From Pseudomonadota bacterium (GTDB lineage: Bacteria > Pseudomonadota > Alphaproteobacteria > Acetobacterales > Acetobacteraceae), in the NCBI GenBank assembly GCA_019351895.1, contig JABBOH010000002.1, positions 53,325 to 93,735 on the forward strand: a stretch of DNA of 40,411 nt. The letters run 5' to 3'. The notes under the pieces are model-generated. The model saw only the letters and a program-made list of their open reading frames with translations. It made no database searches and was not told the origin of the DNA. The translations under genes were made by a program, and so were the position numbers. Shown piece by piece: positions 1-40,411 of this stretch (positions within the stretch are counted from its first letter, which is position 1; every line of letters begins with the position of its first letter).

Positions 1-1
1 G

Positions 2-394
2 GGTGCTGCGGCGACGCCTGAGGCGCTGATGCAGCGCGGCATCCTCGCGCTCCACCAGGGGCACTATCAGGAGTCGGAGGGGATCGCCCGCGAGATTCTC
101 GCGAAGCACCGAAGCTCGCCGCGGGCCTACGACGCGCAATTCCTGCTCGCCCAGTCCTTGCAGGGGGAGCAGCGCTATCAGGAGGCGGCCCTGGCCTTCG
201 ACGATGCCTACAACATGAACCACAAGGGATCGCGGGCTCCGAACGCGCTGCTCGGTCTTTCGATGACGCTCTCGGCCATCCACCAGAAGTCGGCCGCTTG
301 CGATACGCTGAGGACGCTGCACGCGCAGTTCCCGAAGCCGCCGCCCTACCTTGTGGCGCCGATCAAGGCGCAGCACCAAAGGTTGGGCTGCTGA
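2..394 (+). CDS. cpoB: Cell division coordinator CpoB / tol-pal system protein YbgF, C-terminal part
   Basis: Only the last 130 or so residues are in the window; the frame is open to the first base, so the 5' end is outside. The protein shows TPR-like helices with the pattern of YbgF C-termini: a repeat around ALHQGHYQESEGIAREIL, a second around AQFLLAQSLQGEQRYQEAA, and a third ending near AACDTLRTLHAQFP. In the family this periplasmic protein works with Tol-Pal and PBP1B to couple outer-membrane constriction to septal peptidoglycan synthesis. It normally follows tolB and pal, which would lie just left of the window. The following gene tilS is the usual alphaproteobacterial neighbour, which supports the call. 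The identification rests on the TPR tail and the neighbour; the N-terminal coiled coil cannot be checked. Confidence 0.75.
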   Translation, partial: GAAATPEALMQRGILALHQGHYQESEGIAREILAKHRSSPRAYDAQFLLAQSLQGEQRYQEAALAFDDAYNMNHKGSRAPNALLGLSMTLSAIHQKSAACDTLRTLHAQFPKPPPYLVAPIKAQHQRLGC

Positions 395-453
395 CGCACG
401 CGCCGCCCGACCGGCACCCCTATGCGCCGGTCGGCGCGGATGAATTCGCGGCC

Positions 454-1716
454 ATGCTTGAGCCGCTCGGGCCCTTCGGCACGCCGCCTTCTCTCGCAGT
501 CGCCGTCTCCGGCGGCGCCGACAGCCTCGCCCTGGCGACCCTCGCCGGCGCATGGGCGCGAAAGCGCGGCGGCACAATCCAGGCCTTCATCGTCGACCAT
601 CGACTGAGGTTGGAATCAGGTCGCGAGGCGGAATTGGCCGCGGCAACCCTCCGTCGCCTCGCAATCCCGGCCCGGATCCTGGCGGTCGATGGGATCGCGC
701 CGGGTCCCGGCCTACCCGCCCGCGCCAGAGCCGCGCGCTTCGCCGCTCTCGAGGGGGCGTGCCGCGAGGCCGGCATCCTCGACCTCATGCTTGGCCACCA
801 TGCCGCCGATCAGGCTGAGACCGTGATCATGCGGAACTTACGGAGCAGCGGTGTGGCAGGGCTCGCCGGTATGGCGGCCATCAACGAGAGCGCCTTCGTC
901 CGTCTTCTGCGTCCGCTGCTCGGCGTGCCGCCGGGACGGCTGCGCGCGACCTTGTGCGCCCAAAGTCTCGATTGGGCCGAGGATCCGACCAACGTCGATG
1001 GCAAGTTTACCCGCGCCCGGCTGCGGACCGCGCGCGGCGATAGCGCGGGCACAGGGCCGGCGACGAAGGCGCTGGTGGAGGCCAGCGCGGCTGATGCCCT
1101 CGCGCGACGCGCCGGGGAACTCGCGACAGCCACCTGGCTCGTCCGCGCCGCCACGATCCGTCCCGAAGGGTTCGCGCTTCTGCCCAAGGGCCCATGGCCC
1201 TCCGCCGCGCTCGCAGTGCTCTTGCGGATGGTGACGGGCAGCCACCATATGCCGCCTGCGGAGGCAGTCGCGGCTATCGCGGCGGCGCCCGCCGCATCGA
1301 TCGGCAACGGCGTGTGCCTTGCGGGCGCACGGCTTCGCCCGGCGGGCCGGCTCGGCGAGGCTGCTGGCGCCGACTTCCTCATCTGCCGGGAGGCTGCGGC
1401 CATGGGCGCGCCCGTGCCTGCCGATCCGGGCGCGCGGTGGGACGGCCGGTTCCGGCGTCCGTCCCATCTGCCTGCCATTCCGCACGAACGGATCGGCCCG
1501 TTGGGCGCCGCGGCGCGCCGCTTCCGCGGCATATCTGACCTACCGGCCTTGGTATTGGAGACCCTTCCAGCTTATCTTTCGTCCACGGGCGATGTGGTGG
1601 CGGTCCCGGCACTGGACTGGCCTGACTTTCCATACCAAATCGAGCGGTCGGTGGTCTTCGGGCCCCCCTGGCCCGCTGCGGGCGCAGGCTTCGGGGCGGG
1701 CTTCGGGTCAGGCTGA
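454..1716 (+). CDS. tilS: tRNA(Ile)-lysidine synthase TilS
   Basis: TilS modifies the wobble C34 of the AUA-reading tRNA-Ile to lysidine using ATP and lysine, in the cytoplasm. The N-terminal PP-loop motif SGGADS is at residues 19-24 of the start used here, followed by a Rossmann-like ATP-pyrophosphatase core with the family sequences VDHRLR and LGHHAADQAETVIMR. The start is uncertain. The frame is open back to an ATG at 298, which would overlap cpoB by 97 bp, and the in-frame residues DEFAA just before the ATG at 454 look like the usual TilS N-terminus, so a non-standard start near 388-391 beside the cpoB stop is possible. Length from 454 is 420 aa, normal for the family. The C-terminal part is poorly conserved, as is common in alphaproteobacterial TilS. 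Confidence 0.9.
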   Translation: MLEPLGPFGTPPSLAVAVSGGADSLALATLAGAWARKRGGTIQAFIVDHRLRLESGREAELAAATLRRLAIPARILAVDGIAPGPGLPARARAARFAALEGACREAGILDLMLGHHAADQAETVIMRNLRSSGVAGLAGMAAINESAFVRLLRPLLGVPPGRLRATLCAQSLDWAEDPTNVDGKFTRARLRTARGDSAGTGPATKALVEASAADALARRAGELATATWLVRAATIRPEGFALLPKGPWPSAALAVLLRMVTGSHHMPPAEAVAAIAAAPAASIGNGVCLAGARLRPAGRLGEAAGADFLICREAAAMGAPVPADPGARWDGRFRRPSHLPAIPHERIGPLGAAARRFRGISDLPALVLETLPAYLSSTGDVVAVPALDWPDFPYQIERSVVFGPPWPAAGAGFGAGFGSG

Positions 1717-1765
1717 CCGATCTTTCATGAGCTAAACGTCAGTCCGACATGACCATGGTGATGCG

Positions 1766-1793
1766 TTGCCAGCAAAGACTTCCTATCTTTAAG
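1766..1793 (+). promoter_or_regulatory. Candidate sigma-70 type promoter upstream of ftsH
   Basis: TTGCCA (1766-1771) and TTTAAG (1788-1793) match the -35 consensus at five of six and the -10 consensus at four of six positions, with a 16-nt spacer. It lies in the 220-bp gap between tilS and ftsH and would give a leader of about 135 nt. This is a pattern match only; I found no clear heat-shock sigma-32 element in the gap. Confidence 0.3.
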
Positions 1794-1936
1794 GTGACAA
1801 TGCGGAATATCATGCGCTCTGTTCTTGCCTTCGGGGCGGTGTGTGCGCGTGCCTCTTGGTGTTTTCGTGACGCGGGTCGAGGAAGGCGGATGCGGGTGCT
1901 GGTAGCCTGGACGCCGGTTAGGAACTGGATGACGTG

Positions 1937-3877
<1,941 letters not shown>

Positions 3878-3900
3878 GCCGCCCGTCTTTGGCTGTTACG

Positions 3901-3932
3901 AAAAACCCCCGGTCCAAAGCCGGGGGTTTTTT
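3901..3932 (+). terminator. Rho-independent terminator after ftsH
   Basis: A perfect 7-bp stem CCCCCGG/CCGGGGG (3906-3912 with 3920-3926) around a 7-nt loop is followed by six T. Five A before the stem can extend the pairing into the T run. The U-tract ends only 14 bases before the folP start codon, which is unusually close. Confidence 0.93.
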
Positions 3933-3946
3933 GTTATGCCGCCTTC

Positions 3947-4798
3947 ATGGATGAAGCTCCTTCCGCTCCCGCATCGCCGCCGACGCACTGGGCCGGATTT
4001 CGCCTCGACCGGCCGTTGATCATGGGCATCCTCAACCTGACGCCGGACAGCTTCAGCGACGGCGGGCAGTGGTCCAGCCTCGGCACGGTCGTCGAGGCGG
4101 CTCGGGCGATGCTGGAGGCAGGCGCCGACATCCTCGATATCGGCGGCGAAAGCACCCGGCCCGGAGCGGCGCGGGTGTCGCCTGAGGTGGAGCAGACGCG
4201 CATCCTCCCCGCCATCCGCGCCCTGGCGGAAATGGGCGCGGTCGTTTCGGTCGACACGCGGAACGCCGCGACGATGGCCCAGGCCCTCGACGCAGGCGCG
4301 CGCATCGTCAACGACGTGACGGCGCTGACGCATGATCCGGGCTCCGCGCCCTTTCTCGCGGCACGAGGGACGCCCGTGGTGCTGATGCACATGCGCGGCA
4401 CGCCGGGGACCATGAACAGCCTCAACCGCTATGCCGGCATCGGGCCAGAGGTCGCGGCGGAGCTATCGGCTCAGGTCACGGCAGCGATGGCGGCGGGCAT
4501 CGCCGGCCCAGCGATTGCGGTCGACCCGGGCATCGGTTTCGCCAAGGTAGGGCCGCAGAATGTCGCCTTGCTGCGCGATCTGGGGCCGCTCCGGGCGCTC
4601 GGCTTCCCGATGCTGGTCGGCCTTTCGCGAAAGGGCTTCATCGGCGCGCTCTCGGGCGAGCCGGTGCCGGCCAGGCGTGTCGGCGGCTCCATTGCCGGCG
4701 CGCTGTTCGCGCTGACGCAGGGGGCACAGATTCTGCGCGTGCACGATGTGGCGGAGACGGTGCAGGCGATGCGGGTGTGGCAGGCGCTCGCCCGCTGA
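3947..4798 (+). CDS. folP: Dihydropteroate synthase FolP
   Basis: Condenses p-aminobenzoate with 6-hydroxymethyl-7,8-dihydropterin diphosphate in folate synthesis; the sulfonamide target. The first family signature IMGILNLTPDSFSDGG is at residues 25-40 and the second, ADILDIGGESTRPGA, follows at about 62-76. Later VDPGIGFAK and GLSRKGFIG give the pterin and phosphate binding residues. It is a complete 283-aa TIM-barrel enzyme. The ATG at 3947 is the only usual start before the conserved core, yet no Shine-Dalgarno sequence precedes it and the ftsH terminator ends 14 bases upstream. Its transcript must therefore start inside the ftsH 3' end, arise by read-through, or be almost leaderless. folK and folB are not nearby. 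Confidence 0.96.
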   Translation: MDEAPSAPASPPTHWAGFRLDRPLIMGILNLTPDSFSDGGQWSSLGTVVEAARAMLEAGADILDIGGESTRPGAARVSPEVEQTRILPAIRALAEMGAVVSVDTRNAATMAQALDAGARIVNDVTALTHDPGSAPFLAARGTPVVLMHMRGTPGTMNSLNRYAGIGPEVAAELSAQVTAAMAAGIAGPAIAVDPGIGFAKVGPQNVALLRDLGPLRALGFPMLVGLSRKGFIGALSGEPVPARRVGGSIAGALFALTQGAQILRVHDVAETVQAMRVWQALAR

Positions 4799-4948
4799 AA
4801 CTGCGCCGCGCGCCGCGCCCGGTCGGCTGCCGCAATCGCCGGTCTTGTCTCCCGATACCGAGTGATACCGACGCTGAATTGCCTGCCCGGACCGCCGCCG
4901 CTACACCAGCCGGATCTTGGACCGTTTTGGCGAGGCGCAGCACATCCC

Positions 4949-6343
<1,395 letters not shown>

Positions 6344-6348
6344 GCCCG

Positions 6349-7203
6349 ATGACCGTCGGGCGGGTCCTCGTCATCGCGGGCTCGGACAGTGGCGGCGGCG
6401 CGGGCATCCAGGCCGACATCAAGGCGATCATGGCCCTGGGCGGATATGCCACGACGGCGCTGACGGCGCTGACGGCGCAGAACACGCGCGGCGTCTCGGC
6501 CGTGCTGCTGGTTCCACAGCAGTTCCTGCTGGCGCAGATCGACGCCGTCATGGCGGACATCGGCGCCGACGCCATCAAAACCGGCATGCTGCCCGACACC
6601 GACAGCATCGCGTCCGTCGCCGGTTTCATCGCCAGCCTCACGCCCGCGCTGCCCTTCGTCATGGACCCGGTGATGGTCGCGACCAGCGGCGACCGGCTGC
6701 AGAGCGAGGAGGCACTCCACGCACTCAAGACGCGCCTCATCCCGCTCGCGACGGTCATCACGCCCAACATCCCGGAGGCGGAACTGCTGCTCGGGACCGC
6801 CATCCCGGACGAGGCGGCGCAACGCGAGGCCGCGGTGCGGCTTCTGGCACTCGGTGCTGAGGCCGTGCTCGTGAAGGGCGGCCACCTGCCGGGCGAGACG
6901 ATCACGGACATCCTCGCGACCCGCTACGGGGTGGATGTCATGAGCGGGGCGCGAATCGCATCCACCAGCACCCACGGCACCGGCTGCACGCTTGCCAGCG
7001 CCATCGCGGCCGGGCTTGCCCAGGGGATGACGCTTTCGGATGCCGTGCATCGCGCCCGCGCCTATGTGACCGCGGCGATCCAGGCGGCGCCCGGCCTCGG
7101 CGGCGGCCATGGTCCGCTCGGTCATGGCGTGACGGTCGATGCCGCCCGAATCGAGGCGCTCGGCCCTGGGGCGCTGGCCAGCGGGACGCTCGCCCGCTCT
7201 TGA
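6349..7203 (+). CDS. thiD: Bifunctional hydroxymethylpyrimidine kinase/phosphomethylpyrimidine kinase ThiD
   Basis: Phosphorylates HMP and HMP-phosphate in thiamine synthesis; a ribokinase-fold cytosolic enzyme. The N-terminus VLVIAGSDSGGGAGIQADIK is diagnostic, as is the segment TALTAQNTRGV. The C-terminal anion hole and catalytic base are in STHGTGCTLASAIAA. It is 284 aa long from the ATG at 6349; a TTG at 6340 overlapping the glmM stop would add three residues. The stop codon overlaps the TTG start of the next gene (TTGA), suggesting translational coupling. No thiamine riboswitch was seen upstream, and none would be expected within an operon. Confidence 0.95.
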   Translation: MTVGRVLVIAGSDSGGGAGIQADIKAIMALGGYATTALTALTAQNTRGVSAVLLVPQQFLLAQIDAVMADIGADAIKTGMLPDTDSIASVAGFIASLTPALPFVMDPVMVATSGDRLQSEEALHALKTRLIPLATVITPNIPEAELLLGTAIPDEAAQREAAVRLLALGAEAVLVKGGHLPGETITDILATRYGVDVMSGARIASTSTHGTGCTLASAIAAGLAQGMTLSDAVHRARAYVTAAIQAAPGLGGGHGPLGHGVTVDAARIEALGPGALASGTLARS

Positions 7204-8312
7204 GTGGGCCCGCCGCCGCGCCGCTGCGGCACCACAACCTGCCGTTGACATCGATCCGCGGTTTCGCCGCGCTCTGGGTCGTGGGCAATCATCTGCAGTT
7301 CGAGCTGGCCTACAGCGGCTACCATTTCGCCGGCTGGCTGTTCCGCCCGGGCTATGTCGCGGTCGATATCTTCTTCGTGCTGAGCGGCTTCGTGATCGCC
7401 GCCGTCCATCGGGACCTGACGCGGGCAGGTCTTGCCGACTTCTTCCTGCGCCGCGTGTTCCGGCTCTATCCGCTGCACCTGTTCGTGCTGGCGGTGATCC
7501 TGGCGCTATGGCTCTGGAGCGAGGCGCGATACGGCGCGCACGACCCGACCGAGCGGCTGCGCGACCTGCCGATTGTCGTCCTGCTGCTGCAGCCTTACCT
7601 GATCCACGGCCTGACCTGGAACACGGTCAGCTGGTCGATCGGGGTCGAGATCCTTTGCTACGCCCTGTTCCCCCTCGCCATCATCGGCGTACGGCGGCTG
7701 GAGCCGGTCGGCTGCGCCCTCATCCTGCTCATGATCGCGGCGGTCGAGCGGCATGTGCATTCGGAACTTGTCTGGGGCTGGCCGGCCATCGCGCGCGGCC
7801 TCGCCGGGTTCGGATTGGGGATGGTGGTGCAGCAGATGACCGTGCTGTCGCCGGTCCCGCGCCGCTCGACCGCCACTCTGCTCGAGATCGGCGCGCTCGC
7901 CGGCATGCTTTTGGCCGTGGCTACCGATGACCTGCGCGTCATCCCGCTCGGTGCGGCGGTGCTGATCTGGGGCCTGTCGACGGAACGGGGAATTGTCGCG
8001 CGGGCGCTCTCGGCCGGATGGTGCGTCTGGCTCGGGCGCGTCTCCTTCTCCGTCTATCTCATCCATCCGACGCTCATCGACCTGGCCTTCGTCTTGCTGC
8101 CGCCGGCGCGCCTCGGTCTCGGACACGCGGCGGACGGGATGGTCTGGGCGGCGCTCATGGTGCTGCTGCTGCTGGCGCTTGCCACAATCACCTGGGCCAC
8201 CGTCGAGGAACCTGCGCGACGCCTGGGCGTTCGGCTCGCCGAACGCCCAGGCGAGGTAACCACGGGCCCAGCGGGCGCGAACTCTCGGCAAAGGGAGCGG
8301 GGTTTGCCATGA
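7200..8312 (+). CDS. Acyltransferase 3 family membrane protein (OafA/YrhL-like)
   Basis: Polytopic inner-membrane protein of about 370 aa with roughly ten hydrophobic segments. The family hallmark near the N-terminus is the R-F-A-A-L-x-V-x-x-x-H pattern at LTSIRGFAALWVVGNHLQ, followed by GYVAVDIFFVLSGFVIA and RRVFRLYPLHLFVL. Members transfer acetyl or other acyl groups to sugars of exopolysaccharide, O-antigen or lipids; the acceptor here cannot be read from sequence. Translation most likely starts at TTG 7200 inside the thiD stop (TTGA overlap). Its stop overlaps the ATG of the DUF1223 gene (ATGA). A SigF-type promoter element lies in its last 60 bases and would serve the next gene. Confidence 0.88.
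   Translation: MSGPAAAPLRHHNLPLTSIRGFAALWVVGNHLQFELAYSGYHFAGWLFRPGYVAVDIFFVLSGFVIAAVHRDLTRAGLADFFLRRVFRLYPLHLFVLAVILALWLWSEARYGAHDPTERLRDLPIVVLLLQPYLIHGLTWNTVSWSIGVEILCYALFPLAIIGVRRLEPVGCALILLMIAAVERHVHSELVWGWPAIARGLAGFGLGMVVQQMTVLSPVPRRSTATLLEIGALAGMLLAVATDDLRVIPLGAAVLIWGLSTERGIVARALSAGWCVWLGRVSFSVYLIHPTLIDLAFVLLPPARLGLGHAADGMVWAALMVLLLLALATITWATVEEPARRLGVRLAERPGEVTTGPAGANSRQRERGLP
8256..8281 (+). promoter_or_regulatory. SigF-type ECF promoter (GTAACC-N16-CGAA) upstream of the DUF1223 gene
   Basis: GTAACC at 8256-8261, a 16-nt spacer, then CGAA at 8278-8281; the DUF1223 ATG is 27 bases further on. The element is identical in both boxes and in spacing to the one upstream of the sigF gene in this window (10845-10870, minus strand). 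It also matches the consensus I recall for Caulobacter SigF. It lies inside the end of the acyltransferase gene. Confidence 0.68.
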
Positions 8313-9034
8313 GATGGGTCGCGACATTGCTGCTTGGGGCGCTGGCCGTTGCGGTCGTCTCCGTGCCTTTCGCCATGGCCGCCTCGGCGGCTGTCGGCAA
8401 TCCGCTGGTGCTGGAACTGTTCACCTCGCAGGGCTGCTCCTCCTGCCCGCCGGCGGACGCCTATCTCGGCAAGCTCAAGCGGGAGCACCCCGATTTCCTC
8501 GTGCTCGACAATCACGTCGATTACTGGAACGGGCTCGGCTGGCGCGACCCCTTCTCCCTGCCCGAGGCGACCGCCCGTCAGCAGGCGTATGACCGCCTGC
8601 TCGGCAGCGAGGTCTACACGCCGCAACTCGTTGTTGGAGGGACACGTCAGGCCATCGGGTCCGACCCCGACGGCGTCGCCGCCGCCATTGCAGGCGCGTA
8701 TCGGGACCGGGCCGCATCCTCACCCGTGGCCCTCACGCTTTCCCCTCAGGGCCCCGATCTGGCGATCGACGTGGCGCCGGGAGCGGGACACGCGCAGCTA
8801 TGGCTGGTGGGTTACGACGACCGTCACACCACCAGCATCGGCCGTGGGGAGAATACCGGCCTCACCGAGACCGAGGTCGATATCGTCCGCTCGATCCGCC
8901 CGGTCGCGGACTGGGACGGGAGCGCCGTGCACCTGCGCGTGGCGCGGCCTATCGGGCAACGGGTCGCGGTGCTGCTGCAGCAGGCGGATGGACGCATCCT
9001 GAGCGGGGCGACGCTATCCGCCGCCGGCACGTGA
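8309..9034 (+). CDS. Secreted DUF1223 thioredoxin-like protein
   Basis: A 241-aa protein with a Sec-type signal peptide (hydrophobic residues about 4-24, small residues to about 28). The DUF1223 signature follows: LVLELFTSQGCSSCPPADA with a CxxC pair at C43 and C46, then the VDYWNGLGWRDPF and VYTPQLVVGG segments. The fold is thioredoxin-like and the family is periplasmic; the redox partner is unknown. The ATG overlaps the acyltransferase stop (ATGA) and has a good ribosome site (GGGAGCGGGG, 8293-8302). A SigF-type promoter sits just upstream, so it may be induced with the sigF-nrsF operon under metal or oxidative stress; that is inference. Its last 21 bases overlap the end of the convergent DUF6314 gene. 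Confidence 0.88.
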   Translation: MRWVATLLLGALAVAVVSVPFAMAASAAVGNPLVLELFTSQGCSSCPPADAYLGKLKREHPDFLVLDNHVDYWNGLGWRDPFSLPEATARQQAYDRLLGSEVYTPQLVVGGTRQAIGSDPDGVAAAIAGAYRDRAASSPVALTLSPQGPDLAIDVAPGAGHAQLWLVGYDDRHTTSIGRGENTGLTETEVDIVRSIRPVADWDGSAVHLRVARPIGQRVAVLLQQADGRILSGATLSAAGT

Positions 9035-9496
9035 GAAGATCGAAATCACCACAAGGTTTTTGCGCGGGCCGGTGATCCGCCAGCCAAGGCTCCACCGGTT
9101 GGGACCGAGGATGCGGTAGCGTCCGCGATAGGTGTCGGGCGCGCAGTCATGCGCGGTCCAGGCCGTGCGGGAGGCGAACACGGCCTGATGGAACGGCCGC
9201 CCATCGGCGAACAGCACATCGAAGGCGGCCGGGCCGCCGATGACGAAGCGATAGCTCTGCCGCGCCTCCATCTCCGACTGCGCCAGGGCAAGCCGCCCAT
9301 GCTCCGTGAAAAGCAAAGCCTCGCCCAAGGGCGAGAAATTCGCCGCGCCGCGCAGGCGGCCGGTTTGGCACGAGGTCAGGTCCCGGATGCGGCGGCGGAG
9401 AACCCAGTCGCCGCGAAGATAGATGCCGATCGGGGCCGGAAGCCGCGGTCTCTCGTCATCCGGCCGAAGCGTCCCGGGCCCTGGTGTCGCGTTCAT
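9014..9496 (-). CDS. DUF6314 family protein
   Basis: A 160-aa cytosolic protein without signal peptide or membrane segment. It starts with YLRGDWVLRRRIRD and continues with GEALLFTEHGRL, YRFVIGGPAAFDVLFADGRPFH, HDCAPDTYRGRYRI and W-x-W-RITGPRKN near the end, a set I associate with DUF6314, a small beta-barrel-like family of unknown function. The 3' end overlaps the convergent DUF1223 gene by 21 bp. It lies downstream of nrsF on the same strand with a 15-bp gap, so it is probably the third gene of the sigF operon, or at least reads from it. No functional residue can be named. Confidence 0.8.
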   Translation of the reverse strand: MNATPGPGTLRPDDERPRLPAPIGIYLRGDWVLRRRIRDLTSCQTGRLRGAANFSPLGEALLFTEHGRLALAQSEMEARQSYRFVIGGPAAFDVLFADGRPFHQAVFASRTAWTAHDCAPDTYRGRYRILGPNRWSLGWRITGPRKNLVVISIFSRAGGG

Positions 9497-9511
9497 GCTC
9501 GGCGACCGGAG

Positions 9512-10186
9512 CTACCGGAACAGCCGGCTGCCGAACAGGCGGTTGAACCCGACCACGAGCCCCACCGCCAATGCGTGAAAGACAAGATCGGTGACCGATG
9601 CGTCGTAGGGGTGGAAGAAGTTGAGCAGGGTCGCCGCCGCCCCCGCCGCCGCCAAGCCGCCCAGCGCCAAGGTCAGATTGGGCCGCAGCGGAAACGTCCA
9701 GCGCAGCAGCACCATCAGCAGCAGCGACAACGGCAGGGACACGCCGAGAATGAAGATCAGGCAATGGTCGCCTTGGGCAAAGGTCGCGTCGTGCACCATG
9801 GGCAACGCCCAGCCGCGGGCGCAGCCCATGCCGCTCTCCCAGATCCACAGGGCGAGGGCCGGCAGCGGCAGCAGCGCCCAGCGCGGGCTGCGTCCCGGCA
9901 CGCTCGTCATGAAGGCCGCCACCACGGCCAGGATGCCGGTCACCCCGGAGGCCAGGGCCGCCAGCCACATGTCCGGCGCCGCCATGAGCCGCCGCATCAT
10001 GGCATGGAGATCGGACATAGAGGCGAGGTAGCCGCCGAAGGCGATGACGACCACGAGCCAGCCCGCGGCCAGCCCCACCGGCGAGATCCGCCGCACCGGC
10101 GCGAGTTCGCGCGCCAGCGTCTCGATCAGCCGCTCATGCGGGTTCTGCCCCGGCCCGATGGCGTCGGACGGCGTGGCTCTAGACAT
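9512..10186 (-). CDS. nrsF: NrsF-like (DUF1109) membrane anti-sigma factor
   Basis: A 224-aa protein with six predicted membrane segments (about residues 38-55, 73-92, 103-118, 143-162, 171-189, 201-216), the layout of NrsF, the negative regulator of SigF in Caulobacter. It contains just two cysteines, C122 (GMGCARGW) and C142 (GDHCLIF), on either side of a loop; paired conserved cysteines in this family are reported to be needed for sensing metals. The C-terminal FHPYDASVTDLVFHAL segment is also family-like. The start used is the ATG at 10186, which overlaps the sigF stop region by 8 bp, so the two are translationally coupled. It should hold the sigma factor at the inner membrane until a stress signal arrives. 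Confidence 0.88.
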   Translation of the reverse strand: MSRATPSDAIGPGQNPHERLIETLARELAPVRRISPVGLAAGWLVVVIAFGGYLASMSDLHAMMRRLMAAPDMWLAALASGVTGILAVVAAFMTSVPGRSPRWALLPLPALALWIWESGMGCARGWALPMVHDATFAQGDHCLIFILGVSLPLSLLLMVLLRWTFPLRPNLTLALGGLAAAGAAATLLNFFHPYDASVTDLVFHALAVGLVVGFNRLFGSRLFR

Positions 10187-10784
10187 CGTCCACCCCCCCG
10201 TCCGTTGCCACCCCAAGCTTGACGCGCAGCGTCTTGATCGCGCGGTGCAGATTGACCTTGAGAGCCACTTTGGAGCGGCCGGTCGCGGCAGAAGCTTCGT
10301 CGAGGGATTGACCACGCAGGGCGAGCCGGTCCACCGCTTGGCGCTGCCCCGGCGGCAGGGTTTCGAGCGAGGCCCTCAGATCGCGCGAGCGGGTCTGCGC
10401 ATCCAGAACACCGTCGGCATCCGCAGCCTCCTCGGCATGGGCCTCGTAGGCCATCGGGTCATGCACCTCGTGCACCGCGTGGCGGCCGTGATGGCGCAGG
10501 CTGTCGATCGCACGGCGCTGCGCGATGGCGCGCAGCCAGGGCAGAAACGGTCGAGCGGGATCGTAGGTGGCGCGGGCCCGATGGATCGTGATCAAAACCT
10601 CCTGCACCACGTCATCCACGCGATCCGGTGCCACGCCCTGGCGGCGGGCCGCCTGCGCGATGACCGGTATGCAGTCCCGCAGCAATGCCTGATACGCGGA
10701 CGCGTCGCCTAATTGCGCGGCTGCCATCAGCCGGGCAAGACGCGTCTCCCGCTCGTCCATCACTGCAGGGTCCGGGTCGGCCAT
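10179..10784 (-). CDS. sigF: ECF RNA polymerase sigma factor, SigF type
   Basis: A 201-aa sigma factor with region 2 (DVVQEVLITIHRARATYDP, then FLPWLRAIAQRRAIDSLR) and region 4 (LPPGQRQAVDRLALRGQSL, then AATGRSKVALKVNLHRAI helix-turn-helix). The overlapping nrsF gene places it with the DUF1109-linked ECF group. The ATG at 10784 is preferred over in-frame starts at 10829 and 10874: the GTAACC-N16-CGAA promoter lies at 10845-10870, so the longest version would begin upstream of its own promoter. An ATG at 10760 is also possible. Autoregulation is likely, because the promoter type matches the sigma type. Confidence 0.9.
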   Translation of the reverse strand: MADPDPAVMDERETRLARLMAAAQLGDASAYQALLRDCIPVIAQAARRQGVAPDRVDDVVQEVLITIHRARATYDPARPFLPWLRAIAQRRAIDSLRHHGRHAVHEVHDPMAYEAHAEEAADADGVLDAQTRSRDLRASLETLPPGQRQAVDRLALRGQSLDEASAATGRSKVALKVNLHRAIKTLRVKLGVATDGGVDDV

Positions 10785-10844
10785 ACCATGAAGGCAGCGT
10801 AATCCTTCGGTGCCGCCGGCGGTAGCCATCCCTTCGCTTCTCCA

Positions 10845-10870
10845 TTCGCCGGAAACCGAACGGCGGTTAC
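10845..10870 (-). promoter_or_regulatory. Autoregulatory SigF-type promoter (GTAACC-N16-CGAA)
   Basis: Reading the minus strand from 10870, GTAACC (10870-10865), 16 bases, then CGAA (10848-10845). The sigF ATG begins 60 bases downstream. The same two boxes with the same spacing occur upstream of the DUF1223 gene. The element sits in the divergent region between sigF and serC. Confidence 0.75.
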
Positions 10871-10971
10871 GCACGCCGCCGGATTGCGAAGGCTCGCGCG
10901 ATCGATTACATGCGGCGGCGGGTCACGCCCCCCCACCGGGGCGCTTCTCTTCTGAAAGGGAGAGCCATTAG

Positions 10972-12156
10972 ATGGCACGCCTCACGAAGCCGGACATCCG
11001 TCCGCAGAACCCCAATTTCTCATCCGGCCCCTGCGCCAAGCGCCCCGGCTTCACGCTGGAGGCGCTATCCGGCGCCATGCTGGGCCGCAGCCATCGCGCG
11101 GAGGAGCCGAAGGCCCGCCTCGCGGAGGTGATCGAGCGCTCCCGCGCCATTCTCGGCATGCCGGCGGACTGGAAACTCGGCATCGTCCCCGCGTCGGACA
11201 CCGGCGCGGTCGAGATGGCGATGTGGTCCCTGCTGGGCGAGCGGCCCGTGGATGTCCTCGCGCATGAGAGCTTCTCGGAAGGCTGGGCGACCGACATCGT
11301 CAAGCAGCTGAAGCTCGACGGCGCGCGGGTGCTCGGCGCCGAGTACGGCGCGCTCCCCGATGCCGCCGCGGTCGACCCGGCGCATGACGTGGTGCTCGCC
11401 TGGAACGGCACGACCTCCGGCGTGCGCTTCGCCGACGGCGATTTCATCGCGGACAACCGCGCGGGCCTCGTGATCTGCGACGCGACCTCGGCGGCCTTCG
11501 CCATGGACCTGCCGTGGGCCAAGCTCGATGTCGTCACATGGTCCTGGCAGAAGGTGCTGGGCGGCGAAGCGGCGCACGGCATGCTCGCCCTTTCGCCCCG
11601 CGCCGTCGCGCGGCTGCTGAGCTACAAGCCGCCCCGGCCCCTGCCGAAGATCTTCCGGCTGACCAGCGGCGGCAAGCTGATCGACGGAATTTTTGTGGGC
11701 GAAACGATCAACACGCCCTCCATGCTCTGCGTCGAGGATGCGCTCGACGGGCTGCGCTGGGCCGAGGGCATCGGCGGCCTACAAGCTCTGATCGCCCGCA
11801 GCGAGGCGAACCTCGCCTGCATCGCGGAGTGGGTGGCTGCCAGCGGCTGGGCGTGCTTCCTGGCGCAGGACCCCGCTACGCGATCCTCGACCTCGATCTG
11901 CCTCACCGTCACCGCGCCGTGGTTCGCGGCCCTCGACAGCGCGACGAAGGCGAAGGCCGCGAAGCGTCTCGCGGCGCTCCTCGAAGCCGAGGGCGTCGCC
12001 TACGACATCGCTTCCTATCGCGACGCGCCGCCGGGTCTGCGCATCTGGGGCGGCGCCACTGTCGAGACGGCGGACATCGCCGCGCTGCTCCCCTGGCTCG
12101 ACTGGGCCGAGGCCGAGGTCGCCGGCGAATTCGCCACCAAGCAGGCTGCGGAGTAA
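10972..12156 (+). CDS. serC: Phosphoserine aminotransferase SerC
   Basis: PLP enzyme converting 3-phosphohydroxypyruvate and glutamate to phosphoserine in serine synthesis; it may also act in pyridoxine synthesis. The N-terminus [20 protein letters not shown] is typical of the alphaproteobacterial-type SerC, which differs from the E. coli form. The PLP lysine is K194 in [15 protein letters not shown]. The 394-aa length is normal. A strong ribosome site (GAAAGGGAGAG) precedes the ATG. The stop is 5 bases before serA, so serC and serA form an operon that makes serine from 3-phosphoglycerate; serB is not in the window. Confidence 0.96.
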
Positions 12157-12161
12157 CGCGC

Positions 12162-13751
12162 ATGGCCCCCAAGGTTCTCATCGCCGACAAGCTTTCCCCC
12201 GCAGCCATCGAGATCTTTCGTGCGCGTGGCATCGAAACCGATGTGCGCACCGGGCTGGCGCCCGCCGACCTCCGCGCCATCATCGCGGGCTATGACGGCC
12301 TCGCCATCCGCTCGGCCACCAAAGTCACGAAGGAGCTGCTGGAGGCGGCAACCAGCCTCAAGGTCGTGGGCCGCGCCGGCATCGGCGTCGACAACGTGGA
12401 TATCAAGGCTGCGACCGCGCATGGCGTCGTCGTCATGAACACGCCCTTCGGCAACGCGATCACGACCGCCGAGCATGCGATCGCGATGATGTTCGCCCTC
12501 GCCCGCCAGTTGCCGGAGGCATCCGCCTCCACCCGGGCCGGCAAGTGGGAGAAGAACCGCTTCATGGGCGTCGAACTCACCGCCAAGACGCTCGGCATCA
12601 TCGGCTGCGGCAATATCGGCTCGATCGTGGCCGACCGCGCGGTCGGGCTCAAGATGAAGGTGCTCGCCTACGATCCGTTCCTGTCGGACAAACGCGCCGT
12701 CGAACTTGGCGTCGAGAAGGCCGACCTCGCCGAGCTTTTCGCGCGCGCCGATTTCATCACGCTGCACACGCCTTTGGTCGAGGGCACGCGCAACATCATC
12801 AACCGGGACTCGATCGCGTCGATGAAGCCTGGCGTGCGTATCGTCAACTGCGCGCGCGGCGGTCTCGTGGATGAGGCCGCACTGCTCGAAGGTCTTCAGT
12901 CCGGGAAAGTCGCGGGTGCTGCGCTGGATGTTTTCGAAGTCGAGCCTGCCACCGACAACCCGCTGTTCGCGCTCGACAACGTCGTTTGCACGCCTCATCT
13001 GGGTGCCGCGACCGCCGAGGCGCAGGAGAATGTCGCACTGCAGGTGGCCGAGCAGATGAGCGACTACCTGCTGACGGGCGCCGTGGCCAATGCCATCAAC
13101 GTGCCCGCGATCTCGGCCGAGGATGCGCCGCGCGTGCGGCCCTACATGGAACTTGCGCGCCGCCTCGGCGAATTCGCGGGTCAGCTGACGCAGGCGAAAG
13201 ATGGCGTCGTCACTCAGGTGACGGTGGAATACGAAGGTGTGGTCAGCCAACTCAACCACAAGCCGCTGACCGCCGCGGCCTTGGCCGGATTGATGGCGCC
13301 CATGATCACGGGCGCCAATATGGTCAACGCCCCAGTGCTCGCGCGCGAGCGCGGGATCGAGGTCACCGAGACGGTGCACGACCGGGCGAGCGAGTATCAG
13401 ACGCTCATCCGGATCACGGTCGTGACGAACGGCACCACGCGTGCCGTCGCCGGCACGCTATTCGCCGGTTCGAAGCCACGCTTGGTCGAGATCAAGGGCA
13501 TTCCGGTGGAGGCCGATTTCAGCCGCCACATGCTGTATGTCACCAACCAGGACAAGCCGGGCTTCATCGGGCGTTTCGGCGCGACGCTCGCGGGTGCCGG
13601 CATCAACATCGCGACCTTCCATCTTGGACGCGCGAGTGCGGGGGGCGATGCGATCTGCCTCGTCTCGGTCGACGAGCCGGTGCCCGAGGATGTCCTGGCG
13701 ATGGTGCGGACGCTGCCTCTTGTCATGCAGGCGACGTCGCTGTCCTTCTAA
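12162..13751 (+). CDS. serA: D-3-phosphoglycerate dehydrogenase SerA
   Basis: First enzyme of the phosphorylated serine pathway, NAD-dependent, cytosolic. From the ATG at 12162 it is 529 aa, the long (type I) form. The N-terminus KVLIADKLSPAAIEIF leads to the NAD-binding domain with LGIIGCGNIGSIVADRA, the catalytic stretch NCARGGLVDEAAL and the histidine in VVCTPHLGAAT. The allosteric substrate-binding domain follows (about residues 315-450), then the C-terminal ACT domain from about HMLYVTNQDKPGFIG to LVSVDEPV, the likely site of serine feedback. The frame is open far upstream inside serC, but that part is a shadow. Its TAACGCGC gap to serC shows a short operon spacing. Confidence 0.96.
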   Translation: MAPKVLIADKLSPAAIEIFRARGIETDVRTGLAPADLRAIIAGYDGLAIRSATKVTKELLEAATSLKVVGRAGIGVDNVDIKAATAHGVVVMNTPFGNAITTAEHAIAMMFALARQLPEASASTRAGKWEKNRFMGVELTAKTLGIIGCGNIGSIVADRAVGLKMKVLAYDPFLSDKRAVELGVEKADLAELFARADFITLHTPLVEGTRNIINRDSIASMKPGVRIVNCARGGLVDEAALLEGLQSGKVAGAALDVFEVEPATDNPLFALDNVVCTPHLGAATAEAQENVALQVAEQMSDYLLTGAVANAINVPAISAEDAPRVRPYMELARRLGEFAGQLTQAKDGVVTQVTVEYEGVVSQLNHKPLTAAALAGLMAPMITGANMVNAPVLARERGIEVTETVHDRASEYQTLIRITVVTNGTTRAVAGTLFAGSKPRLVEIKGIPVEADFSRHMLYVTNQDKPGFIGRFGATLAGAGINIATFHLGRASAGGDAICLVSVDEPVPEDVLAMVRTLPLVMQATSLSF

Positions 13752-13775
13752 GGCACGTTCCGGCGGAGTGTTGGC

Positions 13776-13919
13776 ATGGGCGACAACGGCAACGTCTTCG
13801 CGGTGATCGTTCTGGTGGTGGTCGTGGTCATCATCGTCGGGGGCTGGCTCGCCTTCCCGGCGATCACCCATTTCATGCAGGGTCAGGATTGCATCGCCAC
13901 AGGCCACACCAACTGCTGA
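13776..13919 (+). CDS. Small single-span membrane protein, unknown function
   Basis: A 47-codon open frame starting ATG GGC GAC AAC, too short for most gene calls. The product has a polar N-terminus of about six residues, one very hydrophobic span (VFAVIVLVVVVVIIVGGWLA, residues 7-26), and a short tail with two cysteines (QDCIATGHTNC). It lies 24 bp after serA on the same strand with a GCGGAGTG sequence as possible ribosome site, so it may be co-transcribed. The clean membrane-peptide composition and placement between two real genes suggest a real small protein. I do not recognise a family. Confidence 0.55.
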   Translation: MGDNGNVFAVIVLVVVVVIIVGGWLAFPAITHFMQGQDCIATGHTNC

Positions 13920-14103
13920 ATGGCGCGTGGGCGGCGCGCGTGATCGTCTCCTTCCCGAAAGCGTGTAGCAGCCCTGGCTTCCCAACCGGGCCTATTTGGT
14001 GTTTGATCGCGCCCGCGTGAGGCGCTGGCCTGCTGATGGCGTCTCACCTCGCGCATTCGCGCGCGCTCACATGTCACCTCTCGATCAAATCCAAGGACAT
14101 CCC

Positions 14104-15159
14104 ATGCTGGAATGTGTCGGCTATGGCGCGACGGCGGCTTCAACGCCGGTCGCGCCCTTTTCCTTCAACCGCCGCGATCCCGGCCCCGACGATGTCGTGA
14201 TCAAGATCGCCTATTGCGGCGTCTGCCACTCCGACCTTCATCAGGTCCGAAACGAATGGCGCAACACGGTTTACCCCTGCGTTCCTGGCCATGAGATCGT
14301 CGGCCACATCGTGGCCGTCGGCAAGAACGTCACGAAGTTCCATGAAGGCGAGGCCGCGGGCGTCGGTTGCATGGTCGGCTCCTGCCGCACCTGCGCCGCC
14401 TGTAAGGAAGGCCTCGAGAACTATTGCGAAGTCGGCTTCAACGCGACCTATAACGGTGTCGATCCGATCATCGGCGGTCCGACCTTCGGCGGCTACTCCG
14501 ACAGCATCGTCGTCGATCAGCATTTCGTGCTGAAAATCCCCGAGGGGATGGACCTGGCGGCGACCGCCCCGCTGCTCTGCGCCGGGATCACCACCTACTC
14601 GCCGCTGAAGCATTGGGGCGCCGGACCGGGCAAGAAGGTCGGCATCGTCGGTCTCGGCGGGCTCGGCCATATGGGCCTCAAGATCGCCCACGCCATGGGC
14701 GCCCACACGGTGCTGTTCACGACCTCGGCCGGCAAGACCGAGGACGCGAAAAAGCTCGGCGCCGACGAGGTCGTGATCTCGAAGGACCCCGCCGCGATGG
14801 CAGCGCAGGGCGAGACCTTCGACTTCATCCTCGACACGGTCGCGGCCGACCACCCGATCGACGCCTATCTCGGGCTGCTGAAGCGTGACGGCACGCTCTG
14901 TCAGGTGGGTGCGCCCGAGAACCCGCTGTCGATCGCGGTCTTCAGCGTGATCTGGCGTCGGCGGAGCTTCGCGGGCTCCCTCATCGGCGGCATCCCCGAG
15001 ACGCAGGAGATGCTGGACTTCTGCGCCAAGCACGGCCTGGTCGCTGATATCGAGATGATCGCGATGGACAAGATCGAGGATGCCTACGCGCGCATGCTCA
15101 AGAGCGACGTGAAGTATCGCTTCGTGATCGACATGGCGACGCTGCCGAAGGCCGCGTAA
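14104..15159 (+). CDS. Zinc-dependent NAD(P)-dependent alcohol dehydrogenase (cinnamyl alcohol dehydrogenase/YahK type)
   Basis: Medium-chain dehydrogenase of 351 aa. Catalytic zinc ligands: C41 in GVCHSDLHQ, H63 and E64 in PGHEIVGH; the structural zinc lobe has C94, C97, C100 and C108 (GSCRTCAACKEGLENYCE). The nucleotide fold reads VGIVGLGGLGHMGLK, and the FTTSAGK end of its second strand, without an acidic residue, suggests NADP(H) preference as in the CAD/YahK group. The likely role is reduction of aldehydes. The start at 14104 aligns with the family; a longer frame upstream is a shadow. It is transcribed alone, 184 bp from the small membrane gene, with a terminator-like hairpin after the stop. 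Confidence 0.92.
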   Translation: MLECVGYGATAASTPVAPFSFNRRDPGPDDVVIKIAYCGVCHSDLHQVRNEWRNTVYPCVPGHEIVGHIVAVGKNVTKFHEGEAAGVGCMVGSCRTCAACKEGLENYCEVGFNATYNGVDPIIGGPTFGGYSDSIVVDQHFVLKIPEGMDLAATAPLLCAGITTYSPLKHWGAGPGKKVGIVGLGGLGHMGLKIAHAMGAHTVLFTTSAGKTEDAKKLGADEVVISKDPAAMAAQGETFDFILDTVAADHPIDAYLGLLKRDGTLCQVGAPENPLSIAVFSVIWRRRSFAGSLIGGIPETQEMLDFCAKHGLVADIEMIAMDKIEDAYARMLKSDVKYRFVIDMATLPKAA

Positions 15160-15175
15160 CCTCCACGCCGACAGT

Positions 15176-15213
15176 CCGGGCCGGGCGCGCACGCGCCCAG
15201 CCCGGGGCCTTTT
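15176..15213 (+). terminator. Terminator-like hairpin after the alcohol dehydrogenase gene
   Basis: Inverted arms CCGGG..GGGCGC and GCGCCC..CCCGG pair around a 4-nt loop with a small internal mismatch, followed by GGCCTTTT. The stem is strong but the T run is short. Confidence 0.6.
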
Positions 15214-15242
15214 CTGCTCCCGCCCCGCATCCGCACCCGATC

Positions 15243-15260
15243 CGGGCCGTCTTCGGCCCG
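15243..15260 (+). other. Perfect 7-bp hairpin with TCTT loop
   Basis: CGGGCCG, TCTT, CGGCCCG. It may be a second, weaker terminator or an RNA stabiliser; the following ATTCTTGG is not a good T tract. Confidence 0.4.
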
Positions 15261-15507
15261 ATTCTTGGGGGACTGCCGCAGCGGTCGAGCCTTGACCCAC
15301 GGCGTAGGAAGGCTCCGCTTTGCGGCGGCCTCCGGCGCCCCGAAAAATCCGTCCCCTTCATCTGGTACCGAGAAGCCCGTCGCTCGCCCGGGATGAAGCG
15401 CCGAGGCTCCTGCTCCTTTTAGGGCGGGCCGCGCCAGCGCGCGGGCACAGCAACCACCGTTTGGATCAGGTTTTACGGCAGTGCAGCATGATCCAAGAGA
15501 TTATCGT

Positions 15508-15536
15508 TTGCCTCGACCTTAAGGAACGTTCATACT
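15508..15536 (+). promoter_or_regulatory. Candidate sigma-70 type promoter of the bcs operon
   Basis: TTGCCT (15508-15513), 17-nt spacer, CATACT (15531-15536), each four of six to consensus, in the AT-richer part of the leader. It would give a leader of about 150 nt before the bcsZ start at 15695. Confidence 0.3.
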
Positions 15537-15694
15537 TTTGAGGTATCTTCGCAAAGAAGTGACTTAAAAATGAGACTGTTATCGCCCGGCGCTCAACGCT
15601 TTGCTGATCACGGCCTGTCGCGGGCGGGGTGCCCCGCGGGGTTTCCGGCGCCGGTCCGCGCCGCGCCCGTGGCAATCTGAGCAAGCCGGACCCC

Positions 15695-16756
15695 ATGTTT
15701 CCTTCGCGGCGGCAGTTTGTCACCGGCGGCACGGCAGCGGCCTTGATGGCCGCCCTGCCGTGGACAGGTGCGCGGGCTGCAGCCTTCGCGCCCGACGATG
15801 CGGACTGGCGCTCGTTCAAAAGCCGCTTCGTCCTGGCCGATGGCCGCGTGGTCGATACCGGCAACAACGGCATTTCGCATTCGGAGGGTCAGAGCTACGG
15901 CATGCTGTTCGCCGTGGCCTTCAACGACCAGCCGACCTTCGACCTCATCAGCGGCTGGACTGTCGCCAACCTCGCGCGGCGCGGCGACGCGCTGCATGTG
16001 TGGCGCTACCTGCCGGATCAGAGCGATCACACGCCCGACCAGAACAACGCGACGGATGGCGACCTGCTGATCGCGATGGCGCTCAACCGCGCCGCGATCC
16101 TCTGGGGCCGCCCGGATCATGCCAAGGCGGCGCGGGCAATCGCCCACGATATCCGCGAACTGCTCATCGCGAATGCCGGAAGCCGGCTGGTGCTGCTCCC
16201 CGGCCTCACCGGCTTCGCGCGCAAGACCGCCACCGTCGTCAACCTGTCCTATTACAACTTCGTGGCGCTGCGCGAACTCGCAGCACTCGATCCGTCGCCA
16301 CTGTGGCAGCTTCTCATGCTCGACGGTCTGGCACTGATGCAGGCGGCCCGGTTCGGGCAATGGCAGCTGCCGCCCGACTGGCTCGCGGTACCGCTGAACA
16401 GCGGGCAGGTCCGCATCGCCTCCGGTTGGCCGCCGCTCTGCTCCTACGACGCCATCCGCGTGCCGCTCAATCTCGCCTGGGCGCGGACGCTTCCCCCGGA
16501 TATCGGGCAATCCTTCACGACCTTCTGGACCACGTCCGCCGCTTACCAACCGGCCTGGGCGAACCTGATGACGAATGCCGTCTCATCCTACGCGGCCACG
16601 GGCGGCCTCGTCGCGGTGAAGGCAGTGACCATGGCGGCTGCCGGGCAGAGCTATGCGCCGACGTTTCCGTCCGTCCAGGCGAGCGCCGATTACTATTCCG
16701 CCGCCCTGACGTTGCTGTCGCGTCTGGCATGGATGGAAGGCCATGGCGAGGGGTGA
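15695..16756 (+). CDS. bcsZ: Cellulase BcsZ (glycoside hydrolase family 8 endoglucanase, CMCax type)
   Basis: Periplasmic endo-beta-1,4-glucanase of cellulose operons, thought to trim or untangle nascent glucan chains. The start at 15695 gives a signal peptide with a twin-arginine motif, SRRQFVTGG, a hydrophobic alanine-rich stretch and a cleavage region GARAAA near residue 28-30, so Tat export is likely. GH8 residues: the acid glutamate E64 in SEGQSYGM, and the NNATDGDLLIAMAL segment with the conserved aspartates (D121, D123). The mature part spans about 320 aa, normal. An upstream in-frame ATG at 15629 would bury the signal. It is the first gene of the operon, 18 bp before the next, as cmcAx precedes ccpAx in Komagataeibacter. 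Confidence 0.95.
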   Translation: MFPSRRQFVTGGTAAALMAALPWTGARAAAFAPDDADWRSFKSRFVLADGRVVDTGNNGISHSEGQSYGMLFAVAFNDQPTFDLISGWTVANLARRGDALHVWRYLPDQSDHTPDQNNATDGDLLIAMALNRAAILWGRPDHAKAARAIAHDIRELLIANAGSRLVLLPGLTGFARKTATVVNLSYYNFVALRELAALDPSPLWQLLMLDGLALMQAARFGQWQLPPDWLAVPLNSGQVRIASGWPPLCSYDAIRVPLNLAWARTLPPDIGQSFTTFWTTSAAYQPAWANLMTNAVSSYAATGGLVAVKAVTMAAAGQSYAPTFPSVQASADYYSAALTLLSRLAWMEGHGEG

Positions 16757-16774
16757 GATGAAGGCAGCGAAGCC

Positions 16775-17953
16775 ATGAAAGGCTCTCAATCCGACGTCGA
16801 TCGGGTGATGGCGGCGTTCGGCGCCGCGCCCATCCGCTACCGCCCTGACCAGGAGGTGGCGGCGCCGGCCGGCGCGCCGACCTCCACGCCCGGCGTGTTC
16901 CGCCCAAGCATCGAGCGTGAAGCGGTCGCCGCGCCGGCGGCGCGCGCTGCTGACCGGATCCTCCCCGGCTCCGGGGGCCGGCTGCGGGAGGTCTTTCCCC
17001 TGCTGGCACGCGCCATCCCCGGCGTCGCCGATCTCAAGATCGTCGCGGTCAAACGGGCGGGGGACGAGATGCCCGCGGCGGCCGAGCGGCCCGAGGCGGA
17101 GGTCGCCCCAGCCAGACTGCCAGCGTCTCCGCCGCCCGCCGCCGCGCCAGCGCCCGAACCGGTGCGCGAACCGGTGCACGAACCGGCGACCGTGGTCGTG
17201 CCCGCTGCCGCACAGGCGGTCGTGGCGCCAGCCCAGGCGGCCCCTGCGCCGCTTCGGTCCCATGCCGACCTGATAAGGGCTCGGGCGCCGCGCCGTGCCG
17301 AGCCCGAAGCCCCGCCTGGGTCCCCCTTGCAGATGCCGAGCGGCACGCCGCAGCCCGCAGCCGCGATCCGTCCGGCGACGCTGTGGCCGCCCGCAGCCCC
17401 ACCGGCCCTGGCCGCCACTCCGACACCGGCTCCGGCTCCAATAACGCAGCCGGGGCCGGTCGCGGCGCCTCCGATCCCGCCCCAGCAGGCCTACCCGCCC
17501 TTTTTCTCACCCCAAGGGATGCCGCCGCAAGCAATGCCGCCGCCGGGCATGCCGCCCTATCCGATGCACCCGGCGTCGCTCGCCTGGGCGCAGCAGGGTT
17601 ATCCGCCGCCCTATCCGATGCCGCCACCGGGCTACCCCCCCGGCTACGCGCCGGCCCACTCCTTGAGCTACCCGCCCGGTTACGCGCCCGGCTACCCGCC
17701 GGGTTACTCGCCGGGCTATCCGGCGCCTTATCCATACGGCTTCTCGCAGCAGCCGCTGCCCGACATGGGCGAGGACGCCCTTAGCGCATCGGTGCCAGAG
17801 CCGGCCGCGACGCCCCAGCCGCCGCCCCCACCGCAGGCAGAGTCCGCGGCGCATCCCCCGGCGCAACCGGCACCTGCGGGCCAGCCGAGCCTATCGGCCA
17901 TCTTCGCCGCCCTTCATCGTGCGCCCCGTCCAAGCGGTGAGGAGACATCGTGA
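16775..17953 (+). CDS. Pro/Tyr-rich cellulose operon protein in the BcsH(CcpAx)/BcsO position, with BcsP-like N-terminus
   Basis: A 392-aa protein of unusual composition. The N-terminus, SDVDRVMAAFGAAPIRYR (residues 6-23), resembles the short conserved start of BcsR/BcsP proteins, and RLREVFPLLARAIP (about 70-83) is like their PLL motif. Residues 100-380 are almost all Ala/Pro, with M-P-P repeats and then a PPGY-repeat tract (residues 276-323). The end, LSAIFAALHRAP, is like the short C-terminal helix seen in BcsO and CcpAx-type proteins. There is no signal peptide, so it is probably cytoplasmic. It sits between bcsZ and bcsQ, the ccpAx place in Komagataeibacter, where that protein helps organise the synthase array. 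A scaffold role is inference; resemblance is by eye and the gene has no certain name. Confidence 0.7.
   Translation: MKGSQSDVDRVMAAFGAAPIRYRPDQEVAAPAGAPTSTPGVFRPSIEREAVAAPAARAADRILPGSGGRLREVFPLLARAIPGVADLKIVAVKRAGDEMPAAAERPEAEVAPARLPASPPPAAAPAPEPVREPVHEPATVVVPAAAQAVVAPAQAAPAPLRSHADLIRARAPRRAEPEAPPGSPLQMPSGTPQPAAAIRPATLWPPAAPPALAATPTPAPAPITQPGPVAAPPIPPQQAYPPFFSPQGMPPQAMPPPGMPPYPMHPASLAWAQQGYPPPYPMPPPGYPPGYAPAHSLSYPPGYAPGYPPGYSPGYPAPYPYGFSQQPLPDMGEDALSASVPEPAATPQPPPPPQAESAAHPPAQPAPAGQPSLSAIFAALHRAPRPSGEETS
17600..17743 (+). repeat. In-frame PPGY repeat tract
   Basis: Imperfect tandem units encode Y-P-P-G-Y and G-Y-A/S-P-G blocks, best seen as YPPGYAPGYPPGYSPGY, within the Pro/Tyr-rich bcs gene. 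At DNA level the unit is TAYCCGCCSGGYTAYDCGCC-like. Such tracts expand and contract by slippage and the peptide is expected to be disordered and sticky. Confidence 0.85.
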
Positions 17954-17996
17954 TGACACCCGGCCATCTCGCGCCGCGACCCCCCCGGTGGCTCCC

Positions 17997-18836
17997 GTGC
18001 CGCTGATCGCCTTCGCCTCGCCCAAGGGCGGCGTGGGCAAGACCACGCTCGCCGCGAACACGGCGTACGAGTTCGCGCGGCTCGGCCATCGCGTGGTCGC
18101 GCTCGATCTCGACGCGCAGAACGCGCTCGGCATGCATTTCGGCGCGGACCCCTATGAGCGGGCAGGCCTGATCACGTCCCTCAAGGACGCGGCCAGTCCC
18201 CGCCACGCCTGGCAGACGCAACTGCAGGAGACGCCGTCCGGCATCGCGCTCCTGCCGCATGGCCACGCGACCTTCGCCCAGACCTTCGCCATCAACACCG
18301 ACCTCATCGCGACCCCCGAACTCCTGATCGCGCCGCTCAAGGACATCCTGTCCGACCCGGAGGTCGTCATCATCGCCGATACCCCGCCCGGACCCGGCGC
18401 TGCGGCCTCGGTGATTTCCGCCATCGTCGACTACATGGTCGTCGTCCTGCTGTCGGACGCCGCATCCGTCGTTCAGCTGCCGAAGATCGACGGCCGCGGC
18501 ATGTATCGCGGCGCCTCGGGCGCGCCATTCCCCGTCGAACATCTGGGTTTCGTCGTCAACCAGATCGAGATGCGCAGCCGTCTCTCGCGCGGCGCGGCCG
18601 ATGCCGCCGAGCGGCATCTCGGCAGCCGCCTCATCGGTCGCGTCTATCGCGACGAGCATGTGCCGGAAGCCCTGGCGCGGCAATCATCGGTGGCCGACTA
18701 CGCGCCCGCGAGCAAGGCCGCCCAGGACATCTCGGCTATGGCGCTCAAAGTGGTCGAGGCCGTCGCGCCCCCGGCCAGAACCAACGGCGGCGACCTCCAC
18801 GGCGCGGGCGCCTCCAAAGAAACGGCGACGACGTGA
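17997..18836 (+). CDS. bcsQ: Cellulose synthesis ParA/MinD-like ATPase BcsQ
   Basis: Deviant Walker A ATPase: KGGVGKTT lies at residues 10-17, then VVALDLDAQNALGMHFG and VVIIADTPPGPG for the switch and Walker B strands. BcsQ localises the cellulose machinery to the cell pole or along the cell in bacteria where it was studied. The GTG at 17997 gives the family start MPLIAFASPKGG; the frame is open to a GTG at 17919 overlapping the previous gene, which is less likely. The 279-aa length is normal. It lies 19 bp upstream of bcsAB. Komagataeibacter operons with fused bcsAB have no bcsQ here as far as I know, so its presence is notable. Confidence 0.93.
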   Translation: MPLIAFASPKGGVGKTTLAANTAYEFARLGHRVVALDLDAQNALGMHFGADPYERAGLITSLKDAASPRHAWQTQLQETPSGIALLPHGHATFAQTFAINTDLIATPELLIAPLKDILSDPEVVIIADTPPGPGAAASVISAIVDYMVVVLLSDAASVVQLPKIDGRGMYRGASGAPFPVEHLGFVVNQIEMRSRLSRGAADAAERHLGSRLIGRVYRDEHVPEALARQSSVADYAPASKAAQDISAMALKVVEAVAPPARTNGGDLHGAGASKETATT

Positions 18837-18855
18837 ATAATCTGATGGAGCGGGC

Positions 18856-21800
18856 GTGAGCGTGATGAGGGAGGTGATCACCGGCAGGATTGGCGGCATC
18901 CTGTGCCTGGGGCTGGGCGCGTGCATACTCGCGGCCATCGCGTCCGTGCCGCTCTCCGCCGGACAGCAGACCATCGTCGGGCTGTCGACCGCCGCGATCT
19001 TCTTCGTCGCGAACCGCTTCAGCGACCGGCGCGTCACGCTGTTCCTGTCGATCCTGTCCCTCGCGATGTCCGCACGCTACATCTACTGGCGGGCGACGGA
19101 GACGCTGACGTTCCAGACGACGCCGCAACTCGTGCTCGGCTCGCTGCTGGTGATGGCGGAGTTGTACGCGGTCGTCGTGCTCGTGCTCGGCTACATCCAG
19201 ACCGCCTGGCCGCTCGAGCGCAAACCCGTGCCGCTGCCGCCGGACCCGAAGGACTGGCCGACGGTCGATGTCTATATCCCGACCTACAACGAATCACTGT
19301 CGATCGTCCGGGCGACCGCGCTCGCCTGCCGCGCGCTCGACTACCCGGCCGACAAGTTCCGGGTCTACATCCTGGACGACGGCAAGCGGGAGGAATTCCG
19401 CCGCTTCGCCGCGGAAGCCGGCATCGGCTACATCACACGCACAGACAACAAGCATGCCAAGGCGGGCAACCTCAACCACGCGATGACCGTCACGCGCGGA
19501 GAGTTCGTCACCATCTTCGACTGCGACCACATCCCGACCCGCGCCTTCCTGCAGCTGACGGTCGGCTGGCTGGTGCAGGAGAAGAACATGGCGATGGTGC
19601 AGACGCCGCACCATTTCTACTCGCCAGATCCCTTCCAGCGGAATCTTGCCGCCGGCAGCCGCGTGCCGCCCGAAGGCAACATGTTCTACGGCCTGTTGCA
19701 GGACGGCAACGACTACTGGGACGCGACCTTCTTCTGCGGCTCCTGCGCCGTCATCCGCCGCGCCGCGCTGGACACGATCGGCGGCGTCGCCACCGAAACG
19801 GTCACCGAGGACGCCCATACGATGCTGAAGCTGCATCGGCGCGGCTGGACCTCGGGCTACCTGAAACTGCCGCTTGCGGCGGGGCTTGCGACCGAGCGCC
19901 TCATCCTGCATATCGGCCAGCGCATCCGCTGGGCGCGCGGCATGATGCAGATCTTCCGCCTCGACAATCCGTTCCTCGGACCCGGCCTCAGCCTCGGCCA
20001 GCGGTTTTGCTACGCCAACGCCATGGTCCACTTCTTCTTCGGCATTCCGCGCGTCATCTTCCTCGCCTCCCCGCTCGCCTATCTGCTGCTGTTCCAGAAC
20101 ATGATCGCGGCCTCGCCCTTCGCGATCGCGGCCTATGCGCTGCCGCATATCTTCCACTCGGTCGCGACCGCGTCCCGCATCCAGGGCAGCTGGCGGCACT
20201 CCTTCTGGAGCGAGATCTACGAGACGGTGCTGGCCCTGTTCCTCGTCCGCGTCACCATCGTCACGATGATCAATCCCCGCGCGGGCAAGTTCAACGTGAC
20301 CGAGAAGGGCGGCACGCTCGCGCGCGGCTTCTTTGATCTGCGCGCCGTCTACCCGAACCTGCTGCTGAGCTTCTTCATCCTCCTCGGCATCCTGCGCGGC
20401 ATCTTCAGCATGATCTTCCAGCACACGACGACGCTGGAGTTTCAGGCGCTCCTGCTCAACACGATCTGGGCGACGATCAGCCTGCTCATCCTGCTCGCGG
20501 CGCTCGCGGTCGGGCGTGAGCGCCAGCAGCTCCGGGCGCGGGCGCGGGTGCGGGTCGATCTGCCCGCCATCATCCACCTCTATGACGGCCGCGTGCTCAC
20601 CGGCCAGGTGCAGAACCTCTCGCAGAGCGGCGCGCGCACCCTCGTCGATCGTCCGGAGGAACTGCCCGAGGACAGCGAGATCGTCCTTGAGGTCCCTTTG
20701 CCCAGCGGCTCGGCGCTGATCCCGTCGCGCTATCTGCGCTGGAGCGAGAAAGATATGCTGCTGAACTTCGAACCGAAGACGCTTGCCGATGAAGCGGCCA
20801 TCGTGCAGTGCATTTTCGGCCGCGCCGATGCTTGGGTCGACTGGGCGGACTTCCCCAAGGACCGGCCGCTCGTCAGCCTCTGGCACGTGCTGCAGTCCAT
20901 CGGCGGATTGTTCCGGCCGCCGGAAGGCGCGCCCGCGAGCGCGGCCGACAAGGCCGCCATCGAGGAGACCATCCGCGCCTCTCTCGCCCGCAAGAATGTT
21001 GGCCTATCGCAAGGCGAACCGCCCGCCGAGCCCGTGGCGGCCACATCGGTCGCGGCTATCGTGGCACTCCTGCTCCTGATGCTGCCTGTCCTCATGCTGC
21101 CTGGAACGGCGATCGCGCAGACGACCATCGTGCGCCCTCTGCCGCAGACGCAGGGCGCTGACGGCGCGCCGCCGGTGCCGCTGCCGAATATCGAGGTGCC
21201 CAATCCGCAGACGCCTGCCGGGGCAGCGCCGCAGCAACCGACACTGCAGCAGCCGACACTGCAGACGGGCGCGCAGCCCGCATCCGCGGCCGGGGCGACG
21301 ATGGCCGCGGCCGCCGGCGACGCGACGCAGACGGATACGCTGACGCTGAAGACGCTCGGCGCCTCGGGCCAGATCGCGCTCCGCGGCACGAGCCCGCTCC
21401 AGGGCGTGCAGTTCGGCGTCCGCACCGACGAGGTGGTGACCAACGCGACCCTCAGCCTCTCGGGCGCGGTCTCCCCCTCGCTGATCCCCGACCTCAGCAA
21501 TATCACGGTGACGCTGAACGATCAGTACATCGGCACCATTCCTGTCTCGCCGAGCCACCCGAACTTCAACCTCTCGCTGCCGATCAACCCAGTCTTCTTC
21601 CAGGCCGACAACGCGTTGAACTTCCGGCTCACCGGCGCCTATACGCGGCGCTGCAACGATTTGCTGAGCGGCCTCATCTGGGGCACGGTCTACAACAGCT
21701 CGACCCTGACGATGACGGTGCAACGCCTGCCGCCGCAGCTCGACCTGAGCCAGCTGCCGCTGCCCTTCTTCGACCGGCACGACAATCGCGGGCTGCTGCT

Positions 21801-23445
21801 GCCCTTCGTGCTGCCCGCGCAGCCCGACGACGATACGCTACGCGCCGCCGGTATCGTCGCCTCCTGGTTCGGACAGCTCGCCGACTTCCGTGGCGCGAGC
21901 TTTCCGGTCTCCACCACGCCGCCCTCGGGCGACGCCGTCGTGATCGCGATCGGCAACAATGCCAACCTGCCCGGCCTCGCGCCCGTCACCGGCCCCGGCA
22001 TCGCGCTGATCCCGAACCCCGCCGATCCCATGGGCACGCTGCTCGTCATCTCGGGACGCGACGGCAACGAGGCAGCGCAGGCGGCGGCCTCCCTCGCGCT
22101 CGGCTACCGCACCATGGGCGGCACGAGCGTGCAGGTGACGCCGCCCGACGTGCCCGTGCGACAGCCCTATGACGCGCCGGCCTGGATCCCCACGGACCGC
22201 CCTGTCCGGCTCGGTTCCATCAGCGACGCACGCAGCCTGAACGGCGTCGGCTACGACAATCTGGTGCAGGTCGCCTTCCGCACCGCGCCCGACCTTTACA
22301 CGTGGCGCGAACGCGGCTTCCCGCTGCGCGTGGCTTTCCGGGCGCCGCCCGCGCCCATCGAGAACCTCGCCGTCTCGCGTCTCGATGTCGGCATCAACGG
22401 CCTATACCTGCAATCCATTCCGCTCGCCGACCGGAGCGCCAATGCGTGGTGGCGGAGCTGGATCCCGGTCTTCGGCGCGACCGGGCCGTTCCACACGGTC
22501 TACGTGCCGCCCTATGACGTGTTCGGCAACAACGCGCTGCAGTTCTTCTTCGACACGCGGCCGCTGAACCGTGGCGGTTGCGGCGCAATACCGTCGGCCC
22601 CGACGATGTCGATCGATCCCAATACGACGATCAGCCTGGGGCGCGCCTACCACTTTGCGCAGATGCCCAACCTTGCCTTCTTCGTCAGCGCCGGCTTCCC
22701 CTTCACACGCATGGCCGATCTCTCCAACACCACGGTCGTGGTGCCCGACAACCCGGATAGCGGCGAACTCAGCGCCTACCTCCGCCTCATGGGCCGGTTC
22801 GGCTTCCTCACCGGCTACCCGGCGCTTCGCGTGGGCGTCGCGCGGCCCGAGGAGGAGGCGAGCCTGCAGAAGGGCGACATCATCGTCCTCGGCACCTTCG
22901 CGCACCTGGGAAGCCTGACCGACATCCTAAAAAACGTGCCGATCTCCATCGGCGACGGGCAGATCTCGATGAAGCTCGGTGATCAGACGCTCGCCGGCGT
23001 CTTCCAGATCTTCGGCAGCCATCACGCGGAAGAGCGGCGGCGCGCGGCGGCGGCACTCTCGACCACCGTCAATCAGGACACGGCGATCATCGCCAGCGGC
23101 CAGTCTCCCTGGGTGAGCAATGCTTCGGTCGTGGCCCTGCTGGCCGGCACGCCGCAGGGGCTGGACAGCATCATGTCCGCCTTCCGCGACCCTGTCCTCA
23201 ACCCGCTGATCCAAGGCGATTTCAGCATCGTATCGGGCACCCAGGTCTCGTCCTTCCGGATCGGCTCCACCTACACCGTAGGCTCGATCCCCTTCTGGAT
23301 CTGGCCGAGCTACGCGCTGCACGACCAGCCCTTCGCCATCATTCTGGCGATGGTCGTCGCCTGCATCATCCTGACGCTCGCGCTCCACGTCATTCTGCGC
23401 AGACGTGCGGTCGCGAGGCTCCATGCTCGCGGAGAGAAAAAATGA
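18856..23445 (+). CDS. bcsAB: Cellulose synthase BcsAB fusion (catalytic subunit plus periplasmic subunit)
   Basis: A 1529-aa inner-membrane enzyme that polymerises UDP-glucose and moves the glucan across the membrane. BcsA half (to about residue 720): GT2 residues in DVYIPTYNE, LDDGKR and FDCDHIPT; the TED finger motif (317-319); QRIRW (355-359); the gating loop FNVTEKGG (from 479); and a PilZ domain with RQQLR (from about 556) and NLSQSG (587-592) for c-di-GMP. A linker carries a hydrophobic segment and AIAQ near 751-754, like a signal-peptidase site, so the chain may be cleaved. The BcsB half follows and ends in one membrane span and a basic tail. GTG start with GGAG 5 bases upstream; the stop overlaps bcsC by 4 bp (ATGA). 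Fusion is known in Komagataeibacter AcsAB. Confidence 0.97.
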   Translation: MSVMREVITGRIGGILCLGLGACILAAIASVPLSAGQQTIVGLSTAAIFFVANRFSDRRVTLFLSILSLAMSARYIYWRATETLTFQTTPQLVLGSLLVMAELYAVVVLVLGYIQTAWPLERKPVPLPPDPKDWPTVDVYIPTYNESLSIVRATALACRALDYPADKFRVYILDDGKREEFRRFAAEAGIGYITRTDNKHAKAGNLNHAMTVTRGEFVTIFDCDHIPTRAFLQLTVGWLVQEKNMAMVQTPHHFYSPDPFQRNLAAGSRVPPEGNMFYGLLQDGNDYWDATFFCGSCAVIRRAALDTIGGVATETVTEDAHTMLKLHRRGWTSGYLKLPLAAGLATERLILHIGQRIRWARGMMQIFRLDNPFLGPGLSLGQRFCYANAMVHFFFGIPRVIFLASPLAYLLLFQNMIAASPFAIAAYALPHIFHSVATASRIQGSWRHSFWSEIYETVLALFLVRVTIVTMINPRAGKFNVTEKGGTLARGFFDLRAVYPNLLLSFFILLGILRGIFSMIFQHTTTLEFQALLLNTIWATISLLILLAALAVGRERQQLRARARVRVDLPAIIHLYDGRVLTGQVQNLSQSGARTLVDRPEELPEDSEIVLEVPLPSGSALIPSRYLRWSEKDMLLNFEPKTLADEAAIVQCIFGRADAWVDWADFPKDRPLVSLWHVLQSIGGLFRPPEGAPASAADKAAIEETIRASLARKNVGLSQGEPPAEPVAATSVAAIVALLLLMLPVLMLPGTAIAQTTIVRPLPQTQGADGAPPVPLPNIEVPNPQTPAGAAPQQPTLQQPTLQTGAQPASAAGATMAAAAGDATQTDTLTLKTLGASGQIALRGTSPLQGVQFGVRTDEVVTNATLSLSGAVSPSLIPDLSNITVTLNDQYIGTIPVSPSHPNFNLSLPINPVFFQADNALNFRLTGAYTRRCNDLLSGLIWGTVYNSSTLTMTVQRLPPQLDLSQLPLPFFDRHDNRGLLLPFVLPAQPDDDTLRAAGIVASWFGQLADFRGASFPVSTTPPSGDAVVIAIGNNANLPGLAPVTGPGIALIPNPADPMGTLLVISGRDGNEAAQAAASLALGYRTMGGTSVQVTPPDVPVRQPYDAPAWIPTDRPVRLGSISDARSLNGVGYDNLVQVAFRTAPDLYTWRERGFPLRVAFRAPPAPIENLAVSRLDVGINGLYLQSIPLADRSANAWWRSWIPVFGATGPFHTVYVPPYDVFGNNALQFFFDTRPLNRGGCGAIPSAPTMSIDPNTTISLGRAYHFAQMPNLAFFVSAGFPFTRMADLSNTTVVVPDNPDSGELSAYLRLMGRFGFLTGYPALRVGVARPEEEASLQKGDIIVLGTFAHLGSLTDILKNVPISIGDGQISMKLGDQTLAGVFQIFGSHHAEERRRAAAALSTTVNQDTAIIASGQSPWVSNASVVALLAGTPQGLDSIMSAFRDPVLNPLIQGDFSIVSGTQVSSFRIGSTYTVGSIPFWIWPSYALHDQPFAIILAMVVACIILTLALHVILRRRAVARLHARGEKK
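21232..21261 (+). repeat. Two-copy 15-bp tandem repeat in the bcsA-bcsB linker
   Basis: CAGCAACCGACACTG followed at once by CAGCAGCCGACACTG, encoding Q-Q-P-T-L twice. It lies just after the putative cleavage site in the Pro/Gln-rich linker at the start of the BcsB half. Confidence 0.8.
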
Positions 23446-26400
23446 CGGGACGCATGGCCCGGAACACGGTCTCGCTCATCGCGCTCGCCGCGCTGCTGCC
23501 TGCCAATGCCCTGGCCCAACAGGCCGCACCTGCCGCCGCCGCGCCTTCGAGCGCCGGCCCTGCCGCCGCCGGACCGTCGAGCGACGCGCAACCGGCCGCC
23601 AACGACGCGGTTGCCGCCCAGATCGTGGCCGCGCGGAAGGCCGCTGCCGCCCGGACGGCACCGACGCCCCAGCCGCCCGCCGATGCGGCGCCTTCGGCGC
23701 CCGTCGACGCCGCGCTGCAGGTCCTCCTGCGGCAGGCGAGCTATTGGCGCGACCAAAACAACGCCGCCCGCGCGATCGAGGCAGCCCAGCGGGCGCTGCG
23801 GCTGTCGCCGGACAATGCGGCAGCCCTTGCCATCATCGCCGAGGTGCAGGCCAGCAGCGGCAAGGTCAGCGAAGCGCAGCAGACGCTGGATCTGCTGCAG
23901 CGAACTCACCCGGACGCCCCTGAACTCCATCAGGCGCAACAGGCGGTCAGGGTCGGCGCCATCAGCCCAGACGCGCTCAGCAACGCGCGGCAGCTCGCGC
24001 AGCAGGGCAACGATGCGCAGGCCGTCGACGCCTACCGTCAACTCTTCGGCGGCGCGGCGAGCCCCCCGGACTCGCTGGCGGTCGAGTATTACCAAACCCT
24101 CGGCGGCACCCAGGGCGGCTACCAGCGCTCGGTCGCGGGGCTCGCCTCCGTGGTTCGCAGCAATCCGAACGACATGCGGGCGCAACTCGCTTACGCCCAG
24201 GCGCTGACCTACCGGCAGGATACGCGGCAGGAGGGGATCGAGCGCCTCTCGGCCCTCGCGCGCCAGCCCGGCATCGGCGCGCAGGCGCGGGAAAGCTGGC
24301 GGCAGGCGCTCGGCTGGCTGCCCCAGGCCCCGCAGTCCGTGCCGGCGATCAAGGCCTACCAGGCCCGCTACCCCGACGATCCGACGGCGGCGACGCTGCT
24401 CGCCAAGGCGCTCAACCCGCCTAATCAGGCGCCGGGCGTGCAGGCCGGCGGCGAGGCCTACGACGCCTTCCATCGCGGCGACCTTGCCCAGGCACAGAAG
24501 CTGTTCCAGCAGGCGCTGGCCGCCAACCCGAAGGACGCCAGCGCCACCGGCGGGCTCGGCCTCGTACTGCTGCGCGAGGGCCGCACGGCCGAAGCGACGA
24601 CGCTGCTGAACCGTGCGATCGCCCTCGACCCGGCCCAGGCGGCAGGCTGGCGGCAGGCCCTCGCGGGCGCCCAGACCGGCAATCAGTTCGCCGCCGCCCA
24701 GGCCGCCAGCAATCGCGGCGATCTCCCCGCCGCCGAGCGCGACTACCGCGCCTTGCTTGCCCGCCAGCCGGGCAATGCCGGGATCAAGATGGCGCTCGCG
24801 GGCGTACTCGCCCGCGAAGGCAACCAGACGGAGGCGAATGCCCTGCTCGCTCAGGTCGAGGCAAGCGGCGGCCGTATCTCGGATCAGGCGCGCGCGCAGT
24901 TGCTCGCGCAGCAGGCTCAGGCCATGCCGGACGCCGCCGGCCAGATCGCCCTCTATCGTTCGGCCGTCGATGCCGACCCGTCGAGCCCTTGGCTGCGGCT
25001 CGACCTCGCCCGCGCGCTCGTGAAAAGCGGCCAGCGCGCCGAGGCTCAGACCGTCATGTCCGCGGTCACGGATGTGTCGCGCCCGTCCGCCGCCGCGCTC
25101 CAGGCAGGCGTCATCTTCGCGACCGAGACCGGCAATAGCGCCGAGGCGATCAGCCTCATCCAAAAGGTGCCCGTGCGGCAACGGACGGCGCAAATGCGGG
25201 CCGCGCTCGATCAGGCGCGGGTGCAGAGCCAGATCGACGCCGCGGTCGCCGATGCGGGGTCGGACCCGGCCACCACCCGCCAACAGCTGATGGCGATCGC
25301 GGCGCAGCGCGACCCGAGCGGCGGGCGCGGCCTCGCGGTCGCCAAAGCCTTCACAGCTCTCTCCGACCCGACCGACGCCGCAGCCGCGATCGCAACCGCG
25401 GCCGCCGCCAACCCGAACGCCGGCAGCGGCGCGCGGCTGCTGTGGGCGCAAGGGCTGCTGACAGCCGGCAACCCCGGCGGCGCGCGCGCGATGCTGGCCT
25501 CCGTCTCCGCGGCCGATCTCACCCCCGACCAGCAGACCAGCCTGAACGACCTTCGCGACGGCATCGCCATCCGCACGTCCGACGCGCTCAACACCGCCGG
25601 GCGCACCGCAGACGCCTATGACCAGCTGGCCCCGGCGCTGATGCGCAGCCCTAACAACCCATCGCTGAACAGCGCTCTCGCCCGGCTTTATCAGACGGCG
25701 AAGGATCCGAAGAAGGCACTCGCCATCAACGAGCGCATCCTGCAGAACGACCCGAACAACCCGAGCGCGCGGCAAGGCGCGGTCGCCGCCGCGATCCAGA
25801 TGGGCGATTACGCCCTCGCCTCACGCTTCGTGAACGACAACCTCATCCAGAACCCCAACGATCCGCAGAACTGGATACTCGCCGCCGACATCGCCCAGGC
25901 GCGCGGCCTCAATGACGATGCGCTGCACGACCTCCGCCAGGCGCGCGCGCTGCGCCAGCAGCAGCTGGGCTACGCCTCTGCCGGCGCTACTCCCGGGGTC
26001 ATGCTCGCCGCCAACGGCCCGGCCTCGACGCCGCTCGGCGGCGTGTCGAACAACCCGTTCCGCAACGCGCCGAGCGACAGTGACGGCGCGAGCATGACGG
26101 CGGACGCCGCCCAGGCCGGCCCCCTCGCTGGAACAGGGCTCGTGGGCGGCGGCACGCTGGCCGGCAGCGGGCTCGGCGGCGGCCTCGACCCGGCCCCGGC
26201 GACGGCCGCGCCCGACCCGATGATCGCGGACCTCGACACGCGCATTCAGGCCATCAAGATGCAGGTGGCGCCCTTCGCCTCCGCCAGCACGACGCTGCAG
26301 CTGCGTTCGGGTGCGGCCGGCACCAGCCAGCTCGCGACCTTCGGCGTGCCACTCGAAGCGAGCTTCTCCCCCGCGGGCGTCGGACGGCTGACGATGACCG

Positions 26401-27350
26401 CGACGCCCACCTATCTGAACGCGGGCAATGTCGGCTCGTCGATCTACGATCAGCAGAACTACGGCTCCGCGGTGCTCGGCGGTCCCGCGCCGGGGAACCA
26501 GACCGCGACCGGCGTCGGCCTCGACCTCAGCTTTGCCGACAAATGGCTGAACGTGGACGCGGGCTCGAGCCCCCTCGGCTTCACGGTCTCCAACTTCGTC
26601 GGCGGCGTCGAGATCGCGCCGACAATCGCGCCCGACCTCGTGCTGCGGATGACCGGCGAGCGTCGGGCCGTGACGGACAGCCTGCTCGCCTATGCGGGCA
26701 CGAACGACCCGCGAACCGGCCTCACCTATGGTGGCGTTACCCGCACGCGCGTGCACGGGCAGCTGGAATTTTCGCCCGGACAGGCCAACTTCTACGCCGG
26801 CGGCGGGTATGACTGGCTGCAGGGCCAGAACGTGATCAGCAACACCGAGCTCGAGCTTGGCGCGGGCGGCAGCTATCCCGTGTACAAAACTCCGGCGGAT
26901 GAGGTTCGCGTCGGGCTCAATCTAGTCTATTTCGGGTACGGCACGAACGAGGATCACTTCACCGATGGCTATGGCGGCTATTTCAGCCCGCAGGACTACG
27001 TGGCGGCGGTGGTTCCGGTGACCTGGACCGCCACGCGCGGTACGCTCACCTACACCCTGGGCGGCTCGGTAGGCCTGCAGAGCTTCACGGCCAACGCGGG
27101 CCAGGTGTTTCCCACCGATCAGGGGATGCAACGGCAGCTGCAGGCGCTGGCGAGCGGCAACACGACAATTCAGACGAGCTATCCGAGCCAGAGCGTCACC
27201 GGCATCGTGGGCGGTCTCAACGGAAGTTTCGAGTATCATCTGACACCGACGCTGCAGGTGGGCGGCTCGGCGGCTTACCAGAAGTCGGCGGACTGGAACG
27301 AGGCCGATGTCATGGCGTTCGCGAAATACACCTTCGCGGGGCCCGAGTGA
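23442..27350 (+). CDS. bcsC: Cellulose synthase outer-membrane export protein BcsC
   Basis: A 1302-aa protein with a Sec signal (hydrophobic to ALAQQ, cleavage near residue 25), an Ala/Pro-rich segment, then a long run of TPR repeats to about residue 850 (for example NNAARAIEAAQRALRLSPDN and KDPKKALAINERILQNDPNN). A Gly-rich linker at about 892-913 and the BCSC C-terminal beta-barrel domain from about 927 to the end follow, closing with FAKYTFAG. The periplasmic TPR arm binds the chain and peptidoglycan; the 16-strand barrel is the outer-membrane exit. ATG start overlaps the bcsAB stop, and its own stop overlaps the bcsD start by 4 bp, so the genes are translationally coupled. Confidence 0.96.
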   Translation: MTGRMARNTVSLIALAALLPANALAQQAAPAAAAPSSAGPAAAGPSSDAQPAANDAVAAQIVAARKAAAARTAPTPQPPADAAPSAPVDAALQVLLRQASYWRDQNNAARAIEAAQRALRLSPDNAAALAIIAEVQASSGKVSEAQQTLDLLQRTHPDAPELHQAQQAVRVGAISPDALSNARQLAQQGNDAQAVDAYRQLFGGAASPPDSLAVEYYQTLGGTQGGYQRSVAGLASVVRSNPNDMRAQLAYAQALTYRQDTRQEGIERLSALARQPGIGAQARESWRQALGWLPQAPQSVPAIKAYQARYPDDPTAATLLAKALNPPNQAPGVQAGGEAYDAFHRGDLAQAQKLFQQALAANPKDASATGGLGLVLLREGRTAEATTLLNRAIALDPAQAAGWRQALAGAQTGNQFAAAQAASNRGDLPAAERDYRALLARQPGNAGIKMALAGVLAREGNQTEANALLAQVEASGGRISDQARAQLLAQQAQAMPDAAGQIALYRSAVDADPSSPWLRLDLARALVKSGQRAEAQTVMSAVTDVSRPSAAALQAGVIFATETGNSAEAISLIQKVPVRQRTAQMRAALDQARVQSQIDAAVADAGSDPATTRQQLMAIAAQRDPSGGRGLAVAKAFTALSDPTDAAAAIATAAAANPNAGSGARLLWAQGLLTAGNPGGARAMLASVSAADLTPDQQTSLNDLRDGIAIRTSDALNTAGRTADAYDQLAPALMRSPNNPSLNSALARLYQTAKDPKKALAINERILQNDPNNPSARQGAVAAAIQMGDYALASRFVNDNLIQNPNDPQNWILAADIAQARGLNDDALHDLRQARALRQQQLGYASAGATPGVMLAANGPASTPLGGVSNNPFRNAPSDSDGASMTADAAQAGPLAGTGLVGGGTLAGSGLGGGLDPAPATAAPDPMIADLDTRIQAIKMQVAPFASASTTLQLRSGAAGTSQLATFGVPLEASFSPAGVGRLTMTATPTYLNAGNVGSSIYDQQNYGSAVLGGPAPGNQTATGVGLDLSFADKWLNVDAGSSPLGFTVSNFVGGVEIAPTIAPDLVLRMTGERRAVTDSLLAYAGTNDPRTGLTYGGVTRTRVHGQLEFSPGQANFYAGGGYDWLQGQNVISNTELELGAGGSYPVYKTPADEVRVGLNLVYFGYGTNEDHFTDGYGGYFSPQDYVAAVVPVTWTATRGTLTYTLGGSVGLQSFTANAGQVFPTDQGMQRQLQALASGNTTIQTSYPSQSVTGIVGGLNGSFEYHLTPTLQVGGSAAYQKSADWNEADVMAFAKYTFAGPE

Positions 27351-27871
27351 GGGCGCCCGACGAGGCCGCCCAGGCGGACGTGGCACCCGCTGCCGCAGCC
27401 CCGGCCGTCACGAGGCCCGAGGAGCCGTCCGACCGGCGGATGCGTCCGGCGCAGGACTGGCGGCCCTTCCTGCGCGCCTTGGCCCAGGAGATCGACGCGG
27501 TCGCGGGTGCTGCCGGGCGGGACGCGCTTTTGCGTGGCGTCGGCCTGCAGCTCGCACGGATGTACCCCCTGCCGGCGCGCGAATCCCCCGATGCGCTGGC
27601 GATGGAGATGACGGAGACGCTGGAGGGTTTCGGCTGGGGCCGCGTGCGGATTTCGTATTCCGAGCGCGACCGCTGTTTGTTGCTGACGCACGAGGGATTG
27701 CCGCGCGTGGGTGGCGGGGGCGATCCGCCGGGCACTTGGCTCGCGGCGGTGCTCGAGGGTTTGTACGACGGCTGGATGGCGCAGCAGGCGGGGACCGACG
27801 CGACGCTCGTCACGCGGCGTGTTGCGTCGGCAAAGCCCGATGAGATCGTCATCCGCTACGGGCAGGAGTAG
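27347..27871 (+). CDS. bcsD: Cellulose synthase subunit BcsD (crystallisation subunit)
   Basis: Matches the AxCeSD family of Komagataeibacter, an octameric periplasmic ring through which four glucan chains pass, found in type I operons that make crystalline cellulose. Key stretches: LLRGVGLQLARMYPLP, GFGWGRVRISYSE and HEGLPRVGGGGDPPGTWLA followed by VLEGLYDGWM. There is no signal peptide, as in the family. The GTG at 27347 overlaps the bcsC stop (GTGA) and gives 174 aa with an extra Ala/Pro-rich N-terminus of about 30 residues; an ATG at 27440 would start where the Komagataeibacter protein does. The gene ends 4 bp from the convergent glycosyltransferase gene, without a terminator. Confidence 0.93.
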   Translation: MRAPDEAAQADVAPAAAAPAVTRPEEPSDRRMRPAQDWRPFLRALAQEIDAVAGAAGRDALLRGVGLQLARMYPLPARESPDALAMEMTETLEGFGWGRVRISYSERDRCLLLTHEGLPRVGGGGDPPGTWLAAVLEGLYDGWMAQQAGTDATLVTRRVASAKPDEIVIRYGQE

Positions 27872-27875
27872 CGGT

Positions 27876-29573
27876 TCACTCATATTCCACGACAGGATGC
27901 ACGAAGCCGGGATCTTCGAGCTCAGACAGGCGTGCTTCCACGAACCTGGCGGCCCAGTCATAGGATGATGTGGAGCCGAAGTCGCTCAGGGGCGATAGTT
28001 TAAGCCCAGCCATCGCCAGCTCCGACGGCACGGCGGCCTCACTGAAAGGCATCACAGCAATCTCCGCGGACACGAACTTCTGCGCCAAGACAAGTCGCCT
28101 CTGGAACAGAATCTGCACCGCCCGATTGGAGAATATGGAAACATAAAGGTAGTGCGGCTTGATCTGGCCGATCTCGTAGAGATCGTTGCAGGAGTAGCGC
28201 CAATACCACTCCGTGAGCGCGACCGGCAGAGGCTCACCCACGAAGTCGGAGTGGCTCATAGCCACCCTGCGAACCAGTTCATCTATGTCCATCATGATGG
28301 CCGCTTCGGCATCCATCATCACATAATATGCAAAGGCTGGGAAAGCCTTGAAGAACATGTGCAGCGGATAGTCCTTGTTATACCAAAACGTCGGGTGATG
28401 TCCGGAATGGGCGAAGCCCGCCTCGGACGCCGCTACGTCGGTGATCCTGATCACCCGTTCATCCGCCAAGTCCTCCAACCCCTCGACCCGGCCTGAGCTT
28501 TCGTCGACAACGATGAAGACTTGGCCAAGCCTTACTTTGCTCCTGATCCTTTCAAGTTGGCGCGCCAGATAGGCGTTCCATGACCGCACCTTGAAAAGCA
28601 CCGCGTAAGCGGGGACTTTGTCCAACGTCTCCGCATGAATCTCGCGATCACAGAGAGGGCGCAACTGGCCTTCGTATGTCTCGAGCACTTCCGGATGATG
28701 CTCCCGAAGATAATCTCGCGCCTTCAGTTCGGATTCTTCGTAGATGCTTCGGCTAAAGACGGCGGAGTGACCGTTCGTGTCGCGACTGAACCAGGCATGG
28801 CTCATGCCGTGATACCAGTTCAGGAAACGATGCCCCCGCAAGACCAGACCACGGAACCATTCGGTGCCGATATCGGTTACGAACTCTGCAAACGGCGCGA
28901 CCTCGCCGATCGGCAGGACAAGGCCCCTGGTCTTTTTCAGGCTGATGAGACAGCCGAATTCGTTCAACCGACACTCGGGAAGCGGCATCGGCGCGTTGGG
29001 GTCGATGTTCGCGGCGGTGGTCCGCGGCGCGGGGAACTCCGCGACGAGCCTGAGGGCATCCTCCCAGGACGGCCGGTAGTGCTCATAGTGATCGCCACTG
29101 CAGAGCCGCGCGTAGCTTGCCGGGCAGTTCCAGCACTGCCCGATCCACCCGACGCCGCTGTATACGCCATCTGAAAGCCGGTCGAGCATCCCGCCGATGA
29201 TGTCGGAGGTAAAAAGGCAGTCGTTGTGCATGATGAAAAGGAAGTCCTTGTCGGAGTCCTCCCACGCATGCTGATACCGCATCGACCTCCTGTAGTTTGC
29301 ATCTCCGAGACGGGCACGATCCGTGGCGCTCCATCCCAGATGCAGCGCCGGCTTGTAATGAATTAAGTTTCTGCCGGGAAAGCATCCTGCCACCAGCGCC
29401 ACCCCATCGCCGTGCGGCTGCTGCAGCTCTTCCTGGAAGTAGATCCTGTCGATGTGCTGACCGCTATGCTCAAGAAGAGACGCGAGTGCGACAGCCGTCT
29501 GATATGGCTTGCCGTAACAGCAGACGGCCACGTCCACTTTCGGCGAGGGCCGGTCTTCCGTTTCAGGCATCAT
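27876..29573 (-). CDS. Two-domain glycosyltransferase-like protein
   Basis: A 565-aa soluble protein with no signal or membrane span. The first half (to about residue 310) looks like a GT-A fold: VDVAVCCYGKPYQTAVALAS at the start and FLFIMHNDCLFTSDIIGGML, where HND may stand for the DxD metal motif. The second half (about 320-565) starts a new alpha/beta unit, AYLARQLERIRSKV then VFIVVDESSG, and has FWYNKDYPLHMFFKAFPAFA and YYVMMDAEAAIMMDIDELV. This resembles proteins with a WYN-DYP segment before an acidic strand, whose role I cannot name. Codon use is looser and the gene is AT-richer than its neighbours, with an AT-rich stretch upstream, suggesting horizontal acquisition. A sugar transfer role in a surface polysaccharide fits the context but is inferred. 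Confidence 0.6.
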   Translation of the reverse strand: MMPETEDRPSPKVDVAVCCYGKPYQTAVALASLLEHSGQHIDRIYFQEELQQPHGDGVALVAGCFPGRNLIHYKPALHLGWSATDRARLGDANYRRSMRYQHAWEDSDKDFLFIMHNDCLFTSDIIGGMLDRLSDGVYSGVGWIGQCWNCPASYARLCSGDHYEHYRPSWEDALRLVAEFPAPRTTAANIDPNAPMPLPECRLNEFGCLISLKKTRGLVLPIGEVAPFAEFVTDIGTEWFRGLVLRGHRFLNWYHGMSHAWFSRDTNGHSAVFSRSIYEESELKARDYLREHHPEVLETYEGQLRPLCDREIHAETLDKVPAYAVLFKVRSWNAYLARQLERIRSKVRLGQVFIVVDESSGRVEGLEDLADERVIRITDVAASEAGFAHSGHHPTFWYNKDYPLHMFFKAFPAFAYYVMMDAEAAIMMDIDELVRRVAMSHSDFVGEPLPVALTEWYWRYSCNDLYEIGQIKPHYLYVSIFSNRAVQILFQRRLVLAQKFVSAEIAVMPFSEAAVPSELAMAGLKLSPLSDFGSTSSYDWAARFVEARLSELEDPGFVHPVVEYE

Positions 29574-29695
29574 CCCGATGTCACAATCGACCGTTCATCC
29601 ATGCAGGCGAAAGGCATCATCCGGCGAACGCGGACGATCCACCCAGCATGGGCTGGCCAACCTAAACATATTGACTGCGGAACAGAAGTTTTTTG

Positions 29696-29717
29696 GTTCT
29701 TCTTCTTAAAAAAGAAC
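29696..29717. repeat. AT-rich hairpin in the accA-glycosyltransferase gap
   Basis: GTTCTT (29696-29701) pairs with AAGAAC (29712-29717); TTTTTTG precedes and GCCGCTTTGTTTG follows. The gap of 182 bp (29574-29755) is the most AT-rich in the window. The pattern of a T run next to a GTTCTT/AAGAAC hairpin resembles a repeat that I recall between genes in Acetobacteraceae; it could act as a terminator on either strand. Confidence 0.4.
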
Positions 29718-29755
29718 GCCGCTTTGTTTGTATTACAGAAGCAAAAAATGTCCTG

Positions 29756-30712
29756 CTAGCTGAGTCCCTCGCGCCCCATGGCGAGGAACTTCTCTCGCCG
29801 GCGCGCCTTCAATGCCTCCGGCGCCTGCCCCAGAAGCGGCGCCAGAGCCGTCTCCAGCGCGTCGCCCACGGATGCGATCATAACGTCCGGCGCGCGGTGG
29901 GCGCCCCCCAGCGGCTCCGGGATCACCGCGTCGACTAGGTCGAAGCGCCGCAGGTCATCCGCTGTCAGCCGCAGAGCTTCCGCTGCCACGGACGCCGAAG
30001 CCGCATCCCGCCACAAAATCGAGGCGCAGCCCTCAGGCGAGATGACCGAGTAGATGGAGTGCTCCAGCATCAGCACCCGGTCGGCGGCACCGAGCGCGAT
30101 CGCACCGCCCGAGCCGCCCTCTCCGATCACCGTCGCCACGAAGGGCACAGGCGCGGCGAGCCCGGCTTCGATCGAGCGCGCGATTGCCTCGGCCTGCCCG
30201 CGCGCCTCGGCGTCGATCCCAGGATAGGCGCCCGAGGTGTCGATGAAGCTCAGGATCGGCAGGTGGTAGCGGCCCGCGAGTTCCATGAGGCGGCGCACCT
30301 TGCGGTAGCCCTCGGGACGCGCGCTGCCGAAATTGTGCTTGATGCGGCTTTCCGTGTCGGTGCCCTTCTCGGTCCCCAGCACCATGACGGGCCGCTCGCG
30401 AAACCGGCCCAGGCCGCCCACGATCGCCGCGTCCTCGGCGAAGGCGCGGTCACCGCCGAGCGGCATGAAGTCGGTGATCAGCCCCGCGATGTAGGCGAGC
30501 GCACGCGGCCGGTCCGGGTGCCGCGCCACCTGCGTCTTCTGCCAGGGCGTCAGCTTGGCATAGAGCGTGCGAAGCTGCCGGTCGGCCTTCTCCGACAGGC
30601 GGCTGACCTCGTCGGCGATGCTGAGCCCCTCGGGCCCAGGCATCCGCCGCAACTCGTCGATCTTGCTCTCGAGTTCGGCGAGCGGCTTCTCGAAATCCAA
30701 GAAATTGCGCAT
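29756..30712 (-). CDS. accA: Acetyl-CoA carboxylase carboxyltransferase subunit alpha AccA
   Basis: With AccD it transfers CO2 from carboxybiotin to acetyl-CoA, the first step of fatty acid synthesis. The 318-aa protein has the normal length and the family stretches MRNFLDFEKPLAELESKID at the start, GTEKGTDTESRIKHNFG, FIDTSGAYPGIDAEARGQ, IGEGGSGGAIALG with its oxyanion glycines, and MLEHSIYSVISPEGCASILW. No strong ribosome site precedes the ATG. The upstream ABC transporter genes are 105 bp away on the same strand, so co-transcription is possible but not needed. Confidence 0.97.
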   Translation of the reverse strand: MRNFLDFEKPLAELESKIDELRRMPGPEGLSIADEVSRLSEKADRQLRTLYAKLTPWQKTQVARHPDRPRALAYIAGLITDFMPLGGDRAFAEDAAIVGGLGRFRERPVMVLGTEKGTDTESRIKHNFGSARPEGYRKVRRLMELAGRYHLPILSFIDTSGAYPGIDAEARGQAEAIARSIEAGLAAPVPFVATVIGEGGSGGAIALGAADRVLMLEHSIYSVISPEGCASILWRDAASASVAAEALRLTADDLRRFDLVDAVIPEPLGGAHRAPDVMIASVGDALETALAPLLGQAPEALKARRREKFLAMGREGLS

Positions 30713-30817
30713 GGGGCTGTGCTTAGCTGAAAATGGCTGAGGAGCAAGGGCCGGTGAGCGATGGCGGGGGCAGCTGATCGAACCGACCGGATGTACCGGA
30801 CGAAGCCGCCCACCGGC

Positions 30818-31618
30818 TCAGCCGAGCGCCGCCTCCGGGAAAAGGGCGGGCGCGGCATCGACGCCGGCGAAAGCTTCCATCACCGACTCGACGGGACCAT
30901 CCGCCCGGATTCGGCCCTCCTCCAGCCAGATCACGCGGGTGCACCAGGACCGGACGATGTCGTTGAGATGCGTGGACAGCACGAGGATATCCGCCCCGCG
31001 CACCATGCTTTCCAGCCGGTCGCGCGCCTTGTTGCGGAAGGAGGCGTCGCCCGCCAGGAACCACTCGTCCATGAGCAGCACCTGCGGACGGATCGCCGTC
31101 GCCATGGCGAAGGCCAGGCGGACGACCATGCCTGAGCTATAGATGCGGACGGGGAGATCGAAAAAATCGCCCAGTTCGGCGAAATTCTGCACATCCTGCT
31201 GCAGCGCCTGCACGCCCTCTCGCTCCATGCGGTGGTAGCGCCCGCGTAGCGAGACGTTCTCGCGGCCTGTCAGCTCCGGGTTCATGCCTTGGCCGGGGTC
31301 GAGCAGCGCGTTCAGCGTGCCCTGGATGCGCACGCGGCCGCCGACAGGCTCGTAAACCCCGGCGAGCGCCCGCAGCAGCGTGGTTTTTCCGGCGCCATTG
31401 TGCCCGACGACGCCGAGGCGTTCGCCCGGCCCGAGCGAAAAGCTGATCTCGCGCAGAGCCTGGACCACCATTCGGTGCTTGTCGTTCTCATGCAAACGGC
31501 GGCGGCCCTTCGCCCGCGCGAGCAGGCTCTTCTTCAAGCTGCGCGACTGGCCGTGATAAAGCGGAAAATCGATCCGCAGGTCTTCGACTTCGATCCGGGC
31601 TGACATGGTGGCGCTCAT
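30818..31618 (-). CDS. Polysaccharide ABC exporter, ATP-binding subunit (KpsT/Wzt type)
   Basis: A 266-aa nucleotide-binding protein: Walker A GHNGAGKTT (72-80), signature YSSGM (160-164), Walker B LLMDE (181-185) with the DEWFLAGD wording typical of polysaccharide and O-antigen exporters, and STHLNDI with the switch histidine. It powers export of lipid-linked polysaccharide across the inner membrane with the permease next to it; ATG overlaps the permease stop by 4 bp (ATGA). It ends about 25 residues after the core, so it lacks the C-terminal carbohydrate-binding domain of long Wzt proteins and is closer to KpsT. An in-frame ATG at 31606 is an alternative start. Confidence 0.92.
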   Translation of the reverse strand: MSATMSARIEVEDLRIDFPLYHGQSRSLKKSLLARAKGRRRLHENDKHRMVVQALREISFSLGPGERLGVVGHNGAGKTTLLRALAGVYEPVGGRVRIQGTLNALLDPGQGMNPELTGRENVSLRGRYHRMEREGVQALQQDVQNFAELGDFFDLPVRIYSSGMVVRLAFAMATAIRPQVLLMDEWFLAGDASFRNKARDRLESMVRGADILVLSTHLNDIVRSWCTRVIWLEEGRIRADGPVESVMEAFAGVDAAPALFPEAALG

Positions 31619-32490
31619 ACCCAGAAGGCGACGCGGTGGCGGACGCGGAGGAAAACCAGCCAGGCGATCCCGCAGAGAATGGCTGAGAAGCCCAGCGCGC
31701 TGACATAGATAGCGGTGCTCGGGATGGTGCCGAGCAGCGGCGCGCGCAGCACCTCCAGGATCGTGAAGAAGGGATCGTAGAGCAGGAAGAAGCCGCGATG
31801 GCCGAGCATGCCGGGCTTGTACATCACGCCGCTGACGTAGAAGGCGATCTGCACGACGCTCGCGACGATGGGCGGGATGTCGCGGAAGCGGGCGCAGAGG
31901 GCGCCGAGCACCAGGGAAATCGCGGCGCCGTCGATCAGCCACAGGAGGAAGGCGGGGATCGCGGCGAGGTCATTGACGTTGACCTCGGTCTGAAAGACCA
32001 GGAACACCACGACAATAACGATGATGTTGTGGCCGAGGATCAACACGTTGCGGGCCAGCAGCTGATAGATATAGAGCGAGAAGGGAATCCGCATGGAGCG
32101 GATCATGCCCTCGGCCGCGGTGAAGGCCGTCGACCCGTCCGATATGATGGTCGAGAGGAACGCCCAGAGCGTCAGCGATAGCGCCAAAAACGGCAGATAG
32201 TCCCGGATCGGGGTGTGGAACAGATAGGCGTAAAGGAAGCCGAGCGAGGCCACCATCACCGCCGTCGACAGCGTCAGCCAGAGTGGCCCGAGGACCGAAC
32301 CACGATAGCGAAGCCGGATGTCGAGCCAGCTGAGCGTCAGCGCCAGCCGCCAGAGAGAGATGCCGCGCAGGATATCCTGCACGGCCATCGCATTGCGGGC
32401 CCCGAAGCCGAGACCATGGCGAAGATCGATCGCGAAGCCCTTTTCGGCTTCGGACAAGACCAAAGTCTGGGGATCGGAGATGACGTTCAT
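31615..32490 (-). CDS. Polysaccharide ABC exporter, permease subunit (KpsM/Wzm type)
   Basis: A 291-aa membrane protein of the ABC-2 type with about six spans after a polar N-terminus of roughly 45 residues. The entry LTLSWLDIRLRYRGSVLGPL with WLTLSTAVM is the family signature before the first span. Later PFFTILEVLRAPLLG matches the P-F-x-x-x-L-E-x-x-R motif before the last span. It pairs with the ATPase gene downstream, overlapping by 4 bp. An alternative GTG at 32523 adds 11 residues. The two genes make an exporter for capsule, O-antigen or another exopolysaccharide; the substrate is unknown and no glycan-synthesis cluster other than the glycosyltransferase at 27876-29573 is nearby. Confidence 0.9.
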   Translation of the reverse strand: MNVISDPQTLVLSEAEKGFAIDLRHGLGFGARNAMAVQDILRGISLWRLALTLSWLDIRLRYRGSVLGPLWLTLSTAVMVASLGFLYAYLFHTPIRDYLPFLALSLTLWAFLSTIISDGSTAFTAAEGMIRSMRIPFSLYIYQLLARNVLILGHNIIVIVVVFLVFQTEVNVNDLAAIPAFLLWLIDGAAISLVLGALCARFRDIPPIVASVVQIAFYVSGVMYKPGMLGHRGFFLLYDPFFTILEVLRAPLLGTIPSTAIYVSALGFSAILCGIAWLVFLRVRHRVAFWV

Positions 32491-32625
32491 ATGGCGCCGC
32501 CGATAGCCGATCCGCCTCGCCACTGCAACTGCATCGTCATGGCAGCTGCCGCTCCGGCCGCGCCGGACGACAGCCAGCCCCCAGAAAAGCCTAGGGAAAT
32601 CCGTGTCCGATGCCCATGAGGCGGC

Positions 32626-33045
32626 CTAGCTTCGGGGGCTCGCAGGCGACGACGGCAGCGGCAGCAGGCGGGATGTGCCGCCGCGCAGGATCATGACACG
32701 CTCCCCCGGCACAAGGCCGGAGCGGTCGCCTACGACAACCGAGCGCATCTCCCCGTCGTCGGTATGAACAATGACCTCGACCGCGCCGCCCGTGCCGGCG
32801 TCAGGCATAGCGGCCGAGGCGCCCATCGCCGCGAGGATCGCGCCGCGCGGGTCCTGCGCCGCGAAGCTTTCGGGAGGAATTGGACGGATCAGGGCGATCA
32901 CCCCCTCGTCCGGCCCACCGGGAAGCGCCGCGGCAGGCGGCGCTTGCGCGACATGGGGCGCGGTGGCGCAACCGGTCAGGCTGCTCGGCACCATCAGAGC
33001 AAGCCAAAGCATTCCGCAGCGGCCGCTCGGGAACGTGATCGCCAT
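32626..33045 (-). CDS. Putative outer-membrane lipoprotein, SlyB-like tail
   Basis: About 139 aa from the ATG at 33045. A lipoprotein signal MLWLALMVPSSLTGCATAP has the lipobox LTGC with the cysteine at residue 26. An Ala/Pro linker follows. The C-terminal segment VEVIVHTDDGEMRSVVVGD with LVPGERVMIL resembles the last strands of SlyB/17-kDa surface-antigen proteins (V-x-L-D-D-G and the GDRVRI pattern), but the glycine-zipper part of that family is missing. An ATG at 33099 has a better ribosome site (GGGGAC) and would add 18 residues before the signal. It stands alone between the exporter and the divergent transglycosylase gene. Confidence 0.7.
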   Translation of the reverse strand: MAITFPSGRCGMLWLALMVPSSLTGCATAPHVAQAPPAAALPGGPDEGVIALIRPIPPESFAAQDPRGAILAAMGASAAMPDAGTGGAVEVIVHTDDGEMRSVVVGDRSGLVPGERVMILRGGTSRLLPLPSSPASPRS

Positions 33046-33259
33046 ACCCCGGCGCACGCCAACGCGATCTTCATGCACTCCGTGCAATCTTTCCGACATT
33101 CAAGTCCCCGTTCGCACCGGTTCATATTGCACCAAACTGTGCTTTCGACTAAGGCGTTAGCAAGCGTTGCTGACCATAAAGGTGAAGCAACGTCATGAAG
33201 CGACGGTTCCGGCCGTCGTGACTCAACGGCCTTCGGGCCGCGCCACGACGGAGGCTGCC

Positions 33260-34966
33260 ATGACCGCGCCCGAAACTCCCCGCGATGTGACCCGCATAGC
33301 CCTTGAAGGGTCGCGGTCAGCCGCCTCGGGGCAGCCGCGGGCCGACCGGTCTGATCCGAGCGGGACGACGACCGGCGCCAATCGGGCGAGCGTTGGGTTT
33401 CGCCGGCTGCGTCTCGCTGCCGGGGTCGCCATGCTGGCGCTGCTCGCGGCCTGCGCCTCCCACGGCGCGCACCTTTCCGCGACGCAGCAGGCCGCAGAGT
33501 ATAAGGACAATGCGAGCCACGACTACAGGCCGCCAGGACCGGCCAGTGACCCCTGGGGTCCTTATATCGCGCAGGCGTCGCGCCGGTTCGACGTGCCGGA
33601 AAGCTGGATTCGCCACGTCATGCATACCGAGTCGGGTGGCCAGCTTTACGTCAACGGCCAGCTCGTCACCTCCCCGGTGGGCGCGATGGGGCTGATGCAG
33701 GTGATGCCGGAGACCTATCAGGAGCTTCAGGCCCAGTACGGCCTCGGCGACGACCCTTATAACCCGCACGACAACATCATGGCCGGAACCGCCTATCTGC
33801 GGGAGATGTACGACCTGTTCGGCTCGCCGGGCTTTCTGGCCGCCTATAACGCCGGGCCGCAGCGCCTCAACGAATACCTGACGGATGGCCGGCCTCTGCC
33901 GCAGGAGACCACGCATTACGTCGCGATGATCGAGCCTTACATCCAGGGCGACATGCCGACGGGCCGCTCGCCCGCGGACCAGTTCGCCATGAACAGCATG
34001 AATGCGCCGAGCGGCCAGCCTTATAACGGCGGTGTCACGAGCAGCGGCCCCAGCCTTGCCGAAACCGGCGGCGGGCTCGTGGCCGGCAGCGGAACGCATG
34101 GCGGCGGTTCCGCGGCCCTCATGGCGATGAACGAGCCGGCCGCGACCAACCCTGTCGACGCCAGCACCGAGGCGCTCAACGCGCAGCAGATGGAGCTTCA
34201 CAGCGCCCAACTCGTGGCGAGCGGCGGAGGCGCGGTTCCCGCCGACCTGATGGTCGCGACCCATGAGCCCCGTCCGGGCAGCCCGCGGCCGGTCCAGATG
34301 GCGGCCTACCAGCCCGCGGTTCAGGCGTATCGGCCGGCGGTGGTCGAGCAGGCGCCGGTATCGGCACCCGCCACGGCACAGACTTTACCCGCAGCCCGGC
34401 CGGTCTTCCAGGTGGCGCCGTCTTACCAGCCGAGCTACGCGCACGCCGCCGCCGTCCCAGCCGGTACGCACCTTGCGCAGAATACACTTCCGGCCCCGCC
34501 GCCGCCTCAGCCGGTGGTCGTCGCCTCCTATACGCCAGCACCGGCGCGGCGCGGCTACACCCCGGCGGTGATCGGCCCGGGCGGCATGCAGAACCTCGCC
34601 ATGGAAGCGGACCAGCCGCCCGCCAGCTACCGCCCGCCCACGCGGCGCGGCCTTCACCTCATCAGCCCGGCCGAGGCCGATACGATGCCGCTCTACTCCA
34701 ACGCCCATACCGGGGGTTGGGGGATTCAGGTTGGCGCCTATAGCAGCCCGGGCGACGCCAGGGCCGCAGTGGAGACCGCGCGGCGCCATGAACGCGTGGA
34801 GCTTGCCTCGGCGCGCAGCATCGTGATGCCCGTGCATGTGTCGCAGCGGCTGCTCTATCGCGCCCGGCTGAGCGGCCTGTCGGAAAATACGGCTGTCAGC
34901 GCTTGCCAGGACATCCGCGGCCGCACCCCCTGCATGGTGTTGTCGCCCGACGCCCTGAGCGACTGA
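33260..34966 (+). CDS. Lytic transglycosylase with C-terminal SPOR domain, lipoprotein
   Basis: A 568-aa cell-wall enzyme. After about 50 polar residues comes a lipoprotein-like signal, AGVAMLALLAACASHG, ending in the lipobox LAAC. The SLT domain has the catalytic glutamate at about residue 124 in HTESGGQLY, then GAMGLMQVMP, NIMAGTAYLREMYD and AAYNAGP, as in goose-type/SLT family 1. A long Pro/Ala/Gln-rich linker with Y-x-P repeats follows. The end, GWGIQVGAYSSPGDARAAVE, is a SPOR domain, which binds denuded glycan at the septum. The ATG at 33260 has GACGGAGG 5-9 bases upstream; a TTG at 33167 is less likely. A role in daughter-cell separation is inferred from the domains. Confidence 0.9.
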   Translation: MTAPETPRDVTRIALEGSRSAASGQPRADRSDPSGTTTGANRASVGFRRLRLAAGVAMLALLAACASHGAHLSATQQAAEYKDNASHDYRPPGPASDPWGPYIAQASRRFDVPESWIRHVMHTESGGQLYVNGQLVTSPVGAMGLMQVMPETYQELQAQYGLGDDPYNPHDNIMAGTAYLREMYDLFGSPGFLAAYNAGPQRLNEYLTDGRPLPQETTHYVAMIEPYIQGDMPTGRSPADQFAMNSMNAPSGQPYNGGVTSSGPSLAETGGGLVAGSGTHGGGSAALMAMNEPAATNPVDASTEALNAQQMELHSAQLVASGGGAVPADLMVATHEPRPGSPRPVQMAAYQPAVQAYRPAVVEQAPVSAPATAQTLPAARPVFQVAPSYQPSYAHAAAVPAGTHLAQNTLPAPPPPQPVVVASYTPAPARRGYTPAVIGPGGMQNLAMEADQPPASYRPPTRRGLHLISPAEADTMPLYSNAHTGGWGIQVGAYSSPGDARAAVETARRHERVELASARSIVMPVHVSQRLLYRARLSGLSENTAVSACQDIRGRTPCMVLSPDALSD

Positions 34967-34970
34967 ACGG

Positions 34971-35026
34971 CTGCCGAACGGTGAGCTGATCCGCAGGTCG
35001 AGACAGCGGATCAACTCGCTCGGCAG
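34971..35026. terminator. Bidirectional inverted repeat between convergent genes
   Basis: CTGCCGA (34971-34977), GAG, TGATCCGC (34987-34994) face GCGGATCA (35006-35013), CTC, TCGGCAG (35020-35026) with small bulges, making a long hairpin in the 78-bp gap between the transglycosylase and hydrolase stop codons. There is no T run, so it may be a mixed or rho-independent-like terminator for both. Confidence 0.6.
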
Positions 35027-35044
35027 AAACGCAGCGCTTGGAAG

Positions 35045-35878
35045 TCAGTCCTTGAAGAAGGCCAGAAGGTCCTCGTTGATGACGTCCGCATGCGTCGTCA
35101 GCATGCCGTGCGGGTAGCCGCCATAGACCTTCAGCTCGCCCTTCTTCAGCAGCTTGACCGAGAGTAGCGCCGCATCCGCGATCGGCACGATCTGGTCGTC
35201 GTCGCCGTGCATGACCAGCACCGGCACGTCGATCGCCTTCAGATCCTCGGTGAAGTCGGTCTCCGAGAAAGCCTTGATGCAGTCGTAATGGGCCTTGGCC
35301 GCGCCCATCATGCCCTGGCGCCACCAGTTGCGGATCACGCCCTGATGGACCGCCGCACCCGGCCGGTTGAAGCCATAGAACGGCCCGCTCGGGACATCGA
35401 GGAAGAACTGGGCACGATTGGCCGCAAGCGCCGAGCGGAACCCATCGAACACCTCCAGCGGCAGACCGCCCGGGTTGGCATCCGACTTGACCATGATCGG
35501 CGGCACGGCGCTGACCAGAACGGCCTTCGCCACGCGGCCCTGTCCCCCGTACTGGGCGACATAGCGCGCAACCTCGCCCCCGCCGGTAGAGTGGCCGACA
35601 TGGATCGCGTCGCGGAGGCCCAGGTGCTCCACGAGGGCCGCGACATCGACCGCGTAGGTGTCCATGTCGTTCCCGGCGGCCGTCTGGCTGGACCGGCCGT
35701 GGCCGCGCCGGTCGTGCGCGATCACCCGGTAGCCGTGGCTCTCGAAGAACAGCATCTGGGCGTCCCAGTCGTCGCTGCTCAAAGGCCATCCGTGATGGAA
35801 GACGATCGGCTGCCCCGTCCCCCAATCCTTGTAGAAGATCTCGGTGCCGTCCTTGGTCGTGATGAAACCACTACTCAT
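35045..35878 (-). CDS. Alpha/beta hydrolase, cofactor-free haloperoxidase/esterase type
   Basis: A 277-aa cytosolic hydrolase. Nucleophile S97 in GHSTGGG, acid near D228 in HGDDDQIVP, histidine H257 in GGYPHGM, and oxyanion part [12 protein letters not shown]. The start [16 protein letters not shown] and the GHGRSSQ segment are typical of non-heme chloroperoxidases, whose physiological substrate is an ester or peracid. AGGAG precedes the ATG by 11 bases. It is a single gene, divergent from the cupin gene across 262 bp in which nothing else was recognised. Confidence 0.93.
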
Positions 35879-36140
35879 CGGGATTGCGTCTCCTAAGGTT
35901 GAGGCGTCGCAGCTGTCGGTCGCATCGGCCTCGGCCGCCGCGATGGCGTAAAGCCCGTGTTACATGGCGAGACAACCGGGGTGTTGCTGATCGTATCGCG
36001 GTCTTTATGATCGCGCCATCGGTCTCCCGGCCATCGACCGGGCGCGACGAGGTGGAGGGTCGCCTGCCCTCGGGACTTGGCCCTGGAAACCGGCGCGAAA
36101 GCATGGTCATCATGACGGCCGCAGACGTTGAGGCAATCCA

Positions 36141-36455
36141 ATGACATTCGCCTGTACCATCCCCGCCGTGCCCACGGTGCAGCGCGACGACGAGGATGTG
36201 CGGATCACGCGCTGGGATTTCCCGCCGGGCGCGGCCACCGGCTGGCACCTCCATGCCTCACCCTACTTCGTCATCATGCTGATCGGCGGCATCCTGCGGG
36301 TCCATAACGGCGAGACCGTCTCGGAGACCGAGCTTGCACAGGGCCAGGCCTACAACCGCCCCTCGGGCATCGAGCATGACGTCATGAACGGCTCCCCTCA
36401 CCCGATCGCCTTCGTGGAAATCGAGATCAAGCGGCCGCAGGCAATCCCGTTCTGA
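36141..36455 (+). CDS. Small single-domain cupin protein
   Basis: A 104-aa protein of one cupin barrel. The first motif is around PGAATGWHLHASPYFVIML with two histidines and no glutamate ligand in the usual place; the second is PSGIEHDVMNGSPHPIAFVE with a histidine. Metal binding is likely. Function is unknown; small cupins of this sort are often found beside amino acid or nitrogen compound catabolism. It is convergent with the binding-protein gene of the carboxylase operon (20 bp apart) and divergent from the hydrolase gene. Confidence 0.85.
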   Translation: MTFACTIPAVPTVQRDDEDVRITRWDFPPGAATGWHLHASPYFVIMLIGGILRVHNGETVSETELAQGQAYNRPSGIEHDVMNGSPHPIAFVEIEIKRPQAIPF

Positions 36456-36475
36456 AGCGGGACCGCCCCCGCCCG

Positions 36476-37687
36476 TCAGCTTTCGAGGAACTGGTTCCAG
36501 CGCCGGACGAGATAATTGTGCTCCCGCATCGTGGTGTTCCAGAGCGCGATGCGCGAGATGCGGTCGAGTACCGAGCCGCCGCTACGGCTCGTGCCCTCCG
36601 CGACGACGAGCGAGCCGTCCGGTCCCGGCAAGTCCATGCTCGCGGGCTTGCCCTCGTACCAGAAGCTCCATTCGGGCTCGGAGAGGTGCCCCCGCACATT
36701 GTCCGAAGCCGAGACATAGAGGCCGTAGCGGGTCATCTGCGCGCCGACCCACCCCGCAAGCCACCAGTTGAGATAGGCGTAGGCGGCATCGAGCGCGCGT
36801 CCCTCGGTTCGGCCCGATAACGCCATGCAGCCGTGCCAGCCGCGATAGCCCTCCACCGGCACGGCGTTGCGCACGTCGACGCCGCGTGACCAGAGATCGG
36901 ACAGCGCCGAGGCCCAGAGGCTGCCGATGACGACTGTGCCCGCCTCCATCAGCGGCACGATATCGGAGACCGACTGCCAGAGCGTGTGGAAATGCCCCGC
37001 CTTCTTCCGCTGGATCAGAATGCGCACCATCGTGTCGATCTCGGCGATCGAGAGGTCGGCGGGGTCGGCGAACTCCGCGAGGCCCTGTGCGGTGAGCGCC
37101 AGGGCAGCTTCGGCGGCGCCAATCGTCGGGTCCGCGACCAGCGCGACCTTCCCGGCGAGGCGGGGATCGAGCAGCCAGCCCCAACTTTCCGCGTCGCCAT
37201 TCATCGCGGCTTCCACGGCGCCCGGCAGATAGCCGAAGGCATCGACGTTGTAGACGCCCGGCACCGCCGTCACCGCCTCGGTGCGGTGGATGCCGAGCCG
37301 CCGGTCGGGCGAGACGTAGAGCCCCGAGAGCGGCATGGTTTCCGAGCGGTCGACGCGGCCCGTCATGCGCAGCGCCTGATCGCGATGGATGATCTGGTCC
37401 CAGGCCTGGATGCGCCGCGTGTCCACGGGCTGCAGCACGCCCGCCCACCACACCACGTCCAGGCTATGGAACCACTGGTCGTAGATGTCGAAACCGCCTG
37501 GGCTGCGCACCGCCATCTGTTGCGCCGCCACGCCGTCGAGCGTGATGAACTCGATGTCGAAGCCGAGATCCGCGACGGCCCGCGCCCGGATCGTCTCGTT
37601 CTGCGTGACCGCCGTGCCCAGCACCCGCAGCGCCGGGCGCGGCGGAAGGATGGCGGGCGCCGCGAGCGGAGCGCCTCCGGGCGGCAT
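36476..37687 (-). CDS. PotD/PotF-like solute-binding protein without a visible export signal
   Basis: About 403 aa, of the polyamine/putrescine binding-protein family (COG0687 type). It begins the fold with LRVLGTAVTQNETIRARAVA, and typical later parts are FDIYDQWFHSLDVVW, VYNVDAFGYLP, LAGKVALVADPTIGAAEAAL and YAYLNWWLAGW. The N-terminus from the ATG at 37687 is MPPGGAPLAAPAILPPRPAL. APAIL is the usual cleavage region of Tat-exported relatives, but the twin-arginine and hydrophobic parts are missing because the cyclase gene ends just upstream (37693). It is the last gene of the carboxylase operon. No ABC permease is in the window. Confidence 0.85.
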   Translation of the reverse strand: MPPGGAPLAAPAILPPRPALRVLGTAVTQNETIRARAVADLGFDIEFITLDGVAAQQMAVRSPGGFDIYDQWFHSLDVVWWAGVLQPVDTRRIQAWDQIIHRDQALRMTGRVDRSETMPLSGLYVSPDRRLGIHRTEAVTAVPGVYNVDAFGYLPGAVEAAMNGDAESWGWLLDPRLAGKVALVADPTIGAAEAALALTAQGLAEFADPADLSIAEIDTMVRILIQRKKAGHFHTLWQSVSDIVPLMEAGTVVIGSLWASALSDLWSRGVDVRNAVPVEGYRGWHGCMALSGRTEGRALDAAYAYLNWWLAGWVGAQMTRYGLYVSASDNVRGHLSEPEWSFWYEGKPASMDLPGPDGSLVVAEGTSRSGGSVLDRISRIALWNTTMREHNYLVRRWNQFLES

Positions 37688-37692
37688 CCCCC

Positions 37693-38391
37693 TCAGGCGT
37701 CCAGTATCGCGAAGGCCCGCACCGGCGAGCCCGAACCCCCGGCGATCTTGAGCGGCACGCCGAAGAACTGGAACTCGCCGCAGCCCACGAGCTGTTCGAG
37801 GTTGATGAGCCACTCCCAGTGGCTGATGCCAAGCTCTCGGCACAGGCGATGTTGCGCGAACACGTTGTCGCTGGGCCGATCCGTCGACGGCCCCTCGACG
37901 CCATGCATACGCGAGCCGCGCGCATGCAGCCAGCGCGTCGCCTCGACCGTGAGTTGCGGATTCTTCCAGACGCTGTCGAGCCCCGGATAGGTGCGGGCGT
38001 GAAAGCCCGTGCAGAGCAGCACGATATGGCCATCGACCGCGACGCCGGCCGCACTCTCGGCGGCGGCCATGTCGGCCTCGGTGATGTCGCCGAGATCGGG
38101 GATGTGGCGAAGATCGAAGCAGACGGCGGGCCCCATGAAAAGCTCGAGCGGCATCGCGTCGATGCTCGCGCCGTTGGGGCCGACGTGGCGGAAGGCGTCG
38201 ACATGCGTGCCGACATGGTCGAGCGTCGCGATGAAATTCGTCTGGAAGGTCATGGCGTCGCCCGGCACGCCGAGCCCGAGTTCCAGCGAGCGTTCATGCG
38301 TCAGGTGCTGCGTGATCACCGGCCGTTGGAACAGCTTGTGCGTCGGCATGTTGTCTTCGATCAGCAGGCTGAGATCGACGATGCGGCTCAT
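37693..38391 (-). CDS. Cyclase-family metal-dependent hydrolase (kynurenine formamidase/isatin hydrolase type)
   Basis: A 232-aa protein with the family motif HVGTHVDAFRHV (residues 59-70), whose histidines and aspartate bind manganese or zinc. The start RIVDLSLLIEDNMPTH is normal, and LLCTGFH with the segments to GVPLKIAGGSGSPVRAFA complete the fold. Members open amide or lactam rings or hydrolyse N-formyl groups. Its ATG overlaps the biotin-carrier stop by one base (TGATG), so the two are tightly coupled. The placement suggests a hydrolytic step before or after biotin-dependent carboxylation; the substrate is unknown. Confidence 0.9.
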   Translation of the reverse strand: MSRIVDLSLLIEDNMPTHKLFQRPVITQHLTHERSLELGLGVPGDAMTFQTNFIATLDHVGTHVDAFRHVGPNGASIDAMPLELFMGPAVCFDLRHIPDLGDITEADMAAAESAAGVAVDGHIVLLCTGFHARTYPGLDSVWKNPQLTVEATRWLHARGSRMHGVEGPSTDRPSDNVFAQHRLCRELGISHWEWLINLEQLVGCGEFQFFGVPLKIAGGSGSPVRAFAILDA

Positions 38392-38609
38392 CAGTCGAGT
38401 TCCACCGCGGGTGCGTCGGCGTCCAGCCCCTCCTGGTCGTTCGCGACGTGAACGGCCGAGACGGTGCCGGCAATGGGGGCCGTATGCGGCACCTCCATCT
38501 TCATCACCTCCATGATGAACAGCACGTCGCCCTCCGCGACCGCGTCGCCAGGCTTGACCAGCACCTTCCAGACGTTGCCAGCGGTCTGCGTGCGAATTTC
38601 GGTGGCCAT
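38391..38609 (-). CDS. Small biotin carboxyl carrier protein (biotinyl/lipoyl domain)
   Basis: A free 72-aa domain. The biotin site EVMKME is at residues 34-39 with K37 the modified lysine; GDVLFIMEVMKMEVPHTAP and IAGTVSAVHV follow the family pattern. It lacks the N-terminal part of AccB, so it is not the fatty-acid carrier but a stand-alone carrier as in small catabolic carboxylases. It lies 18 bp after the carboxyltransferase gene and overlaps the cyclase start by one base. A biotin carboxylase partner must be encoded elsewhere, possibly just outside the window. Confidence 0.93.
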   Translation of the reverse strand: MATEIRTQTAGNVWKVLVKPGDAVAEGDVLFIMEVMKMEVPHTAPIAGTVSAVHVANDQEGLDADAPAVELD

Positions 38610-38627
38610 GCGATCAATCTCCCAACA

Positions 38628-39608
38628 TCAGCTTTGGATCGACGCCTCGGAACACAGCGCGCTGAGGCTGCGCGCCAGCCCTTGCGCCTCGGCCACGGAG
38701 ACGGCGCGGAAACGATACACCTCTCCCGGTTTCGATTGCGCGAGCTTCCAGAATGCCGCCTGCGGAACCGTGTAGGGGTTGATGAACCCACCCATTGAGG
38801 GACCGTCATTCACCAGGATGATCGGCGTCTGCCCGGCGAGGTTGATCGCCCCCAACGGATAGCCCTGGTCGATGATGTTGGACGGCAGCGAGCCATGCTC
38901 GGGCGCCTTGTTCATCGCCTTCTCGGTGAAGGTCCAATCTGGACCGTCGAGCCGAAAGCCGGTTCGGTCCGATTTGCCGGAGAGCTTCCAGTCGGTCGAG
39001 AGAAAACGCTCATGCCCTTCCGCGTCAATCCAGTCGTCATTCGGGCCGGCGACGACCTCGATCTCCCAGCGGCGATCCGTCGAGATCACAGGCCGCGCCT
39101 CGGCTTTCACGCGCCGACCTGCGCGCGCTTCGGTCGCGGGCGCACCTGTCGGCACGGTTTGGCCGGGCTTGACGGCATACCCTCCCATGCCGCCGATTCC
39201 CGCCTTGTGGAAGGTCGCGCGCGACCCGAGCCAGGGCTCCACCTCGATGCCGCCGGCAACCGCGATATAGGCGCGGGTGCCGAGCTTCGCGAAGGCCATC
39301 GCCAGAACCTGCCCGGGCTGGGCCGCCACGCTTTCCCATAGCGGGACCGGCACGCCATCGAGCGTCGGCTGCATGTCCGCGCCGGTCACCGCGAAGATTG
39401 CGGCATCATCGAAGCGGAGCGTCGGCCCCATATACTGGCATTCGAGCCCCGCCGCGCCAGGCGCATTGCCGACCAGCAGGTTAGCCAGTCGGAACGACCA
39501 GCTATCCATCGGACCCGACGGCGGGAAGCCCTGGTTCCAGTAGCCGTAGCGGCCGGGCCAGTCCTGCACGGAGGTTTCCAGGCCCGGCTTGACGACCGTG
39601 AAGCTCAT
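38628..39608 (-). CDS. Biotin-dependent carboxyltransferase family protein (KipA/PxpC, allophanate hydrolase subunit 2 type)
   Basis: A 326-aa protein starting MSFTVVKPGLETSVQDWPG, the family signature, and containing FPPSGPMDSWSFRLANLLVG, FAVTGADMQPTLDG and GTRAYIAVAGGIEVEPWLGS. Later GYPLGAINLAGQTPIILVNDG closes the active-site cleft. KipA-type proteins form a pair with KipI-type proteins, related to the carboxyltransferase part of urea carboxylase and to the 5-oxoprolinase PxpBC. The ATG overlaps the partner gene stop by 4 bp (ATGA). The linked biotin carrier favours a carboxyltransferase over a 5-oxoprolinase role; no pxpA is in the window. Confidence 0.92.
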   Translation of the reverse strand: MSFTVVKPGLETSVQDWPGRYGYWNQGFPPSGPMDSWSFRLANLLVGNAPGAAGLECQYMGPTLRFDDAAIFAVTGADMQPTLDGVPVPLWESVAAQPGQVLAMAFAKLGTRAYIAVAGGIEVEPWLGSRATFHKAGIGGMGGYAVKPGQTVPTGAPATEARAGRRVKAEARPVISTDRRWEIEVVAGPNDDWIDAEGHERFLSTDWKLSGKSDRTGFRLDGPDWTFTEKAMNKAPEHGSLPSNIIDQGYPLGAINLAGQTPIILVNDGPSMGGFINPYTVPQAAFWKLAQSKPGEVYRFRAVSVAEAQGLARSLSALCSEASIQS

Positions 39609-40411
39609 GACCGCCTCCCTTCGCCAAGCGATGCCGTCCAGCTCTTGTAGAGGGCCACGGAGAATTTCCCGTAGCCGACCATGTTGTATTGATAGGTTCC
39701 GTCCGCGACCTCGCGCTCGATCGCTTCGAACTCCGCGACGGAACAGGGCACGAAGCGCACCCGGTCGCCGGGGCGGAACAGGCAGATCGACCCCTCGAAG
39801 GCCGCGAAGCGTTGCGCCCGATCCCAGATCGGCACTGGCGTGCGGGCGAAGATCTGATAGCCCCCGGGGAGCGCCTCGGGGTAGATCGCCGTCGATGCGC
39901 CGCCCAACCCAATGGCGCCGCCCGGCGTCCAGGTGCGCGGCGGGTTGTATTTCGGCGCGGTCATCTTGGCGCGCGGGTCAAGCGCCATCATGAACGGCAG
40001 CCCCGGCCAGAAGCCCAAGGAGGCCACCCAGTATTCGGTGCCCGAATGGACCCGCACGAAATCATCCGTGTCGCGCAGCCCGTTCAGCTCGACCATCAAC
40101 TCCGGGTCGGGGGTCTTCGGGGCGATCTTCGCGATGTAGTCGTCGACGCAGGCGCGCGTCCAGGGATCGAGATAGACCGCCGGAAAATACCAGAGCCGGC
40201 TCTCCAGCTCCAAGGCGTCGGACGGCCCTAGCCCGGCCACGAGCTTGGCGAGTTCGGCCGACAGATCATCGAAGCCGATAAGCTCCGGCTCATAATGCAC
40301 GAGCATGGAGGCGAAGCAGGGCGCGGTCTCGATGACGCCCTTGATGCGCGCCTCGGCGATAGCGGCGGCCAGCCCCTGCGCCATGAAGTTGAGTTCCAGG
40401 TTCATCTCGTT
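39605..40411 (-). CDS. KipI/PxpB-like carboxyltransferase subunit, 5' end cut by the window
   Basis: The frame is open to the right window edge, and homologues have about 20-30 more residues upstream, so the true start lies outside; the ATG at 40405 is internal. Family parts: VIETAPCFASMLVHYEPE, then after an insert GTEYWVASLGFWPGLPFMMA, PPRTWTPGGAIGLGGASTAI, LPGGYQIFARTPVPIW and FRPGDRVRFVP. It is longer than Bacillus KipI and nearer the urea carboxylase half. It is the first visible gene of an operon running leftwards through pxpC-like, biotin carrier, cyclase and binding-protein genes. Confidence 0.92.
   Translation of the reverse strand, partial: NEMNLELNFMAQGLAAAIAEARIKGVIETAPCFASMLVHYEPELIGFDDLSAELAKLVAGLGPSDALELESRLWYFPAVYLDPWTRACVDDYIAKIAPKTPDPELMVELNGLRDTDDFVRVHSGTEYWVASLGFWPGLPFMMALDPRAKMTAPKYNPPRTWTPGGAIGLGGASTAIYPEALPGGYQIFARTPVPIWDRAQRFAAFEGSICLFRPGDRVRFVPCSVAEFEAIEREVADGTYQYNMVGYGKFSVALYKSWTASLGEGRRS

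Follow-up and report, generated by a model that had tools for sequence, protein, structure and literature searches.

The question raised by this locus is whether the ECF sigma factor SigF controls, in addition to its own gene, an adjoining gene for a DUF1223 protein, as an earlier note on this DNA had proposed. The window, by which we mean the whole 40,411-nucleotide stretch analyzed, contains two exact copies of GTAACC-N16-CGAA at the positions and with the shared spacer claimed in that note: one ahead of the DUF1223 gene at 8256..8281 on the plus strand (-35 GTAACC at 8256-8261, -10 CGAA at 8278-8281) and one ahead of sigF at 10845..10870 on the minus strand (-35 GTAACC at 10870-10865, -10 CGAA at 10848-10845). 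Dinucleotide shuffling of the window left a mean of 0.01 copies, and two copies appeared in 0 of 100 shuffles. The Caulobacter SigF consensus invoked in the note is the published GTAACC-N16-CGAA (PMC3511200), and the ECF16 site is also given in PMC3420878 and PMC8315932, as far as the accessible text of these papers goes. The sigF copy is preceded by C and has the ECF16 form (T/C)GTAAC-N17-CGAA before its own gene. No sigma-70 promoter was detected when 7900-11000 was scanned.

The claim that both copies lie 27 to 60 nt before a start codon holds for DUF1223, whose ATG at 8309 is 27 nt past the -10 box. For sigF (10179..10829, minus strand; Pfam, NCBIfam) it depends on the start chosen, with 15 nt to the first in-frame ATG at 10829 or 60 nt to ATG 10784; the latter fits the homology better, the best NCBIfam matches starting only at residues 24-28 when the longer reading is taken. 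The site ahead of DUF1223 sits in the 3' tail of an acyltransferase gene (Acyl_transf_3, 7200..8312, plus strand, 370 amino acids), past its Pfam domain match, which ends at residue 332, and a purine-rich stretch lies between the site and the DUF1223 start. This position, along with recurrence of the site in relatives, supports a predicted promoter within the end of the acyltransferase gene. The two genes share an ATGA overlap, which suggests that DUF1223 may also be supplied by read-through.

The DUF1223 gene (8309..9034, plus strand) encodes a 241-amino-acid thioredoxin-fold protein matching Pfam PF06764 with 180.8 bits (cut-off 30.7) and carrying a CSSC motif at residues 43-46, of which Cys43 and Cys46 are invariant in 32 sequences. 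In its AlphaFold model (pLDDT 91), a predicted helix at 46-59 follows the CSSC, and the best fold match is 2axo (E 3e-19), which is Agrobacterium Atu2684, a member of the same family with a thioredoxin-like fold, deposited as a hypothetical protein. An N-terminal hydrophobic stretch indicates that the product is probably secreted, and the fold and CSSC suggest thiol-disulfide oxidoreductase activity. Of the 385 genomes sampled from the class, 180 have the gene. Its 3' end is overlapped by a DUF6314 gene (9014..9496, minus strand; Pfam PF19834), which lies downstream of an nrsF-like membrane anti-sigma gene (9512..10186, minus strand). The NrsF-like protein matches PF06532 with 66.3 bits against a cut-off of 26.8 (Pfam), has about six hydrophobic segments by hydropathy, and is modeled with six long helices of at least 20 residues (pLDDT 83), as predicted for a protein with six membrane helices. 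In SigF, Sigma70_r2 (44.8 bits) and Sigma70_r4_2 (30.4 bits) both exceed their cut-offs, with no other family at E 0.001.

Across the 4.70-Mb genome, GTAACC-N15-17-CGAA has 13 matches compared to 17 for the reversed pattern, so the count, at the chance level that the earlier note had named as refuting its reading, was rejected as evidence; the information lies in the position and company of the N16 matches, which do not follow chance. A gene start follows within 65 nt at five of the seven N16 sites (four by the gene caller, which missed sigF, and one more with sigF added by homology), but at none of the six N15 or N17 matches and none of the 17 matches to the reversed control. The five genes are sigF, DUF1223, msrA (on contig C77), a small-protein gene, and a DoxD-like gene that lies near a molybdopterin oxidoreductase gene. 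One of the seven N16 sites is deep inside coding sequence, and the site on contig C81, outside the five counted, lies several hundred nucleotides ahead of degraded remnants of cytochrome-b and molybdopterin-oxidoreductase genes. A relaxed pattern, GTAACN17CGAA, gave four extra sites in the genome, all within called genes and one of them 113 nt ahead of a called start; these were left out.

In relatives, the region upstream of DUF1223 was searched for GTAACx-N15/16-CGAA. A site was present at 16 of 69 loci from genomes with NrsF, against 0 of 42 from genomes in which no NrsF was found (Fisher 2.3e-4), and in a second, named set at 7 of 24 against 0 of 25 (Fisher 0.004), p values that are optimistic because the loci share descent. 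The remaining 53 of the 69 loci had no such site, but by the same pattern sigF itself has one in only 8 of 30 NrsF loci examined, so the DUF1223 rate is close to that expected of a genuine target. In the 120 nt ahead of DUF1223, 192 loci together contained 22 sites, whereas the remainder of the same loci predicts 0.2. At Bradyrhizobium-like DUF1223 loci, the EcfF form of the site was found in 0 of 9. DUF1223 lies within about 6 kb of sigF-nrsF in 7 of the 31 family genomes and 2 of the 36 class genomes that have both, with further linkage of this kind in L228 and L252. Among the relatives, linkage was the reason for including L130 and L131, and L295 owes its inclusion to having a site. One site in G053, a genome of the same genus, heads msrB-msrA-DUF1223, convergent with sigF-nrsF, and in G057 a SigF-type site heads msrA-DUF1223-DsbD_N. 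The site also precedes DUF1223 in Neoroseomonas lacus (L237), a relative that can be cultivated. Msr or molybdopterin neighbors were not significantly more common at site-bearing loci (2 of 11 versus 11 of 109, p 0.34). The finding of the site upstream of DUF1223 only in NrsF genomes, with the sigF-nrsF proximity and the N16 sites before typical targets such as msrA, supports the proposal that DUF1223 belongs to the SigF regulon. The gene is best interpreted as one that SigF targets repeatedly across lineages, with a probable part in oxidative repair in the periplasm. Because distant relatives show this pairing too, sigF and DUF1223 are likely to be switched on together.

One possibility is that the site ahead of DUF1223 is a chance match in acyltransferase codons and that transcription of DUF1223 comes solely from the upstream operon. 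The chance-level genome count, the ATGA overlap, and the one N16 site deep within a coding sequence are all compatible with this, but we consider it very improbable, as the site recurs before DUF1223 amid differing flanking genes, was found only in NrsF genomes, and is placed beyond the acyltransferase domain a short, purine-rich distance from the start. Slightly less probable still is a functional site that serves another sigma factor of similar specificity rather than the adjacent SigF. The accessible text on Bradyrhizobium (PMC3420878) describes possible cross-talk between paralogous systems, and a second NrsF gene on contig C60 has no adjacent SigF. However, a search of the genome turned up a single close SigF homologue (the next match is 24% identical at E 1e-4), a site of the same form precedes sigF itself, and in several lineages DUF1223 has sigF-nrsF close by.

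The reading we favor, and hold to be very likely as a whole, is that an ECF16-type sigF-nrsF pair controls itself and the adjoining DUF1223 gene through GTAACC-N16-CGAA promoters. Periplasmic oxidative stress would cause NrsF, with its six membrane helices and two cysteines, to free SigF, which would bind both sites and start transcription near 8288 and 10838; a second, basal supply of DUF1223 would come by read-through from folP-glmM-thiD-acyltransferase. The product would then act in periplasmic thiol-disulfide exchange beside SigF-driven MsrA and DoxD-like proteins. Where the earlier note had proposed a metal or oxidative stress response, the metal part gained no specific support, and the gene company points to periplasmic methionine-sulfoxide repair. 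Control by SigF for metal stress, with DUF1223 as, for example, a copper-handling thiol protein, is unlikely in our judgment, although less so than either alternative above. Caulobacter SigF does respond to chromate, cadmium, and copper, according to the accessible text of PMC3511200 and PMC8224329, but no DUF692 or DUF2282 match was found among the genes scanned behind the N16 sites of this genome, and the company is of the Msr and molybdopterin-oxidoreductase type. Metal and oxidative stress overlap, so the distinction between these readings is a weak one.

Known systems share much of this arrangement. Caulobacter SigF-NrsF (ECF16) has the same promoter and a sigF-nrsF operon, with DoxX and molybdopterin oxidoreductase targets like the company seen here, and its target table, in the accessible text, names no DUF1223 (PMC3511200). 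Bradyrhizobium EcfF-OsrA and Brucella BcrS-AbcS likewise combine an ECF16 sigma factor, a membrane anti-sigma factor, Msr targets, and a near-identical promoter, as far as their accessible descriptions go; DUF1223 occurs 0 times in the main texts on them (PMC3420878 and PMC8315932, respectively). The SigF, EcfF, and RpoE7 target lists, in the parts accessible, do not name DUF1223, and some genes there are called only hypothetical. Relatives of the window have neighboring genes akin to those of the perchlorate-island SigF/NrsF with YedYZ and MrpX, which ties SigF to periplasmic methionine-sulfoxide cycling; the accessible text of that paper contains no occurrence of thioredoxin and does not name DUF1223 (PMC4623255).

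Among the accessible literature naming DUF1223, no function was found for the family, despite a solved structure. A more speculative reading, less likely than not, is that DUF1223 serves the SigF circuit as its dedicated thiol partner in the periplasm, handing electrons to secreted MsrA/MsrB induced by SigF and perhaps also resetting the NrsF cysteine switch, a possibility suggested by the site-headed operons of G053 and G057 and the invariant cysteine pair. Electrons might come from, for example, a DsbD/CcdA-type membrane protein, and resetting NrsF would close a redox feedback loop; the part in recycling Msr enzymes is a guess. A precedent for the role is pneumococcal Etrx1/Etrx2-SpMsrAB2, in which extracellular thioredoxin-fold proteins are described as reducing a surface Msr (PMC3914529, accessible text), although Etrx1 and Etrx2 are surface lipoproteins of a Gram-positive organism, unlike the host of this DUF1223. 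A tie to SigF in many lineages would provide DUF1223 with a specific setting, the oxidation of methionine or thiols in the periplasm, and with candidate partners in MsrA, MsrB, and NrsF. A link of the site with methionine-rich small secreted open reading frames was rejected, since a composition filter gave 1 of 30 versus 0 of 150, which is not significant; the filter passed over two such frames that visual inspection had picked out in L125 and L130.

The window locus further suggests an NrsF variant in which one cysteine has moved. Unlike the Caulobacter type, its protein scores only 19.8 bits against the NCBIfam equivalog NF042994 (AntiSigF_NrsF; threshold 300 bits) and retains only one of the two conserved cysteines. 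Of its Cys122 and Cys142, the latter is invariant in nine aligned sequences and corresponds by position to the first conserved cysteine of the Brucella C129 type, Brucella itself being outside the alignment. The second (Brucella C179 type, CPxD) is absent, and we therefore call the protein NrsF-like, a variant subtype. A histidine stands there in the NrsF proteins of the window, L137, L131, and L118, and the alternative cysteine, Cys122 in the window, is common to the window, L137, and L131 but missing from L118.

Two exact copies of GTAACC-N16-CGAA are present in the window, as the earlier note had reported: one on the minus strand before sigF (10845-10870), the other on the plus strand (8256-8281), 27 nt before the ATG of the DUF1223 gene (8309-9034, plus). 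None of 100 dinucleotide shuffles of the window gave two. The consensus named in that note is the Caulobacter SigF site given in PMC3511200; its ECF16 form appears in PMC3420878 and PMC8315932. The proposal of a promoter inside the acyltransferase gene (7200-8312) holds for position, as the DUF1223-side element occupies the last codons of that gene, beyond its Pfam match, which stops at residue 332 of 370; the two genes overlap by ATGA. Acyltransferase and DUF1223 genes (plus) are followed by DUF6314, nrsF, and sigF (minus) and then serC (plus).

Relatives support the inference that DUF1223 belongs to the SigF regulon, since the site was found upstream of DUF1223 only in genomes with the anti-sigma factor NrsF. 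In a first set of loci, scanned between positions -300 and +60 relative to where DUF1223 is estimated to start, GTAACx-N15/16-CGAA preceded 16 of 69 loci in NrsF genomes but 0 of 42 where NrsF was not found; the strict site gave 8/69 versus 0/42 (p 0.019), and the reversed control pattern preceded 0 of these 111 loci. This set places G105 with the NrsF genomes, omits one locus whose upstream DNA was too short, and includes two loci (L130 and L131) chosen for linkage. For comparison, among 30 NrsF loci from the family NrsF search, 8 had the relaxed pattern upstream of their own sigF gene. A second collection with named organisms, the best 80 DUF1223 loci of a longer list, held the site in 7 of 80, including Neoroseomonas lacus and Paraburkholderia silvatlantica. 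NrsF occurred in 24 of the 49 genomes searched from these best 80, all seven site-bearing ones included, giving 7/24 versus 0/25 (p 0.004). Four of the 49 loci duplicate first-set loci (L225, L229, and L244 with NrsF; L232 without) and L295 had been added because of its own site; removing these five from the 49 left 6/20 versus 0/24. When both sets were pooled (192 loci), 22 sites lay within 120 nt upstream of DUF1223, where the remaining sequence of these loci would predict 0.2; the p value of this comparison is only indicative because the loci include relatives by descent and five site-less duplicates. In 16 of the 22, the first base of the -35 box lies at -33 to -65 from the estimated start. 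The DUF1223-side element of the window very probably functions as a promoter from which SigF drives DUF1223.

The genome scan proposed in the earlier note was informative in placement rather than number. The number of sites in the home genome (G000) says little, because GTAACC-N15-17-CGAA matched 13 times against 17 for the reversed pattern. Seven of the 13 have N16 spacing, and a gene start follows within 150 nt in four of these by the gene caller, or five counting sigF, versus 0/6 N15/N17 and 0/17 reversed matches (Fisher against the latter, 5e-4 for 5/7 and 0.0033 for 4/7). Besides those before sigF and DUF1223, one N16 match lies 65 nt before a gene for MsrA (PF01625) with an N-terminal hydrophobic stretch, and an intergenic one lies 39 nt before the gene for a 92-amino-acid, probably secreted protein without a Pfam match (L119:5256-5534). 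Another falls exactly at the first ATG of a DoxD-like gene (PF04173, 20.7 bits, below the cut-off of 22.7), so a later start is likely there; Oxidored_molyb and cytochrome b561 genes are nearby. The sixth (L121:4092-5166, contig C81), several hundred nt upstream of decayed or shortened cytochrome-b and molybdopterin-oxidoreductase pieces, seems to be a promoter that has outlived its own operon, and the seventh is within coding sequence. No second close SigF homologue was found in this assembly (97.9% complete, 141 contigs). A second NrsF homologue (L118, G000:C60:1237-1845) lies on a short contig without an adjacent SigF gene, by eye among resolvase, multicopper-oxidase-like, and permease genes; it is an orphan anti-sigma factor, perhaps within a metal-resistance island.

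DUF1223 occurs in 50 and NrsF in 72 of 150 family genomes, with both in 31 (co-occurrence p 0.012), and in seven of the 31 (G000, G053, G010, G132, G086, G025, and G057) they lie within about 6 kb. G105 is absent from the NrsF matches, yet tblastn gives an NrsF fragment adjoining DUF1223. Across the class, DUF1223 was found in 180 of 385 genomes and NrsF in 36 of the 134 of these searched, beside DUF1223 in at least 2 of the 36 (G501 and G393) among the DUF1223 places listed.

The site heads msrB-msrA-DUF1223 in G053, of the same genus, where sigF-nrsF is convergent and has a separate site. In G057 the genes behind the site are msrA, DUF1223, and one with DsbD_N, with a decayed piece between the first two; cytochrome b561 and molybdopterin-oxidoreductase genes are nearby in G132, G025, G010, and G105. 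Over 120 loci, Msr or molybdopterin-type neighbors were not enriched at site-bearing DUF1223 genes (2/11 versus 11/109), and several of these genes resemble single-gene units. L228 has the window layout without DUF6314 (site, DUF1223, convergent nrsF-sigF); its record is titled Mycobacterium sp. KBS0706, yet the locus is of alphaproteobacterial kind, and the organism label may be wrong. In L252 (Paramagnetospirillum caucaseum), sigF-nrsF diverges from DUF1223 and the strict site is only on the sigF side.

DUF1223 has a thioredoxin-like fold (2axo); in its model (pLDDT 91), Cys43 and Cys46, unchanged in 32 sequences, precede helix 46-59. DUF1223 and MsrA of G000 are probably secreted. Titles and abstract openings from a literature search mostly without subscription papers showed no DUF1223-SigF link, so novelty is unproven; two papers in the literature searched name DUF1223, one about thioredoxin-like folds and one about pear traits, and PMC3420878 names some EcfF targets only as hypothetical. 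The window NrsF (9512-10186) is modeled with six long helices, whose periplasm-facing ends we assign by inference. It keeps one conserved cysteine, has histidine for the CPxD cysteine, and carries an extra Cys122 near the end of helix 3, also seen in L137 and L131; this subtype is common to the window, G010, and G393. Small methionine-containing, secreted-looking open reading frames adjoin DUF1223 in three sigF-linked loci (L127:5777-6142, L125:7115-7375, and L130:4611-4901) and recall the MrpX peptides of perchlorate islands.
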